Below, one piece after another: positions 1-59,683 of a stretch of DNA of 59,683 bases. The position numbers and the translations under genes are program-made. The stretch spans positions 1 through 59,683 of the forward strand of contig JAFUWF010000016.1 in the NCBI GenBank assembly GCA_017483575.1. Reading direction: 5' to 3'. The stretch comes from Bacteroidales bacterium. GTDB taxonomy: Bacteria; Bacteroidota; Bacteroidia; Bacteroidales; P3. How positions within the stretch are numbered: the first letter of the stretch is position 1; every line of letters starts with the position of its first letter. Under the pieces are notes generated by a model. It saw only the letters and a list, made by a program, of their open reading frames with translations, made no database searches and had not been told where the DNA came from.

Positions 1-1
1 G

Positions 2-172
2 AATGAAGAGACTGTTGGACAGTCTTCCATTTCAAAGGAGACCTTGACCTTCACCACGACAAGCGAAAAGGAAGCTACTAAATGGTGCGAGGATAAATAC
101 GACCATGGGTATAAGGTTGGAATGACTTATGACGCCAAAAAGGGAGTATACATTTGCATTGCAATCAAATAA
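2..172 (+). CDS. C-terminal end of an unidentified protein (partial)
   Basis: An open frame enters from the left edge and ends at TAA 170-172, giving the last 56 residues of a protein. The fragment is Thr/Lys/Glu-rich, has one CxxxK segment (WCEDKY) and ends in a hydrophobic YICIAIK strand. I do not recognise a family. It lies 11 bp before the start of the next secreted protein, so it may belong to the same RHS-associated transcription unit. Confidence 0.55.
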   Translation, partial: NEETVGQSSISKETLTFTTTSEKEATKWCEDKYDHGYKVGMTYDAKKGVYICIAIK

Positions 173-183
173 ACCATAAACAT

Positions 184-591
184 ATGAAGAAAATTATCAT
201 CACAATGCTCTGCCTCACATCGGCAACTTGTGCTTTTGGGCAACATGCCTACTCGTACAGTTATGATCAGGCAGGCAATCGAACCTATCGCCAGCGCATA
301 AACTATGCTATGGCGAACGCCTCTCCTCAGGACACCTGCCTTCTCTCCTCCCCTGCCATAGCTATGGCATATCCCAATCCAACAGAAGGAGATGTGTCCA
401 TTGAGTTTGATGGCAGCCTGGAAATCGATCGACTGGTCCATGTCTACGATAGCCAGGGAAAGATGCTTCTGGAAGGGACGACGTCGGAGCCCTTGATACA
501 ATTGAACCTGAGGGATTTCCCCAGCGGGATATACCTCATCGAAGCAATCGAAAAGGGAAAACGTACCATTTGGAAAATATCAAAAAGATAG
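184..591 (+). CDS. small secreted protein with RHS/YD-like segment and T9SS type A sorting domain
   Basis: A 135-residue protein. I chose the ATG at 184 rather than the in-frame ATG at 154 because it opens directly on a signal peptide (MKKIIITMLCL...CAFGQ). The mature N-terminus reads YSYSYDQAGNRTYRQR, which matches the YD-repeat grammar of RHS proteins (Y.YD..GNRT). From about residue 60 comes a C-terminal sorting domain of the type IX secretion system: AYPNPTEGDVSIEF, then PSGIYLIEA and a Lys/Arg-rich end. It lies 12 bp upstream of the giant RHS gene. I infer a secreted partner of that protein; the YD-like segment may be a docking or mimic strand. Function is unproven. Confidence 0.8.
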   Translation: MKKIIITMLCLTSATCAFGQHAYSYSYDQAGNRTYRQRINYAMANASPQDTCLLSSPAIAMAYPNPTEGDVSIEFDGSLEIDRLVHVYDSQGKMLLEGTTSEPLIQLNLRDFPSGIYLIEAIEKGKRTIWKISKR

Positions 592-603
592 GAGAATAAT
601 ACC

Positions 604-3600
604 ATGAAATGCACCAAGACTTTTTATACACTGTTTGTGGTTGCCTTGCTTGCGACCACAGCGAAAGCGCAATCGCTAAACATCCCCGCACAGGTGGATG
701 TGTCCGCCCTAGGTGCGGCCACCTACACTGTTCCCATCGAGGTGGTTCCTGGCACCAATGGGATGCAACCCATGCTGTCGGTTGTCTACAACAGCATGTC
801 GGGAATGGGTGTGATGGGACAGAAGTGGAGCCTCCAAGGCATCTCCTCTATCACCCGGGCGCCGCAATCGCTGATCTATGACGACAACATCACGGCTGTT
901 GACTTTTCAACAAACGACCGATATGTCCTTGACGGCCGACGGATGCTCCTCAGTTCAGAAACGGAATATCATGACGTCAATGCCACCTACGAGTTCGAGG
1001 TGACAGACTTTTCTTCCGTTGAAACGATTAATGATGGCGATGACCGTTTTTTTATTCACCGGCTTGAAAATGGGGGCTCTGTTCACTATGGCAAAGATGC
1101 TCAGTCTCGCTTCTGTCCTATGCAGGGAGAGTGTCTCTACTGGTTTGTTAGCCAGGTTACCGACATGGATGGCAACTACATGACGTATACCTATGGTCAT
1201 GACAACAATGAGATATGGATTGACCATATTGACTACACTTTCTTGTCCGGGACAAACAGCGCATTTGCCCGTGTAAAATTCTTGTATAATACGACAACTT
1301 CTCCCAACGATGTCTATGTCAGTGGACGACAGATAAGACAGAGCAAGTTGCTTGAGAATATTAATGTTTACTACCAGAATAATCTTGTGCGTCGCTACAA
1401 CTTCGTGTATACCAACGATGGGCAATACGACAGGCTTGTGAAGATCCGGTTATATGATGACAACGACAATCTGCTCAGCAATACTGTCATTACATGGGAT
1501 ACACCGGCCAGTGAGCTGGCAACCCTCTGTCCACTATCCCTTTTTGACCAGGAATATTATGTGGCTGCTGGCAATTTTAACGATGACCGTATCCATGATA
1601 TCTTTGCCGTACGCAAGTCGGATTACAGTGCATTCGTTGCCCTTGGTAATGATGATGGAACATTCTCGGACTTAATTTATCTACACTATGCTTTTCCAAT
1701 AGTGAATACTGATAATTTCTCGTTTCGCACATGCGACATCGATGGGGACGGTATAGACGAGATTGCTTTTACAAATAAAATAACGCCAATGCAAATACCT
1801 CAAACTCGTGTATACGATTTGAGCATTGAGGATGAGACAATGACGTATATCGCGACATTGCCCCATTCAATATTTGATGTATTCTTCTCTAATTTGGATG
1901 GAAACAATCGGGAACAGGTGGCTTATCATCATGGCTCTGGACTGTCATTTTATGATTTTTTTAACTCATATTTCGATAATTTAAATGTCACAGATGACAA
2001 ACAAATAATACCAGGTGATTTTGATGGAGACGGTAGGTCTGATTTTTTATTTACATTCAATCATAGCGCTTATGTCACGAAATACGACCTTTATTCATCG
2101 CATTGGACCGTTTTGTTTCCCAGCATTGATTTTTTAAGTAGTGAGTTCTATGTATTGTCCGGTGACTTCAATGGCGATGGCACATCCGATTTGTTGACCT
2201 ATGACAAACCCAGCAGAAAGTGGCAAGTGTCATATTATACAAAAGAGTCGGGCTGGATTAGCACTACCATTGAGCAATTGGACGATAGCCCCAGTGGAGA
2301 GGAGGACGATAACAAGCCGAAATTCATACCTATTGTGTATGACATAAACGGGGATGGAAAAAGCGACATCCTTCAGTATGTGGGAGATGCAAACCTCAAC
2401 TTCGTCATTTCGAAAGGATTCTACAACGGACAATACCAAATCCAGACCTCCGGTACTATTGACTGTCCAAGCTGGGCTGACTTTAAACACAACCATTTCA
2501 CTACTGGCGATTTTGACGGCAACGGAATTGTGGATTTCTTTTTTGTCAAACCCGGTGAGGGTGTTGCCAATATCCTTTTTTTCAACAAAGGCAGTTTCAA
2601 CAGCCGTTTTGTCTCAAAGATTACCGATAGTGGTCAGAAAACCATCAAATTGGAGTACAGCACAATATCTTTGATGCCCACCCATTATGTTGGCTATGGT
2701 ATGAGATGGATGCCTTTCCCTTTAGTGAAAAAGATATGTGTAAGCAATGGCTTTTACAATGGCTACGACACAACCCAATATTACTATGGCAATGCCTATT
2801 TTGACACCGTACGCCGACAGTTCCTTGGCTTTGGCTTGTTCGGGGCAAAACATGGCAAACGCTATTCCGAGACTTTTTTCTCAAACAGAGGAAATACCAT
2901 GCCAACGATGATGCCCGACAGTGCCGTCAACTATGTGTACACGGCCCCGCTTGAAGCAGATATTGCCCTCTATCGTAGCGCTTCCACCAATGTTATGCCT
3001 ACTATCGATACGATGGTCGTTTCTCGCACCTTGAGTAGCAATAGCGCTTTGATGAGAACTTTGGCTGGTGGCAACACTCAGTACCTCCACTATTCTTCCG
3101 AAACAAACCAGATGGATTACTTGAAAAACATAAATACACAGACCATAATCCAAATGGGAGAGAACTGGCGACCTCAAAGCACCGAAACTCGCAAGCGCTA
3201 CATCCGCAGCTCACAAGAAATACCTTTCTATGAGGTTGTGCATTATACGTATGGAAACGTCACTTTGCCTTCCGGCCGCCAGGCAATCAGAATCGACAAA
3301 AAAGAGGTTGAAAGCTACAACAACCCGAGCCTTTCTACCCCGCGCATGCAAACCATCTACTATTCCTACGCCAGTGGCAGGGCTACTGAGGAAAGAACCG
3401 TGACCAATGATGGCAGCACCTTTATCACGAAATATACTTACAATGGGAATGGCACCCTCTCCAAAGTGCAATCATATCCTTTAGGGCAGTCCGACCGTTC
3501 CGAGAAGTATGAGTATGACCCGACCTATCGCTTCGTTGAAAAGAAAAAAGACACCTGGGATAGAGCGACCAACTACACTTACGATTATGCCACCGGCCGC

Positions 3601-6600
3601 CTGCTTAGCCAGACCGGCATCGATGGTCTCACCACCACCTATACCTACGACAATGCGGGACGCCCCGTTTCTATCACCCAGCCCGACGGATCGAGCAAGA
3701 ATTTCACATACCATACCGGTTCCGGTGGTTTATCCAATGTTACCTCTTACACTGTCATCGAAGAAACGGGAAAGCCCCGTCTGAAAAAATACTACGACTG
3801 CCTGGGCAAAATACGATACACCCATACCGAACAGATCGGATACATGCAGTACAATTATAACCGCCAGGGCCTGCTGTATGCCGAGAGCATCGAACCTTTT
3901 ACCATTGTGGATCCGGAGGTGCCGGGCAGCCACAAGTTCAGATGCTATAAATACGATGTATTCGACAGGGTTGTCCTCGACTCCTCGCTCTTCAGCAAGA
4001 CTGTTTTCTCCTATGCTTCTTCGCATTATTATTCCGGACAACCTTATTACTATGTCAGGGAGCATACCAACTTAGGCTCGGTATCCACACGCTACTTCGA
4101 TGCTGCCGGACGCGTTTACCGTGTCTCCGACAATGGCGGCGACATCTACTACAACTACTATCGGATGCTTCAGGACGGCAAAGTCGTAGACCGCACAACC
4201 ATCACCGGCGGTGGCAACACAACGGAAATATTGACCGACAGCCGCGGAAACCGGCTTCGTCTCAATGATCCCGATGCCGGCATAACCACTTCCGTATACA
4301 ACGGATGGAACGAACTCGTTTCGCAGACCGATGCCTTGGGCAATTCCACCGTATTTTCCTACAATGATATAGGCCTGCTTAATGCCAAAACCTATCAGGG
4401 CAGCGATGGAATCAACGAGACCTACTCCTACTCTTACTCCACGACACCGGCAAGCATGGACAAACCGATACAGGTGAGAAAAAACGGCGCCATATACCGC
4501 TCTTTTCAGTATGACAATCTGGGTCGCCTCACCTCGAACACAAAATACATGCTCCAGATGCCCTTCTCCCATAGCTATTCCTACAACGCTGATGGACAGG
4601 TCTACACCCAGACATATCCCAGCGGATTCACTGTCCGCTACGACTATAACAACTTTGGACAGATCAAGACAATACGGGACCACGCCACAGGTGATGAAAT
4701 CTACAAAGTGTACCAGCGTGGCTCGCGTGCCTTGTCGCCTTCCAAATGCTTCTTTGGGAACAATACGGCAGTGGAATACACCTATGGCACCCTTGACCTT
4801 GTCACCCGAATCAAATACGGCTATCTGACCGAGCACACACAACACCCCATTTTCCCAGACGAACTCGTTGAGGCCGAAGAAAATCTTGTCGAACAGGACG
4901 AACTGAACTCAGGCTCCATCGGCATTGGAGATGATCCTGGTCCGGGTATTGTGAGTCCAATTACACCGACCTATACCATAGGTTCCGAATACTCCGTGCT
5001 TAACTACACTTACGACGACAAAGCTTACATCACCTCCAAAAGCGACACCCGCACCGGACAGCAGGAGACCTATTCCTACGACATGATGGGACGCCTCGCC
5101 TCCTACGCCGTAGGCAACGCCGCCGCATACACCTTCACCTACAACGGGAACGGCAACATTGCACAGAACGGACGTCTGGGAGACGACGAATATATCTACG
5201 GAATCCGTCCCCATGCTGTTAATGAGGCCGTCATCCCCGACGGTATGGTCTCCGAGAACTCTAGTACTGTAACCTACAACAACCGCAATCGTCCGAAGAC
5301 TATCTCCGAGGGCGACTGGAGGCTGGAAATAGATTACGACGACGGGCAGCAACGCGACAAGGAACGCCTCTACCACAGCAACCAACTGGTTGAGCAGACA
5401 CTTTTTGTATCAAAATTCAGCGAGGTGATAATAAAAAACAACAATATGCGTTATATAGACTACATTAATGACGAAAACGGACACACTGTGGCGCTACATG
5501 TACATAACAATGCTGCCAATGCCGACAGCCTCTACTACGTGCAGACCGACCTGCTCGGCAGTTGGGAGCGCATAGTGGACGAGGACCGCAACGTGGTGCA
5601 GAGTTGCCACTTCGACCCCTGGGGCAACCGGATGAAAGCCGACGACTGGGCTACGAGCCTTGACGGCACCGAGTTGTCCTTCCACCGCGGTTTCACGGGC
5701 CACGAGCACTACGACCGTTTCCGCATCATCAATATGAACGCCCGCCTCTACGACCCCGTCATCGGCCGTTTCTTCTCCCCCGACCCGCTGGTCACCAACC
5801 CCTATTCCACCCAGGGCTTCAACCGCTACTCCTATTGCGGGAACAACCCTGTGATGTATATTGATAAAAACGGTGAATCGACACTTTTGATTGCCGCAAT
5901 CGTTGGTGCCGTATTGGGTGCATATACAGGTGGTGTTCTAGCAAATGAAGGTGAATTCTATCCTTGGGAGTGGGACTTTTCTTCCGGCACCACGTGGGGG
6001 TATATGTTTGGTGGAGCTATCACAGGAGGAGTATCTGGTTTTGCTGGCGCAGCAATCGCCGCATCAGGAATACCATTGGGTAATACTTTGGCTCTTGCCT
6101 ATTCATCTTTGCTGAATTCTATGGGCACATACCTTTACACAGAAGGGAAGACGCCAATTACAATAAATTTTGGTTTCGCCTCTTACGATTTTTCAAACGA
6201 AAAATTTAATTATTTGGGAAATAATGAAAATTCACTATTAACAAACATAGGATATTTCCTCGGCGGAATGACCAATATACTGGATGTGAGCAATTTGATA
6301 GACAAAACACGGGCTATACTTTATACAGAAAAGATAACGAAGGAAGAATGGTTCTCTCATACTGCTGTTCAAACTGAAACAGGAGATAACCTAATCTCCT
6401 TTGGTCCAACAGATAAATTTGTCCCCAAAACGGATATCGGATTTGCATTAGCGATTCGACAAAGTACTACCGATTATACCGTATACAAAGATCTACCTTT
6501 ATCAATCAGCTTAAATCATTACGCATTTGATGCAGTACGTTTAGCTGCAAAAATATTACCTTATCAAGGTTTGACGCTTAACTGTGTAAACATTGCATCA

Positions 6601-6738
6601 CTTGCATTCTGGCTTAACGGAATACCAAATCTTTTTTTACACCCATACTTGTTATATGCGTCTTTGTGGGGATATATGAATGGCATTAGGGTGGATTTAA
6701 TGTCCTATTATTTAACTAACGGACTAAAAATAAACTAA
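604..6738 (+). CDS. giant secreted RHS/SpvB-like repeat protein with variable C-terminal (toxin-like) tip
   Basis: A 2044-residue protein with signal peptide (residues 1-22, ending AKAQ). Next is a SpvB-like N-terminal domain (YTVPIEVVPGTNGMQP, then GQKWSLQGISSITR). Several FG-GAP/VCBS-type motifs DxDGDGxxD follow at about residues 379, 473, 521, 580 and 636. YD/RHS repeats occupy about 950-1700 (YTYDNAGRP, YSYDMMGRL). The RHS core ends around residues 1721-1757 with GRFFSPDP and YCGNNPVMYIDKNGES. This is the architecture of cocoon-forming RHS/TcB proteins. The last ~290 residues are different: Gly/Ala-rich hydrophobic stretches, then SHTAVQ (His1919) and LNCVNIA (Cys1994). Base composition becomes clearly AT-richer from about 5870, which suggests a swapped tip. 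Likely a polymorphic toxin or surface adhesin; the tip activity is inferred only. Confidence 0.9.
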   Translation: MKCTKTFYTLFVVALLATTAKAQSLNIPAQVDVSALGAATYTVPIEVVPGTNGMQPMLSVVYNSMSGMGVMGQKWSLQGISSITRAPQSLIYDDNITAVDFSTNDRYVLDGRRMLLSSETEYHDVNATYEFEVTDFSSVETINDGDDRFFIHRLENGGSVHYGKDAQSRFCPMQGECLYWFVSQVTDMDGNYMTYTYGHDNNEIWIDHIDYTFLSGTNSAFARVKFLYNTTTSPNDVYVSGRQIRQSKLLENINVYYQNNLVRRYNFVYTNDGQYDRLVKIRLYDDNDNLLSNTVITWDTPASELATLCPLSLFDQEYYVAAGNFNDDRIHDIFAVRKSDYSAFVALGNDDGTFSDLIYLHYAFPIVNTDNFSFRTCDIDGDGIDEIAFTNKITPMQIPQTRVYDLSIEDETMTYIATLPHSIFDVFFSNLDGNNREQVAYHHGSGLSFYDFFNSYFDNLNVTDDKQIIPGDFDGDGRSDFLFTFNHSAYVTKYDLYSSHWTVLFPSIDFLSSEFYVLSGDFNGDGTSDLLTYDKPSRKWQVSYYTKESGWISTTIEQLDDSPSGEEDDNKPKFIPIVYDINGDGKSDILQYVGDANLNFVISKGFYNGQYQIQTSGTIDCPSWADFKHNHFTTGDFDGNGIVDFFFVKPGEGVANILFFNKGSFNSRFVSKITDSGQKTIKLEYSTISLMPTHYVGYGMRWMPFPLVKKICVSNGFYNGYDTTQYYYGNAYFDTVRRQFLGFGLFGAKHGKRYSETFFSNRGNTMPTMMPDSAVNYVYTAPLEADIALYRSASTNVMPTIDTMVVSRTLSSNSALMRTLAGGNTQYLHYSSETNQMDYLKNINTQTIIQMGENWRPQSTETRKRYIRSSQEIPFYEVVHYTYGNVTLPSGRQAIRIDKKEVESYNNPSLSTPRMQTIYYSYASGRATEERTVTNDGSTFITKYTYNGNGTLSKVQSYPLGQSDRSEKYEYDPTYRFVEKKKDTWDRATNYTYDYATGRLLSQTGIDGLTTTYTYDNAGRPVSITQPDGSSKNFTYHTGSGGLSNVTSYTVIEETGKPRLKKYYDCLGKIRYTHTEQIGYMQYNYNRQGLLYAESIEPFTIVDPEVPGSHKFRCYKYDVFDRVVLDSSLFSKTVFSYASSHYYSGQPYYYVREHTNLGSVSTRYFDAAGRVYRVSDNGGDIYYNYYRMLQDGKVVDRTTITGGGNTTEILTDSRGNRLRLNDPDAGITTSVYNGWNELVSQTDALGNSTVFSYNDIGLLNAKTYQGSDGINETYSYSYSTTPASMDKPIQVRKNGAIYRSFQYDNLGRLTSNTKYMLQMPFSHSYSYNADGQVYTQTYPSGFTVRYDYNNFGQIKTIRDHATGDEIYKVYQRGSRALSPSKCFFGNNTAVEYTYGTLDLVTRIKYGYLTEHTQHPIFPDELVEAEENLVEQDELNSGSIGIGDDPGPGIVSPITPTYTIGSEYSVLNYTYDDKAYITSKSDTRTGQQETYSYDMMGRLASYAVGNAAAYTFTYNGNGNIAQNGRLGDDEYIYGIRPHAVNEAVIPDGMVSENSSTVTYNNRNRPKTISEGDWRLEIDYDDGQQRDKERLYHSNQLVEQTLFVSKFSEVIIKNNNMRYIDYINDENGHTVALHVHNNAANADSLYYVQTDLLGSWERIVDEDRNVVQSCHFDPWGNRMKADDWATSLDGTELSFHRGFTGHEHYDRFRIINMNARLYDPVIGRFFSPDPLVTNPYSTQGFNRYSYCGNNPVMYIDKNGESTLLIAAIVGAVLGAYTGGVLANEGEFYPWEWDFSSGTTWGYMFGGAITGGVSGFAGAAIAASGIPLGNTLALAYSSLLNSMGTYLYTEGKTPITINFGFASYDFSNEKFNYLGNNENSLLTNIGYFLGGMTNILDVSNLIDKTRAILYTEKITKEEWFSHTAVQTETGDNLISFGPTDKFVPKTDIGFALAIRQSTTDYTVYKDLPLSISLNHYAFDAVRLAAKILPYQGLTLNCVNIASLAFWLNGIPNLFLHPYLLYASLWGYMNGIRVDLMSYYLTNGLKIN

Positions 6739-6740
6739 TT

Positions 6741-7184
6741 ATGAAAAAACTTCTTTCTTTCCTCATGTTATGTGGGATATGTGGCACAAGTCTTTGTCAA
6801 ACTGTTGTGGACGGCGACGTCCTCATCTGGGTGGGCACCAAGAAAGCCAGAATGCTCGACGTGTGTTTTCTGGTCATCGGCGACGACACCTGCAAAGAAA
6901 TCCATTTCGGCGTCAGATACACACGTCCGTATAACTCCGAGGGCGCGAGCGTCTCTTCCATCGAGTATTATCCTGTGAGCCACCTCGCCAAGGATGTGGC
7001 CATAAAGAAGGCCGAATCAATGAAGTACATGTCCGACGAAGACTTCGAGGCCGGCAGACCCTTGAAAGACCATGCGTATCTTGCCATCGACAACACCTTC
7101 CTTTCCATCGGCAATAAAGACCGTTTGGCAATACTGGAAAAGAAGTCACTGAGCCAAGAAAACAATCCAAGTCCAACTAAATAA
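6741..7184 (+). CDS. small secreted protein of unknown function after the RHS gene
   Basis: A 147-residue protein whose ATG follows the RHS stop by 2 bp, so it is probably translated with it. It opens with a signal peptide (MKKLLSFLMLCGICG...LCQ), so the mature protein should be periplasmic or exported. The rest is a mixed alpha/beta-looking sequence with two mature cysteines (DVCFLV, DDTCKE) and a polar tail. I do not recognise a family. The position suggests an RHS accessory or an immunity factor acting outside the cytoplasm. Its GC-rich composition differs from the AT-rich RHS tip, which argues against the two having arrived together. Confidence 0.7.
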   Translation: MKKLLSFLMLCGICGTSLCQTVVDGDVLIWVGTKKARMLDVCFLVIGDDTCKEIHFGVRYTRPYNSEGASVSSIEYYPVSHLAKDVAIKKAESMKYMSDEDFEAGRPLKDHAYLAIDNTFLSIGNKDRLAILEKKSLSQENNPSPTK

Positions 7185-7196
7185 AAGCTTTGCATT

Positions 7197-8330
7197 ATGA
7201 AAAAGACCGTTTTATTTCTACTGATGCTGGCCGCTGCGGGGTTCTGCCGGGGGCAGGAGGAGTTGCGGGGCTGGAACGAGGGGGCGCTGACATGGGGCGA
7301 CTTCCGTGGCGGCGCGACGTCCGGCGGGGCCGAGAGCTACCTGCGGGTGGTCTTCGGATATGAGGAGGCCGACACGGTGACCGCCGACGGCATCCGCTGA
7401 CGCTACTACCGCGGTGTGGCGGGCATGGTGCTCACGGAGTCGTGGGCCGCCGAGGGTGCGAGGACTGCCACGGCGCTGCGCTGTAACCAGGTGCTTTTCG
7501 ACCTCGCGGAGTTGGAACGCCGCCAACTGACGGCGCTACTCGTCGCCGTCACCGCCCCCAAGTCCGCCGTGGCCACGGCCGAGAGCAACTACAGCAACGC
7601 CGCCCTGACCCTGCGCACAGCCATCGCCGAAGGCTTCGACACCGCCGTCCTCGCCCTCTGGGAGCGCACAACGGCCGAGCGCCTGGCCACCACCGAGGCC
7701 GACGACATGCCAAACTACGAGCTGCGCCCCTGGTCGACGGCCATCCTCCTCGGTCCCGCCATGTGGGAACCCATGGGCGACGTGAGGGCCGACTTCAAGG
7801 GCGGCTTCGGCGTCGACCTGTGCATCGAGTTCGGATACAAAAGCCATATCCTCTCCATCGAGTCGATGCTCTTCACGTCGGCACTGGCGCAGCCCATCGC
7901 CATCTTCGACAACAACGGCCTGGGCCACCCCGTGGCCCAGGGGCACGCAAGCAACTTCAACGGCGGCATCATCAGCTACGGCTTCCGCCTGGCCGACAAC
8001 GGGAAAACCTCCTTCACCCCCATGCTGGGCTGGAGCTGGGGCACGCAGACCGTCGTGACGGACGACATCATCGGCCAATTCAACACCAACGGCGTGGCCC
8101 TCGGCCTGGCCTACCGCCTGTGCTTCTCGCGACGCTACCGCGCCCCAGGCAAAAGCTGGCTCTTCCTCGGCCGCGACGCGTCGGAACTGACGCGCTGGTC
8201 CGTCGACCTCCGCGCCTTCGCCACACACCAGAGCTACAAGGCCGTCGACGGCAACGTGGGCGGATGGACCATCCAGCTCGCCCTTACCCTCGGCCTCGGC
8301 GCCCGGAGCACACGGCTTTCCACCCCGTAA
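7197..8330 (+). pseudogene. DUF922-like / outer-membrane-barrel-like protein interrupted by one in-frame TGA
   Basis: One reading frame runs from ATG 7197 to TAA 8328-8330 except for TGA at 7398-7400. Upstream it encodes a signal peptide (MKKTVLFLLML...CRGQ) and ELRGWNEGALTWGDFRG, resembling the LxWxDF start of DUF922. Downstream it continues RYYRGVAGMVLTESW, then NQVLFDLAELERRQL, then a ~200-residue C-terminal part with alternating strands (SFTPMLGWSWG, GLAYRLCFSRR, TIQLALTLGLG) like an outer-membrane barrel. Reading the TGA as TGG gives a smooth W at the junction, so one substitution or a sequencing error explains the break. Where I would expect the DUF922 HExxH-like element the sequence has none. 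Re-initiation at GTG 7416 would give a fragment without signal peptide. Confidence 0.7.
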
Positions 8331-8380
8331 TTCCCCCTCCCCAGGCTGGCCTTTGAGAGGGGTTTGACTGCTACCCAGAT

Positions 8381-8492
8381 CGACTGTTCTCATATACTTC
8401 TCATATAGTATACATATACTTCTCATATACTGTGTATGAATACTATATGAGAAGTATATGTATACTATATGAATACTATATAAGAACAGTCG
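8381..8492. repeat. 112-bp imperfect palindrome with tandem-repeat arms (copy 1)
   Basis: The ends are perfect inverted repeats, cgactgttct (8381-8390) and agaacagtcg (8483-8492). Each arm consists of degenerate ~10-bp units such as catatacttct and catatagtat, and the two arms pair along most of their length. A second copy with the same ends and units lies at 51377-51499. It sits in the 284-bp gap 8331-8614, which otherwise holds only the promoter-like site at 8581. Both copies have the string ttgagaggggttt nearby (8353 and 51512). Confidence 0.9.
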
Positions 8493-8580
8493 AACAAGAC
8501 AGCAGTTTGACCCGGTTGGGAGTCGGGTGGCGGAAGGGTGGATTTTAAAAAATAATTCTTTATATATCAAAAAAAAAGTG

Positions 8581-8588
8581 TATCTTTG
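8581..8588 (+). promoter_or_regulatory. Bacteroidota-type -7 element TATCTTTG
   Basis: TATCTTTG matches the TAnnTTTG -7 consensus of Bacteroidota sigma factors and lies 27 bp before the start codon at 8615. No convincing -33 TTTG is seen upstream, where the sequence is A/T-rich. Confidence 0.55.
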
Positions 8589-8614
8589 CATTTGCATATT
8601 GGAATAGAAAAAGG

Positions 8615-11600
8615 ATGTCGTACAAGTACATAGGACGTTGGTTGTTGCTGTCAATCATGTTGGTTGCCAGCGCGTTGTCCTACGCCCGCAACGAACGCGA
8701 CACGTTGGGCGCAGGCACAATGGTGTTGTTCACGGAGAACCTCGGACAGTGGGATTCGCGTGTGAACTATGCCGTGCAGCTGCATGGCGCAGCATTGTTC
8801 CTGGAGAGCGACGGCATTACGGTGGCGTTGCGCGAGGAGACGGGGCATCCCGGCGCTGGCGTTCTTGCTGCGGAAAAGGGCAAGGCGAAAGCGGTGCGTG
8901 GTGCATCGGCAGCCGATGGCGTCAGATGCCACGCCTACCGCATGCATTTCCCCGGCGCCACCCCCACCCTGCCCTCAGGCAGGGACCGTCAGGAGGGGTA
9001 TGCCAACTATTATCTTGGCAACGATCCCGGCCGTTGGCGTTCGCACGTTGCCAGTTACGCCGCGGCGCGCTACGACGGGCTGTATCCCGGAGTGGCCCTG
9101 GAGGTGTACGGCGGCAAGAATGCGTTGAAATACAATTTCATAGTGGATGCCGGAGCCGATGCTTCGGCCATCGCGATTGTGTACGAAGGCGTTGACGGCG
9201 TCAGCGTGAGCCGAGAGGGGAACCTCGTGGTGCGGACCAGCGTGAGGGATGTGGTGGAGCTGAAGCCGTATGTGTATCAGAGGTCTGAGGTAGGAGGTAA
9301 GAGGTTTGAGAATGAGGAGGTGGAGAGCCGTTGGGTTGTGGAGGGCGACGTAGTGCGGATAGCACTCGGAAAATACGACCACAGCCGCGAGCTGGTGATA
9401 GACCCTGTGCTGATTTTCTCCACCTACACGGGCAGCACGGCCGACAACTGGGGCACCACGGCGGCCTACGATTCGGAGAAGAACGTCTACACCGCTGGCC
9501 TGGTGTTCGGTATGGGCTACCCCACCTCGCTGGGCGCCTACCAGGACACGGCGGGCAGCAGCGTGGACGTGGGCATCTTCAAGTTCGACTCCCTCGGGCA
9601 GCAGCGCCTCTACGCCACCTATCTGGGTGGCAGCTCGGCGGATATGCCGCACAGCCTCTTCGTGAACACCTTCGATGAGCTGATTGTTCTCGGTACGACG
9701 GGCTCCACGGACTTCCCGACCACCGCCGGAGCCTACCAGGAATATCATGCTGGCGGACAGCAGATTGACTACGAATCCAGCGCCATACGCTATGCCGCCG
9801 GAAGCGACCTCTTCGTCAGCCGCCTGAGTGCCAACGGCAGTCAGCTGCAGGCCTCGACCTATATCGGCGGCAACGGCAACGACGGACTGAACTTCCACAA
9901 CCGTTTCAACCTGGATTACAACGTGTTGATGATGGGCAACGACTCGTTGTACTACAACTATGGCGACGGCGCCCGCGGCGAGCTCATCACGGACAACCTG
10001 AACAATGTCTACGTCGGCAGCACCACGATGAGCACCGACTTCCCCACCACCACGGGGAGTGTGCAGCCCACGGCCCCCGCGGGGCAGAATGGAGTGGTGT
10101 TCAAGCTGGACCACAACCTGCGCACGTTGCTCTGGAGCACCTATCTGGGTGGCAACAAGGACGATGCCGTATACTCCATCGATGTGGATTCGAGCTACAA
10201 CCTCCTGGTCTGCGGAGGCACCAACAGCGCTAATTTCCCCACCACGGAGGGCGCCTGGCAGACGGCCTATGGCGGCGGATCGGCCGACGGGTTTGTGTGC
10301 AAGATATCGTACAACGGCGACCGCCTGATGGCGTCGACCTATGTGGGCAACCGCTTCTACGACCAGCTCTATTTTGTCCGTGCCGGCAAGCGCAACGAGG
10401 TGTTCCTCTTCGGCCAGACAGAACCCATGGGCAACAGCGGATTCATCTACAACGCGGGCTACAGCGTGTACAACAGCGGCATGCTGCTGATGCGTATGCT
10501 GCCCGACCTGAGCGACCGTGTGTGGAGCACGGTGTTCGGTTCGCCCGGACGTATCAACCTCTCCCCTACGGCTTTCGCCGCCGACATCTGCAACAGGATC
10601 TACCTGGCGGGCTGGGGGCGCGACTTCGTGGGATACAGCGGAATCTCGTGGTACACCGTTGGCACCACCGGCATGGAGACCACCGCGAACGCATGGATGG
10701 ACACCACCGATGGGCAGGATTTCTACCTGATGAGCATCGACGCCAACGCCAACCAGCTGGAGTATGCCACCTTCTTCGGCGAGACGCACATTGCCGGGCA
10801 GCCTCGCGGCGGCGGCGACCATGTGGACGGAGGCACGTCAAGGTTCGACCGTCTGGCCACGCTCTACCAGTCGGTCTGCGGTTCGTGCGGCGGCACCCAG
10901 GGATTCCCCACCACTGCCAACGCATGGAGCGACAGCAACTTGTCCAGCAATTGCAACAACGCCCTCTTCCGTTTCAACGTCACGAACGATTTTCCCGTGG
11001 CCGAATTCATACCGCCGACGGCGGGTTGTGCACCCTACACCGTGAACTTCCGCAACACCGGCCGCGGCACGGCCTACCACTGGGACTTCGGCGACGGCAC
11101 CTCGTCGACCCTGAAGAACCCAACGCATACCTACAGCGAGGGCGGTATCTACACGGTCACCCTCATCGCCACCATGCCCGGAGGCTGCGCCGAAGCCGAC
11201 ACCCAACGCCATACGCTGCATGTCATCGGCGACGGCGGCTACAGCTTTGCGCCCCTCATAGCCTGTGCGAACTCGCGCATACAGATTGGCATGCAGCCAC
11301 AGATCGGAGCCACCTACCACTGGTTCAACGAGAACGTCAGCGACCAGACGGTGGCCAACCCCTGGGTGAACGAGACGGGGACCTACCTGCTCCAGGTGTC
11401 GGCCCCGGGGTGCAGCGAGATGGACACCTTCGAGGTGGTGAATTATTCGCTGATAAGCCGCTGCTCGGCAGGCCTGATATCCTGCCACGATTCCGCCGAC
11501 GGCACCATCACCCTGCAGCTCGGTGCGGGGATCGACCCCGACTCCATCAACATCGTCCTTACGCCCACAGCCACAGGTTCCTACATCGGCCGCAACTACG

Positions 11601-12421
11601 TTGTGAACGGACTTGCGGCGGGTCGCTACCATGTGGAGGTGTCGGGCTACGGATGCATCTACGAGGAGGACGTAACGTTGCAGAACCCCTCCCGTCCGGC
11701 CTATCGCAAGGAGGCGCTCGATGTGCTGTGCAACGACAGTTGTACCGGTTGGTATAGCATTGCCTATCAGGATGGTGGACAAGAGAGAGACACCCTCGTT
11801 GGCGGTCTGTGCGCCGGGACCTATATCACGGAACTGACTTCCGACGGATGCCCGCTCACGGACACCACCGTCATCCGCCGCAGCCATCAGCTCGACGGCT
11901 TCCATGCGTGGGCCGACCGTTCGAGCATATACGTCGGTCAAACCATCACGCTCTATTCCACAGAGATAGCGGGTGCCACCTACCGTTGGAGCCCGTCGAC
12001 GGACCTGGAGACCCCCTCCGCCGCCAGCACCCGCACCACACCGCTGGACACCGTGGTCTGCTACGTGGTGGAGGCGACGAGTGCCGACGGTTGCAAGGCC
12101 ACGGATACCGTCTGCATCCACTGCACCGCCCTCCATTGCGGCGACCCCGACTACCACATTCCCAACGCTTTCACCCCCAACAACGACGGCGTCAACGACG
12201 AGGTGGACTTCTCCAGCCCCATCCTGACGGAAGTCCATGTGGCCATCTTCAACCGTTGGGGCCAATGCATATATGAGTCCGACGACGTGAACAACTGCCG
12301 TTGGAACGGTTTCTACAACGGCAACGCCTGCCTGCCGGGCGTCTACACCTACACCTGTCGCATCCGTTGCCACAATGGCATCGAGACGGAACTCAAAGGC
12401 GATATCACCCTCATACTGTGA
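8615..12421 (+). CDS. giant T9SS type B surface protein (DUF7948-like N-terminus, SBBP repeats, PKD, CHU_C)
   Basis: A 1268-residue secreted protein. After a signal peptide (about residues 1-24) comes a DUF7948-type segment (FTENLGQWDSRVNYAV). Residues ~270-780 contain SBBP/beta-propeller-like repeats with recurring STYLGG, DFPTTAGAYQ, NFPTTEGAW. A PKD domain follows near 800-870 (AYHWDFGDGTSS, NPTHTYSEGGIYTVTLIA). Ig-like segments and a gliding-motility-associated C-terminal domain finish the protein (IPNAFTPNNDGVNDEV, FNRWGQCIYES, PGVYTYTC). That last domain is the type B sorting signal of T9SS, so the protein should be exported to the cell surface. A repeat patch encodes residues ~223-237 (RSEVGGKRFENEE). 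Substrate unknown; adhesin-like roles are typical of this family. Confidence 0.9.
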   Translation: MSYKYIGRWLLLSIMLVASALSYARNERDTLGAGTMVLFTENLGQWDSRVNYAVQLHGAALFLESDGITVALREETGHPGAGVLAAEKGKAKAVRGASAADGVRCHAYRMHFPGATPTLPSGRDRQEGYANYYLGNDPGRWRSHVASYAAARYDGLYPGVALEVYGGKNALKYNFIVDAGADASAIAIVYEGVDGVSVSREGNLVVRTSVRDVVELKPYVYQRSEVGGKRFENEEVESRWVVEGDVVRIALGKYDHSRELVIDPVLIFSTYTGSTADNWGTTAAYDSEKNVYTAGLVFGMGYPTSLGAYQDTAGSSVDVGIFKFDSLGQQRLYATYLGGSSADMPHSLFVNTFDELIVLGTTGSTDFPTTAGAYQEYHAGGQQIDYESSAIRYAAGSDLFVSRLSANGSQLQASTYIGGNGNDGLNFHNRFNLDYNVLMMGNDSLYYNYGDGARGELITDNLNNVYVGSTTMSTDFPTTTGSVQPTAPAGQNGVVFKLDHNLRTLLWSTYLGGNKDDAVYSIDVDSSYNLLVCGGTNSANFPTTEGAWQTAYGGGSADGFVCKISYNGDRLMASTYVGNRFYDQLYFVRAGKRNEVFLFGQTEPMGNSGFIYNAGYSVYNSGMLLMRMLPDLSDRVWSTVFGSPGRINLSPTAFAADICNRIYLAGWGRDFVGYSGISWYTVGTTGMETTANAWMDTTDGQDFYLMSIDANANQLEYATFFGETHIAGQPRGGGDHVDGGTSRFDRLATLYQSVCGSCGGTQGFPTTANAWSDSNLSSNCNNALFRFNVTNDFPVAEFIPPTAGCAPYTVNFRNTGRGTAYHWDFGDGTSSTLKNPTHTYSEGGIYTVTLIATMPGGCAEADTQRHTLHVIGDGGYSFAPLIACANSRIQIGMQPQIGATYHWFNENVSDQTVANPWVNETGTYLLQVSAPGCSEMDTFEVVNYSLISRCSAGLISCHDSADGTITLQLGAGIDPDSINIVLTPTATGSYIGRNYVVNGLAAGRYHVEVSGYGCIYEEDVTLQNPSRPAYRKEALDVLCNDSCTGWYSIAYQDGGQERDTLVGGLCAGTYITELTSDGCPLTDTTVIRRSHQLDGFHAWADRSSIYVGQTITLYSTEIAGATYRWSPSTDLETPSAASTRTTPLDTVVCYVVEATSADGCKATDTVCIHCTALHCGDPDYHIPNAFTPNNDGVNDEVDFSSPILTEVHVAIFNRWGQCIYESDDVNNCRWNGFYNGNACLPGVYTYTCRIRCHNGIETELKGDITLIL
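9280..9325. repeat. in-gene degenerate short tandem repeat patch (GAGGTxxGAGG type)
   Basis: The stretch aggtctgaggtaggaggta and what follows is a run of degenerate 7-9 bp units inside the surface-protein gene, translated as RSEVGGKRFENEE. It has the same character as the patches at gene ends elsewhere in the window. Confidence 0.6.
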
Positions 12422-12429
12422 ACGGACCG

Positions 12430-13218
12430 ATGAAAAAAGAGAAGAAAGACCAGTTCATAGCCCTCTGCGCCGACACCCTCGCCGAAGCCCGGCAGCTGAT
12501 GCCCTTCGCCCGCAGCCTCTCGGAGGCTTTCCGTAAAGGCATCATCCTCTTCACGTGCAGCGGGGACGGCGACCGGTGGGTCGGCGAGGTGGAGTGTCCG
12601 CATGTCGTCCTGAAGGGCGCTTGGGCCGACGCCATCGAAGCGATGCCCGTAGCCTTCAACGTGGTGCTTGCCATCGCCTCCTGCGATTCCAAGGCGCCCC
12701 GCCAGGCCCTTGCCCACCCCAAGCAGCTGCTGAAGAACTTCCGGCAGTCGAAGGTGGCCTATCTGGCCGTGCCTGCCGATGCCACGGACCTGTGTACCGA
12801 CCGCGTGGCCCTCACACTCGACCATCAGCGCGAGAGCAAGGAGAAACTCCTCTGGGCCTCCTATATGGCACGTTTCTGCCATAGCGGCATCCACGTCTAC
12901 CACATTCCCTACACCGATGCCGACTTCCGTAACCGACTGAACAACAACTTCCGGTACCTGGACAAGGTCTTCTCCTCCCTTTCGTTGCAGTACGAGCAGC
13001 ACCCCTTGCCGGGAGGCAGCCAGTACGCCAACCCCGACCTCAAGGCCCTCGCCCTGGGGCGGTGCGACCTCTTCATCTCGCTGGTGTCCGACTCCCGCGA
13101 CCGCGATTTCCTCGACGCCCTGCTGCCACCCCCGCCCCTGCGCCTGCTGCGTTCCGCTTCGGCCACACCCGTCCTTTTCCTCAACCAAAGGGACGACCTC
13201 TATATCATGTGCGATTGA
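12430..13218 (+). CDS. universal-stress-protein-like protein
   Basis: A 262-residue soluble protein. I start it at ATG 12430 (MKKEKKDQFIALCADTLAEA), 8 bp after the previous gene; the upstream in-frame extension lies inside that gene. It appears to have two halves. The first is FIALCADTLAEARQLMPFARSLSEAF plus Asp/Gly turns. The second is VALTLDHQRESKEKLLWASYMARF, then HSGIHVYH, ending in TPVLFLNQRDDLY. This doubled beta-alpha pattern resembles Usp-type nucleotide-binding proteins of Bacteroidota, but no glycine-rich ATP loop is clear. Function uncertain. Confidence 0.6.
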   Translation: MKKEKKDQFIALCADTLAEARQLMPFARSLSEAFRKGIILFTCSGDGDRWVGEVECPHVVLKGAWADAIEAMPVAFNVVLAIASCDSKAPRQALAHPKQLLKNFRQSKVAYLAVPADATDLCTDRVALTLDHQRESKEKLLWASYMARFCHSGIHVYHIPYTDADFRNRLNNNFRYLDKVFSSLSLQYEQHPLPGGSQYANPDLKALALGRCDLFISLVSDSRDRDFLDALLPPPPLRLLRSASATPVLFLNQRDDLYIMCD

Positions 13219-13225
13219 AAAATAA

Positions 13226-13256
13226 TTGCCGCAATACGGTTTTTTTCGTATATTTG
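13226..13256 (+). promoter_or_regulatory. promoter TTG-N20-TATATTTG
   Basis: TTG at 13226-13228 and TATATTTG at 13249-13256 are separated by 20 bp, the spacing of Bacteroidota housekeeping promoters. The start codon of the following lipoprotein is 66 bp downstream. Confidence 0.65.
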
Positions 13257-13322
13257 CATTTAGTATATTTATTCACGCGCAATTTAATACATTGAATACG
13301 AAATATTAAAACCTGAAATAAC

Positions 13323-14633
13323 ATGAAAAAAAGCACACTTTTTATGGCGTTTCTTCTCGTTTGCGGGGCTTTTACCTCGTGCCTACGCAGCGATGACCTT
13401 GAAATGTTGCACCACCCCATCGATGTCACCGGAAGCGTCAGTCCGCAGTACGGCATCCCCGTTGCCAACGGCGAAATGAATATCAACGACCTGCTCTCGA
13501 AACTCAGCGCCAACTACCAAGGCCTGATTACCGACGACGAGGTGGTGACCCTGGAATACAACGCCAATATGATCGACACCATCTTTGCCTTCAGCCAGAT
13601 TCCCGACGTGGCTCCAGCACACTCCGTCGCTCCCTCCGCCAAAGACGGCACCATGTGGTACTCCAAGGATACCGTCATCATCGACACCATCGACATCGAC
13701 TTCTTCAACGATGTGTCCGAATTCAGTGGCCAGCTCGACATGGAGCACATCTGGCTCGCCATCGCCGTGCGTGCCTACGGCGAGTGCCCCGAGACCGTCC
13801 GCCCCTATGTGCGTGCCACCTTCGACAACCTTATCATCAGCTACGAAGACCACAACGGAGCCCTGAAGCCCTATGCCGGAATCAACGTCGACCCCATCCA
13901 GATCACCGACATCACCGAAGGCTTCAACCACAGCTTCGACACAATCGACATCGCCAGCATCGCCAACGACATGCCGCGCCGCCTCTTCACACAGTATCGT
14001 CTGCGCTTCAACGTCAGCTCGGAATTCATCACCAACAACATCGGCAGCATGTACTTCGGCGAGGTGCTGGACAGCGTGCGCATGTCCCGACTCATCTATG
14101 CTGCCGACCTCAAGGTCACCATGCCCCTGAGCATCCGCTTCAACAACCTCACCTACTCCTTCGACATCGACCTCGGCGACGGCCTCTCCTCCGTGGACCT
14201 CGACTCCATCTTCAGCTCCATCAGCGAAGGCATCGAAGTCAACATCGACACCGCCCGCTTCCGCATGGTCCTCGACAACGGTATCCCCATGGCCTTCACC
14301 CTGAGTGCCAAGATGCAGGACGGCAACGGAAACGACCTCTTCGATATATACCAAAACAAGACCATCGCCTCCGCCAACACCGTCCCCGACGCCGACGACC
14401 CCAACCGCTACCATGCCTCCAGCAGCGTGGTCACCACCCTCGATGCCATTCTCCACCAGGCCGAGCTAAACATGCTCGACGAGGCCCGCGTCATGAAGGT
14501 GACCCTGGTAACCGATACCGACAGCAAGCATGTCACCATCCGCCGCGACGACTTCCTGCGCCTCAAGGCCTACCTGATGGTTCGCCCCACGGTGGATGTC
14601 AACATCTCTGTCACCGACAACGGTATTCTCTAA
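13323..14633 (+). CDS. predicted lipoprotein of unknown function, partner of the DUF5723 protein
   Basis: A 436-residue protein with a lipoprotein signal peptide: a hydrophobic stretch, then GAFTSC as lipobox (Cys ~20), then RSDD, which would favour outer-membrane retention or surface display in Bacteroidota. The mature part is rich in Asp, Ile and Thr strands (DTVIIDTIDIDFF, SFDIDLGDGLSSVDLDS) and has no recognisable catalytic motif. It has its own promoter and is followed after 28 bp by the DUF5723 outer-membrane protein gene. The pair is probably one envelope unit. Confidence 0.8.
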   Translation: MKKSTLFMAFLLVCGAFTSCLRSDDLEMLHHPIDVTGSVSPQYGIPVANGEMNINDLLSKLSANYQGLITDDEVVTLEYNANMIDTIFAFSQIPDVAPAHSVAPSAKDGTMWYSKDTVIIDTIDIDFFNDVSEFSGQLDMEHIWLAIAVRAYGECPETVRPYVRATFDNLIISYEDHNGALKPYAGINVDPIQITDITEGFNHSFDTIDIASIANDMPRRLFTQYRLRFNVSSEFITNNIGSMYFGEVLDSVRMSRLIYAADLKVTMPLSIRFNNLTYSFDIDLGDGLSSVDLDSIFSSISEGIEVNIDTARFRMVLDNGIPMAFTLSAKMQDGNGNDLFDIYQNKTIASANTVPDADDPNRYHASSSVVTTLDAILHQAELNMLDEARVMKVTLVTDTDSKHVTIRRDDFLRLKAYLMVRPTVDVNISVTDNGIL

Positions 14634-14661
14634 CCCTTAAACCATTCAGGAGGAACACATC

Positions 14662-16128
14662 ATGAGAAAACATATCGTCCTTATAGCCCTTACCGTTCTG
14701 ATGGCCGCTCCCGCTGCCCGTGCCCAGTTCGACGAGACCAACAACCTCTTCTACCACACCCTGCGCACCCCGCAGTCCAATCTCCTCAACCCCGCCCTCT
14801 TCCCCACCAACAACACCTTCTACATCATGCTCCCCGGCGTCGACTTCCAGTTCGGCAGCCCCCTCTCCATGAACAATATCATCTACTACGACCGCACGTC
14901 CGAACACACCGTCATCGACCTCAACCGTATCCTCAGCAGCCTTGAGAAGGATAACGACTTCCGCCTCGGCGCCGACGTCAACCTCCTCGGCTTCGGTTTC
15001 AAGGTGGGCAACACATTCATCAACTTCAACACCCGCTTGGTCAACCACATCGGCCTCGGTCTCCCCATCTCCACCATCAACGCCCTCCTCGAGGGCAACA
15101 TCGGCGACGACAACATGCCCCGCCCCGTGGTAGAGATTGTCAACGGCGACATCCTCAACGCCACCTCCTACTTCGAGGCCGGCATCGGCGTCGCCCACCG
15201 CTTCGAACCCATCAACCTCACCGTAGGCCTCCGCGCCAAATACCTCTACGGCGTGGCCAATGTCCAGACCGACAACACCAAGATTGTCCTCAACACCGAC
15301 CCCGCCATCGACTCCGTTTCCGCCTCCATCTACTATCAGATCCAGTCCGCCACCTTCGCCCCCTACGACACCACCCAGAAGAAGTTCATCTTCAACGCCG
15401 GCGACCTCCTCAAGCTTGGCCAGGCCAACTCCGGCTTCTCCTTCGACATCGGTGCCCGCTACGACCTCGGCCCCTTCACCTTCTCCCTTGCCATCAACGA
15501 CCTCTCCGCCGGTATCCACTGGAAGAACAATGTCACCACCTGGACTCCCTCCGGCGGCCAGGGCGTCATCACCTTCAACGGCCTCAACATCAACTCTATG
15601 ATCGACAACGGCACCTTCAACACCGACTCCCTCACCGACTACCTCCGGGAACAGCTCGACGGCATGACCCCCCACCGCGTTGAAGACGGCGACTACTGGT
15701 TCGCCATCCCCACCAAGTTCAACCTCGGCGCCAGCTACAGCTTCGCCAAGATTTTCCGCGCCGGCTTCCTCTTCCACGGACAGCTCGACCGCGGCCTCTT
15801 CTGCAAGTCCAACTCCCTCGCTTTCGGCCAGGAGGTCCAAAACACCTTCCGCTGGAACACCACCCTCTCCGTCGGAGCCAACCTCTTCAACTGGGTTGAA
15901 GTCATCGCCGCCAACTCCTTCGTCAACGACGGTTCCTCCTTCGACGTCCTCAACCCCGGCGTCGGCCTTGTCCTCACCCCCGCCACCATTTTCCAAGTCT
16001 ATGTGATGGCCGACTACCTCAGCTCCTTCTACCTCACCGACTCCAAAGCCCTGAACGTCAAGTTCGGTATCAACCTCCTCTTCGGCAAAGGCAGCCGCAC
16101 CGTCATCGAAGAAACCACACAAAACTAA
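14662..16128 (+). CDS. DUF5723-type outer-membrane protein
   Basis: A 488-residue protein with signal peptide (cleavage near APAARAQ). The N-terminal signature LRTPQSNLLNPALFPTNNTFYIMLPGVDF is typical of DUF5723, a Bacteroidota family with predicted beta-barrel. Alternating strands such as SFDIGARYDLGPFTFSLAIND and KFNLGASYSFAKIFRAGFLF continue to the end, and the C-terminus FGINLLFGKG is strand-like. The family has no assigned biochemical function. It lies 8 bp before der and behind the lipoprotein gene; codon use is strongly C-ending. Confidence 0.85.
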   Translation: MRKHIVLIALTVLMAAPAARAQFDETNNLFYHTLRTPQSNLLNPALFPTNNTFYIMLPGVDFQFGSPLSMNNIIYYDRTSEHTVIDLNRILSSLEKDNDFRLGADVNLLGFGFKVGNTFINFNTRLVNHIGLGLPISTINALLEGNIGDDNMPRPVVEIVNGDILNATSYFEAGIGVAHRFEPINLTVGLRAKYLYGVANVQTDNTKIVLNTDPAIDSVSASIYYQIQSATFAPYDTTQKKFIFNAGDLLKLGQANSGFSFDIGARYDLGPFTFSLAINDLSAGIHWKNNVTTWTPSGGQGVITFNGLNINSMIDNGTFNTDSLTDYLREQLDGMTPHRVEDGDYWFAIPTKFNLGASYSFAKIFRAGFLFHGQLDRGLFCKSNSLAFGQEVQNTFRWNTTLSVGANLFNWVEVIAANSFVNDGSSFDVLNPGVGLVLTPATIFQVYVMADYLSSFYLTDSKALNVKFGINLLFGKGSRTVIEETTQN

Positions 16129-16136
16129 AATAACAA

Positions 16137-17441
16137 ATGAACATTATCGCCATCGTCGGACGCCCCAATGTCGGCAAGTCCACCCTCTTCAACCGCCTCA
16201 CCGAGAGCCGCAACGCCATCGTCGACTCCACCTCCGGTGTCACCCGCGACCGCCAGTACGGCCATTCCGACTGGAACGGCAAGCGCTTCTCCGTCATCGA
16301 CACCGGCGGCTACGTCATGGGAGGCGACGACGAATTCGAGGTCGAGATCCGCCGTCAGGTGTCCCTCGCCGTCGAGGAGGCCGACGTCATCCTCTTTCTC
16401 GTCGACGCCCGCGAGGGTCTGACGCCCATGGACGAGGATGTGGCCGAGATGCTCCGCAAGTGTCCCAAGCCCGTAGTCCTCGCCGCCAACAAGGTGGACA
16501 ACAGCGCCCAGATGGACGGCCTGGCCGAATTCTATGCCCTCGGCCTCGGCGACCCCTACCCCATCGCCGGCATCACAGGCTCCGGCACCGGCGACCTCCT
16601 CGACGCCCTGGTCAAAGACTTCGGCGAAGGCAACGACGACCCCACCGACGGCCTGCCGCGCATCGCCGTCGTCGGACGACCCAACGTGGGCAAATCCTCC
16701 TTCATCAACATGATCACCGGCGAGCACCGCTCCGTGGTGACGCCCATCGCCGGCACCACCCGCGACTCCGTCTACTCGCACTACAACCTCTTCGGCTTCG
16801 ACTTCAACTTCGTCGACACCGCCGGTCTTCGCCGCAAGGCCAAGGTCTCCGAGAACCTTGAGTTCTACTCCGTCATGCGCTCCATCCGCGCCATCGAAGC
16901 CTCCGACGTCTGCATCCTCATGCTCGACGCCAGCCAAGGCCTTGAGCAGCAGGACCTCAACATCTTCTCCCTCATCCAGCGCAACAACAAGGGCGTCGTG
17001 GTCGTCGTCAACAAGTGGGACCTCGTGGAGAAGGAGACCAACACCCACCGCGACTACGAGCGGCTCATCAAAGAGCGCATCGCACCCTTCGACGACGTGC
17101 CCATCATCTTCACCTCCGTCATCAACAAGCAGCGCATCTACAAGGTGTTGGAAACTGCCAAGCAGGTCTACGAGGCCCGCAGCCGCCGCATCTCCACCGC
17201 CGAGCTCAACGACACGCTGCTCCCCATCGTCAAGGAGCAGAACCCTCCACCCTCGGTCAAGGGCAAATGGGTCAAGATCAAATACATCACCCAGCTGCCT
17301 ACGCCCTACCCCCAGTTCGTCTTCTTCTGCAACCTGCCGCAGTATGTGCGCGACCCGTACAAACGCTTCGTCGAGAACCGCATGCGCGAACTCTGGGACT
17401 TCCACGGCGTGCCCATGACGATATATTTCCGTGCCAAATAA
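16137..17441 (+). CDS. der: ribosome-assembly GTPase Der (EngA)
   Basis: A 434-residue protein with two GTPase domains in tandem and a KH-like C-terminal domain, the normal Der length. The first P-loop GRPNVGKS is at residues 8-15, with DTGG and NKVD following. The second GRPNVGKSS is near 180, with DTAG and NKWD. The C-terminal part ([30 protein letters not shown]) matches the KH domain. Der binds the 50S precursor and is needed for large-subunit maturation. It is followed by thioredoxin after 64 bp. Confidence 0.97.
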
Positions 17442-17505
17442 CCCCTTTTGGCACAGAATTTGCAATAACATTATTGTCTGAAAAACAAACAAAAAATAAC
17501 ACATT

Positions 17506-17820
17506 ATGAAAGTAACAGAAGAAAACTTCAACGAAATGATTGCCAGCGGCAAACCCGTGATGATCGACTTCGGCGCCACCTGGTGCGGCCCCTGCAAGGC
17601 CCTCGCCCCCCGCATCGAGGAGATTGAGAAAGAATACGAAGGCAAGGCCATGATCGGCACCGCCGACGTCGACGAGTGCTCCGACCTCGCCGCCAAGTTC
17701 CGCATCCGCAACGTGCCCACCGTCCTCTTCTTCAAGGCCGGCAGCGACATGCCCGCCGACAAGAGCGTGGGACTCGTGGCCAAAGAGACCCTCACCGACA
17801 AACTCAACGCGCTGCTGTAG
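17506..17820 (+). CDS. trxA: thioredoxin
   Basis: A 104-residue cytoplasmic thioredoxin with the active site WCGPC (Cys27 and Cys30) and the cis-proline segment VPTVLFF. It reduces protein disulfides with electrons from thioredoxin reductase. Its stop codon TAG overlaps the GTG start of the DUF58 gene by one base, so the two are translationally coupled. Confidence 0.95.
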   Translation: MKVTEENFNEMIASGKPVMIDFGATWCGPCKALAPRIEEIEKEYEGKAMIGTADVDECSDLAAKFRIRNVPTVLFFKAGSDMPADKSVGLVAKETLTDKLNALL

Positions 17821-18779
17821 TGGATCAATCCCACATTGACCGCTACAAATCGCTGGACTTTTTTGCCCGCCAGGTGGTGGAAGGCTTCATCACCGGCAGG
17901 CATAAAAGTCCTTTCCATGGCTTCTCCGTCGAGTTCTCCGACTACCGCCAGTACAACCCCGGCGAGTCCACCCGCAACATCGACTACCGCCTCTACGGAC
18001 GCACGGACCGCCTCTATGTCAAACAGTTCGAGGAGGAGACCAACCTCCGTTGCCAGATCCTCATCGACCAGAGCAGTTCCATGCTCTATCCCCTCGAATG
18101 TCATGGCGATATAGAGCACCCCAACAAGCTCACCTTCGCCATCTATGCTGCGGCAGTGCTGGTAGAACTCCTTCATCGCCAGCGCGATGCTTTCGGTCTC
18201 ACCCTTTTCAGCCAAGGGCCCGACCTCAACACCCCCTGCCGTTCCTCGCGCCTCCACCAGCAGTACCTCCTCTCCGAACTCGAAAAGCTCCTCGCTCCCA
18301 ATCCAACAAACAAATCTGTTAATCAACCACTTAGCAACTCAAAAACTCCGCCACTCACCACCAACATCCCCGCCTCCATCCACCTCATGGCCGAGCAGCT
18401 CCATCGCCGCTCCCTCGTCGTACTCTTCACCGACGCCCTCGTCCATCCCGACCAGCAGGAACCCCTCTTCGACGCCCTCCGCCACCTCCGCCACAACAAG
18501 CACGAGGTCATCCTCTTCCACACCTACGACCTTCCGCACGAGGTCAACCTCGACTTCGACACCCGTCCCCACCTCTTCATCGACCTCGAGACCCATCGCC
18601 AGCTCCGTCTGCAGCCTAGCCAGGTCGCCGACGCCTACCGCCGCCAGATGACCTCCCTCTTCGACTCCCTCCGTCTCCGCGCCATGCAGTATCGCATCGA
18701 CTATGTACCCATCGACGTTACACAAGGCTTCCACCAACTCCTCCTCCCCTTCCTCCTCAAGCGTAGTAAATCTCATTAA
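17820..18779 (+). CDS. DUF58 domain protein (MoxR-associated type)
   Basis: About 319 residues. I chose GTG 17820, which overlaps the thioredoxin stop, because the family starts with VxQ..IDRYKSLDFFARQVVEGF at this point; the longer upstream frame lies inside trxA. The signature FHGFSVEFSDYRQYNPGE, NIDYRLYGRTDRLYVKQFEEE is diagnostic of DUF58. It is followed by a vWA-like segment (LIDQSSSM, MIDAS-type DxSxS) and a later IDYVPID. DUF58 proteins usually accompany a MoxR AAA ATPase, but none is adjacent here. A repeat patch encodes about residues 164-176 (NKSVNQPLSNSK). Confidence 0.9.
   Translation: MDQSHIDRYKSLDFFARQVVEGFITGRHKSPFHGFSVEFSDYRQYNPGESTRNIDYRLYGRTDRLYVKQFEEETNLRCQILIDQSSSMLYPLECHGDIEHPNKLTFAIYAAAVLVELLHRQRDAFGLTLFSQGPDLNTPCRSSRLHQQYLLSELEKLLAPNPTNKSVNQPLSNSKTPPLTTNIPASIHLMAEQLHRRSLVVLFTDALVHPDQQEPLFDALRHLRHNKHEVILFHTYDLPHEVNLDFDTRPHLFIDLETHRQLRLQPSQVADAYRRQMTSLFDSLRLRAMQYRIDYVPIDVTQGFHQLLLPFLLKRSKSH
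18311..18347. repeat. short tandem-repeat patch inside the DUF58 gene
   Basis: The run caaatctgttaatcaaccac followed by ttagcaactcaa is an AT-rich island in an otherwise very GC-rich gene and has the unit grammar (ttaatcaa, ttagcaac) of the other patches. It lies between two conserved parts of the DUF58 protein and adds a Ser/Asn-rich loop. Confidence 0.5.
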
Positions 18780-18850
18780 AAGATTATTATTTAACAGCAA
18801 AACCAATTTTGTTTATAAAACGCTAAATTTCAACAACTTCACTGTATCAT

Positions 18851-18903
18851 ACTCTTCCCTACCTTATACCACCCATCTACCATCCCCCTACCCTCCTCTG
18901 TTC
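18851..18903. repeat. pyrimidine-rich degenerate repeat between genes
   Basis: In the 192-bp gap 18780-18971 there is a run of taccnncc-type units (cttccctacc, tataccaccc, atctaccatc, cccctaccct). It resembles one arm of the hairpin at 34461-34563. No clear terminator or promoter was recognised in this gap. Confidence 0.45.
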
Positions 18904-18971
18904 CGGAAGAACTTAATACTTTTTTGATACAAATCACAGGACAAGAAAAAAATAAAATTTTTATATAAATT

Positions 18972-20324
18972 ATGAAAAAATATATTGAGCAAAACAAAGA
19001 CCGCTTCCTCGAGGAGCTTTTCAGCCTCATCCGCATTCCCTCCATCAGCAGCGAGCAGGAACACAAGCCCGACATGGTGCGCTGCGCCGAGCGCTGGAAA
19101 GAGCTGTTGCTTGAGGCTGGTGCCGACAAGGCTGAGGTGATGCCCACCGAGGGCAACCCTGTCGTCTACGGCGAGAAGATGATTGACCCCGCGAAGCCCA
19201 CCGTGCTGGTCTACGGCCACTACGACGTGATGCCCGTGGCTCCGCTCGAGCTGTGGCGCACCTCGCCCTTCGAACCCGTGGTGAAGGACGGCTACATCTG
19301 GGCCCGCGGCGCCGACGACGACAAGGGTCAGAGCTTTATGCACGCCAAAGCTTTCGAATACATGGTGAAAACCAACACGTTGCCCTGCAATGTGAAGTTC
19401 ATGCTCGAGGGCGAGGAGGAAATCGGTTCCGGCAGCCTCTACGGCTTCTGTGAGAAGAACAAGGAACTGCTCAAGGCCGACATCATCCTCGTCAGCGACA
19501 CCTCGATGATCGCCCCCGACGTCCCCTCCATCACCAGCGGCCTGCGCGGCCTCTGCTACTGGGAGGTGGAGGTCACCGGCGCCAACCACGACCTGCACAG
19601 CGGCATCTTCGGCGGCGCCGTGGCCAACCCCATCAACGTGCTCTGCAAGATGATTGCCGACCTGCACGACGAGGACGGCCACATCACCATCCCCGGCTTC
19701 TACGACGACGTGCTGGTCCTCAGCGACGAGGAGCGCGCCCTCATGGCCCAGGCCCCCTTCGACGAGAAGGCCTACATGGCCGAGCTGGGCGTCCGCGCGC
19801 TGAAGGGCGAGAGGGGCTACACCACCAAGGAGCGCACCGGCATCCGTCCCTGCCTCGACGTCTGCGGCATCTGGGGCGGCCACACCGGCGAGGGCACCAA
19901 GACCGTCCTGCCCAGCAAGGCCTACGCCAAGATCAGCACCCGCCTCGTTGCCAATCAGGACTTCGAGAAGATCAGCCGCTTGTTCCAGGAGTACTTCGAG
20001 AGCGTGGCACCCGACTACGTCACCGTCAAGGTCACACCCTGCCACGGCGGCGCCGCCTACGTGGCTCCGCTCGAGCTGAAGGCCTACAAGGCCGCCGAGC
20101 GCGCCATGCAGGACACCTTCGGCCGTCGCCCCATCCCCACCCGCAGTGGCGGCAGCATTCCCATCGTTGCCGGATTCGAGAAGATCCTCGGCCTCAAGAG
20201 CATCCTCATGGGCTTCGGCCTCGCCAGCGACGACATCCACGCCCCCAACGAGAACTACCCCCTGCAGCAGTTCTTCAAAGGCATCGAGACCATCCCGCTG
20301 TTCTACAAGTATTTCGCGGAATAG
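18972..20324 (+). CDS. M20-family metallo-dipeptidase
   Basis: A 450-residue cytoplasmic peptidase, usual length for the family. Metal ligands fit M20: VYGHYDVMPV (first His and following Asp), WARGADDDKGQ (bridging Asp), LEGEEEIGSG (catalytic Glu, then metal Glu), and a late IHAPNE (final His). ANHDLHSGIFGG in the lid domain is typical of the dipeptidase/CPG2-like branch. It hydrolyses dipeptides with two zinc ions. The membrane microprotein gene begins 4 bp after the stop. Confidence 0.93.
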   Translation: MKKYIEQNKDRFLEELFSLIRIPSISSEQEHKPDMVRCAERWKELLLEAGADKAEVMPTEGNPVVYGEKMIDPAKPTVLVYGHYDVMPVAPLELWRTSPFEPVVKDGYIWARGADDDKGQSFMHAKAFEYMVKTNTLPCNVKFMLEGEEEIGSGSLYGFCEKNKELLKADIILVSDTSMIAPDVPSITSGLRGLCYWEVEVTGANHDLHSGIFGGAVANPINVLCKMIADLHDEDGHITIPGFYDDVLVLSDEERALMAQAPFDEKAYMAELGVRALKGERGYTTKERTGIRPCLDVCGIWGGHTGEGTKTVLPSKAYAKISTRLVANQDFEKISRLFQEYFESVAPDYVTVKVTPCHGGAAYVAPLELKAYKAAERAMQDTFGRRPIPTRSGGSIPIVAGFEKILGLKSILMGFGLASDDIHAPNENYPLQQFFKGIETIPLFYKYFAE

Positions 20325-20328
20325 CGCA

Positions 20329-20427
20329 ATGACAATGCATCCCATATACCTGCTCATCCTGGCCGCCATCGCGGCAGTGTGCCTATGGTTCGGCCGTGGA
20401 CCACGGGACAAGGACGAGGAGGAATAA
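20329..20427 (+). CDS. 32-residue single-span membrane microprotein (copy 1)
   Basis: ATG 20329, stop 20425-20427. The protein has a short head (MTMH), one hydrophobic span (IYLLILAAIAAVCLWF) and a charged tail GRGPRDKDEEE. A second copy lies at 24817-24918. Of about seven differing codons in the aligned part, at least four are silent (gca/gcg, cta/ctg, cgt/cgc, cca/ccg), which supports selection on the protein. Similarity appears limited to the frame itself. Topology by charge is unclear; the acidic tail is probably cytoplasmic. Function unknown. Confidence 0.7.
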   Translation: MTMHPIYLLILAAIAAVCLWFGRGPRDKDEEE

Positions 20428-20485
20428 TCCTGAACATTTTCAATGCGCCAATACAATAATACTGCGGAAAGTGCGTTATTAGGGC

Positions 20486-20896
20486 ATGAACAAGGACGAA
20501 AGGATTGACTATTGGTTAAGCGTCGCCAACTATGACCTTGACACAGCGGAAGCCATGTATTCCACTGGCCGGTGGCTGTATGTAGCCTTTATGTGCCATC
20601 AGGTCATCGAGAAGACCTTGAAAGCATACTGGTGTGCTACTCAAGAGGAAGAACCACCATATATCCATAGCCACAAACGTCTTGCAGACGGCTGCGGACT
20701 GTATTCGCAGATGGACGAACGGCAAAAGGATTTCCTCAACACGGTCAGCACATACAACATCGAGGCACGCTACCCCGAGACCAAAGACTCGCTTGCACGT
20801 CGGCTCGACAAACAGGCTTGCCGCTACATTATTGACGAAACAAGAACATTGCAGACATGGATAAAGCAGCATCTATCGGACGCGACGAGGCAATAG
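20486..20896 (+). CDS. HEPN-domain protein (toxin of a HEPN/MNT pair)
   Basis: A 136-residue helical protein. The start MNKDERIDYWLSVANYDLDTAEAMY followed by FMCHQVIEKTLKAYW is the standard opening of HEPN proteins (PF05168), and NIEARYPETKD is the usual mid-domain motif. HEPN proteins of such pairs are often RNases with an RxxxxH-type centre; here that motif is not clear. The gene overlaps the downstream nucleotidyltransferase by 40 bp. The pair is a candidate type VII-like toxin-antitoxin module, in which the MNT enzyme modifies the HEPN partner. Confidence 0.88.
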   Translation: MNKDERIDYWLSVANYDLDTAEAMYSTGRWLYVAFMCHQVIEKTLKAYWCATQEEEPPYIHSHKRLADGCGLYSQMDERQKDFLNTVSTYNIEARYPETKDSLARRLDKQACRYIIDETRTLQTWIKQHLSDATRQ

Positions 20897-21174
20897 ACTT
20901 GGTACGTCGGTACAAAGACATCATTGCTCGGCATTTCTCAGAGATGCCGCAGGTATTGTTGTATGGCTCCTTCTCGAAAGGCACTGCGACCAAGGACAGC
21001 GACATTGACGTCGCCGTCATCGTGCCATCGTATGGTGACCGAAAGTTGGAGCTGTCGAAAGCGCTGTGGCACGACGTCGACGACGTGAGCCTTCTCATCG
21101 AGCCCGTCCTGATTGCAAAAGACCATCCATCACCCCTATATGACGACGTGATGCGTACCGGCATTGCCGTGTGA
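20857..21174 (+). CDS. MNT minimal nucleotidyltransferase (antitoxin partner)
   Basis: A 105-residue protein with the nucleotidyltransferase signature LLYGSFSKGTATKDSDIDVAVI (GS, then DxD). The third acidic residue is probably in VSLLIEPV. It is full-length for the family. In characterised HEPN/MNT systems this enzyme adds AMP to the toxin and silences it. It starts inside the HEPN gene and ends before a strong bidirectional terminator. Confidence 0.88.
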   Translation: MDKAASIGRDEAIDLVRRYKDIIARHFSEMPQVLLYGSFSKGTATKDSDIDVAVIVPSYGDRKLELSKALWHDVDDVSLLIEPVLIAKDHPSPLYDDVMRTGIAV

Positions 21175-21192
21175 AGGATTATTTGCAAACCG

Positions 21193-21228
21193 ACAGAAGC
21201 CTCTCCGTCATGACGGAGAGGCTTCTGT
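21193..21228. terminator. bidirectional terminator, perfect 18-bp inverted repeat
   Basis: The arms acagaagcctctccgtca and its complement (21193-21210, 21211-21228) pair perfectly, followed on the plus strand by gtgtttt. It separates the convergent MNT and TonB-type receptor genes. Confidence 0.85.
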
Positions 21229-21244
21229 GTTTTCTGAAGGTGGA

Positions 21245-23668
21245 TTATAACGTCGGGGCGCTGACGCCTTCGCGGGCGCGGCTTTGGAGCTCCATCTTGC
21301 CGATGCGCCAGGTGGCGCCGACGGTGACGGCGCGGCGGCCCCAGGTGTAGCTGTAGCTGGACTGGTAGTAGGGGTTGAGGCCGACGGTGCCGCTCTGTGC
21401 GGTGGCGAGGATGTCCTGCCAGTTGAGGAAGAGCGAGAGGCGGCCTTCAAGCAGGTCGGCACTGGCTCCGAGGTCGAGTTGGAACGAGGGCTGGCTCTTG
21501 CTCAGCAGCGACAGGGCGGCGGTGGAGTAGCGGGCGTTGGCGTAGATTTGCAGCACGTCCCACAGCTTGCCTGTCACGTTGAGCCGTCCGCTGAAGGTGG
21601 TCAGGTGGCGCTCGTCCCATTCGCCGGGGCGGAACTCCATGTTGTAATAGTAGTCGTAGAGGTTGGCGTAGAGGCGGATGTTCATGAAGGGACGTGGGCG
21701 CCACGTGACGTTGGCTTCGGCGCCGAGGGTGCGGCTGTCGCCGATGTTGGCCCACTGGCTGAAGCTGACAATGCGTCCGTAGTAGGGATGATAGGCCACG
21801 TCGCTGAGTTGCTGTATCTCGTCGGTGTTGGCGCGGAGGTAGCCCGTCAGGCCCACGCTGCCCCACGGCTTGTACATCGTCCAGCCGCCTTCGAGGTTAT
21901 GGGTGTGGCTGAAGCGCAGGTCGGGGTCGCCGAGTTCGTAGTCTTCAACGCCGAGCCAGGTGTAGGTGCTCCACAGCTTGCTGCCGGGCGAAGAGAAGCG
22001 GCGGGTGTAACTGAAGGTGAAGGTGTGCCCGCTCTCGGTGGCATAGCTGGCGTGCAGCGAGGGGATGAAGTCCCAGAAAGCCTTGTCCACGTCGTATTGC
22101 GTGGTCTCGACTGGCAGGTCGGTGAAGGTGGCCTGCTTCCACTTGCGATAGGCGCGGACACCGCCCTTGAGGGTGAGCCGACTGATTTTCTGCTGCACGG
22201 CGACGTAAGCGTTCAGCTCGTTATCCACCATTCGGGTGCTGAAAGTGCGGTCGGCATCGCGCATCCACTGGCCGGTGGCATAGTCCATCGTGTCCCACTG
22301 CACTTGCTGCGAGTTGCGTCCCAGCACGACACTCGCGCCGGCTTCCATCGTGGTGCTTTGGCTAAAGGGTTTGGTGTAGTCGAGGTCGAAGTAATTCCAT
22401 TGGGAAGTGTAGTCCTCTGTGCGGCGGTTGCGCATGTCGTATTGCTGCATGACGGCGTATTGACGTTCCTTGTCGCGGACAGTGTGCTCGGGGTTGTAAT
22501 TGCTGCCGATATAGAGGCTGAGCTTCTGTCCGAGCGTGTCAAGCTTGCGGTCAAGGCCCACGCCACCGAAAAGGCCGAACCAGTTGTTGGGGACAAGAAT
22601 GTCGGAGCGGTAGGAATGGTCGCCAGGATTGTAGATGTATTCCTGCCGGGCGATGTCGTAGTGGCTCTCCACCTTCCCCCTACCGGGGGAGATGTTGAGC
22701 CACGCACTGAGGCTCGTCACGCTGTCTATCTGCCAGTCTACCGAAGCACCGGCGTTGCCGCTCACACGGCGTTGCAACTCCTTGCCCGAATAGGAATATT
22801 CCATCGAGAGGCGACCAATGGATTCGTAGAGTTGTTCGCTATTCTCTGTGCTGACATCGAAGTTGCTGAAGTTGCCGTTGGCCCAGGCGTTGACACTCAC
22901 CATCTCGTTGGCCCATACGTAGGAGAGCCACGGCTGCAGGTAGGGCGTGGTGCTGGCGTTGAGGCCGATGGAAAGCAGCGAGTTGAGCTGCACGCGTTGG
23001 TCGGTGATGATGTTGATGATGGCTCCCGTCGAGCCGTAGCGGGCCGATGGGTTGCTGAGCACCTCGACGCGCTTCACGCTGCTGGCGGGCAGGGTCTTGA
23101 TGTATTGCTTCAGGGCCTCGCCGCTGAGGTTCGAGGGGCGATCGTTGAGCCAGACGGTCACGTCGCTGCTGCCGCGCAGGGTGATGTTGCCCTCGGGGTC
23201 CACCTCCACGCCGGGGGCGTTCTGCAGGGCGTCGGCCATCGTGCCGGTCTGCACGCTGGGGTCGTCCTCCACGTGGTAGAACACCTTTTCGCCGTCGGCG
23301 CTGTAGAGCGGACGCTGGGCGGTGATATTTACGGCCTGCAGCGTGGTGCTGCTCTGGAAGATTTCAATCACGCCCAGCGCCGTGTCGGGTGGCACGTTGA
23401 GATGCTGCCAGTAGGTGTCGTAGCCCACCGCCGAGATGCGCAGAAGGTACTCGCCCTGCTCCACGGCGGCGAAGCGCATCGCGCCGCGGTCGTTGGTTGT
23501 GCTGCCGGCGACGAACGAGCTGTCCGTCGTCCGCAAGAGGACGCAATTGGTGAAAGCCATCGGCTCGCCGCTCTTCGCGTCGCGCAGCGTGCCGGTGACA
23601 GAGTGATTTTGTGCCTGAAGTCCGCCAATCATGGCGGCAAGGACTGTTGAGATGATGAGTTTCTTCAT
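21245..23668 (-). CDS. TonB-dependent-receptor-like outer membrane barrel protein
   Basis: An 807-residue protein. I start it at the ATG ending at 23668 (MKKLIISTVLAAMIGGLQAQ, signal peptide) and not at the upstream in-frame ATG at 23713. Residues ~20-95 form a carboxypeptidase-regulatory-like domain (VTGTLRDAKSGEPMAF, ISAVGYDTY). About 105-225 is a plug domain (MADALQNAPGVEVDPEGNITLRG, VEVLSNPSARYG). The rest is a barrel of the OMP_b-brl_3 type. There is no SusD partner and the substrate is unknown. A ~240-nt leader containing structured element A precedes the gene. Confidence 0.9.
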   Translation of the reverse strand: MKKLIISTVLAAMIGGLQAQNHSVTGTLRDAKSGEPMAFTNCVLLRTTDSSFVAGSTTNDRGAMRFAAVEQGEYLLRISAVGYDTYWQHLNVPPDTALGVIEIFQSSTTLQAVNITAQRPLYSADGEKVFYHVEDDPSVQTGTMADALQNAPGVEVDPEGNITLRGSSDVTVWLNDRPSNLSGEALKQYIKTLPASSVKRVEVLSNPSARYGSTGAIINIITDQRVQLNSLLSIGLNASTTPYLQPWLSYVWANEMVSVNAWANGNFSNFDVSTENSEQLYESIGRLSMEYSYSGKELQRRVSGNAGASVDWQIDSVTSLSAWLNISPGRGKVESHYDIARQEYIYNPGDHSYRSDILVPNNWFGLFGGVGLDRKLDTLGQKLSLYIGSNYNPEHTVRDKERQYAVMQQYDMRNRRTEDYTSQWNYFDLDYTKPFSQSTTMEAGASVVLGRNSQQVQWDTMDYATGQWMRDADRTFSTRMVDNELNAYVAVQQKISRLTLKGGVRAYRKWKQATFTDLPVETTQYDVDKAFWDFIPSLHASYATESGHTFTFSYTRRFSSPGSKLWSTYTWLGVEDYELGDPDLRFSHTHNLEGGWTMYKPWGSVGLTGYLRANTDEIQQLSDVAYHPYYGRIVSFSQWANIGDSRTLGAEANVTWRPRPFMNIRLYANLYDYYYNMEFRPGEWDERHLTTFSGRLNVTGKLWDVLQIYANARYSTAALSLLSKSQPSFQLDLGASADLLEGRLSLFLNWQDILATAQSGTVGLNPYYQSSYSYTWGRRAVTVGATWRIGKMELQSRAREGVSAPTL

Positions 23669-23740
23669 TTCCGAGTTTCTTTTGTTATTTAATAGTTGCT
23701 TAAACCTATCCAAATATTACAGAAGGGCACAAAAAAAGTC

Positions 23741-23944
23741 CGTGAACTTCTGTTCAGTGCTGAGGTTCTCGACTACCTATTCCTACGAACAAGAAAGCTC
23801 ACGGTTTCTCGTGAGCGTTTCCCCTTTCTTGTGTAGGAACAGTTGAAATTGTCGAGATTTCAGCACTACATTACGAAAAGCGAAAGCGCTTCAATATGTC
23901 TTTATGTCTATACTATTCTTTTTGTTTATGTCATATAATGTTTG
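23741..23944 (-). ncRNA. structured leader element, copy A (five-stem imperfect hairpin plus conserved 5' segment)
   Basis: Lies 73-276 bp upstream of the TonB-type gene start, in the 306-bp gap 23669-23974. Pairings (plus coordinates): 23756-23763/23860-23867, 23768-23773/23851-23856, 23780-23786/23833-23839, 23790-23797/23824-23831, and apical 23797-23803/23810-23816. On the minus strand a near-invariant ~65-nt segment (23879-23944) precedes it and includes an AAGCG-loop-CGCTT hairpin. GTTCACGG (23747-23740) then a T tract follow. Copy B at 27341-27545 keeps every stem, although the outer three have unrelated sequences. GTTCACGG can also pair with CCGTGAGC of the apical stem. I infer a cis-regulatory RNA or a mobile structured element; the family was not recognised. 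Confidence 0.75.
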
Positions 23945-23974
23945 TTTTCGTTTTATTACGTGTAATATGTGTGA

Positions 23975-24196
23975 CTATTTCACCATGCCGGTTTTCAGTT
24001 CATTGTCAAGGAAGGAATACACATACCTGGGACTCTGATAGTAAAGCCGTGTGCCAGCGTCCAACAGACGCTGGTAGGTGTCGGAATTGATTACCAGCGA
24101 CAGAGCCTGTTCTGCGGAAAGCGTTGGATTGTCTTCTGCCAGCAGGGTGGCCAGGTTCTTGACCATGTCGAGTGTCATTTGTTCCCGCTCGCTCAT
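23975..24196 (-). CDS. small protein of a DUF3791/DUF3990-type module
   Basis: A 73-residue acidic helical protein (MSEREQMTLDMVKNLATLLAED, LSAEQALSLVINSDTYQRL, YYQSPRYVYSFL). I recall such proteins as regular neighbours of DUF3990 and DUF3791 genes in gut Bacteroidales. Its ATG overlaps the TGA of the ancestral DUF3990 frame (24193-24196), so it was part of the same operon. It appears intact. Confidence 0.7.
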   Translation of the reverse strand: MSEREQMTLDMVKNLATLLAEDNPTLSAEQALSLVINSDTYQRLLDAGTRLYYQSPRYVYSFLDNELKTGMVK

Positions 24197-24419
24197 ATTC
24201 TTTTCAGTAGTTTAATTGCCCTTTCGGTGCCGAAGAAATACTGGATGGTATTACTATAGGGTCGCCAGTTTCAAGCTGGTCGACTTTTGTCTGGGCCATT
24301 TCCTTGGCTTGGTCAATGTCGACCGACATATAGAACCCCTGCCCGAAATCCTTGTTGGGCTTGGAGCGGGAGAGGTCGATATGGTCGAACTCGGCATTGG
24401 TGCCGTGGTAGAGAATCAT
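24193..24419 (-). pseudogene. DUF3990 (ADP-ribosyltransferase-like) gene with internal deletion and frameshift
   Basis: The first ~50 residues are a normal DUF3990 start: MILYHGTNAEFDHIDLSRSK, then DFGQGFYMS, then QAKEMA. The frame ends after 71 residues at TGA 24204-24206, with a tail (SSISSAPKGQLNY) that does not fit the family. In another frame the last 51 bp (24243-24193) read QYFFGTERAIKLLKRI and stop, which is what the DUF3990 C-terminus looks like. The middle of the gene, roughly 80 codons by comparison with the usual length, has been lost. The putative toxin should be inactive. Confidence 0.75.
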
Positions 24420-24640
24420 ACGAGCGCACCTCCTTTCCTGTGGCAGTATTCCCCAATGTCGTCAATCATCGACTGGAAGGACTGCGTGTGGACATAGCCG
24501 TAGTGCTTGTCGATAAAGTCAATGCCCTGATAGCGGCACAGGTAGTTGTATGCCTGCTTCAGCGTGAGTCCGAATCTCTGTCCGAACTCATTGGCAAAGA
24601 TGAGCATCCATTCCAGTTTGTCTTTGATGTCGTATTGCAT
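24416..24640 (-). CDS. DUF3791 protein (putative antitoxin partner)
   Basis: A 74-residue protein, full-length for DUF3791: WMLIFANEFGQRFGLTLKQA, YLCRYQGIDFIDKHYGYVHT, DDIGEYCHRKGG. It overlaps the DUF3990 remnant by 4 bp (ATGA) and is the first gene of a three-gene operon behind the promoter at 24681-24712. DUF3791/DUF3990 pairs are commonly thought to be toxin-antitoxin-like; that role is inferred. Confidence 0.8.
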   Translation of the reverse strand: MQYDIKDKLEWMLIFANEFGQRFGLTLKQAYNYLCRYQGIDFIDKHYGYVHTQSFQSMIDDIGEYCHRKGGALV

Positions 24641-24680
24641 AGAAGGATTTTTCTATTCTCAAACCACGTTATTTCGATTT

Positions 24681-24712
24681 GCAAAAATACACAATGTTTT
24701 TCATACGGCCAA
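24681..24712 (-). promoter_or_regulatory. promoter TTTG-N20-TATTTTTG
   Basis: On the minus strand TTTG (24712-24709) and TATTTTTG (24688-24681) are separated by 20 bp, 40 bp before the DUF3791 start. The surrounding catacggccaaat also occurs at the promoter of the SpoU gene (59453-59484). Confidence 0.75.
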
Positions 24713-24816
24713 ATTTATTTTGAAATGCGTCAGCGAAATACTCAACAAGAGACCGTCAAAGGGGACGCATGTTTGTCACACGGGAACACTTCTGTATTTG
24801 GTTAATACAATATAGT

Positions 24817-24918
24817 ATGCCAATGCATCTCATATACCTGCTCCTCCTGGCCGCCATCGCGGCGGTGTGCCTGTGGTTCGGCCGCGGACCGCGGGACAAG
24901 GACGAGGAGGATGAATAG
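24817..24918 (+). CDS. 33-residue single-span membrane microprotein (copy 2)
   Basis: ATG 24817, stop TAG 24916-24918. It reads MPMH, then IYLLLLAAIAAVCLWF, then GRGPRDKDEEDE. It is a near-duplicate of the protein at 20329-20427 but here stands alone, with no plus-strand gene directly upstream. A Bacteroidota-type promoter was not identified. Conservation of the reading frame with silent changes argues that it is expressed. It faces the end of the convergent BspA-like gene. Confidence 0.65.
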   Translation: MPMHLIYLLLLAAIAAVCLWFGRGPRDKDEEDE

Positions 24919-24949
24919 AAAAAAGCAGAGGCGCCGGTTGGCACCTCTG
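24919..24949 (-). terminator. intrinsic terminator of the BspA-like gene
   Basis: A hairpin pairs 24926-24935 with 24940-24949 (one C/A mismatch, loop GGTT). On the minus strand it is followed by six T residues (24924-24919). Confidence 0.75.
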
Positions 24950-24972
24950 GCTTGTGTAACACGGCATTGGTT

Positions 24973-27291
24973 TTATCTGATCACCACGACCTTGCGGGCG
25001 GAATGGTTGCCGATTTTCACAAGGTAAGTTCCCGAGGCGTTGACGTTGAAATGCATGGGTGAGTATTCATCCTGCTTGGTGGCTAGTATTCGGCCATTGA
25101 CATCGTAGAGCCACACGGCGTTACCTTGTGCACCGTCCACAACTATTTGTCCGTTGCTGGTGTATATCTTGGCGCTTATCGTCTCCACGTCATCCACACC
25201 GACATAGATGGTATCGTAAATGTAGAGGGTATCATGCACAAACACCGTGTCGTGCAACCACAGGGTGTCGGTGTTGTATACAACCGTGGTGTCGTATATT
25301 GTGTTGGTGACGGTGTCTAATACGGTATTTGTGACAGTATCATATATGGTATTTGTCACCGTGTCGGTCAGTGCGATGTAGGTGGTATCGTGGATGTTAA
25401 TGTAAGTCGTATCATGCACAGGTATATATTCCGTCAGCGCGAGTGTGTCAACCAATATGGTTGTATCATGTACCGCGTAGGGCACATCGATATATGTGGT
25501 GTCGTGGATGTTGATGTAGGTTGTGTCATGTATGGGCACATACTCTGTCAGTAAGAGTGTGTCGACCACTACGGTTGTGTCATATACAGCGTAGAGCACA
25601 TCAACATATGTCGTATCATGCACGTTGATATAGGTTGTATCATGTACGGGTACATTCTCTGTCAGCGTAAGCGTGTCAATCACAATGGTTGTGTCGTGTA
25701 CCGCATACGGCACGTCAATATATGTGGTGTCAAAAATGTTAATATAGGTGGTATCGTGCACGGGTACATATTCTGTCAGCGTAAGCGTGTCTACCAGTAT
25801 GGTTGTGTCGTGTACGGCATATGGCACATCGATGTATGTGGTGTCGTGGATGTTGATGTAGGTTGTGTCATGCACTGGTACATATTCTGTCAGCGTGAGT
25901 GTGTCATTTATTATAGTTGTATCACGAACGGCAAATACGGCTGTAAAAACCGTGTCAGAAACTACGGATATCTGACGAGGATTAATGGACAATCCATCTT
26001 GCCATCCTATAAACGACATCCCTCCTCTTGAAAGTGCATATATTAGTAAATTTTGGCCATCAGAATAGGTACCGGTTCCAACGGTACTACCTAGCGTGTC
26101 ATTATTTGATTGTACAGTAACATCCCATTGGCATACTTCCATGGGATAAATGTTGTTGGCCAAACTATCCCAATACATCGCGTGTCTATACGCATCAACT
26201 GACTGGCATGGTACAAATATGGATACCGGAAGTTCTGTCACCCAATCCAAAGTGCTATAGTATGTTTGTCCAGTTTGGACATCTCGCCAGTTTCCTTGAA
26301 ATGTTTCATTTGTTATTATTGGTGGCGTTCTTCTTTTTAGAATAATTCGTGAAAGTTTGCTATTGTCAATACCAGAAGAAATAGAACTGGATATGCCAAA
26401 GGCCCTGTTCCCAATATATTCAACAGATTCTGGTATCTCTATATACTGAAGATTATTACAACTGCTCAAAGCTCCGTCTCCTATATATTTCAATTTTTCC
26501 GGGAGTGTGATTGACGAGAATCGACATCCTTGGAATGTGTATTCTCGTATTGTGTCGAGGCTTGTTGGTAATGTTACATCTCCATAGATTCCGTAGTTAA
26601 ATGCACAATAGCCGATATAGTTTACAGAATCTGGAATGGTTAAATGTTTCTCATAATAATCCCACTCGAATGCATACCTTCCAATATAACGAAGTGTAGA
26701 TGGTAGGATAATAGTGTCAAGATAACTTACAGCATTATAGATGCTTCCCGTTGTCATATGAATAAATGAGTAGTTCTTGATTGTATCTACACCTTCTGGA
26801 ATAATTAAATTTGTCACCAGTTGATTGTTTATATATAGTCGGCGACCACAATAAAGAGGATTTGAGTAAATATTCTCAAAGTTAATATTACACCATTCGG
26901 CAAGAGAGCCTTTATAATAAACAGCGTTTAAGCTCACATTTCCATAACCGGTTGGGAATGCATCTCTTTCAATGGTCCTTATAGTTGTAGGTATCGTTAT
27001 TGTTGTAATTGTACTAGATGTGAATGTACCTTGTTTGATTCCAGAAACCTTAATCCAAGAACCATTCCATAAAACACTATCCGGGATAACTATGTTTCCA
27101 GATGGAGCAGTATATCCTGAATAATCACCAGTCCAACCATTTCCAGGATATGTTACGAATGCATCTCCATTAACTACCACATAGTATAATGTCTTAGACT
27201 GATATGTGTAGGAAAAATCGTAGGCCTTCACGTTTTGCGGAATAGCCAATGCCATCATCATAACAGCAAAAAAAGTAAATCTGTGTTTCAT
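24973..27291 (-). CDS. BspA-type leucine-rich-repeat surface protein with 38-residue repeats and T9SS type A domain
   Basis: A 772-residue protein with signal peptide (ending VKAYDF). Residues ~40-340 carry BspA/TpLRR (LRR_5) repeats such as LPEKLKYIGDGALSSC and IPESVEYIGNRAFG. A short domain (ISVVSDTVFTAVFAV) leads into five tandem 38-residue repeats (HDTTYINIHDTTYIDVPYA core) and shorter DTVTNTIY repeats. The last ~70 residues are a T9SS type A sorting domain (VWLYDVNGRILATK, GTYLVKIG, KVVVIR). A cell-surface adhesin is the usual role of such proteins. The gene is AT-richer than its neighbours and has leader element B upstream. Confidence 0.9.
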   Translation of the reverse strand: MKHRFTFFAVMMMALAIPQNVKAYDFSYTYQSKTLYYVVVNGDAFVTYPGNGWTGDYSGYTAPSGNIVIPDSVLWNGSWIKVSGIKQGTFTSSTITTITIPTTIRTIERDAFPTGYGNVSLNAVYYKGSLAEWCNINFENIYSNPLYCGRRLYINNQLVTNLIIPEGVDTIKNYSFIHMTTGSIYNAVSYLDTIILPSTLRYIGRYAFEWDYYEKHLTIPDSVNYIGYCAFNYGIYGDVTLPTSLDTIREYTFQGCRFSSITLPEKLKYIGDGALSSCNNLQYIEIPESVEYIGNRAFGISSSISSGIDNSKLSRIILKRRTPPIITNETFQGNWRDVQTGQTYYSTLDWVTELPVSIFVPCQSVDAYRHAMYWDSLANNIYPMEVCQWDVTVQSNNDTLGSTVGTGTYSDGQNLLIYALSRGGMSFIGWQDGLSINPRQISVVSDTVFTAVFAVRDTTIINDTLTLTEYVPVHDTTYINIHDTTYIDVPYAVHDTTILVDTLTLTEYVPVHDTTYINIFDTTYIDVPYAVHDTTIVIDTLTLTENVPVHDTTYINVHDTTYVDVLYAVYDTTVVVDTLLLTEYVPIHDTTYINIHDTTYIDVPYAVHDTTILVDTLALTEYIPVHDTTYINIHDTTYIALTDTVTNTIYDTVTNTVLDTVTNTIYDTTVVYNTDTLWLHDTVFVHDTLYIYDTIYVGVDDVETISAKIYTSNGQIVVDGAQGNAVWLYDVNGRILATKQDEYSPMHFNVNASGTYLVKIGNHSARKVVVIR
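25360..25929 (-). repeat. five tandem 114-bp coding repeats in the BspA-like gene
   Basis: Each 38-codon unit reads approximately VHDTTILVDTLTLTEYVPVH followed by DTTYINIHDTTYIDVPYA. Identical strings recur at exact multiples of 114 bp (gtcgtggatgttgatgta at 25501 and 25843, 342 bp apart). The units form a Thr/Asp-rich stalk before the sorting domain, and their number could vary by recombination. Confidence 0.9.
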
Positions 27292-27340
27292 ATAACCAAT
27301 AATTTATGTTGTTGTTCAAATGTAGCAGACAATATAAAAG

Positions 27341-27545
27341 CCGTGAACTTGTTTTGTTCGTAAGGAGGCTCTGGTAAAACCCAATCTGCAAACAAGAAAG
27401 CTCACGGTGCCGTGAGCGTTTCTCCTTTCTAGTGCAGATTGTTTTAGAAATTTACCAGATTTCCTTACGCAAAAGAAAAGCGAAAGCGCTTCAATATGTC
27501 GTTATGTCTATACTATTCTTTTTGTTTATGTCATATAATGTTTGA
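27341..27545 (-). ncRNA. structured leader element, copy B
   Basis: Lies 50-254 bp upstream of the BspA-like gene start. Pairings (plus coordinates): 27359-27366/27462-27469, 27371-27378/27451-27458, 27383-27389/27434-27440, 27395-27400/27425-27430 and apical 27400-27406/27411-27417. The outer three stems have no sequence in common with copy A yet are equally well paired. The apical part, GTTCACGG (27348-27341) and the segment 27479-27545 are nearly identical to copy A. The gap 27292-27574 contains nothing else that I can identify. Confidence 0.75.
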
Positions 27546-27574
27546 GTTTCACTAATTCAATTGTTAACAGCTTT

Positions 27575-27765
27575 CTATAGTTTGTCTATTTCTTCTACTG
27601 TCAGTCCCGTGTATTTTAAAATCAGTTCCGTGTGTATCCCGTCAGCTTTCATCTCTTGTCGCTGACAAACGACTTGAGGGTATGTCCATCAATAAGCATC
27701 GTCACGTTGTTGGAGTATTCGAGGATATCCTCCAGCCGTCCTTTATCGCGTGCCCTCTCTCTCAT
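27575..27765 (-). pseudogene. HepT (DUF86) N-terminal fragment abutting the end of an Rpn-family gene
   Basis: From ATG at 27765 a 38-residue frame reads MRERARDKGRLEDILEYSNN and then GHTLKSFVSDKR and stops at 27649. This is the first helix pair of HepT-like RNases, which are normally about 110 residues and contain a later RxxxxHxY site. In another frame, overlapping at ATGA, a 25-residue frame (27652-27575) reads MKADGIHTELILKYTGLTVE then EIDKL, like the end of Rpn/PD-(D/E)XK proteins. The junction looks like a deletion between two neighbouring genes. The toxin should be non-functional. Confidence 0.7.
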
Positions 27766-28051
27766 ATATCAGAATTCTATCTTGTTCAGCCGTTTTGGCA
27801 GCGTATGGACGGAGCGTGCCGTCCACCACCAGGTCGACGTCGCGACCTAACAGTTCCTGAAGGTCCATCAACATACCGCCGTGGGTAAAAAGCGTGAACG
27901 GCTTTCCGGAATAGTCGGGGACAAAAAGGATGTCGACATCGCTCCTCGGCGTCTCCTCGCCGCGGGCGAAAGAGCCGAAAAGCCATGCTTTCAGGACGGG
28001 CTGCGTCTTGAAATAGTCGGCTATTATCTTCGTCATTGCTTGCGTGCTCAT
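27743..28051 (-). CDS. MntA-like nucleotidyltransferase (antitoxin of a decayed HepT pair)
   Basis: A 102-residue protein starting at the ATG ending at 28051 (MSTQAMTKIIADYFKTQ). The longer in-frame extension runs through the promoter and is rejected. The active-site signature is AWLFGSFARGEETPRSDVDILF, with a third acidic residue in GRDVDLVV. It overlaps the HepT remnant by 23 bp, the arrangement of intact MntA-HepT operons. The antitoxin survives although the toxin is truncated. Confidence 0.85.
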   Translation of the reverse strand: MSTQAMTKIIADYFKTQPVLKAWLFGSFARGEETPRSDVDILFVPDYSGKPFTLFTHGGMLMDLQELLGRDVDLVVDGTLRPYAAKTAEQDRILIYEREGTR

Positions 28052-28079
28052 AAGCTCGTTGTGCGTTGTTTTCGATTTG

Positions 28080-28110
28080 CAAAAGTACACATTCTTTTTG
28101 AATCTGCAAA
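28080..28110 (-). promoter_or_regulatory. promoter TTTG-N19-TACTTTTG
   Basis: Minus-strand TTTG (28110-28107) and TACTTTTG (28087-28080) lie 28 bp before the MntA-like start, with 19 bp between the boxes. Confidence 0.7.
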
Positions 28111-28179
28111 AAATATTTTCGAACGCAACGTTTTGCTGCGGCCTCGAGGTATTATGACGCACGTTGGAAAGGACATGGA

Positions 28180-28215
28180 TAGATCCCGGACGCAAGCGTC
28201 CGGACACGGGACGAA
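28180..28215. repeat. REP-like hairpin in a 388-bp intergenic region
   Basis: ccggacgc (28186-28193) and gcgtccgg (28196-28203) form a tight hairpin flanked by ccc/ggg. Apart from this palindrome and the promoter at 28080, the gap 28052-28439 holds no gene that I can support. Confidence 0.6.
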
Positions 28216-28439
28216 GCCATGGAGTTGACGGGCATGCTATCGAAGAGAGGACGAAGAAGGATTGAGCTTGGATCGATGGGGCACATAGGAACGAGGTAGT
28301 GTTTGATTGGTGTTTGAGTAAAGGGGGAGTAAAAGCTATAAATGGTCTTTGCGCATTTGAATAATTGAACTCAAAAAGGGGATACGATACAATATTTTGT
28401 GAGGATTGGCGTTATTATGTTGTTTTTTTATAGGACAAT

Positions 28440-29231
28440 ATGGGCAAGGAGTATCAGAATAATTGGAATAATCTGAATTATCAGAGTGGTCGGAGTGATC
28501 TGAATAATCTGAGTAATCAGAATGGTCAAAGTAATCAGAATACTCGGAGTATTCAGAAAAATCAGGGCAATCAGAGTCAGCAGGGCGGTATGCCGGCGAC
28601 TACTTTTCTGCCTCAGCATGGGCACTACCGGCAACTAAGGGTGTATCAGGTGACGGAGGCTCTCTATGACTTGACCTATATGTTCTGCAAGCGATTCCTG
28701 GGACATGGCGACCGGACGGTGGACCAGATGGTGCAGGCTGCACGCAGCGGGAAGCAGAATATCGCCGAGGGCAATCAGGCCGCGGCGACTTCCTCGGAGA
28801 CTGAAATCAAGCTGACCAATGTGGCCAAAGCGAGCCTGGAGGAGTTGCTGGTGGATTATGAAGACTATCTGCGCACACGCGGACTGCAGCAGTGGGACGG
28901 GCATCATCCCCGTTTCGAGGCCATGCGGACATACGCCCGCAGCGAGGAATTCTTTGCCGACTATGCCCAGCGGTCGGCTGCTATGAATGATGAGGAGCTG
29001 GCCAATCTGTGTATCACCCTGTGCCACCAGGCCATCTACATGCTGAAAAGGCTCATCGACCACCAGCAGGAACGGTTCACCACAGAAGGTGGCATCAGGG
29101 AACGGATGACCGCCACACGCCTGCAATACCGCAAGGCGCAGCAGACGGAGATAGAGCGTCTGCAAGAGGAGAATGCGGCATTGAAGGATAGGATAAAGGA
29201 ATTGGAGGAGAGAATAGATAGAAAAAAATAA
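28440..29231 (+). CDS. four-helix-bundle (S23/PF05635-like) protein with Asn/Gln-rich head and coiled-coil tail
   Basis: 263 residues in three parts. Residues 1-48 are low complexity, rich in Asn, Gln and Ser (NNWNNLNYQSG, NLSNQNGQSNQN), and are encoded by a degenerate cagaataat-type repeat. Residues ~55-215 resemble the four-helix-bundle family first found in 23S rRNA intervening sequences (YDLTYMFCKRFLGHGDRTVDQ, AARSGKQNIAEGN, ASLEELLVDYEDYL). Residues ~235-263 are a heptad coiled coil (IERLQEENAALKDRIKELEE). It ends 11 bp before the NfnAB-like gene. Function unknown; the head looks prion-like. Confidence 0.8.
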   Translation: MGKEYQNNWNNLNYQSGRSDLNNLSNQNGQSNQNTRSIQKNQGNQSQQGGMPATTFLPQHGHYRQLRVYQVTEALYDLTYMFCKRFLGHGDRTVDQMVQAARSGKQNIAEGNQAAATSSETEIKLTNVAKASLEELLVDYEDYLRTRGLQQWDGHHPRFEAMRTYARSEEFFADYAQRSAAMNDEELANLCITLCHQAIYMLKRLIDHQQERFTTEGGIRERMTATRLQYRKAQQTEIERLQEENAALKDRIKELEERIDRKK

Positions 29232-29242
29232 AACACAACAAT

Positions 29243-31492
29243 ATGTACGAGATTATCAGCAAGCGGCTGCTTAACAGCCACGAGATTTACCAGATGGAGG
29301 TCCACGCGCCGTGGATATCGCTCAGCGGCAAGCCGGGCCAGTTCGTCATCGTCATCCCCCACCCCAACGGCGAGCGCATACCGCTCACCATCAGCGACAT
29401 CGTATATCAAAGACAGTCGATAGTGCTGGTGTTCCAGGTGGTGGGCGAGACCACACGGCAGCTGGCGGCGATGGAGGTGGGCGACGACCTCTACACCATC
29501 GTGGGACCTCTGGGCAAGCCCAGCGAGCTGATAGGATTGGTGCCCAAGCGGCTGCTCTTCGTGGCTGGCGGCGTGGGCATCGCGCCGGTATTCCCGCAGG
29601 TGAAGTGGGCGTTCCGCAACGGCATACCGACCGACGTGGTCATCGGTGCCCGCTCGAAGGACCTCCTCTTCTATGAGGACGAGCTACGGGCCGTCTGCAA
29701 CAACCTGCACATCATGACCGACGACGGCACCTACGGCGAGCAAGGCTTGGTCACCGCCAAGGTGGACGAGCTCTGCTCCAAGGGCGTGGAGTACAGCCAC
29801 TGCGTGGCCATCGGGCCGCTACCGATGATGAAGTTCGTCAGCCTGACCACCAAGAAATACAACCTGCCGACCATCGTGAGCCTCAACTGCATGATGGTGG
29901 ACGGCACGGGCATGTGCGGCGCATGCCGCGTGAGGGTCGGCGACGAGGTGAAGTTCTGCTGCGTCGACGGACCTGAGTTCGACGGCCACCTGGTGGACTT
30001 CGACGAGGCCGCCCGCAAACTGAAGACCCCGGACGCGCGCCGCTACCGCATTGCCACTGCCGAGAGTGGGCACCAGTGCAATCTGGCGCCAGCGGTTGAA
30101 GAAGCCTTGGGTATGCCGGCGGGACGCCGGCGCTCCAAACCGGCTGAGCAAGATCCCAAGGTCCGCGCCCATAACTTCGACGAGGTCTCCTTCGGTCTCA
30201 CCGAGCACCAGGCCATCGTCGAGGCGGGCCGTTGCCTGCAGTGCAAGAAGCCGCGCTGCGTCGAGGCCTGCCCCGTGGGCATCAACATCCCGCGTTTCAT
30301 CCAGAATATCAAGGAAGAAAACTTCAACCAAGCCTACATCACCATCAGCCACGACTCGGCGCTGCCGGCCGTCTGCGGACGCGTCTGCCCGCAGGAGACG
30401 CAGTGCGAGGGCAGCTGCGTGATGGGCGTCAAGAACGAACCCATTGCCATCGGTGCCCTGGAGCGCTTCGTGGCCGACAACCACCGCGCCCAGTCGAAGC
30501 CACAGAGCCAGTGCTACCCCGCCGGCCGCAAGGTTGCGGTGGTGGGCAGCGGCCCCAGCGGCCTCACCTGCGCCGGCGACCTGGCCAAACACGGCTTCCA
30601 GGTCACCGTCTTCGAGGCCCTGCACCATGCCGGCGGCGTGCTCGTCTACGGCATCCCCGAGTTCCGCCTGCCCAAGCAGCGCGTCGTGGAGCCCGAGATC
30701 GAGAACCTGCGCCGTCTGGGCGTCGAGATACGCACCAACGTCATCATCGGCAAGAGCATCACCATCGACCAGCTCTTCAGCGAGATGGAGTACGACGCCG
30801 TCTATATTGCCAGCGGCGCCGGCCTGCCCAAGTTCATGGGCGTCAAGGGCGAGACCCTCATCGGCGTCATCAGCGCCAACGAGCTGCTGACGCGCACTAA
30901 CCTCATGCACGGCTACGACGAGCAGTACGATACCCCCATCTATCTGGGCAAGAAGGTCATCGTCGTCGGTGGCGGCAACGTGGCCATGGACGCCGCCCGC
31001 ACGGCCCTGCGCCTGGGCAGCGAGGTGACGGTGGTCTACCGCCGCGGCCAGCAGGACATGCCCGCCCGCCGCGAGGAGGTGCACCACGCCATGGAAGAGG
31101 GCGTGCAGTTCATGTTCCAGACCGCGCCGGTCGAAATCCTCGGCAACGAGGACGGCACAGCCCGTGCCCTGCGCTGCGTGAAGATGGAGATGGGTGCCCC
31201 CGACGAAAAGGGCCGCCGCAGCTTCAAGGCCATCGAAGGTAGCGAGGTGGACGTCGAGGCCGACACCATCGTCGCCGCCCTCGGCACCAGCCCCAACCCC
31301 CTCATACGCACCACCACGCCGGGCCTCGAGTGCGAGCCCTGGGGCGGCATCAAGGCCGACGAGAACGGCCAGACGAGCCGCAAGCTCATCTTCGCCGGCG
31401 GCGACGCCGTCAGCGGTGCCGCCACGGTCATCCTCGCCATGGGTGCCGGCCGCAAGGCCGCCAAAGCCATCATGGAGGCGCTGGGAAATTGA
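29243..31492 (+). CDS. NfnAB/SudAB-like fused NAD(P)H:ferredoxin-type oxidoreductase (glutamate-synthase-small-subunit-like)
   Basis: 749 residues. Residues 1-280 match the PyrK/NfnA type: FAD- and NAD-binding (PGQFVIVIPHPNGERIPLT, VAGGVGIAPVFPQ) and a [2Fe-2S] site with GTGMCGACRVRVGDEVKFCC. Residues ~310-749 match GltD/NfnB: two [4Fe-4S] clusters (CLQCKKPRCVEACPVG, VCGRVCPQETQCEGSC), FAD loop VVGSGPSGLTCAG and NADPH loop VVGGGNVAMDAAR. Databases often label this fusion dihydroorotate dehydrogenase B/glutamate synthase. The likely role is flavin-based exchange between NADH, NADPH and ferredoxin or sulfide. A REP-like repeat encodes part of the linker (residues ~291-298). Confidence 0.92.
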   Translation: MYEIISKRLLNSHEIYQMEVHAPWISLSGKPGQFVIVIPHPNGERIPLTISDIVYQRQSIVLVFQVVGETTRQLAAMEVGDDLYTIVGPLGKPSELIGLVPKRLLFVAGGVGIAPVFPQVKWAFRNGIPTDVVIGARSKDLLFYEDELRAVCNNLHIMTDDGTYGEQGLVTAKVDELCSKGVEYSHCVAIGPLPMMKFVSLTTKKYNLPTIVSLNCMMVDGTGMCGACRVRVGDEVKFCCVDGPEFDGHLVDFDEAARKLKTPDARRYRIATAESGHQCNLAPAVEEALGMPAGRRRSKPAEQDPKVRAHNFDEVSFGLTEHQAIVEAGRCLQCKKPRCVEACPVGINIPRFIQNIKEENFNQAYITISHDSALPAVCGRVCPQETQCEGSCVMGVKNEPIAIGALERFVADNHRAQSKPQSQCYPAGRKVAVVGSGPSGLTCAGDLAKHGFQVTVFEALHHAGGVLVYGIPEFRLPKQRVVEPEIENLRRLGVEIRTNVIIGKSITIDQLFSEMEYDAVYIASGAGLPKFMGVKGETLIGVISANELLTRTNLMHGYDEQYDTPIYLGKKVIVVGGGNVAMDAARTALRLGSEVTVVYRRGQQDMPARREEVHHAMEEGVQFMFQTAPVEILGNEDGTARALRCVKMEMGAPDEKGRRSFKAIEGSEVDVEADTIVAALGTSPNPLIRTTTPGLECEPWGGIKADENGQTSRKLIFAGGDAVSGAATVILAMGAGRKAAKAIMEALGN
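30114..30136. repeat. half of the GGAGCGCCGGC palindromic repeat, in the fusion linker
   Basis: On the minus strand it reads ggagcgccggcgtcccgccg plus gca, identical to the first half of the element in mpl at 56499-56544. It is translated in frame as MPAGRRRS, between the two enzymatic halves. Confidence 0.8.
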
Positions 31493-31495
31493 AAA

Positions 31496-31861
31496 GTGAA
31501 AATGGATAAATTCACCATCGAGACGGCGCCGCAGTACGAGCGGCACTACGACGAGGACAAGTTCTGGCAGAAGCTGCGGAAATACGCCGGCAAGTGGGGC
31601 GAGAAGCTTCTGCTGCCGGCCATGACGCTCTACTGCATGATGAAGTCGCCCAACGTATCGCTGCGCGACAAAGCACTGATTGCCGGTGCCTTGGGCTACC
31701 TCATCCTGCCCCTCGACGCCGTGCCCGACTTCATCCCCCTGCTCGGCATCACCGATGACCTGACGGCCATCATGCTTGTCATCAAAACCCTCAACAAGCA
31801 CCTCACCCCCCAGCTACGCCAAGAGGCCAAAGAACAAACCGACAGACTGCTTAAAGTTTAA
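31496..31861 (+). CDS. YkvA-family (DUF1232) membrane-associated protein
   Basis: A 121-residue protein (or 119 if started at ATG 31502). The DUF1232 signature is clear: SLRDKALIAGALGYLILPLD followed by AVPDFIPLLGITDDLTAI. The hydrophobic core could form a short hairpin in the membrane. Function of the family is not established. The last codons (CTT AAA GTT TAA) lie inside a repeat patch, which thus provides the stop. Confidence 0.88.
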   Translation: MKMDKFTIETAPQYERHYDEDKFWQKLRKYAGKWGEKLLLPAMTLYCMMKSPNVSLRDKALIAGALGYLILPLDAVPDFIPLLGITDDLTAIMLVIKTLNKHLTPQLRQEAKEQTDRLLKV

Positions 31862-31883
31862 AGTTTAAGGATTAAAGTTTAAA
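31851..31883. repeat. degenerate TTAAAGTTTAAAG repeat patch at the ykvA stop
   Basis: A run of ttaaagt/ttaaagg units spans the stop codon of the YkvA gene and ends just before the next start codon. Confidence 0.7.
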
Positions 31884-31887
31884 GAAT

Positions 31888-32614
31888 ATGAACAAGACGC
31901 TGAAATATCTGTTGTGCGTAAGCATAATTTTCAATTTTCAACTTTCAACTTTCAATTTATCAGCCCAGAAGCCACTGATTGACTCGCTGCACATGCCCAA
32001 CGCCGTCCATTTCCTTCCTCCCCCACCCGACACCGCCAGCGCCGCATTCCAATACGACAAGGCGCAGTACCGCTGGGGTCTCGAGCAGCGCAAGGACAGC
32101 GCACGACTGGCCATTGCTGTGGGCGACGCCATCTGGAGCATCGACAACATCTGCAAGATTTACAGCGGCGTGCTGGGCATCACCATCTCGCCCGAGAACA
32201 CCCCCACCATCTACCGCATGCTCACCCTCGGCCTCCTCACAACCGACCAAGCAGGCAAGCTACCCAAGAACCACTACATGCGCACGCGCCCTTACGTCTT
32301 CTATGACCAGCCCACCATCGCCCCCGGCGATGAGGAGGTCCTGCGTCACAACGGCTCCTACCCCAGCGGCCACACCATCCTCGGCTGGAGCGCCGCCTTG
32401 CTGCTCACCGAAATGGCCCCAGAATGCGCCGACACCATCCTGGCCCGCGGCTACATGTACGGCCAGAGCCGCGTCATCGCCGGCTACCATTGGCAGAGCG
32501 ACGTCGATGCTGCCCGCCTCGTAGCCAGTGCCGCCGTGGCTCGCCTCCACGCCGACAAACGTTTCCACAAACTCATGAAGAAAGCCCGAAAAGAATACAA
32601 GAAACTGAAGAAGA

Positions 32615-32622
<8 letters not shown>
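31888..32622 (+). CDS. PAP2-family (class A acid phosphatase-like) phosphatase
   Basis: A 244-residue exported enzyme. The PAP2 triad motifs are all present: KNHYMRTRPYV (KxxxxxxRP), SYPSGHT (PSGH) and SRVIAGYHWQSD (SRxxxxxHxxxD). This is the soluble periplasmic class A layout rather than the multi-span lipid phosphatase. The signal peptide is unusual: its hydrophobic stretch (IIFNFQLSTFNLSAQ) is encoded by a tandem-repeat patch. It overlaps the ABC-F start by 8 bp. Confidence 0.9.
31926..31960. repeat. AATTTTCAACTTTCAA repeat patch inside a signal peptide
   Basis: aattttcaattttcaacttt and the following ttcaactttcaatttat are degenerate 8-9 bp units. They encode the h-region and cleavage site of the PAP2 phosphatase. 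Confidence 0.7.
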
Positions 32623-34438
<1,816 letters not shown>

Positions 34439-34460
34439 CGCCCCCCTCTAGCCGAGATTT

Positions 34461-34563
34461 CCCTATCATCACCCTACGAACACCCTATCAACTCCCACAA
34501 AAATATAAGAACTGTGGGAGATGGTAGGGCGTTGGTAGGGGGTTGGTAGGTTGTTGGTGGGGA
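34461..34563. repeat. hairpin with CCCTAnCAnC-type tandem-repeat arms
   Basis: The inner stem ctcccaca (34492-34499) / tgtgggag (34513-34520) is perfect. The arms continue as degenerate ccctatcatcaccctac and its imperfect complement gttggtagggggttggtagg. It occupies the 236-bp gap before the small lipoprotein and has the same construction as the palindromes at 8381 and 51377. Confidence 0.75.
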
Positions 34564-34599
34564 GAATATCCCTATGGGAGGGAGGTTGAATGTTAATTT

Positions 34600-34631
34600 T
34601 TGTAGCGATTGAAAAAAAAAGTGTATATTTG
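34600..34631 (+). promoter_or_regulatory. promoter TTG-N21-TATATTTG
   Basis: TTG 34600-34602 and TATATTTG 34624-34631 lie upstream of the lipoprotein start at 34675, with A-tracts between. Confidence 0.65.
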
Positions 34632-34674
34632 CAGATTGAAAAAAAAAAACTTAAAACAATAAAACAAACAAAAA

Positions 34675-35115
34675 ATGAAACGTTTAGCAATCTTCTTCGT
34701 ATGTTTTGCCTCGTTGGCTATGGCCTCTTGCAACATGCTTGGTGCCGGTGCCGGCAACACCGTGGCCCAATCCCTCGGCCAGACTTGTGGTAGTGCAGTC
34801 CTCGGCCTCTACCAGAGCTATAAGTCCACGGGTACCATCGACCTTACCAACGCCAACAACCTCACCAATGCCCTCGCCCTCGCCACCGCGTACACCCAGC
34901 TGCGCCAGAACAAGGACAACACCTCCTACCGCAATGCTTTCACCAGTGGCCTCATCATGAGTTCCGCCGGCCTCATCACCAACCAGAACGCCGGCAATTT
35001 CGTCTCGGCTCTGCTTGGTGCACAGCAGCTTGGCACTATCAATTCAAGCAGCACAACCTCGCAGGTCAATACCACGACCCCCACACTTGTCAACCTTGTC
35101 AAAAGCCTCGACTAA
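34675..35115 (+). CDS. small predicted lipoprotein
   Basis: A 146-residue protein with a lipoprotein signal peptide (LAMASC, Cys ~19). The mature part is Ser/Thr/Asn/Gln-rich and helical (LTNALALATAYTQLRQ, TSGLIMSSAGLITNQ) with no catalytic motif that I recognise. Its stop overlaps the nitroreductase ATG by one base, so the two are co-translated. Confidence 0.8.
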   Translation: MKRLAIFFVCFASLAMASCNMLGAGAGNTVAQSLGQTCGSAVLGLYQSYKSTGTIDLTNANNLTNALALATAYTQLRQNKDNTSYRNAFTSGLIMSSAGLITNQNAGNFVSALLGAQQLGTINSSSTTSQVNTTTPTLVNLVKSLD

Positions 35116-35672
35116 TGAACCTACAAGCTTTGGATAATATGAAAGCGCGGCGCAGTTGCCGCGCTTTCTCGTCAGATATGCCTGACCGCGAGCTCATTGC
35201 CGCCGTTTGTGAAGCTGGTACCTGGGCTCCGACGGGTCATGGCAAGCAGAGTCCCCTCATCGTAGCCATTACGCGCAAGGAGCTGCGCGACCGCCTGTCG
35301 GCAATGAATGCCCGTATTTGGAACGAGCTCAAACGGCAGCGTGGCGAGACCCCCAACAAAGACTTCGACCCCTTCTACGGCGCTCCCGTGGTGCTGCTGG
35401 TCCTCGCCGACCGCACTGTCCGCACCTACCTCTACGACGGCTGCGCCGTGATGACCAACCTCGCCAACGCCGCCAGTGCCGTGGGCCTCGCCTCCTGCTG
35501 GATTCACCGCGCCAAAGAGGAGTTCGACTGTGAGGAGGGCAAACAGATTCTGAAAGACCTCGGCATCGAGGGCGACTACGAAGGCATCGACCACCTCGTC
35601 CTCGGTTATCCCTCAAAGCCGATTCCCTCTCCCCTGCCCCGAAAAACGGACTACATCCGATGGGTTGAATAA
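35115..35672 (+). CDS. nitroreductase-family flavoprotein
   Basis: 185 residues. The FMN-binding start MKARRSCRAFS is followed by AGTWAPTGHGKQSPLIVAI, then DGCAVMTNLANAASAVGLASCW and a C-terminal LVLGYP, the full nitroreductase signature. The enzyme reduces nitro-aromatics, quinones or similar acceptors with NAD(P)H; the physiological substrate is unknown. It is followed by a strong terminator facing the oadB gene. Confidence 0.93.
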   Translation: MNLQALDNMKARRSCRAFSSDMPDRELIAAVCEAGTWAPTGHGKQSPLIVAITRKELRDRLSAMNARIWNELKRQRGETPNKDFDPFYGAPVVLLVLADRTVRTYLYDGCAVMTNLANAASAVGLASCWIHRAKEEFDCEEGKQILKDLGIEGDYEGIDHLVLGYPSKPIPSPLPRKTDYIRWVE

Positions 35673-35673
35673 A

Positions 35674-35711
35674 AAGAAAGCCTCGCCGATAAAGCGAGGC
35701 TTTCTTTTTTT
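35674..35711. terminator. bidirectional terminator
   Basis: gaaagcctcgc (35676-35686) pairs with gcgaggctttc (35694-35704), with A residues before and seven T residues after. It serves the nitroreductase gene and, on the other strand, the decarboxylase operon. Confidence 0.9.
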
Positions 35712-35714
35712 GGG

Positions 35715-35737
35715 GGAGCACCGGCATCTTGCCGGCA
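35715..35737. repeat. GGAGCACCGGC palindromic repeat copy
   Basis: ggagcaccggcatcttgccg plus gca differs by one base from the complement of the second half of the mpl element. It lies between the terminator and the end of oadB. Confidence 0.75.
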
Positions 35738-35747
35738 CAAAACCTTT

Positions 35748-36917
35748 TTAGTGCAGGAAGGCCAGCAGGATACCGGCAGCCACAGCGCTTCCCACCACGC
35801 CAGCCACATTGGGGCCCATAGCGTGCTGCAGGAGGTAGTTGGTCTTGTCGTATTCCAGACCCACATTGTTCGACACACGGGCGGCATCGGGCACGGCGCT
35901 GACACCGGAGTTGCCGATGAGGGGGTTGATTTTGTTGCCTTCTTTGAGGAAGAGGTTCATAATCTTCACGAAGAGCACACCGAAGAAGGTGGCCACAACA
36001 AACGAGCCGGCACCGAGGCCGAAAATCATGACGCTCTTGCCGCTCAGGAACACCGAAGCCTGCGTCGAGGCGCCCACGGTGATGCCGATGAGCAGCGTGC
36101 AGATGTTGACGATGGCGTTGGATGCCACTTCGGAGAGGCGCTTGGTGACGCCGCACTCTTTCAGCAGGTTGCCGAAGAAGAGCATACCCAGTAGGGGCAG
36201 ACCGCTCGGCACGATGAAGGCGCAGAAGAGGAGACCGATGATGGGGAAAGTAATCTTCTCCAGTTTGGAGACCTGACGCGGAGGTTTCATACGGATGGTG
36301 CGTTCCTTCTGGGTGGTGAGCAGGCGCATGATAGGCGGTTGGATGACGGGCACGAGGGCCATGTAGCTATAGGCCGAAACGGCGATGGCACCCATCAGCT
36401 CGGGAGCCAACTGGCTGGAGATGAAGATGGCCGTGGGACCGTCAGCGCCACCGATGATACCGATGGCACCAGCCTCATTGGGCATGAAGCCAAGGGCGAG
36501 AGCACCCATGTAGGCGGCGAAGATACCCACCTGGGCGGCGGCACCGATAAGCATCAGCTTGGGGTTCGACAGCAGCGCAGAGAAGTCCGTCATGGCACCT
36601 ATGCCTAGGAAAATCAAGGGTGGATACCATCCGTTCTGCACACCGTGATAGAGGATGTTGAGCACCGAGCCTTGCTCGTAGATGCCAATCTTCAAGCCGG
36701 GATAGAACGGGATGTTGCCGATGAGCATACCGAATCCGATAGGCACCAGCAGAAGAGGTTCAAACTCGTACTTGATGCCCAGGAAGATGAACACCAAGCC
36801 GATCAAAATCATGGCTATATGGCCCCAGGTTACATTGGCGAAGCCGGTATATTCCAGAAACTGGACCAACTGCGTCGACATGAAATCCATGAAGCCACCT
36901 GTTGCTAAACTAATCAT
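35748..36917 (-). CDS. oadB: sodium-translocating decarboxylase beta subunit
   Basis: A 389-residue integral membrane protein, the ion channel of the biotin-dependent Na+ pump. The conserved reentrant motif GGADGPTAIFI is near residue 158, and the C-terminal GNSGVSAVPDAARV is present. At least eight hydrophobic spans are visible. Decarboxylation of the carboxybiotin here drives Na+ export. It is the last gene of a six-gene minus-strand operon; with mmdA and mce present the substrate is most likely methylmalonyl-CoA (MmdB role). Confidence 0.95.
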   Translation of the reverse strand: MISLATGGFMDFMSTQLVQFLEYTGFANVTWGHIAMILIGLVFIFLGIKYEFEPLLLVPIGFGMLIGNIPFYPGLKIGIYEQGSVLNILYHGVQNGWYPPLIFLGIGAMTDFSALLSNPKLMLIGAAAQVGIFAAYMGALALGFMPNEAGAIGIIGGADGPTAIFISSQLAPELMGAIAVSAYSYMALVPVIQPPIMRLLTTQKERTIRMKPPRQVSKLEKITFPIIGLLFCAFIVPSGLPLLGMLFFGNLLKECGVTKRLSEVASNAIVNICTLLIGITVGASTQASVFLSGKSVMIFGLGAGSFVVATFFGVLFVKIMNLFLKEGNKINPLIGNSGVSAVPDAARVSNNVGLEYDKTNYLLQHAMGPNVAGVVGSAVAAGILLAFLH

Positions 36918-36935
36918 TGTTTGTCAGTTTTTAGT

Positions 36936-37373
36936 TTATCCAATAACAACCAGTACATCGCCCTCGAGGACGCTGTCGCCCTTGCGGACCTTGACTTCCT
37001 TGACGGTACCGTCGCAGTCGGCCTCGATGTTGTTCTCCATCTTCATGGCCTCGAGCAGGACGACGGTCTGGCCGCTCTTCACGGCGTCGCCAACATTGAC
37101 GTAGACGTCGAGAATGGTGCCGGGCAGCGGGGTGGTCACCTTATTGCCTGCAGCGGGAGCATTGCTCTTCTGCACGGCGCCACCGGCGGCGGGAGCCACC
37201 TGTGCCGTAGTGGCGGCGGGACGGACGACGGGTTTCTTGGTGGGCTTCATTTCCTGGTCGACGGTGACCACATAGTCGGTACCGTTGACATTGAGCTTTA
37301 TTTCCTGGCCTTCGACCTCGTTGATGTCAACATTGTAGTCGTTGCCGTTTATCTTGAGCTTGTAAGTTTTCAT
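36936..37373 (-). CDS. biotin carboxyl carrier subunit of the decarboxylase
   Basis: 145 residues. The C-terminal biotinyl domain contains EAMKMEN with the biotinylated Lys near residue 110. It is preceded by an Ala/Pro-rich flexible linker (APAAGGAVQKSNAPAAG). It carries CO2 from the carboxyltransferase to the membrane beta subunit (MmdC role). It lies 18 bp before oadB. Confidence 0.95.
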   Translation of the reverse strand: MKTYKLKINGNDYNVDINEVEGQEIKLNVNGTDYVVTVDQEMKPTKKPVVRPAATTAQVAPAAGGAVQKSNAPAAGNKVTTPLPGTILDVYVNVGDAVKSGQTVVLLEAMKMENNIEADCDGTVKEVKVRKGDSVLEGDVLVVIG

Positions 37374-37375
37374 TG

Positions 37376-38380
37376 CTACTTTCTGTTATTAAAATATTGA
37401 TTCATATTATAGAACTTGGCGTTCCAAGGCGTCCACTCGCGCTCCACCTTCTGGATGGTGATGACGGTATCCTCCTCGTCGTGGAGTTCATCGTTGTAAA
37501 GGTGGATGGCTGCGGCGATGGCGGCATAGACCTCCTGGTCGTTGACGGCCGAAGAACCGTCGGACACGGGCTTGATAGCCTTCTTCTTGTCGTCCTTCTT
37601 CTTGTCTTCGCCCAGTCCTTTCATCAGTTTGCCGCTACCCTGCAGGATAAGGGCAATGCAAATCAAGGCGAGGAACACCACAGCAATGGCCACGGCTGCC
37701 AGACCGACGCCGATGGGATCGGAGTGCTGGATCTTCTCGCTCTGCTTGAAGACGCGGTAGTGCTGGCTGAGGGACTCGCCATTGGCGAAGTTCTCCAGGC
37801 CACCGTGCAGCGAGATGACATTGATGTCGTAGCCAAAGGGGTTGCGACCCACGACGAACATCTGGCCGTGCTCGAAGTGCATGGCATACATCGGACTGTT
37901 GAAGTTGCGGCGTGCGGCGACGGTCATGTCCTCGTTGAGGAGGGCCACATAGGCCGTGTCGTTGACAGCCGAGGCCAGCACAACAATGTATTTGCCCATG
38001 GCACCGACGCTGACAGGACGCAGGATGTTCTTCAGGTCGTGGCGTTTGTGAATGTTGTCGGTTTGGAAGCTGCCGACGGTGTCGAGCTTCTCGCCCACCA
38101 TCTTGACGAGGTGGACGGAGCATTCGATACTGTCAATAGCTATGAAAGCACCCATCTGGGGTGCAAAGCAGATCTTGACACTCTGGAAGTCCACCGTGGG
38201 AACCATGCCGTGCATCATGCACCCCTGGTGGGGCTGCTCGGGACGGGGTTCGGCAGGGGCGGTTGCTCCGGCCACAGCGTCGGGGGCGGGACCAGCGTGG
38301 TGCTCATGTCCCTGGGCCGTAGCCGTGAGCATGGAGAAGCAGAACAGACCTGCTATCAGCATTTTGTTAATGGTACTCAT
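37376..38380 (-). CDS. OadG-family gamma/delta subunit with exported domain
   Basis: 334 residues, much longer than the ~80-residue enterobacterial OadG. It has a signal peptide (ATAQ cleavage) and a His-rich mature start (GHEHHAG). An extracytoplasmic domain of ~200 residues follows, then one transmembrane span near 230-255 (AAVAIAVVFLALICIALILQ), then a cytoplasmic Lys-rich tail. This large form is usual in Bacteroidales. It anchors the cytoplasmic subunits to the beta subunit; the function of the outer domain is unknown. Confidence 0.85.
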   Translation of the reverse strand: MSTINKMLIAGLFCFSMLTATAQGHEHHAGPAPDAVAGATAPAEPRPEQPHQGCMMHGMVPTVDFQSVKICFAPQMGAFIAIDSIECSVHLVKMVGEKLDTVGSFQTDNIHKRHDLKNILRPVSVGAMGKYIVVLASAVNDTAYVALLNEDMTVAARRNFNSPMYAMHFEHGQMFVVGRNPFGYDINVISLHGGLENFANGESLSQHYRVFKQSEKIQHSDPIGVGLAAVAIAVVFLALICIALILQGSGKLMKGLGEDKKKDDKKKAIKPVSDGSSAVNDQEVYAAIAAAIHLYNDELHDEEDTVITIQKVEREWTPWNAKFYNMNQYFNNRK

Positions 38381-38420
38381 TGTTCTTGTTTATTGCAACA
38401 TCAAAAAAACTTGAGCGGTC

Positions 38421-38484
38421 AGCGGCCAATAGTCAGTAGTCAGCGGGCGGGGCCAACTGGCTACTGGCTATTGCCTACCGACTA
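38421..38484. repeat. hairpin with AGTCAGTAGTCAG-type arms
   Basis: ggccaatagtcagtagtcag (from 38424) pairs imperfectly with ctggctactggctattgcc (to 38475). It fills the gap between oadG and the Cys-rich lipoprotein inside the operon. Confidence 0.65.
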
Positions 38485-38490
38485 CTTTTC

Positions 38491-38766
38491 TTACTGGGCT
38501 TTCTCGCACTTTTTGTCGCACTGCTTGTCGCAACCTTCGCCTTCGGCTTTCTTGCAGCACTGCTTCTCGCAGGCCTGGCCTTCGACGGCTTCTTTCTGGC
38601 AGCATTTGGCGGTGTCGCCCTCGCAATGTTTGTCGCACTGTTTGGCACACTGCTCAGTGGCAACGGCGGTGTCGGCGGCCTCTTCAGCGGGCTGATTGTT
38701 GTTTCCGCAAGCGGTGATGGCGAACATGGCCATAGCAGCAACGGCGGTCAAAAGAACTTTCTTCAT
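38491..38766 (-). CDS. cysteine-rich small lipoprotein inside the decarboxylase operon
   Basis: 91 residues. The lipobox ITAC places the lipidated Cys at ~20. The mature part has 11 further cysteines in a repeating pattern: QCAKQCDKHC, KCCQK, ACEKQCCKK, GCDKQCDKKC. Such CxxxC spacing with Lys/Asp/Glu suggests metal binding or an extensively disulfide-bonded envelope peptide. It lies between mmdA and oadG, an unusual guest in this operon. I know no function for it. Confidence 0.8.
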   Translation of the reverse strand: MKKVLLTAVAAMAMFAITACGNNNQPAEEAADTAVATEQCAKQCDKHCEGDTAKCCQKEAVEGQACEKQCCKKAEGEGCDKQCDKKCEKAQ

Positions 38767-38839
38767 TTTCTTGATGTTTTAAAATATTGATTAAAAAAAA
38801 TTTATCTACTTAACAAATGTCTCCTTAACTATCTGAAGA

Positions 38840-40399
38840 TTACAGCGGCAGGTTGCAATGTTTCTTCATGGGCAGAGTGTCCTTCTTGGTCTGGAGGGCC
38901 TGGAGGGCACGGATGACACGGAAGCGGGTGTTACGCGGCTCGATGACATCGTCGATGTAGCCATACTTGGCGGCGTTGTAGGGATTGGCGAAGAGGTCGT
39001 TGTACTCCTTCTCCTTCTCGGCGATGAACTTAGCCTTCTCTTCGGCATCGGTGATTTCCTTCAAGGCACGGCCATGCAGCACCTCGGTAGCGCCGCTGGC
39101 ACCCATGACAGCAATCTGGGCCGTGGGCCAGGCGTAGTTGATGTCGCTGCGAAGCTGCTTGCAGCTCATGACGATGTGTGCACCACCGTAGCTCTTGCGG
39201 AGGGTGACGGTGACCTTGGGCACCGTGGCCTCGCCATAGGCGAAGAGCATCTTGGCACCGTGGTTGATGACGCCGTTGTACTCCTGGCCGGTACCGGGCA
39301 GGAAGCCGGGCACGTCGACGAGGGTCACCAGGGGGATATTGAAGGCGTCGCAGAAGCGCACGAAGCGGGCACCCTTGCGGGAGGCGTTGCAGTCGAGTAC
39401 ACCGGCCATAGCGTTGGGCTGGTTGGCGACGACACCGACGCTCATGCCGCCCATGCGGGCAAAGCCGACGACGAGGTTCTTGGCGAAGTTCTCATGCACC
39501 TCGAGGAATTTGCCGTCGTCCACGATGGCGTGGATAACATCCTTGACGTTGTAGGCCTGGTTGGGGTTCTCGGGGATGATGGTGTTGAGGCTGTCCTCCA
39601 GACGGTCGATGGGGTCTTCGGTGGGGACGAAGGGGGCCTCTTCGAAGTTGTTGCTGGGGATGTAGCCCACGAGCTCGCGGATGAGCTGCAGGGTGGCCTC
39701 CTCGGTTTCGCCGACGAAGTGTGCCACGCCGCTCTTGCTGGCATGCACCATGGCGCCACCGAGCTTGTCGACGGTGACGTCCTCGCCGGTGACGGTCTTG
39801 ACCACCTTCGGGCCAGTGAGGAACATGTAGCTGTTCTCCTTGGACATGAGGATAAAGTCGGTCAGGGCGGGGCTGTAGACAGAACCACCGGCACAGGGGC
39901 CAAAGATGGCGCTGATCTGCGGCACGACACCGCTGGCCAGGATATTGCGCTCGAAGATCTCGGCAAAGCCGGCCAGAGCGTTGATACCCTCCTGGATACG
40001 GGCTCCGCCGGAGTCGTTGAGTCCGATGACGGGGGCGCCGACCTTCATGGCCTGGTCCATGATCTTGCAGATTTTGAGGGCCATGGTCTCGCTGAGCGAG
40101 CCGCCGAGGACCGTGAAGTCCTGAGCGAAGACGTAGACCATGCGGCCGTTGATGGTGCCGTAGCCAGTGACGACACCGTCGCCGAGATAGGACTTCTTCT
40201 GCATGTCGAAGTTCGTGCAGCGATGGGTGACGAACATGTCGAACTCCTCGAAGGAACCCTCGTCGAGGAGGAGGGCAATGCGTTCGCGGGCGGTCAACTT
40301 GCCCGACTCGTGCTGCTTATCGATGCCTTTCTGGCCTCCGCCCATGCGGGCTTCGCCACGCTTGTCGAGCAGCTCTTTAATCTTCTGTTCAAAAGCCAT
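38840..40399 (-). CDS. mmdA: methylmalonyl-CoA decarboxylase alpha (carboxyltransferase) subunit
   Basis: 519 residues. Carboxyltransferase signatures are present: [20 protein letters not shown], then [36 protein letters not shown] and [16 protein letters not shown]. The enzyme moves the carboxyl group of (S)-methylmalonyl-CoA to biotin, giving propionyl-CoA. The propionyl-CoA carboxylase beta subunit has the same fold, but the adjacent oad genes support the decarboxylase role. It follows mce by 26 bp. Confidence 0.95.
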
Positions 40400-40425
40400 A
40401 ACTATATGTTTTATATTGTTTTATT

Positions 40426-40833
40426 TTATTTGCAGCAAAATTCAGTCAGCACACCGAGGGTCGACTTGGGGTGCAGGAAGCCAATGTGGAGGCCTTCGGC
40501 ACCGGGACGGCTCTGCTGGTCGATGAGGCGCACGCCTTTGTCCTTGGCCTCGTTGAGGGCCTGGTCGGTATTCTCCATGGCGAAGGCGATGTGATGCATG
40601 CCGCCCTTGCCACCATTCTTCTCGATGAAGGAAGCGATGGTGCTCTCGGGGCAGGTGGGCTCGAGGAGCTCGATCTTGACATCGCCGCAGCGGAAGAAGG
40701 CGGTTTTTACTTTCTGGTCCTTGACTTCCTCGATGGCGTAGCACTTGAGGCCCATGATGTCCTCCCAGTAGCGGATAGCCTCGTCAAGATTGGTAACGGC
40801 AATTCCAATGTGTTCAATGTGTGAAGGTGTCAT
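40426..40833 (-). CDS. mce: methylmalonyl-CoA epimerase
   Basis: 135 residues, the full family length, with the VOC fold. Metal ligands are visible as SHIEHIGIAV (His), GMHHIAFA (His), a mid-protein Gln/Glu in KIELLEPT and a C-terminal VLTEFC (Glu). It converts (R)- to (S)-methylmalonyl-CoA, linking the mutase to the decarboxylase. First gene of the operon, 89 bp behind a good promoter. Confidence 0.95.
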   Translation of the reverse strand: MTPSHIEHIGIAVTNLDEAIRYWEDIMGLKCYAIEEVKDQKVKTAFFRCGDVKIELLEPTCPESTIASFIEKNGGKGGMHHIAFAMENTDQALNEAKDKGVRLIDQQSRPGAEGLHIGFLHPKSTLGVLTEFCCK

Positions 40834-40921
40834 AATTTTAATATATTATTTAATTTATTTATTTAATTTTATTTCCTAACAATCATGCAATTACCCACCC
40901 ACAGGGCAACGCCTGAAAATG

Positions 40922-40953
40922 CAAATATACGAATATTTTACAATATGGACAAA
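40922..40953 (-). promoter_or_regulatory. promoter TTTG-N20-TATATTTG
   Basis: Minus-strand TTTG (40953-40950) and TATATTTG (40929-40922) have exactly 20 bp between them. It drives the mce-oadB operon. Confidence 0.8.
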
Positions 40954-40993
40954 AAAAATTGCCCACACATTTCTCAGTCAGCCCTTACAACCG

Positions 40994-42589
40994 TCATTTT
41001 TCCCTATGCAGGAACTCCAGGGCGCGGAGAAAGGGTTCGTCGAGGTCCTTCATGACCTTGTAGTAGTACTCTATGCCAAAGAGGTCCTTGGCCACTTGGG
41101 CCTTGAGCATGAGGGCCATGTACTGGTCGGAGTGGGCGGTGCGGAGGGGTTCTGCGGCTTCTTTTTCGGTGTCGCGGACGATGCCTTTCTCGATGGCGAC
41201 AGCGGCGAGCTGGGCGTCGAGACCGAAGGAGTCGTAGTTCTCAATGAAAAGTTCGAAGGTTTTTACGCGGGGGTCCTTGCGGTGAGCGTCAGCCCATTGC
41301 AGGGGGAAGGTGTTGAGCAACCCCTTGCCACGCAGGGAGATGTAGTAGTCGGAGAGGCGCATGGTGTCCATGGGGACAAAGATGTCCGGCATGATGCCAC
41401 CGCCGCCGTAGACGGTGCGTCCGTGGGCGGTGCGGTACTTGAGCGAGTCGGGGAAGTGGATGGAGTCGGCATTGACGAGTTCGCCGTGCTTGTAGCGCTC
41501 GGAGATGTCGTCGCGGTAGGCGTCGGAGCCTTTGTCGTAGGGGCGCTGGATGCAGCGTCCGACGGGGGTGTAGTAGCGTGCGGTGGTGAGGCGTAGCTGG
41601 CCGCCATCAGCGAGGGGGAACATGCGCTGGACGAGGCCTTTGCCGAAGGTGCGACGGCCGATGAGGGTGCCGCGGTCCCAGTCCTGCACGGCGCCGGAGA
41701 CGATTTCGGAGGCGGAGGCGGAACCTTCGTCTACGAGGACGACGAGGTCGCCTTTGCGAAAGCGTCCTCGTCCGTTGGCGTTGTAGTTCTGTCGGGGGGT
41801 GCGACGGCCTTCCTGATAGACGATAAGCTGGCCGCGCTCGAGAAACTCGTTGGCGAGACTGCAGGCGATGTCGAGGAAGCCGCCGGTGTTGCCGCGAAGG
41901 TCGAGGATGAGGGACTTCATTCCCTGTTTCTCGAGGCTGCGGCAGGCCTTGTTGAATTCGTTGACGGAGGTGCGGGCGAAGCGCGTCAAGCGGATGTAGC
42001 CAATGGTGGAGTCGGCCATGAACCAGGTATCGACGGAGTAGATGGGCACTTTGTCGCGGGTGATCTCGAAGTTGTAGACGGTGCCCTGACGGAGGATGTC
42101 GAGGGAGACGACGGTGCCTTTCTTGCCACGGAGATGGCTGAATACATACTGATTGTTGATGCTGTCGCCGGTGGCGGGATGGTGGTCGATGCCGATGATT
42201 TTGTCGCCTACGAGGAGTCCTACCTTCTCGGACGGGCCGCCGTCGATGACGGAGCCTACGACGATGGTGTCGGCAACAATCTGGAAGGAGATACCGACGC
42301 CTTCAAAGTTGCCGTTGAGACCTTCGTTGGCACGCTCGACATCCTTGGCAGGGATGTAAACGCTGTGGGGGTCGAGGGCCTTGAGGACGGCGTTGATGGC
42401 CTCGGTGGAGAGGTAGTCCATGTCGGGGGCTTCTGTGTAGTTGCCGTCGACGATGCGCATCACTTGGTCGAGGCGGGCCTGGCCAGGGGTAATGGTATCG
42501 GGGAGAATGACTTGGGCGTAGGTGGAATTAAAAAAGGAAAAGGCAAAAAGGATAAAAAGGGCTACGCAGGTTGTTTTTATTGTTTTCAT
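40994..42589 (-). CDS. S41 C-terminal processing peptidase
   Basis: 531 residues from the ATG ending at 42589 (MKTIKTTCVALFILFAFSFF, signal peptide); the longer upstream frame is an antisense-like extension through the agmatine deiminase gene and is rejected. A PDZ domain lies at ~85-165 (GVGISFQIVADTIVVGSVID, GLLVGDKIIGID). The S41 core has LDLRGNTGG, the nucleophile in VDEGSASASEIVSGA and the catalytic Lys in RRTFGKGLVQ. Tsp/Prc-type proteases trim or degrade envelope proteins. It lies 26 bp after aguA. Confidence 0.92.
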   Translation of the reverse strand: MKTIKTTCVALFILFAFSFFNSTYAQVILPDTITPGQARLDQVMRIVDGNYTEAPDMDYLSTEAINAVLKALDPHSVYIPAKDVERANEGLNGNFEGVGISFQIVADTIVVGSVIDGGPSEKVGLLVGDKIIGIDHHPATGDSINNQYVFSHLRGKKGTVVSLDILRQGTVYNFEITRDKVPIYSVDTWFMADSTIGYIRLTRFARTSVNEFNKACRSLEKQGMKSLILDLRGNTGGFLDIACSLANEFLERGQLIVYQEGRRTPRQNYNANGRGRFRKGDLVVLVDEGSASASEIVSGAVQDWDRGTLIGRRTFGKGLVQRMFPLADGGQLRLTTARYYTPVGRCIQRPYDKGSDAYRDDISERYKHGELVNADSIHFPDSLKYRTAHGRTVYGGGGIMPDIFVPMDTMRLSDYYISLRGKGLLNTFPLQWADAHRKDPRVKTFELFIENYDSFGLDAQLAAVAIEKGIVRDTEKEAAEPLRTAHSDQYMALMLKAQVAKDLFGIEYYYKVMKDLDEPFLRALEFLHREK

Positions 42590-42615
42590 TTCTAATTTCT
42601 CATTTTTCTTTTTTT

Positions 42616-43662
42616 TCATTTTTCCACGGCGGGCATCTGCTGGGAGAGGCAATGGAAGGAGCCGAGGCCCCAGATGATGTCGGTGGAGTCGATGCCGATG
42701 ATTTCGCGGTCGGGGAAGAGGGCCTCGAGAATGTAGGCGGCCTCGTTGTCGGCCAGGCAACGGTAGGTGGGGAAGATGACCTTGCCGTTGGCAATATAGA
42801 AGTTGGCGTAGGAGGCCGGGAGGCGCTGGTTGTCGTAGAAGACGAGGTCGGGCATGGGCATCTCGACGATGGTGGGCTGCTTGCCGTTGGCCAGGCGGCA
42901 ACGGTTGAGCATCTGGAGGTTCTTCTGCAGGGGCTCATAGTTCTCGTCCCAGGCGTCGTGTTCGACGACGGTGAGGATGGTGTCGGGGGCCACGAAGCGT
43001 GTGAGATCGTCGACATGGCCGTCGGTGTCGTCGCCGACAATGCCGTCGCCGAGCCAGATGATGTTGTCAACGCCGTAGTAGTCACGCAAGTAGCCTTCAA
43101 TCTGGTCCTGGTTGAGCTGGGGGTTGCGATTGGGGTTGAGGAGACAGGAGGTGGTGGTGAGGAGGTCGCCGCAGCCGTTGACGTCGATGCTGCCACCTTC
43201 CATGACGATATTGGGCTCGAACAGAGGCATCTCTGGCATGAGCTCGTGGATATGCACCGGCACTTGGGTGTCGAGCTCGTAGGGATATTTGCCGCCCCAG
43301 GCGTTGTGGTTCCAGTTGACGATGGCGCGGTCTCCCCCACCCTTGCTGAGCAGGAAGGCAGGGCCGTGGTCGCGGCACCAGGCGTCGTTGCTGGGGATGA
43401 TGTGCAGATGGATGTTCTGCATGTCGGTGCCTATGGCTTGCAACTCTTTGGCCACATGGTCGGCCATGGGCTGGTCGTCGACGTTGATGTGCACCTGCTC
43501 GCATTCGGCGAGGGTTTTAACGAAGAGGTGGTACGAAGGATAGATGGTCTCTATCTTGCCGGGCCAAGAGTCGGGGTTCTTGGGATAGGTGAGCCAGGTG
43601 GCTTCGTGGCGAGCCCATTCGGCGGGCATGTAATAGCCTTGTTCTTTCGGGGTCATTTTCAA
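42616..43662 (-). CDS. aguA: agmatine deiminase
   Basis: 348 residues. It belongs to the peptidylarginine-deiminase-like family. Key segments are SNDAWCRDHGPAF, NHNAWGGKYP, VMEGGSIDVNG, DDTDGHVDDLTRF and the nucleophilic Cys338 in GLGSFHC. It converts agmatine to N-carbamoylputrescine. The start may be ATG 43662 or 43656. The downstream partner reaction is encoded by the preceding gene aguB. Confidence 0.95.
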   Translation of the reverse strand: MKMTPKEQGYYMPAEWARHEATWLTYPKNPDSWPGKIETIYPSYHLFVKTLAECEQVHINVDDQPMADHVAKELQAIGTDMQNIHLHIIPSNDAWCRDHGPAFLLSKGGGDRAIVNWNHNAWGGKYPYELDTQVPVHIHELMPEMPLFEPNIVMEGGSIDVNGCGDLLTTTSCLLNPNRNPQLNQDQIEGYLRDYYGVDNIIWLGDGIVGDDTDGHVDDLTRFVAPDTILTVVEHDAWDENYEPLQKNLQMLNRCRLANGKQPTIVEMPMPDLVFYDNQRLPASYANFYIANGKVIFPTYRCLADNEAAYILEALFPDREIIGIDSTDIIWGLGSFHCLSQQMPAVEK

Positions 43663-43699
43663 GTGTTAAGTGTTTAGTGTTTAGTGTTAAGTGTTTAGT
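43661..43699. repeat. AAGTGTTTAGTG repeat patch between aguB and aguA
   Basis: Degenerate aagtgtta/agtgttt units fill the short spacer and overlap the stop of aguB. Confidence 0.7.
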
Positions 43700-44558
43700 C
43701 GATATAGCGGTTGAGGATGGGGGCGTAGGAGTCGATGCGGCGGTCTCGGTAGTAGGGCCAGTGGCGACGATAGTGGTCGGTCTGTTCGAGGTCAAGCTCC
43801 TGGACATGGAGGGCCTCCTCGAGGTGGGGAGCCTGATAGAGGATGCGACCGAAGGCGTTGGTGATGAAGCTGCCGCCCCAGAACTGCATGCCGCCCTCGA
43901 GGCCGGTGCGGTTGACGCTGACAACGGGAACGCCGTTGGCAACGGCATGGGAGCGCTGGATGGTCTGCCAGGCGTCGTACTGCTCGCGGTTGTCGTCCTC
44001 GTTCTGACGGACATCCCAGCCGATGGCCGTGGGATAGAAGAGTATCTGGGCACCCATGAGGGCGGTGATGCGGGAGGCTTCGGGGTACCACTGGTCCCAG
44101 CAGATGAGGACACCGATGGTGGCAAAGCGGGTCTTGAAGACCTTGTAGCCCAGGTCGCCGGGGGTGAAATAGAACTTCTCGTAGTAGCCGGGGTCGTCGG
44201 GGATGTGCATCTTGCGGTATTTTCCCAGATAGGAGCCGTCGGCATCGATGACGGCGGTGGTGTTGTGGTAGAGGCCTTCGGCACGCTTCTCGAAGAGGGA
44301 GCAGACGATGACAACGCCGAGTTCTTTGGCCAACGCCATGAAGTGCTGGCAGGTGGGCCCTTCGGGAATGGGCTCGGCGAGGGCGAAGTTCTGATAGCGT
44401 TCCTCGTCGCAGAAATAGAGCGAAGCGAAAAGCTCCTGGAGGCAGATAATCTGGGCACCGTCGGCGGCAAGCTGGCGGACTTTCTCGGTGTAGCGCTCGA
44501 TGTTGCGGGCTTTGTCCTCGGTGCAGGACATTTGTGCAATTCCGACTTTTACTTTCAT
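43695..44558 (-). CDS. aguB: N-carbamoylputrescine amidohydrolase
   Basis: 287 residues starting at the ATG ending at 44558 (MKVKVGIAQMSCTEDKARN); the longer frame would read through the promoter region. Nitrilase-type catalytic triad: Glu in QELFASLYFC, Lys in KYRKMHIPDD and Cys in GVLICWDQWYPE. The family-specific ends HLEEALHVQELDLEQ and RDRRIDSYAPIL match AguB. It yields putrescine, CO2 and ammonia. Confidence 0.95.
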   Translation of the reverse strand: MKVKVGIAQMSCTEDKARNIERYTEKVRQLAADGAQIICLQELFASLYFCDEERYQNFALAEPIPEGPTCQHFMALAKELGVVIVCSLFEKRAEGLYHNTTAVIDADGSYLGKYRKMHIPDDPGYYEKFYFTPGDLGYKVFKTRFATIGVLICWDQWYPEASRITALMGAQILFYPTAIGWDVRQNEDDNREQYDAWQTIQRSHAVANGVPVVSVNRTGLEGGMQFWGGSFITNAFGRILYQAPHLEEALHVQELDLEQTDHYRRHWPYYRDRRIDSYAPILNRYID

Positions 44559-44583
44559 GTGTTTCGGTTCTAGTTTTAAAGTG

Positions 44584-44591
44584 CAAAAATA
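44584..44591 (-). promoter_or_regulatory. -7 element TATTTTTG of the agu operon
   Basis: TATTTTTG on the minus strand lies 26 bp before the aguB start. A -33 TTTG was not found at the expected distance. Confidence 0.5.
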
Positions 44592-44665
44592 CATAAAAAT
44601 CCTGATACTCGCGCGAATAATATTTATAACAATCCACATACACTTGGATTACAAACCGTTAGAAA

Positions 44666-44695
44666 CGAAAAAGCCCGCCGTAAAGGCGGGCTTGG
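44666..44695 (-). terminator. terminator of the cyclophilin-to-DPP5 operon
   Basis: aagcccgcc (44671-44679) pairs with ggcgggctt (44685-44693). On the minus strand the hairpin is followed by TTTTTCG. Confidence 0.85.
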
Positions 44696-44711
44696 AGGTG
44701 TAAGAAGAGGG

Positions 44712-46826
44712 TTATTTCTTCAGCCACTGGTCGAACCAGTCGATGAAATTGCGATGCCAGAGGAGGCTGTTCTGGGGCTTGAGCACCCAGTGGGTCTCGT
44801 CGGGGAAGTAGAGGTAGCGGCTGGGGATGTGGCGCATCTGGGCGGCATTGTAGGCTGCCATGCCCTCGGAGGCCACAATACGGAAGTCGAACTCGCTGTG
44901 GATAACGCAGATGGGAGTGTTCCACTTGTCGACGAAGAGGTGGGGAGAATTGCTGTAGCTCTTCTTGATCTGGGGATTGTTCCAGTCCCAGTAGGGGCCA
45001 CCGAGATCCCAGTTGTCGAACCACATCTCCTCGGTCTCGAGGTACTGCTGTTCGAAGTTGAACATGCCGTTGTGGGCGAGGAAGGCCTTGAAGCGGCGGC
45101 CCTCGTCGTAACCCTTGACGTCGTGGTTGTGGCCGGCGAGCCAGTAGATGCTGTATCCGCCGAAGGAGGCGCCGCAGGCACCGATGCGCTCACGGTCGAT
45201 CATGGGCAGGCTGGCGGCCCAGTCGGTGGCGGACATGTAGTCCTTCATGCAGAGTCCGCCGTAGTCGCCGGAGATTTGCTCAAGCCATTCCATGCCGAAG
45301 CCGGGGACACCGCGACGGTTCGGGGCAATGACGAAGTAGCCGGCTCCGGACATCACCTCGAAGTTCCAACGGGTGCTCCAGAACTGGCTGACGGGGCTCT
45401 GGGGACCACCCTCGCAGAAGAGCAGCGCGGGATAGGTCTTGGTGGAGTCGTAGTCGTAGGGGTAGACAAGCCAGGTGAGCATGTCCTTGCCGTCGACGGT
45501 CTTCACATAGCACTCCTCGACCTTGCCCATGCGCACCTGCGAGAGGACGTCGTCGTTGAAGGTGGAGAGCTTGGTGCCCTCGGCCATGCTGTCGGTGGTG
45601 TTGTAACGGTAGAGGGTGTTGGGGTACTGGATGGACTGCTGGCTGGCCACGAGGGTGGTGCCGTTGAGGTTGATGCCCACCACGTCGTGGTAGCCGTGGC
45701 TGAGCTGGCGCACGACCTTGGTCTCGCGGTTGAAGCCGAAGATTTCGCTCATGCCGCGATAGGAGACCACCGCGTAGAGCTCCTTGTCGTCGTCGCTCCA
45801 GAGGATGTTGCCGACACTGTAGTCGAACTTCTCGGTGAGGTCGACCTTCTGGCCGGAGGCAAGGTCGATGACCATCAGGCGGAGCTTGTCGCTCTCGTAG
45901 CCATCGCGCTCCATGCTCTCCCAGGCCACCATGGTGCCGTCGTGGCTGAAGACGGGGTTCTGGTCGTAGCCCATGATGCCTTCAGAGAGGTTGCGGGTCT
46001 CGCCGGTAGCGATATCGTAGAGGTAGATGTCGCTGTTGGTACTGTGGGCGTAGTCGTATCCGGTCTTTTTGCGGCAGGTGTAGACAATCTTGGTGCCGTC
46101 GGGGCTGTAGTTGTACTGCTCGGTGCCACCCCAGGGACGCATGGGGCACTCGTAGGGACCGTCGACAATGGCAACGGCGTTGTCCAGGTTGGCGGTGCCG
46201 TTCTGCAGGGAGACGAGGTAGATCTGCGGTATCTCATCCACCCAGTTGTCCCAGTGGCGGTACATCAGGTCCTCGTTGATACGGCCGGTGGTCTTGTCCA
46301 GACCAGCGAAGAGCTTGCCGATGTGCTCGGGACGCTCCACGGGGATGGTGCTGATGTAGACCAACGAACTGCCGTCGGGAGCCAGCTTGAAGCCTTCGAA
46401 ACCGCGCTCGCAGGTGGCTATAACACCCTCATTGAGCGACTTGATGTCGATGCTGCGGATTTCATTCCCACGGCAGAAAAGCAGCGTGTTGTCGTCCTTC
46501 CACACGGGGCAGAACTCGCTCTCGGCGGTATAGGTAAGGCGCTGGGCCTCGCCGCCACCGACGGGCATCAGATAGAGCTCGGTGTTGTTCTTGTTCTGCT
46601 CCATGTCGGTGTAGCGCAGGGTGTAGGCAACGTTCTGGCCATCAGGGCTGACGGCATACTCGCTCATCACACCCAGGCTCCACATCACCTCGGGGGTGAA
46701 GCGGCCGTTCTCGACGGCGACATTGGGTTTGCCAATGACATCGGCCGACGTATCGGCTTTTTTGTTCGTTTGGCAGGCGGCAAGGGTCAACGCCACCGCT
46801 GCCATAGAAAATAAGGTTTTCTTCAT
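44712..46826 (-). CDS. S9 prolyl-oligopeptidase-family lipoprotein, DPP5-like
   Basis: 704 residues with a lipobox (LTLAAC, Cys ~19). An N-terminal beta-propeller region (ISPDGQ-like SPDGQNVAYTLRYTD, SPDGTKIVYTCR) precedes the alpha/beta-hydrolase domain. The catalytic triad is Ser554 (ASFGGY), Asp647 (HSEFDFR) and His679 (DETHWV). The C-terminus (GMAAYNAAQMRHIPSRYLYF) closely resembles dipeptidyl-peptidase 5 of Porphyromonas as I recall it. It removes dipeptides from oligopeptides in the periplasm. Last gene of the operon. Confidence 0.9.
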   Translation of the reverse strand: MKKTLFSMAAVALTLAACQTNKKADTSADVIGKPNVAVENGRFTPEVMWSLGVMSEYAVSPDGQNVAYTLRYTDMEQNKNNTELYLMPVGGGEAQRLTYTAESEFCPVWKDDNTLLFCRGNEIRSIDIKSLNEGVIATCERGFEGFKLAPDGSSLVYISTIPVERPEHIGKLFAGLDKTTGRINEDLMYRHWDNWVDEIPQIYLVSLQNGTANLDNAVAIVDGPYECPMRPWGGTEQYNYSPDGTKIVYTCRKKTGYDYAHSTNSDIYLYDIATGETRNLSEGIMGYDQNPVFSHDGTMVAWESMERDGYESDKLRLMVIDLASGQKVDLTEKFDYSVGNILWSDDDKELYAVVSYRGMSEIFGFNRETKVVRQLSHGYHDVVGINLNGTTLVASQQSIQYPNTLYRYNTTDSMAEGTKLSTFNDDVLSQVRMGKVEECYVKTVDGKDMLTWLVYPYDYDSTKTYPALLFCEGGPQSPVSQFWSTRWNFEVMSGAGYFVIAPNRRGVPGFGMEWLEQISGDYGGLCMKDYMSATDWAASLPMIDRERIGACGASFGGYSIYWLAGHNHDVKGYDEGRRFKAFLAHNGMFNFEQQYLETEEMWFDNWDLGGPYWDWNNPQIKKSYSNSPHLFVDKWNTPICVIHSEFDFRIVASEGMAAYNAAQMRHIPSRYLYFPDETHWVLKPQNSLLWHRNFIDWFDQWLKK

Positions 46827-46841
46827 AAATAACTGTATTTG

Positions 46842-47717
46842 TTAATTTTCAGATAAAGGATTGGCCTGCTTCACCTGGCGGAAGGTCAGCGGCGTGCGCA
46901 CGTCGACCCCGTAGAAGTTGAAGCCTTCGGGACCGGGTTCGATGATGTCGATGGTCTCCGTCTCCAGTGGCAACGCCTCGAAGGTCAGCGAGTAGACCAG
47001 CACATCGTAGCCTCCCTTGTTGTGGGCAAAGTCGGTGTACTCCGGGTAGATGGTGATGCCGTCGGCCTTCACGAACTTCACACGCTTGCCATTGGCGCAG
47101 TCGCGGATGAAGACATCGCCGTTGATGGAGAGGCCCTTGTCGTAGAGCGGACGGTGCTTCGGGGTGCGGTCGCAGAAGGAGAAGTACACCACGGTCTTGT
47201 CTTTCTCGATCTCTATCTTCTCTATGGTGACCAACTCACCGTAGGGCGAACGGCGGTCGACATGCGGGAAATCGAACGAACGCGGCACACGCGGACGCAC
47301 CCACTGCGGGCGGCCGTCGTCCTTCTTGGGGCGAGCGGCCGAGGTGCGGGTCTTCTCCCTCAGGAAGTCCGACTCCACAGCGTAGCAACGGTTGCGGATG
47401 TTGAACGAGAAGGTGACGGGAGCCGTGGGCTGCCCCTCCTCCTTGGTGTTGCGGTTGCGCACGAGGTACTGCCGGTAGAGACCTGCGGCGGAGGTGCCGT
47501 TGAGGCTGACGGCGTTGTAGACGACACGCGTGCCGCCCTCCTCGTCCTGCGTCGTGTAGTCCGGACGTCCGAACTCGTCGACAATGTCGTAGTACGACTT
47601 GCCCATATAGATAGACTCAAGGTCGGCATCTGCCGACACAAAACGAGAGCCCCAGCAACCCGCCATCAGGAAGGTCGCCAGGCCCATCAGCGCTACGGAT
47701 AATACTTTTCTATTCAT
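46842..47717 (-). CDS. lipoprotein with BamE/SmpA-like N-terminal region
   Basis: 291 residues. Lipobox LMAGC (Cys ~21). Residues ~35-75 (IYMGKSYYDIVDEFGRPDYT, GTRVVYN) are like the SmpA/OmlA/BamE fold, in which a short helix pair precedes a small sheet. The rest, with RRSPYGELVTIEKIEIEKDK and FEALPLETETIDIIEP, is not recognised. It overlaps the MORN gene by 8 bp and is followed by the DPP5-like gene 15 bp on. Confidence 0.75.
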   Translation of the reverse strand: MNRKVLSVALMGLATFLMAGCWGSRFVSADADLESIYMGKSYYDIVDEFGRPDYTTQDEEGGTRVVYNAVSLNGTSAAGLYRQYLVRNRNTKEEGQPTAPVTFSFNIRNRCYAVESDFLREKTRTSAARPKKDDGRPQWVRPRVPRSFDFPHVDRRSPYGELVTIEKIEIEKDKTVVYFSFCDRTPKHRPLYDKGLSINGDVFIRDCANGKRVKFVKADGITIYPEYTDFAHNKGGYDVLVYSLTFEALPLETETIDIIEPGPEGFNFYGVDVRTPLTFRQVKQANPLSEN

Positions 47718-48351
47718 TTTGTTCTATAAGTTGTCCTGCATGGAAACGTCCTTTGATGACCTCGCCGTCGGCGGTGATGTAGGTCCCTTCGCCTTCGTAC
47801 TGGTCGTTGAGCCAGTTGCCTTCATAGCTCGAACCGTCGGCGAACTTCATCTTGCCGTGTCCGGAAAGGTGTCCTTGCACGAAGTTGCCCTCGTAGCGGT
47901 CCTTGTTGGGCCACGTCTTGACGCATTGCCCCGTGGCGGCGCCGTTGACGAAATGGCCTTCCACACGCGTGCCGTCGGACCACTGGAAGTAGCCCTCGCC
48001 GGTACCCATGGCCGTCCATTCGCCTTCCATCATGTCGCCATTGGGGAAACGGAACACTCCGTGCCCCTTGATGTTGGCTTTCTTCCAGGTGCCGCTGTAC
48101 ACCAGGCCGTTGGAGTAGGTCATGGTGCCTTCGCCATCGATGGTGCCCTTCACCCAGTTGCCTTCGTAACGGTCGCCGTTGGCGAAGACCATGATGCCGT
48201 CGCCGTGGCGGCGGCCTTTGGCGTCGCGCTGGCCTGTGTAGTACGAACCGTCGTCGTAGTAGGTGGTTTCCTTCACCTGTGCGTAGAGGGTCGTTGCCGC
48301 CAGCATCGCCAGCGCCATCATTGTAAAGTGTTTGAATTTCATGGTTGTCAT
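47710..48351 (-). CDS. exported MORN-repeat protein
   Basis: 213 residues from ATG at 48351 (MTTMKFKHFTMMALAMLAAT); ATG 48342 is equally possible, and the longer frame has no signal peptide at its start. After cleavage near LYAQ there are about eight MORN repeats (YEGNWVKGTIDGEGTMTYSNG, MEGEWTAMGTGEG, YEGNFVQGHLSGHGKMKFADG). MORN sheets bind proteins or lipids; the partner is unknown. It is in the operon between the glycosyltransferase and the BamE-like lipoprotein. Confidence 0.88.
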   Translation of the reverse strand: MTTMKFKHFTMMALAMLAATTLYAQVKETTYYDDGSYYTGQRDAKGRRHGDGIMVFANGDRYEGNWVKGTIDGEGTMTYSNGLVYSGTWKKANIKGHGVFRFPNGDMMEGEWTAMGTGEGYFQWSDGTRVEGHFVNGAATGQCVKTWPNKDRYEGNFVQGHLSGHGKMKFADGSSYEGNWLNDQYEGEGTYITADGEVIKGRFHAGQLIEQNE

Positions 48352-48398
48352 ATTATTTTTTGTTACATATTCTTCATTCTTAGCTCTATATGCTTTGC

Positions 48399-49319
48399 TC
48401 ACAGCTCCTTCTTCTTGTCGGGGTATCTAGCCGCCTGTATAAAATGCCAGAGCTTATACCTGCGGAAAATCTTGAGCGACACCGTGGTACCGCCCACAAG
48501 CTGCGATTCCACCAGCGCCTTCGTCATCCCGAACAGACGGTAGTAGATACCGCACAGCCCCATCCTCCGCAGGCGGGCATAGGAACTGATGATGCGCTCC
48601 TGTCGGCAGAAACGCTGGTCCTCCCACATCTCGTTGTATATCTTCACCAGATTCTCCACCTCCTCCACGGTCTTGTTCAGGTACTCCGCGTTCGACTCCA
48701 CATAGCCCACCGTCACCGGATTGTCTACGTGCAATGTCGGTATGTGGTTCATCTGCAGGCGGTAGCCCAGCATCAGGCTCAGGTGGCCATACCGGCCCAT
48801 ACGGGGGTCGACCTTCACCTTCTCGAAGGTTTCGCGCCTGATCATGAAGTTCCTCGCGTTGAACAGCTGGTACGGATGCTTGGCACGCTCGGCAACGGGG
48901 CGGCATTCCACCTTCGTGCCGTAGCGGTAGCACAGGCGGTGCTCGTGGTCGTTGTCGCGGGGGTCGTAGATGGCCCCGCCCACCACAGCGCCTACCTTCT
49001 TGTCCACGTATTGCATGTAGGTCTTCAGGAATTGGTCCGGCAGCTTGCTGTCCGCATCAACGAAGAGCAACCACTCGCCGCTCGTGTACTTCGGGAAGAG
49101 GCCCATCGTTCGCCCCTTGCCCACGTGTTCCTTCAACCTCAGGTACTTGGCAATGTCCACAATACCCGTATTCTGGTTCAGGTAGTAGCCCTTCGAGCAG
49201 TCGTCGATGCACACAATCTCGAACTCCTCCTCCGCCTTCATCTGCTCAATCTGCGTGGTCAACCTGCGCACCAGCGGGTACGCATAGTAGTTATATATAT
49301 GTACACAAATCGATATCAT
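48399..49319 (-). CDS. family 2 glycosyltransferase
   Basis: 306 residues. GT-A fold motifs: ISICVHIYNY at the start, EIVCIDDCS, GKGRTMGLFP, LLFVDADSKLPD (DxD at ~107) and HVDNPVTVGYVES. No membrane span is obvious. The acceptor is unknown. Its start overlaps the MBL gene stop by 4 bp (ATGA), indicating tight coupling. Confidence 0.88.
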   Translation of the reverse strand: MISICVHIYNYYAYPLVRRLTTQIEQMKAEEEFEIVCIDDCSKGYYLNQNTGIVDIAKYLRLKEHVGKGRTMGLFPKYTSGEWLLFVDADSKLPDQFLKTYMQYVDKKVGAVVGGAIYDPRDNDHEHRLCYRYGTKVECRPVAERAKHPYQLFNARNFMIRRETFEKVKVDPRMGRYGHLSLMLGYRLQMNHIPTLHVDNPVTVGYVESNAEYLNKTVEEVENLVKIYNEMWEDQRFCRQERIISSYARLRRMGLCGIYYRLFGMTKALVESQLVGGTTVSLKIFRRYKLWHFIQAARYPDKKKEL

Positions 49320-50080
49320 ATCTCTACGCTCAATTTGTCATACGCCAGTTTCACGCCCTCCGGCAGCTCCTGTTCCACCTCGCGGTGCAACCCCATCTCA
49401 TGGCTGATGTGGGTCAGGTAGGCCTCCTTCGGGTCCACTCTTTTTATCACCTCCAGGGCCTCGGACAACGAGAAGTGCGAGAAGTGCTTCGCCTTCCGCA
49501 GTGCATTCAGCACCAGCACCTTCACCCCCTTCAGTTTATCCAGTTCTTCATCTTCGATATGGTTGGCGTCGGTGATGTAGGCCATCTTCCCGATGCGGTA
49601 GCCCAGTATCGGCAGGTCCTTGTGCATCGCCTTGATGGGCACCACCCTCTCGCCCGCCGCCACGAACGCATGCTCCCCCACCCTGTGCAGATCCGCTTCC
49701 GGCAGGCCGGGAAACTCATGCTGGGCGAAAATGTAGGCATAGTCGCGCAGCAACGCGTGCTTGGCCACGTCGTTCAGGTACACGTCCATGTTGCGGTGCT
49801 GCACGTAGTTGAACGAGCGGATATCGTCCAGTCCGCCCACATGGTCGCGATGCGCATGGGTCACGAGGATGGCATCCAGGTGGTCCACCTCCTCCCTCAG
49901 CATCTGCTGCCGGAAGTCCGGCCCGATGTCGAACAGGATGTTGCGCCCGGCATCCGTGGTCAGCAGCGCGGACGTGCGCAGCCTGCGGTCGCGCTCGTCG
50001 TCGCTCCTGCACACGCTGCACTTGCATGCAATCACAGGCACCCCTTGCGATGTCCCCGTACCCAGAAACGTCAGTCTCAC
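49316..50080 (-). CDS. metallo-beta-lactamase-fold hydrolase, PhnP-like
   Basis: 254 residues. TSQGVPVIACKCSVCRSDDE resembles the structural zinc site of PhnP-like phosphodiesterases. The catalytic motif THAHRDH, then GLDDIR, then ITDANHI and LTHISHEMG supply the metal ligands. The likely activity is cyclic phosphodiester or similar hydrolysis; the substrate is not determined. It overlaps both neighbours by 4 bp. Confidence 0.9.
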   Translation of the reverse strand: MRLTFLGTGTSQGVPVIACKCSVCRSDDERDRRLRTSALLTTDAGRNILFDIGPDFRQQMLREEVDHLDAILVTHAHRDHVGGLDDIRSFNYVQHRNMDVYLNDVAKHALLRDYAYIFAQHEFPGLPEADLHRVGEHAFVAAGERVVPIKAMHKDLPILGYRIGKMAYITDANHIEDEELDKLKGVKVLVLNALRKAKHFSHFSLSEALEVIKRVDPKEAYLTHISHEMGLHREVEQELPEGVKLAYDKLSVEI

Positions 50081-50772
50081 TGCTCCTTGTGCGAAAGTTT
50101 GAAACCAACGCCGTGCACGTTGACGATTTCCACCGTCGGGTCCGCCTTCAGGTACTTGCGCAGCTTGGTGATGTACACGTCCATCGAACGGGCAGCGAAG
50201 TAGCTGTCGTCCTTCCAGATCTTCTGCAACGTCGTGTTGCGGTCCACCAACTGGTTGAAATTCACCGCAAAGATGCGCAGCAAGTCACACTCCTTGGCCG
50301 TCAGCCGCTGCACCTCGCCACCGATGGTAAGCGTCTGGTGCACATAGTCGAAGGTGAAATTACCGATCTTGAACACGTTCTTGTCCGGACGGTCCTCGTT
50401 GAACGAACGGCGCATCGTGGCGTTCAGGCGTGCCAACAGTTCCTCCATCGAGAAGGGCTTGGTCATGTAGTCGTCGGCTCCCACCTCGAAACCCTTCAGC
50501 TTGTCCTCCTCCAGGTTCTTGGCCGTCAGGAAGATGATGGGCACTTTCTTGTCCACCTTGCGGATTTCCTTGGCCACGGCGAAACCGTCCTTGACGGGCA
50601 TCATCACGTCCAGGATGCAGGCATCGACGTCCTCGGCGTCGAACATCGTCAGCGCCTCTTCGCCGTCCTTGGCCCACACCACGGTGTAGCCCTTCTGTGT
50701 CAGGTAGGCCTTCAGGATGGTACCCAGGTTGGGATCGTCCTCAGCCACCAAAAGCTTAATTCCCAGATTCAT
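50077..50772 (-). CDS. OmpR-family response regulator, RprY-like
   Basis: 231 residues. The receiver domain has the acidic pocket AEDDPN, phosphoacceptor Asp55 (CILDVMMP), Thr in FLTAKN and Lys105 (MTKPF). The winged-helix domain ends with RSMDVYITKLRKYLKADPTV and IVNVHGVGFKL. It resembles RprY of Bacteroides. No histidine kinase gene is adjacent, so its sensor is elsewhere. It lies 2 bp after the cyclophilin gene and overlaps the MBL gene. Confidence 0.92.
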   Translation of the reverse strand: MNLGIKLLVAEDDPNLGTILKAYLTQKGYTVVWAKDGEEALTMFDAEDVDACILDVMMPVKDGFAVAKEIRKVDKKVPIIFLTAKNLEEDKLKGFEVGADDYMTKPFSMEELLARLNATMRRSFNEDRPDKNVFKIGNFTFDYVHQTLTIGGEVQRLTAKECDLLRIFAVNFNQLVDRNTTLQKIWKDDSYFAARSMDVYITKLRKYLKADPTVEIVNVHGVGFKLSHKEQ

Positions 50773-50774
50773 AA

Positions 50775-51227
50775 CTATATGATTTTAACTGTTTCAATCA
50801 AATCGCCGGGGCGTATGGCATCGATGACGCTCCAGTCCTCCTCGTCCACGCGCCCGAAGCAGGTGTGCACACCGTCGAGGTGCTGCGTGTTCTGGCGGTT
50901 GTGGCAGATAAAGAACTGGCTGCCACCGGTATCCTTGCCGGCATGGGCCATGCTGAGCACTCCGCGGTCGTGGTGCTGCAGGGGGGCCGAGGTCTCGCAC
51001 TTGATGGTCCAGCCCGGACCGCCGGTACCCACGCGCGGATCGTGCGCATTGCGGCTGTAGGGGCAACCGCCCTGAATGACGAAATCCGGAATGACACGGT
51101 GGAAACGCAGACCGTCGTAGAAACCGCTCTGCGCCAGCTTTACAAAGTTGGCCACCGTGCCCGGCACCTCTTTTTCGTACAGGGTAACATGCATCGTACC
51201 CTTGCCCGTTTTTATCTCTGCTCGCAT
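50775..51227 (-). CDS. cyclophilin-type peptidyl-prolyl isomerase
   Basis: 150 residues without signal peptide, so cytoplasmic. Catalytic-site segments: [13 protein letters not shown] (Arg), [19 protein letters not shown] and [12 protein letters not shown]. It lacks only the extra loops of larger cyclophilins. It catalyses cis-trans isomerisation of Xaa-Pro bonds. It is the first gene of the operon; the 297-bp region upstream carries the repeat palindrome at 51377. Confidence 0.95.
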
Positions 51228-51376
51228 AGTCTTTTATTTCGTTTTTTGTTAACCTTTTAATGCTTTAGTACTGACATAACAAAAAAAATTGCTTTTTATT
51301 GTATGGAATGTTAATTTTTTTATGTTAATTTCTTTTCCGCCCCCTCTCCCACCCCCCACCAAAGAGGTGTTTTATT

Positions 51377-51499
51377 CGACTGTTCTTATATAGTATACAT
51401 ATAGTATACATATACTTCTCATATACTTCTTATATACAGTATATGAATACTATATGAGAACTATATGTATACTATATGTATACTATATGCGAAGAGACG
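51377..51499. repeat. 123-bp imperfect palindrome with tandem-repeat arms (copy 2)
   Basis: Starts cgactgttcttatatagtat and ends gcgaagagacg. The arms contain the units catatagtata and catatacttctcatatac and pair over most of their length. Its left end is identical to the end of copy 1 at 8381-8492. It lies in the gap 51228-51524, which otherwise holds only AT-rich sequence upstream of the cyclophilin gene. Confidence 0.88.
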
Positions 51500-51524
51500 A
51501 GGAAAGGGGCTGTTTGAGAGGGGT

Positions 51525-52736
51525 TTAGAGGGGTTGGTCGACGGGGAGGTCGGACTGCATGATTTTGCGGTAGGCGCGTTGGAGGGCTGGGAGGTCGGGG
51601 TAGCCGCACTGGTGGGCTATGCGGATGAGGCGGTCGGGGTCGTAGGGGATGTCTTCGGGGTTGAGGGAGTGTGGGTTTGCGTGGTTGTCAGGGGGGGCGG
51701 AGGGGTTGTGGTTTTCGGCGAGGAGGGAGATGGCGTGCTGGATGCGGAGGGAGTCGATGTAGTCGGCGAAGGGCTGTCCGTGGACGCGGTGGATGGCGTC
51801 GACAACCTGGTCCTGCGACACATGGAAGGTGTTGGCCAGGGAGAAGACGGAGAGGTCGGGGTCGCGGAATGCCTGTTGTTCGATGTGTTGGGACAGCTGG
51901 CGTCCAAGGGCCGCAAGGTCGCGGGGACGCGAGGTGCGGGGACTGTGGTCGATGCGTTGGCGGAGGTTCTCGGCGGCGTAGGAGAGCCGGTAGGTGGCGA
52001 GGCCGAGGACGACGATGGCTACGGCCTGGAGGATGGCGAGGGGAAGGACTACGGCGAGGGGGCGCGGGGCGTTGAAGGGGTAGAGGAAGAGGGTGATGAC
52101 GATGGGAATGGCGATGAGGAGGATGGCGAGGGGGATGGTTCGGTTGCCGGATTGCTTGATGGCCGGGGAGGCGGAGGTGGTGTAGTATTCGGCGAGGGTG
52201 CGACGGAAGCGGCGGAGGGAGAGGTAGGAATGGACGGTGAGATGGAGGACCTGGAGGAGGAGGGCTATGTGGAAGAGGTAGAAGTGGACGATGACGATGA
52301 GGTTGTAGCGCCAGCTGTTGGGGAAGAAGTAGCTGGCTTCGAAGGAGGCGCCGCGGTAGATCCAGAGGCGGTACATGTCGGGTCCACCGATAATGACCGA
52401 GGCAGCGAGGAGTATGATCATGGCGAGGGGGAGGATGAAGAGCGCGCGGGAGAGGCGGCGGAGGCCCTGGGGACGTGTCAGGTGGGAGATGGCGAGGACG
52501 GCGACGGGGGCTGTGAAGAGCGCGAAGAGCATGAAGAGGATGACGAGGAGGTATTCGCCGGAGAGGAAGGAGTTGAAGAGGCAGGAGTAGAGGATGAGGG
52601 AGAGGGCGAAGAGGAGGATGGCGATGGAGAGGAGCCATTGGGCTACAAGGACGTTCTTTCTGAAGAGGAGGACGGCGAGGGGGAAAAGGAGGGCCAGGAG
52701 GCCGAGGAGGAGGTATGTGAGGGCTATCGGGGTCAT
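51525..52736 (-). CDS. membrane protein with C-terminal AraC-type HTH
   Basis: 403 residues. About seven hydrophobic spans fill residues 1-255 (YLLLGLLALLFPLAVLLF, LLVILFMLFALFTAPVAVLA). Then comes a cytoplasmic linker and an AraC-like domain (SVFSLANTFHVSQDQVVDAI, PFADYIDSLRIQHAISLL, RIAHQCGYPDLPALQRAYRK). The second HTH contains a Pro-rich insertion (PSAPPDNHANPHSLNPEDIP). I infer a membrane-bound sensor-regulator. Its neighbour at 52795 looks like a paralogue of the membrane half. Confidence 0.85.
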   Translation of the reverse strand: MTPIALTYLLLGLLALLFPLAVLLFRKNVLVAQWLLSIAILLFALSLILYSCLFNSFLSGEYLLVILFMLFALFTAPVAVLAISHLTRPQGLRRLSRALFILPLAMIILLAASVIIGGPDMYRLWIYRGASFEASYFFPNSWRYNLIVIVHFYLFHIALLLQVLHLTVHSYLSLRRFRRTLAEYYTTSASPAIKQSGNRTIPLAILLIAIPIVITLFLYPFNAPRPLAVVLPLAILQAVAIVVLGLATYRLSYAAENLRQRIDHSPRTSRPRDLAALGRQLSQHIEQQAFRDPDLSVFSLANTFHVSQDQVVDAIHRVHGQPFADYIDSLRIQHAISLLAENHNPSAPPDNHANPHSLNPEDIPYDPDRLIRIAHQCGYPDLPALQRAYRKIMQSDLPVDQPL

Positions 52737-52747
52737 GGGGGGAGTGG

Positions 52748-52789
52748 TTGTTGGTTAATGGTTATTGGTTAATGGTTATTGGTTATGGG
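52748..52789. repeat. TTGGTTAATGGTTAT repeat patch
   Basis: ttggttaatggttattggtt and the following aatggttattggttat are 7-8 bp degenerate units filling the spacer between the two membrane-protein genes. Confidence 0.75.
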
Positions 52790-52794
52790 GTTTT

Positions 52795-53583
52795 TTATTG
52801 TTTATGGCGGATGAAGTCGGCGAGGGTGCGGGCGTCGGAGTCGAGGCGGAAGATGAAGCGGCCGAGGAGGAAGAGGAGCACGGCGAGGATGAGGGAGCAG
52901 CCGATGAGCCAGTATTTGTAGTAGAAGGGACGGAGGTTGACGAGGAGGACGAGGGCAACGGTGATGGGGAGGAAGAGCCACGTGACGAGGATGAGGTGGC
53001 GGGAGTCGATGAAGGGGAGGTTGAGGCCGCGGGCGTAGTAGCTGTTGAAGCGGCGTTGGTAACTGCGGACCTTGTTGGTGGCCATGAGGAGGAGCAGAAA
53101 GGAGAGCGGGAGGAGGAGCGTGGGGAAGAGGATGTGGTCCCAGAAGAGGAGGAAGTTCCATGCGGAGTCGCCGGGGATGAAGGCGGCGTTGCCTTCGCGG
53201 ATGGCGTAGCAGAGCTGGTCGTAGCGCCGTGGGCCCAGCCAGAAGGCGCCGACGACGAGCCCGACGATGAAGAGGAGGGGGAGGATGAAGGAGTGGCGTT
53301 GGCGGAGGGTGGCGCCACGGGGCTCGACGAGGGAGCAGAAGCCGATGTAGAGGAGCGGTCCGAAGAGGAGGGCTGTGGTTTCGAAGAGGAAGTCGTAGAT
53401 GAAGAGGCGTCCGGCGGTGCCGCGGAAGAAGACGAGGAGGTCGATGTTGGCGAAAGCGAGGAGGAGCTGGGCGAGGGAGAGGAGGAGCTGGGCACGGGTG
53501 CAGCTACGTTTGAGGAGGAGCGTGGCGAGGGCCCAGAGGATGGCTACGACGGCCGGGAGGATGATGACGAAGGACCACTTCAT
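52795..53583 (-). CDS. seven-span membrane protein, apparent paralogue without the HTH
   Basis: 262 residues. Hydrophobic spans as in the downstream gene (VVAILWALATLLL, LFIYDFLFETTALLFGPLLYI, HSFILPLLFIVGLVVGAF, LIGCSLILAVLLFLLGRFI). It ends with a short tail (LDSDARTLADFIRHKQ) just where the neighbour begins its cytoplasmic HTH part. The Trp/Gly/Pro arrangement of the two proteins is similar. It might sense a signal together with the AraC-type partner; unproven. Confidence 0.8.
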   Translation of the reverse strand: MKWSFVIILPAVVAILWALATLLLKRSCTRAQLLLSLAQLLLAFANIDLLVFFRGTAGRLFIYDFLFETTALLFGPLLYIGFCSLVEPRGATLRQRHSFILPLLFIVGLVVGAFWLGPRRYDQLCYAIREGNAAFIPGDSAWNFLLFWDHILFPTLLLPLSFLLLLMATNKVRSYQRRFNSYYARGLNLPFIDSRHLILVTWLFLPITVALVLLVNLRPFYYKYWLIGCSLILAVLLFLLGRFIFRLDSDARTLADFIRHKQ

Positions 53584-53587
53584 GGCA

Positions 53588-53626
53588 GTTAAGAGTTAAG
53601 AGTTATGAGTTATGAGTTATGAGTTA
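53588..53626. repeat. AGAGTTATGAGTTATGAGTT repeat patch supplying the ispG stop
   Basis: Degenerate gagtta(t/a) units overlap the last codons of ispG: the end AAC TCA TAA is patch sequence. Confidence 0.75.
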
Positions 53627-54750
53627 CGGTCGGATTGGATGAGGCGGACGAGTTCGTCGACGGCGTCGCGTTGGTCGATGTCGCGCTTGACGACGGTTTT
53701 GCCTTTGTAGAGGGTGATTTTGCCTGCGCCTGAGCCCACATAGCCGTAGTCGGCGTCGGCCATTTCGCCGGGGCCGTTGACAATGCAGCCCATGACGCCG
53801 ATTTTGACGCCGACAAGGTGTTTCGTCTTTTCCTTGATTTCGCGGAGGGCGCGCTGGATGTCGTACTGCGTGCGTCCACAGGAGGGGCAGGCGATGTACT
53901 CCGGCTGCGTGATGCGGGCGCCGACGGCCTGCAGGATGTCGTAGGCGATGGGCATCTCGGCCTCGGGGTCCTCGGTGAGGGAGACGCGGATGGTGTCGCC
54001 GATGCCGTCGAGGAGGAGTGCGCCGATGCCGGCGGCGCTCTTCAGGCGGCCCTGGAGGCCGTCGCCGGCCTCGGTGACGCCGAGGTGGATGGGGTAGTCC
54101 ATGCCCAGGGCGTGCATCTTCTGCACGAAGAGGCGCGTGCTGTCCACCATGACTTTGACGTGGCTGGCTTTCATGGAGAAGACGAGGTCGTGGTAGTCCT
54201 GGGCCTCGCAGACCTGGGCGAACTCCAGTGCGCTCTGGGCCATGCCTTCGGGGGTGTTGCCGTAGCGGCTCATGATGCGCTCGGAGAGGGAGCCGTGGTT
54301 GGTGCCGATGCGCATGGCGGTGTGGTGGCGGCGACAGATGTCTATCAACGTGGACATCCTCTCCCCTATCCTCTTCAGCTCGTCGTTGTATTCCTGCTCG
54401 GTGAACTCCAGCTTGCCGGTGTTGCGGTCGGTGTAGTTGCCGGGGTTGACGCGCACTTTCTCCACCAGCGTGGCGGCCACCTCGGCGGCCTTGGGATTGA
54501 AATGGATGTCCGCCACCAAGGGCACGGTGCAATTGCGTTTGAGGAGTTCCTCCTTGATGCGGCCGAGGTTCTCCGCCGCCTTCACGTCGGGCGCCGTGAT
54601 GCGCACCAGTTCGCACCCTGCCTCCACCATGCGAAGCGTCTGCTCCACGGTGGCTTGGGTGTCCATCGTGTCCGTATTCGTCATGCTCTGCACGCGGACG
54701 GGTGCGCCGCCACCGAGCGTGAGGTTGCCTATGTGTATCTGTCTGCTCAT
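53617..54750 (-). CDS. ispG: 4-hydroxy-3-methylbut-2-enyl-diphosphate synthase
   Basis: 377 residues. The TIM barrel start (IHIGNLTLGGGAPVRVQSM, NTDTMDT) is clear. The [4Fe-4S] ligands are Cys288 and Cys291 (CPSCGRT) and Cys322 (VMGCIVNGPGEM). It performs the penultimate step of the MEP isoprenoid pathway. This is the short two-domain form; many Bacteroidota have a longer version with an inserted middle domain. It overlaps the DUF2027-like gene by 4 bp. Confidence 0.96.
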   Translation of the reverse strand: MSRQIHIGNLTLGGGAPVRVQSMTNTDTMDTQATVEQTLRMVEAGCELVRITAPDVKAAENLGRIKEELLKRNCTVPLVADIHFNPKAAEVAATLVEKVRVNPGNYTDRNTGKLEFTEQEYNDELKRIGERMSTLIDICRRHHTAMRIGTNHGSLSERIMSRYGNTPEGMAQSALEFAQVCEAQDYHDLVFSMKASHVKVMVDSTRLFVQKMHALGMDYPIHLGVTEAGDGLQGRLKSAAGIGALLLDGIGDTIRVSLTEDPEAEMPIAYDILQAVGARITQPEYIACPSCGRTQYDIQRALREIKEKTKHLVGVKIGVMGCIVNGPGEMADADYGYVGSGAGKITLYKGKTVVKRDIDQRDAVDELVRLIQSDRNS

Positions 54751-55118
54751 GATATGCGGGCGATGGTGCGTTGGAGGGAGAGGACCTGGGCTTTGAGTTG
54801 TTTGATTTGGTCCTGGAGGTTGGCGTTCTGGTTACGGAGGCGGCGGACTTCGGCCTCGAGCTCGTCGATGGTGGGGAAGCTCAGATGTCCGTCGTCGTCG
54901 TTGGGTTTGGGTTCGGGGCGGCGACCGATGCTGTCGTCGTTGAACGCCTTGCCGACGCCGGTCTGGTCGTCCATGCGGATGAGCTCGGCCTGGGAGAATG
55001 GCATATCGAAGCCCGTCTCGTCCTCGACATAGATCATGCCGCCTTGTATCTTCTTTACGATTCCCCCGCCCACGGCGTTGAGGAACTTCACTTTGTCACC
55101 TATTTTGAATTCTGACAT
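54747..55118 (-). CDS. DUF2027-like domain protein with coiled-coil tail
   Basis: 123 residues. The N-terminal KIGDKVKFLNAVGGGIVKKI plus QGGMIYVEDETGFDMPF is like the first domain of the Bacteroidota DUF2027/Smr proteins, but the Smr nuclease domain is absent. The C-terminal third is a coiled coil (LEAEVRRLRNQNANLQDQIK). A -7-like TATCTTTG lies on the minus strand at 55145-55138. Function unknown. Confidence 0.78.
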   Translation of the reverse strand: MSEFKIGDKVKFLNAVGGGIVKKIQGGMIYVEDETGFDMPFSQAELIRMDDQTGVGKAFNDDSIGRRPEPKPNDDDGHLSFPTIDELEAEVRRLRNQNANLQDQIKQLKAQVLSLQRTIARIS

Positions 55119-55220
55119 AACAATAGTTTTTGGGATGCAAAGATACGAAAAAATTAGGACATAGGATATAAAAAGGGAAAATTATGTAAAAAATTGATAA
55201 TTTTCCTTGTTTTTATTTTG

Positions 55221-55228
55221 TATCTTTG
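55221..55228 (+). promoter_or_regulatory. -7 element TATCTTTG
   Basis: TATCTTTG 26 bp before the lipoprotein start at 55255. The divergent copy at 55138-55145 serves the opposite gene. Confidence 0.6.
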
Positions 55229-55254
55229 CGTCGAGAAACATAAAAGGGAAGATT

Positions 55255-55785
55255 ATGAAAAAGATTCTTTACTTCGGGTTTGCGGCGCTGTGCACGGCGG
55301 CGTTCTGCGGCTGCACGACGACCGCACACGTGACTTCGTATTCCGTTTTCGCCAACACGTTGGAGGAGGTGGCCAAGGACATCGAGGGCGAAGGGTTCAT
55401 GCTCGTCGACATCGACAAGACTCAGAAGAGCGAGGTGGCGCTATCGACGCGTTCCCGTACCATCAACGACGTTCCCAGCAGCCAGTCGGCGGGTGAGTTC
55501 ATCAGCAACTCGGCCAACGCGCGCTACGGCTTCCACAACGAGGACCGCTCGGATTACATCTACACGCACGCCTACACTTTCGAGAACAGCGAAGGGGAAC
55601 GGGTGAGATACTCCGTATCTTTCCGCGCCGGAAATTTCCCGTTGACCAATCCTTTCCATGTGTCGGATGTCGTCACCACGGGCTGCGAGACGACCAACCC
55701 CAGCCACTACGACCGTTTCTGTGGCAAGAGCTCGCCGCTCCATCGACTGGAGAACATGCCGAAGGACACGACGATTGTGCTATAG
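55255..55785 (+). CDS. predicted lipoprotein of unknown function
   Basis: 176 residues from ATG 55255; the earlier in-frame ATG at 55207 lies upstream of the promoter box. Lipobox AAFCGC. The mature protein begins TTTAHVTSYSVFANTLEEVA and has several conserved-looking polar segments (RYGFHNEDRSDYIYTHAYTF, VRYSVSFRAGNFPLTNP). I do not recognise the family. Its end overlaps the convergent mpl gene by 6 bp. Confidence 0.8.
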   Translation: MKKILYFGFAALCTAAFCGCTTTAHVTSYSVFANTLEEVAKDIEGEGFMLVDIDKTQKSEVALSTRSRTINDVPSSQSAGEFISNSANARYGFHNEDRSDYIYTHAYTFENSEGERVRYSVSFRAGNFPLTNPFHVSDVVTTGCETTNPSHYDRFCGKSSPLHRLENMPKDTTIVL

Positions 55786-57192
55786 TATCTCGTTGGCTAG
55801 GGCGGCGAAGTCGATACCGTCGAAGTTGCCGCTGGACATCATGAGAATGGAGAATGGAGAATTAAGAATGGAGAATTGTCGGCAAGTCTGCTTGACGGAT
55901 GCAATCATCTCCTTGCTGTCGGTGAAGACCTCCACGTCGCCGCCGAAGGCCTTCTTCACCTCCTGGGGGTCGAGGGGAGGTAGTTTCTTGAGTTGGAGAG
56001 CATGCTGGCTGAAGTAGACGTAGCGCACGTCGGCTTCGTCCATCGAGTGGGCGTACTGCTGCAGGAACTCCTGCGTCAAGGAGCTGAAAGTGTGGAGCTC
56101 CATGCAGGCCACGAGCTTGCGACCAGGGTACTGCTCGCGCATGGCGTGGATGGTGGCGCGGAGCTTGGAGGGGGCGTGGGCGAAGTCCTTGTAGACGGCG
56201 CAGGTGTCGTTCTTTTTCACCAACTCCAGGCGCTTCGATGCGCCCTCGAAGGTACTGATGGCTTCGTCAAACTGCTCGTCGTTGATGCCGACCTGCCGGC
56301 AGGCCAGCCGCGCGGCGGTGAGGTTGAGGAGGTTGTGGTGGCCGAAGATGCGCAGGGGGGTGCGACCGAGCATGGTCACACCATCCACCACCTTGTGCTC
56401 CGGGCAACGATAGGGCAGTTTCTGGATGTCGGTGCGTTGGTTCTCCACGGCCACGCGGTGCACTTCGGCGTCCTCGTCGCAGTATATCAACGTGCCTTGG
56501 AGCGCCGGCGTCCCGCCGGCCTGCCGGCAAGATGCCGGCGCTCCATCGTAGGGCTCTATCAGGTCGATGAACTTGGCGAACTGCTCGCGGTAGATGTCGA
56601 AGGTGGGGAAAACGTTGATGTGGTCCCACTCGATGCCGGTGACGATGGCCACGTTGGGGTGGTAGAGGTGGAACTTGGGGCGGCGGTCGATGGGCGAGGT
56701 CAGGTACTCGTCGCCCTCGATGACCATCACCTTGGCGGTGTTCGACAGGCGCACCATCACCTCGAAGCCCTTCAGCTGGGCTCCCACCATGTAGTCGGCC
56801 TCGATGCCACAGTGTGCCAACACATGCAGTATCATGGCCGTGGTCGTCGTCTTGCCGTGCGAGCCGCCGACGACGATGCGCAGCTTGTCCTTCGACTGCT
56901 CGTATAGGTACTCGGGATATGAATAAATCTTCACCCCCAGCTCCTGCGCCCGCAGCAGCTCCGGGTTGTCGATGCGTGCGTGCATGCCGAGGACGACGGC
57001 GTCGAGGTCTTTTGTAATCCTCTCCGGATGCCATCCGAACGACTCGGGCAGCAGCCCATAGCGCTCCAACCGGCTTTTCGCCGGGTCGAATATCTCGTCG
57101 TCACTGCCCGTGACGGTGATTCCTTTCTGACAGAGGGCGATGGCGAGGTTGTGCATGGCCGACCCCCCGATGGCAATAAAGTGGACTTTCAT
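55780..57192 (-). CDS. mpl: UDP-N-acetylmuramate:tripeptide ligase Mpl
   Basis: 470 residues. Mur-ligase features: N-terminal FIAIGGSAMHNLAIALCQKG, P-loop GGSHGKTTTT near residue 113, EGDEY (carbamylated-Lys region) and HHNLLNLTAA. FEGASKRLEL and DFAHAPSKLRA complete the C-terminal domain. It recycles murein by joining UDP-MurNAc to the tripeptide L-Ala-gamma-D-Glu-mDAP. Two foreign insertions are read in frame: a REP-like element giving GAPASCRQAGGTPALQ near residue 220 and a repeat patch giving QFSILNSPFSI near the C-terminus. Confidence 0.94.
   Translation of the reverse strand: MKVHFIAIGGSAMHNLAIALCQKGITVTGSDDEIFDPAKSRLERYGLLPESFGWHPERITKDLDAVVLGMHARIDNPELLRAQELGVKIYSYPEYLYEQSKDKLRIVVGGSHGKTTTTAMILHVLAHCGIEADYMVGAQLKGFEVMVRLSNTAKVMVIEGDEYLTSPIDRRPKFHLYHPNVAIVTGIEWDHINVFPTFDIYREQFAKFIDLIEPYDGAPASCRQAGGTPALQGTLIYCDEDAEVHRVAVENQRTDIQKLPYRCPEHKVVDGVTMLGRTPLRIFGHHNLLNLTAARLACRQVGINDEQFDEAISTFEGASKRLELVKKNDTCAVYKDFAHAPSKLRATIHAMREQYPGRKLVACMELHTFSSLTQEFLQQYAHSMDEADVRYVYFSQHALQLKKLPPLDPQEVKKAFGGDVEVFTDSKEMIASVKQTCRQFSILNSPFSILMMSSGNFDGIDFAALANEIL
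55841..55878. repeat. GAGAATGGAGAATTAAGAAT patch inside mpl
   Basis: Degenerate 8-10 bp units (gagaatgg, gagaatta) are translated on the minus strand as FSILNSPFSIL, close to the end of Mpl. Confidence 0.75.
56499..56544. repeat. 46-bp REP-like palindromic element inserted in frame in mpl
   Basis: ggagcgccggc (56499-56509) and gccggcgctcc (56534-56544) are perfect inverted ends; the centre repeats gccggc twice more. Its halves recur at 30114-30136 and 35715-35737. It adds about 16 residues to a loop of Mpl without breaking the frame. Confidence 0.85.
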
Positions 57193-58382
57193 ATTTTGGG
57201 ATAATAGTTGAAATACTTCGTTACTTGTTTCTCCAGGAAATGGCGGTCCAGCTGGTCGCTGGCCTCGCTAATGTCCACACAGCGGCCGTCCTTGTAGAGA
57301 ACCTTGATTTCCTGGTCGTTGAAATCATAGGAACGGTTGTGCAGTTCGCCGGTGCCGTGGAAGTAGTCGTTCTCGACACCCTCGAACGGCACGTTGCTGA
57401 TGCGAATGGCCGGCAGATGGCGGTTGACCAACTGGGAGCAAAGCGTACGCAGCACCTCGTCGTCGCTGTGCTGCCACCCCTTGACGGCCACCATCACGTC
57501 GTCGTCGTCCAGCTCTGCGAAGCAGTCCAGCAGCGACGGGTCGCCACAGAAATCCTTCTCCGTGAGGAAACGCTCCATGAACGGCCACAAGGCCGACGAA
57601 CGGCTGGTGGCGCCAATCTCGCGGGCCCGATGCAGGATGTTGAGCAGCACGTTGTCGGCGGCGATAACGGTCTTGTGCATATAGACTTGCCAATACATCA
57701 AGCGCCTGGAAATGATGAACTTCTCCACGCTGTAGATGCCCTTCTCGTCCACTACGAGCTCGTCGTTGTGCACATTGAGCATGGAGATGATGCGGTCGGT
57801 GCCCACGATGCCCTCGCTGACACCGGTGAAGAAGGAGTCGCGGCCGAGGTAGTCGAGGCGGTCCATGTCGAGCTGGCTGCTCACCAGCTGATGAAGGAAG
57901 TGCTTGGGGTACTCGTTCTTGAAGATGGCTACGCAGGTGTCCAGCGCTTGGGCCGCGTCAGCCCCGCTCTCCACTCTCCACTCTCCACTCTCCGCTTCCG
58001 CTCTCATCCTCTCCATCATCAGGAGCGTCAGCGTCTCGTGGTGCACGTCGACGATGGCATGCTCCGAGGTGTGCGAGAAGGGGCCGTGGCCGATGTCGTG
58101 CAGCAGGATGGCCAGCTTGGCGCCGCGGCACTCCTCATCGCTTATTTCCACTCCTTTGAGCTTCAGCGTCTCCAGTGCTCGCCCCATGAGGTTGAGGGCT
58201 CCGAGCATGTGGCTGAAACGCGTATGCATGGCCCCGGGGTAGACCAGGTAGGTCAGTCCCAGCTGCTTGATGCGCCGCTGCCGCTGGAAGAAGGGATGCT
58301 CTATCACACTGAGTATCACCGGGTCGTCCACGGAGAGGAACCCGTCGTATACGGGGTCGTTGATTATCTTTCGTTTGTTCAT
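57189..58382 (-). CDS. HD-domain phosphohydrolase (dGTPase-like)
   Basis: 397 residues. HD metal motif: HTRFSHMLG (His), LAILLHDIGHGPFSH (HD pair) and LDMDRLDYLGRDS (distal Asp). The family resembles dNTP triphosphohydrolases of the YdhJ/SAMHD1 branch. It overlaps mpl by 4 bp and the upstream gene by 4 bp. A patch of GGAGAGTGGAGAGT repeats encodes AESGEWRVESGA at ~126-138, an extra loop after the HD helix. Confidence 0.92.
   Translation of the reverse strand: MNKRKIINDPVYDGFLSVDDPVILSVIEHPFFQRQRRIKQLGLTYLVYPGAMHTRFSHMLGALNLMGRALETLKLKGVEISDEECRGAKLAILLHDIGHGPFSHTSEHAIVDVHHETLTLLMMERMRAEAESGEWRVESGADAAQALDTCVAIFKNEYPKHFLHQLVSSQLDMDRLDYLGRDSFFTGVSEGIVGTDRIISMLNVHNDELVVDEKGIYSVEKFIISRRLMYWQVYMHKTVIAADNVLLNILHRAREIGATSRSSALWPFMERFLTEKDFCGDPSLLDCFAELDDDDVMVAVKGWQHSDDEVLRTLCSQLVNRHLPAIRISNVPFEGVENDYFHGTGELHNRSYDFNDQEIKVLYKDGRCVDISEASDQLDRHFLEKQVTKYFNYYPKI
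57966..58004. repeat. CTCTCCACTCTCCACTC patch inside the HD gene
   Basis: ctctccactctccactctcc and more is the cleanest tandem repeat of the patch family; read on the minus strand as ESGEWRVESG. Confidence 0.8.
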
Positions 58383-58735
58383 ATCGTTTCAGCTATCATT
58401 CCGGCGGCGTCGCCGACCATCTCGTTGCAGGGGCGCTTGCCCATCTGCAGCAGGCGTCCGCAGACAATGTCGCCCTCTTCCTCGCGGAAGCGTTCTATGA
58501 GGGTGCGGACGTCGACGGTGTGGCCCGTGAGGCCGCAGACCATGGCCATGCCGCTGACGCAGCCGCACACCTCTCTTGTTCCTGCGAGGCCGCGACCGAA
58601 GGGAGCGGCCACATTCATGGCGTCCTCCGCCGCTATCGGCAGCCGGTCGGCGTAGGCCATCACCACCGCCTGGCAGCAGTTGCAGCCCTGCTTGTGCAAG
58701 GCCTTGGCACGTTCTATACGCTCGTTTCTATCCAT
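58379..58735 (-). CDS. C-GCAxxG-C-C family putative redox protein
   Basis: 118 residues from the ATG ending at 58735 (MDRNERIERAKALHKQGCNC). Family cysteines: GCNCCQAV, the variant of CAxxG near REVCGCVSGMAMVCG, and KRPCNEMV. Such proteins are thought to bind metal or undergo redox changes, often near oxidoreductases. An earlier in-frame ATG lies in repeat sequence and is rejected. Confidence 0.88.
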   Translation of the reverse strand: MDRNERIERAKALHKQGCNCCQAVVMAYADRLPIAAEDAMNVAAPFGRGLAGTREVCGCVSGMAMVCGLTGHTVDVRTLIERFREEEGDIVCGRLLQMGKRPCNEMVGDAAGMIAETI

Positions 58736-58737
58736 AT

Positions 58738-58771
58738 AATTTTCAACTTTCAATTCTCAATTTTCAATTTC
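58738..58771. repeat. AATTTTCAACTTTCAATTCT patch supplying the SpoU stop
   Basis: Degenerate 8-9 bp units; the last codons of the methyltransferase (TTG AAA ATT GAG AAT TGA) are patch sequence. Confidence 0.75.
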
Positions 58772-59430
58772 TTGAACAGTTCCCAAATCACGATGGCGGC
58801 GGCGCAGCTGACGTTGAGCGAATGCTTGGTGCCGTACTGCGGAATCTCCAGCGCACCGTCGCAGAGTTCCAGTACTTCGTCCTGCACACCCTCTATCTCG
58901 TTGCCGAGGACGATGGCTACCCTTAATCCACACACTCCTCCGTCCGCACTTCGTGCGTCCACCTCCCCTAACTTAGGGGAGGAGCCAGATGGATTTTGTT
59001 GCAGAACTTTACTATTTCGCTGCTCCCCTAAGTTAGGGGAGCTGGCAGCCGCCTGCGGCTGACTGAGGAGTGTGTCAAGACAAGGCCCCCCCAGCTTCAC
59101 GCTATCCTTCACCTGCTCCACGGCATACACCCGGTATCCCCTACCCTTCAGCTCGCGCACACACTCCACAGTGTCCTCCGCGTAGCTCCATTCTACGCTT
59201 TCTTCGGCACCGAGGGCCGTCTTGTGTATCTCGCGATGCGGCGGCGTCGAGCAGATGCCGCACAGCGCTATGTGCTCCACGCGGAAGGCGTCGGCCGTGC
59301 GGAAAACGGACCCTATGTTGTTCTGGCTCCGCACATTGTCCAGCACCACCGTCAGCGGCAGCTTCTCGCTGGCGCGAAACTCATCCACCGTCATCCGGTG
59401 CATCTCCTCTGTTGTTAGTTTTTGTGCCAT
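58750..59430 (-). CDS. SpoU/TrmH-family RNA 2'-O-methyltransferase with an in-frame insertion
   Basis: 226 residues from the ATG ending at 59430 (MAQKLTTEEMHRMTVDEFRA). SPOUT motif 1 NVRSQNNIGSVFRTADAF, motif 2 IVLGNEIEGV and motif 3 IPQYGTKHSLNVSCAAAIV are intact, so the knotted AdoMet site should form. Between VKDSVKL and LRVAIVLGNE lie ~50 residues (SSPNLGEQRN, SGSSPKLGEVDA) encoded by a palindromic element. This is probably a tRNA or rRNA ribose methylase. It is the first gene of the operon. Confidence 0.9.
   Translation of the reverse strand: MAQKLTTEEMHRMTVDEFRASEKLPLTVVLDNVRSQNNIGSVFRTADAFRVEHIALCGICSTPPHREIHKTALGAEESVEWSYAEDTVECVRELKGRGYRVYAVEQVKDSVKLGGPCLDTLLSQPQAAASSPNLGEQRNSKVLQQNPSGSSPKLGEVDARSADGGVCGLRVAIVLGNEIEGVQDEVLELCDGALEIPQYGTKHSLNVSCAAAIVIWELFKKLKIEN
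58931..59075. mobile_element. 145-bp MITE-like element inside the SpoU gene
   Basis: Terminal inverted repeats acacactcctc (58931-58941) and gaggagtgtgt (59065-59075). Internal palindromes are cgcacttcgtgcg, cctcccctaacttaggggag and its near-copy gctcccctaagttaggggag, and cagccgcctgcggctg. It has no coding capacity of its own and is read through by the host gene. Confidence 0.8.
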
Positions 59431-59452
59431 CGGCTTCTGTACAATTAAAATG

Positions 59453-59484
59453 CAAAGATACAACTTTTCCTCCATACGGCCAAA
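59453..59484 (-). promoter_or_regulatory. promoter TTTG-N20-TATCTTTG
   Basis: Minus-strand TTTG (59484-59481) and TATCTTTG (59460-59453), 20 bp apart, 22 bp before the SpoU-family start. The 174 bp beyond it up to 59634 are AT-rich with nothing else recognised. Confidence 0.8.
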
Positions 59485-59634
59485 TAAAGTTGTCAACACC
59501 CTCCCGTTCATATATATTTTTTTATTGTGTCGGATTTTTTTGTGGAGTGTTCTATAAATTAAAATATTGTTAATCTTGTAATTGCATCAAATATTATTCG
59601 TTTTTTTACGTTATTACGAGAAAAGACGCGCAAC

Positions 59635-59683
59635 ATGAAATATCTTGACAATCAACAGGTATCAATATTCGACCGAGAGAACA
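59635..59683 (+). CDS. start of an unidentified protein (partial at right edge)
   Basis: ATG 59635 opens a frame MKYLDNQQVSIFDREN that is still open at the window end, 16 codons on. The AT-rich upstream region could carry a promoter. Too short to assign. Confidence 0.45.
   Translation, partial: MKYLDNQQVSIFDREN

Follow-up and report, generated by a model that had tools for sequence, protein, structure and literature searches.

Two similar structured elements, A and B, lie ahead of two surface-protein genes in the window analysed here, a 59,683-nt stretch of a Bacteroidales genome, and the question they raise is what such a duplicated unit does. A preliminary description had suggested either a cis-regulatory RNA, acting as an attenuator or switch, or a mobile structured unit. 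Comparison with relatives leads us to conclude that A and B belong to a family of 5' leader RNAs spread across the Bacteroidota, whose members probably work as two-state transcription attenuators, with termination as the presumed output.

Reading the letters directly, we found both elements on the minus strand at the positions first given, as direct repeats 3600-3603 bp apart (3600 had been reported), with a 70-nt 5' part that is 99% identical between the copies, in agreement with the near-identity noted before. The original bounds were too short, however: A extends to 23730 and B to 27331, where each reaches its U-run. All features of A and B described here are on the minus strand. The structured cores matched by the covariance model span 23730..23889 in A (160 nt including the U-run) and 27331..27489 in B (159 nt). 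Each follows an AT-rich leader (23890..23944 in A, 27490..27544 in B); the two leaders are near-identical, and copies similar to that of A occur elsewhere in the genome. Downstream of A is an 807-aa outer-membrane beta-barrel, TonB-type protein (OMP_b-brl_3; 21245..23668) and downstream of B a 772-aa BspA-type leucine-rich-repeat protein (LRR_5; 24973..27291), both as previously assigned. Over 226-nt stretches, the predicted folding energies are -67.7 kcal/mol for A (z -5.8) and -65.8 kcal/mol for B (z -6.1), and 0 of 200 dinucleotide shuffles folded as well in either case.

Covariance-model searches, which had been proposed for Bacteroidales genomes, recovered many relatives. They found the leader family in 107 of the 120 genomes examined from the window's genus, in 119 of 393 Bacteroidales genomes and in 56 of 395 from the Bacteroidota. 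Since seven candidates were scored per genome in the order and phylum searches and 24 in the genus search, copy numbers are minimum values. For comparison we used a set of 61 sequences, 60 from the genus and one (L073) from another family, together with 40 order-level loci (A7) and 20 loci from other orders (A9) taken from the best matches listed, a non-random sample. Sixty-seven of 68 places were used, a 29-nt match in G045 being left out. The regular-expression core is absent in eight of the 67; two of these (L063 and L065) were recovered by the covariance model, and the remaining six are leader-only or diverged. Alignment A4 holds 52 of 59 sequences and A5 holds 21, and A8 omits five near-duplicate loci out of the 61.

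The five stacked stems first drawn for A and B are real, although they make up one of two states. In this state stems P1 to P5 form a single rod, and among 96 sequences of the order 93.0% of pair cells are kept, against 34.5-44.7% when the pairing is slid. Compensatory changes, whose counting had been proposed, are two-sided in 39 of 42 rod pairs, with 938 two-sided cells observed and 251 in shuffles, counts that carry tree-related inflation. The claim that the outer stems differ in sequence while pairing is kept holds over the 61 sequences and over the 96, so it is no coincidence of two copies; homologues did not lose outer-stem pairing, the outcome that the preliminary description had named as counting against it. 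G.U cells outnumber A.C cells by 221 to 40 in the aligned elements, which indicates that what is conserved is an RNA of the element's own strand. P5 is 99.4% paired in the 96 sequences, but shows one-sided variation only in three of its seven pairs.

The internal loops between P1 and P2 are also strongly conserved in the alignments, with GAAA on the 5' side and ACCUC on the 3' side. These loops could bind a metabolite or a regulator that stabilizes one state, making the leader a riboswitch or protein sensor, which is the attenuator with a specific trigger. The loop letters, the existence of two covarying states and the placement of a single leader ahead of many unlike genes, suggestive of a global signal or regulator, all fit such a sensor. 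Part of the conservation is already accounted for by the second fold described below, though, and the downstream genes share no pathway that would point to a ligand. We regard this version as possible, if on the unlikely side.

The pairing of the tail GTTCACGG with the apical CCGTGAGC strand holds in both copies, as first described, and is conserved across the family. The exclusive alternative fold built on it stands in that respect, but the pairing of the 5' strand with the apical 5' side had been missed. In the complete second fold, the apical stem is split between two partners, its 5' side pairing with the 5' strand and its 3' side with the tail before the U-run, giving two hairpins from four segments. 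In A, segment 1 (23873..23889) is the 5' strand, whose partner in the two-hairpin state is segment 2 (23815..23831), comprising the P4 5' strand, a purine bulge and the base of P5. Segment 3 (23790..23804) is the P5/P4 3' strand CCGTGAGCTTTCTTG, and segment 4 (23740..23749) is the tail AAGTTCACGG, the 3' arm of a terminator-like hairpin that is followed by a U7 run (23731..23737). The corresponding segments of B are 27473..27489, 27416..27432, 27393..27407 and 27341..27350, the last being the tail, followed by a U4 run. In one relative, L068, most of the tail has been lost.

The two-hairpin pairings lie outside the covariance models, and we examined them by permuting partners among 114 of 116 loci, dropping L054, which is truncated by the end of its contig, and an A9 row that lacks a U-run. 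Segment 1 binds its own segment 2 at -16.64 kcal/mol compared to -12.64 for permuted partners, and segment 3 binds its own segment 4 at -16.05 compared to -12.05; 0 of 5000 permutations did as well for either duplex, and the preference also holds inside each of three subsets. The negative controls, 1:3 and 1:4, showed no own-partner preference over all 114 loci, although 1:3 was not wholly flat in the A9 subset (6/5000 permutations). Segments 2 and 3 of the rod, in a cut that left out most of P5, scored -7.22 with their own partners and -6.98 with permuted ones (59/5000 as good over all loci, 2463/5000 in the genus set). This comparison gave little, so the support for P4 and P5 is the pair counts from the 96 sequences. 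Folded alone in 115 of 116 loci (L054 dropped), the 3' half has a mean z of -4.12 against dinucleotide shuffles, with 112 of 115 below -2, and the 5' half gives a modest signal (mean z -2.06; 57 of 115 below -2). Read by eye, the tails of L165, L167 and L168 match the same strand in a different register. A U-run of at least four follows P1 in 93 of the 96 sequences of the order; such runs are less regular in loci from other orders (at least four in 16 of 20). The U-run of L048 was misread by the script in the tail-pairing comparison.

Two mutually exclusive conserved helices, one of them directly before a U-run, are a hallmark of an intrinsic-terminator attenuator. The sequences display both folds as conserved and covarying, together with the U-run and a gene-proximal position on the strand of the gene, and they support the cis-regulatory attenuator or switch that had been proposed. 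A trp-type attenuator is defined by four segments in which helices 1:2 and 3:4 compete with helix 2:3. The elements follow this layout and add helices that link the halves: the topology of exclusive helices and the terminator-like helix before the U-run are alike, whereas helices P1-P3 unite both halves into one rod. The elements also differ in having no codon-rich leader peptide over segment 1 (some copies carry just an ATG-X-stop at a greater distance upstream), and in preceding surface and restriction genes rather than biosynthetic ones. Only minimal ORFs, and no leader peptide with control codons overlapping segment 1, were found in a scan of 85 nt upstream in which longer ORFs running into segment 1 were not inspected singly.

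We propose that in the ON state the 5' and 3' halves would be joined through P1, P2, P3, P4 and P5 into one rod, leaving the tail free, so that no terminator would form before the U-run and the gene would be transcribed. In the OFF state, segment 1 would pair with segment 2 around a small inner hairpin (GAAAU/AUUUC) in the 5' half, and in the 3' half segments 3 and 4 would pair immediately ahead of the U-run to form an intrinsic terminator. Each half has an inner hairpin, and the loops of the two, the P2 strands, are complementary; the change from two hairpins to the rod could start there. Prefix folding of A and B predicts that 1:2 forms while segment 3 has yet to be transcribed, and that it gives way once about 96-108 nt have been made. 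Predicted energies favor the rod over the two hairpins by about 12 kcal/mol on average, so a terminator would require kinetic trapping or a factor. Termination by the second hairpin, the identity of the default state and refolding from the loops are what we infer, and the switch might respond to timing or RNA polymerase speed, to a protein or a ligand, or to translation of a minimal upstream ORF. More speculatively, and in our estimate doubtful, the family could be a ligand-free, phylum-wide timing switch, in which two mirrored hairpins, the second of them a terminator, refold by loop-loop contact between complementary inner loops into an antiterminating rod if transcription is slow enough. 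Accessory phage-facing genes for surface and restriction functions would then be under common control by transcription speed.

The minimal ORF ATG-ACA-TAA lies within the leader of A (23926..23934) and, read directly, at the same offset within that of B (27526..27534). Such ORFs (ATG, at most one codon, stop) occur in 29 of 46 non-redundant A6 leaders compared to 11.9 in shuffles (0/500 as many) and in 14 of 37 A7 leaders compared to 8.4 (13/500). Among regions upstream of other genes, 25 of 217 have one. Start and stop are retained, while the codon between them differs from copy to copy. This pattern would suit an attenuator coupled to the ribosome, whose occupancy of the minimal ORF decides the fold. 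We consider that coupling rather unlikely. In most cases 28-48 nt separate the ORF from segment 1, a distance that we take to exceed the ribosome footprint; the excess in A9 is not significant (7/20 versus 4.6; 80/500); and ATGs are fewer than in shuffles in the leaders of all three sets, so minimal ORFs may reflect avoidance of longer ones.

The box TAnnTTTG is found 25-160 nt upstream in 50 of 61 A6 loci (49 of 60 without the artefact row L054), 35 of 40 A7 loci and 16 of 20 A9 loci, compared to 4.8, 4.8 and 3.5 in shuffles. Unlike most relatives, A and B lack it in this interval. Such a box would be expected if the element were an independent small RNA acting in trans, transcribed from its own promoter to its own terminator, whose place upstream of genes was incidental. 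Loci from other orders give this idea some footing, since in 13 of 19 the distance to the first ORF found exceeds 200 nt; together with the less regular U-runs, these distances mean that the RNA might be a separate small RNA in those orders. In the window's order, by contrast, the first ATG is close (median 49 nt downstream, less than 100 nt in 75 of 95). When ORFs of 120 aa or more within 600 nt are counted, the nearest one downstream shares the element's strand in 102 of 106 loci (48/49, 37/39 and 17/18 by set), and it is hard to see what a free RNA would gain from four such segments. A trans-acting role for the family is therefore improbable, and we favor the cis-acting attenuator.

Listing the genes downstream of the matches, as had been suggested, showed that they often encode secreted, T9SS or BspA-like proteins, secretion being called by a crude ad hoc rule, and that restriction-modification and helicase genes form a second large class. 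Surface proteins are frequent, as the preliminary description expected, but they are only part of what the leader would control.

The history of the elements bears on the proposed mobile unit. Elements mostly track their gene across loci, locus A being the exception: compared with relatives its gene is 82-87% identical and its element only 69-71%, and the mismatch suggests that the element was exchanged. The alignment there is collinear through element and gene, and divergence in place is the alternative. Exchange is likely at the C15 locus. Between unlike loci of two genomes, leader blocks of 40-71 nt share 84-98% identity, and several copies have ORFs of toxin-antitoxin-like and KilA-N/ORF6N families upstream. 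Upstream of A, three ORFs (23978..24640) comprise a DUF3791 ORF (24419-24640), a partial DUF3990 ORF (24207-24419) and a 73-aa ORF without a Pfam match (23978-24196), and upstream of B is a 102-aa MNT-like nucleotidyltransferase ORF (27746..28051); we take these families to be toxin-antitoxin-like. Each of these features could reflect a mobile DNA element or recombination site with hairpins acting as DNA. In the loci examined we found no linked enzyme or constant boundary for the copies, however, and 0 matches were found in viral contigs searched with two element patterns. The preliminary idea of a mobile unit is therefore borne out only insofar as exchange is suggested at A and likely at C15. 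We set aside a pure mobile-DNA reading, which we judge very improbable, on the excess of G.U over A.C cells, which points to an RNA made from one strand, and on the same-strand orientation to the gene; the U-run at one end also argues against it.

Blastn gave matches in two unannotated 'Bacteriophage sp.' records. One, L218, was confirmed as an element by the covariance model (E 3.8e-13); the second, MT835758, is a blastn match only. Given the empty viral-contig search with two patterns, a phage origin was set aside notwithstanding these records. Plasmid searches with element B and with L164 gave no match, and a search with L190 gave one, ahead of a hypothetical gene on a plasmid of Rhizosphaericola mali.

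We also compared the leader with described RNAs. No family reached its gathering score in an Rfam 15 scan of the whole window, and in scans of 15 and 17 further divergent loci the only matches, to tRNA, DUF805b and Flavo-1, lay outside the elements. With the cutoff relaxed to E 5, element A had no match, and element B matched PyrG_leader (E 3.8), ctRNA_p42d (E 0.72) and mir-205 (E 4.5), all far below their gathering scores. A known Rfam family was thus rejected as the identity of A and B, and the earlier statement to this effect held at gathering score. Flavo-1 (RF01705) is likewise a Bacteroidota motif, but its one match inside a fetched locus (L193, 6759-6865) is about 3.5 kb from the L193 element. 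The epsC/EAR (RF01735) and JUMPstart (RF01707) leaders let transcription through in surface-related operons and resemble ours in that setting; they did not match in the Rfam scans, and here the terminator-like hairpin belongs to the element. Both stand in the motif table of PMC2864571, from other phyla. Bacteroid-trp RNA (RF01692), named in PMC6414381 and PMC2864571, is an attenuator-like leader of Bacteroidota and is similar in that respect, but it matched neither A nor B at gathering score or at E up to 5, and in the loci examined the elements do not precede trp genes. The FopS/GibS RNAs of Bacteroides, a multicopy Bacteroidales family linked to surface genes, are described as a single-stranded 5' stretch with a terminator hairpin, are in Rfam and act in trans on susC mRNAs (PMC11697453); that structure, as described, differs from a rod/two-hairpin leader in cis, with the Rfam scans as the sequence comparison. 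The family is apparently undescribed, although it may sit unnamed among the 3161 candidates given in the supplements of PMC8040213; a further 64 structured 5' regions are given in the supplement of PMC9723704.

If the attenuator reading is correct, Rfam lacks a regulatory RNA family found in most genomes of one rumen/gut genus and scattered across the phylum. A single RNA decision would then tie surface display to restriction-modification, both of them layers that phages encounter, and the naturally occurring compensatory variants would be ready material for studying how a nascent RNA settles on one of its folds.

One structured leader occurs twice on the minus strand, as elements A (23730-23889) and B (27331-27489), and both copies fold much more stably than shuffles (z -5.8 and -6.1, respectively). 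The gene behind A encodes an outer-membrane barrel and that behind B a BspA-type protein, which bears out the preliminary description of a duplicated structured leader before two surface-protein genes. That description recognized no known Rfam family, and neither element reached a gathering score in our Rfam scan of the window; by the same score, we found no such leader family in Rfam 15. Minus-strand ORFs upstream of A (23978-24640; DUF3791 and partial DUF3990) and B (27746-28051; nucleotidyltransferase) belong to toxin-antitoxin-like families, and a 77% direct repeat (24672-24728 and 28070-28126) before these ORFs contains, by eye, a minus-strand sequence resembling the promoter-like box TAnnTTTG. 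The BspA-type gene carries internal repeats with 114-bp spacing (25379-25948), and a repeat with 9-bp steps (28444-28577) lies at the start of a plus-strand ORF (28440-29231).

A covariance-model search of the source genome (1.96 Mb, 78% complete) with an E-value limit of 1 gave nine matches, including four strong ones. Relatives were detected by blastn in 27 of 61 genomes, including 25 of the 37 from the same genus, and covariance models were built stepwise from them. At E up to 1e-4, the leader was found in 107 of the 120 genomes searched in the genus (383 copies, summed over the table of that search), in 119 of 393 genomes and 76 of 206 genera of the order, and in 56 of 395 genomes and 27 of 171 genera of the phylum, the last genome count taking in the source genome and members of the order. 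Covariance-model E-values are rough, but the matches are supported because a second fold, absent from the models, holds in them too. A core sequence pattern matched 53 stretches with Bacteroidales or Bacteroidetes in their titles, many from rumen or gut samples and one from Candidatus Colimorpha merdihippi. A Rhizosphaericola mali (Chitinophagales) plasmid carries one copy. A full element (L218, 1863-2058, E 3.8e-13) also occurs in MT838511.1, an unverified, unannotated human faecal record labeled "Bacteriophage sp." that may be host DNA.

In the first fold, a rod, stacked stems P1-P5 join the 5' half to the 3' half beneath an apical loop. Across 61 sequences (60 from the genus and L073 from another family), 94.0% of cells were paired versus 36.9-45.7% when slid, and 28 of 42 rod pairs showed two-sided changes; for 96 sequences from the order, the values were 93.0% versus 34.5-44.7% and 39 of 42. 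Both sets were aligned by fitting to the model structure, which biases them towards the rod. Shuffle tests are inflated by relatedness, which the slid control retains. G.U cells numbered 221 versus 40 A.C cells, showing that it is the RNA of the leader strand that is conserved.

The second fold excludes the rod and consists of two hairpins, segments 1:2 in the 5' half and segments 3:4 ending in the tail before the U-run. For the tail AAGTTCACGG and the apical 3' strand, 91.8% of cells are paired versus 19.2-41.0% when slid, and an extra pair outside P5 (columns 107-190) is UA in 19, AU in 16 and unpaired in 26 of the 61 sequences. Binding of the strand to its own tail averaged -15.29, compared to -12.30 with tails of other copies (0 of 10000 permutations). 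Prefix folding of A and B placed the conserved 5' strand GCGYUUUCGCUUUUC (segment 1) in a duplex with GAAAGGRGAAACGC, the purine-rich bulge plus the base of the apical stem, at a stage when the 3' strands have yet to be made. Segments 1:2 preferred their own partner in the genus, order-level and other-order sets (55, 40 and 19 sequences; 0 of 5000 permutations in each), whereas segments 1:3 and 1:4 showed no such preference over all 114 sequences. Two results count against this: within the other orders the 1:3 control was not flat (6 of 5000), and the 2:3 test, as cut, was weak (59 of 5000 overall; genus set, 2463 of 5000). When each sequence was divided at the apical loop, the 3' halves alone had a mean z score of -4.12 and the 5' halves one of -2.06. 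The GAAAU/AUUUC hairpin inside the 5' half is kept in 88.9% of cells, yet this count alone is weak because a one-column slide scores 92.7%; a permissive scan, run without a control, found at least four pairs in this stem in 118 of 121 sequences. The 3' half contains a counterpart to this small hairpin; by a simple pattern, its GG./.CC is closed by U-A in 50, C-G in 7 and other combinations in 58 of 121 sequences, with no match in 6. The P2 strands sit in the inner-hairpin loops of both halves and are mutually complementary, which suggests a possible loop-loop contact between halves.

The nearest ORF of 120 aa or more with its start no further than 600 nt away lies on the leader's strand in 102 of 106 scored copies (48/49, 37/39 and 17/18); 12 copies had no such ORF and 3 were too near a contig end. 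For the 95 of 101 genus and order-level elements with an ORF by our rule, the median distance from leader to first ATG is 49 nt, and 75 lie under 100 nt. By a crude rule, 43 of these 95 ORFs have signal-peptide-like starts versus 109 of 407 other ORFs at the same loci. The 62 non-redundant downstream proteins include BspA-type LRR (6), T9SS sorting tail (6), ResIII (5) and N-6 DNA methylase (4) matches. Ten long candidates were selected by eye; eight of them (L155, L157, L152, L161, L047, L051, L075 and L079) matched PADLOC restriction/helicase models at E below 1e-10, L080 matched weakly and L045 matched no PADLOC model. These models match ordinary helicases and methylases too, so "defence" is only a likely label for such genes. 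In other orders, five elements (L190, L195, L196, L197 and L201) lie 217-271 nt before ORFs of roughly 1000 aa that resemble SusC/TonB receptors by eye, and ORFs behind L199 and L202 appear, likewise by eye, ECF sigma- and FecR-like.

Among 20 gene pairs with at least 60% protein identity, the partner's element was among the seven closest in 17, and A is part of each of the three exceptions. A's gene product shares 82-87% identity with the proteins behind L041, L038 and L042. The elements of these three loci are 96-98% identical among themselves but only 69-71% identical to A's element; the element closest to A (L034, 86%) precedes an unrelated gene. A collinear alignment (75-77%) begins shortly ahead of A's element and extends into its gene; no breakpoint can therefore be seen at this locus, and rapid in-place divergence may have occurred. 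C15 is a clearer case of exchange: its upstream gene and leader match loci of genome G012 (84% across 336 nt and 89% across 316 nt), this homology ends after the leader, and a different G012 locus matches its leader and element (74% across 293 nt). Between unlike loci from two genomes, leader blocks share 84-98% identity over 40-71 nt; some of these blocks have different hairpins behind them or lack one. Some other copies have HEPN, PIN, KilA-N, ORF6N and DUF1016 proteins upstream, as judged from ten chosen proteins (two had no match). The elements thus occupy variable loci and were probably exchanged at some of them. At L001 (337-502), L058 (232-417) and L002 (1679-1762, minus strand), the leader block is followed by other long hairpins (model E 0.00054, 0.00018 and 0.29, respectively), and a strand that by eye matches the 3' side of the apical stem lies downstream in L058 and L002. 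L056 (3934-3981) is a lone leader block; no strong hairpin follows it (-18.6 kcal/mol across 260 nt).

We found no description of this leader in the parts of PMC8040213, PMC9723704, PMC6414381, PMC2864571 and PMC11697453 that were compared. Attenuator topology is already known, and the four-segment layout is that of a trp-type attenuator; the rod/two-hairpin architecture and its use with multiple genes across the phylum appear to be new. A minimal ORF, with no more than one codon between its ATG and its stop, occurs in 29 of 46 non-redundant genus leaders (11.9 in shuffles), 14 of 37 order-level leaders (8.4) and 7 of 20 from other orders (4.6), compared to 25 of 217 regions upstream of other genes. 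The 5' hairpin could form first, during transcription, and the apical hairpin followed by P4, P3, P2 and P1 could then convert it into the rod. If the 3' strand were still free when the tail is made last, a terminator-like hairpin would close before the U-run. The predicted stability advantage of the rod averages about 12 kcal/mol, and therefore time would favor the ON state. Such a leader would respond to the speed of transcription or to any factor holding the 5' half.
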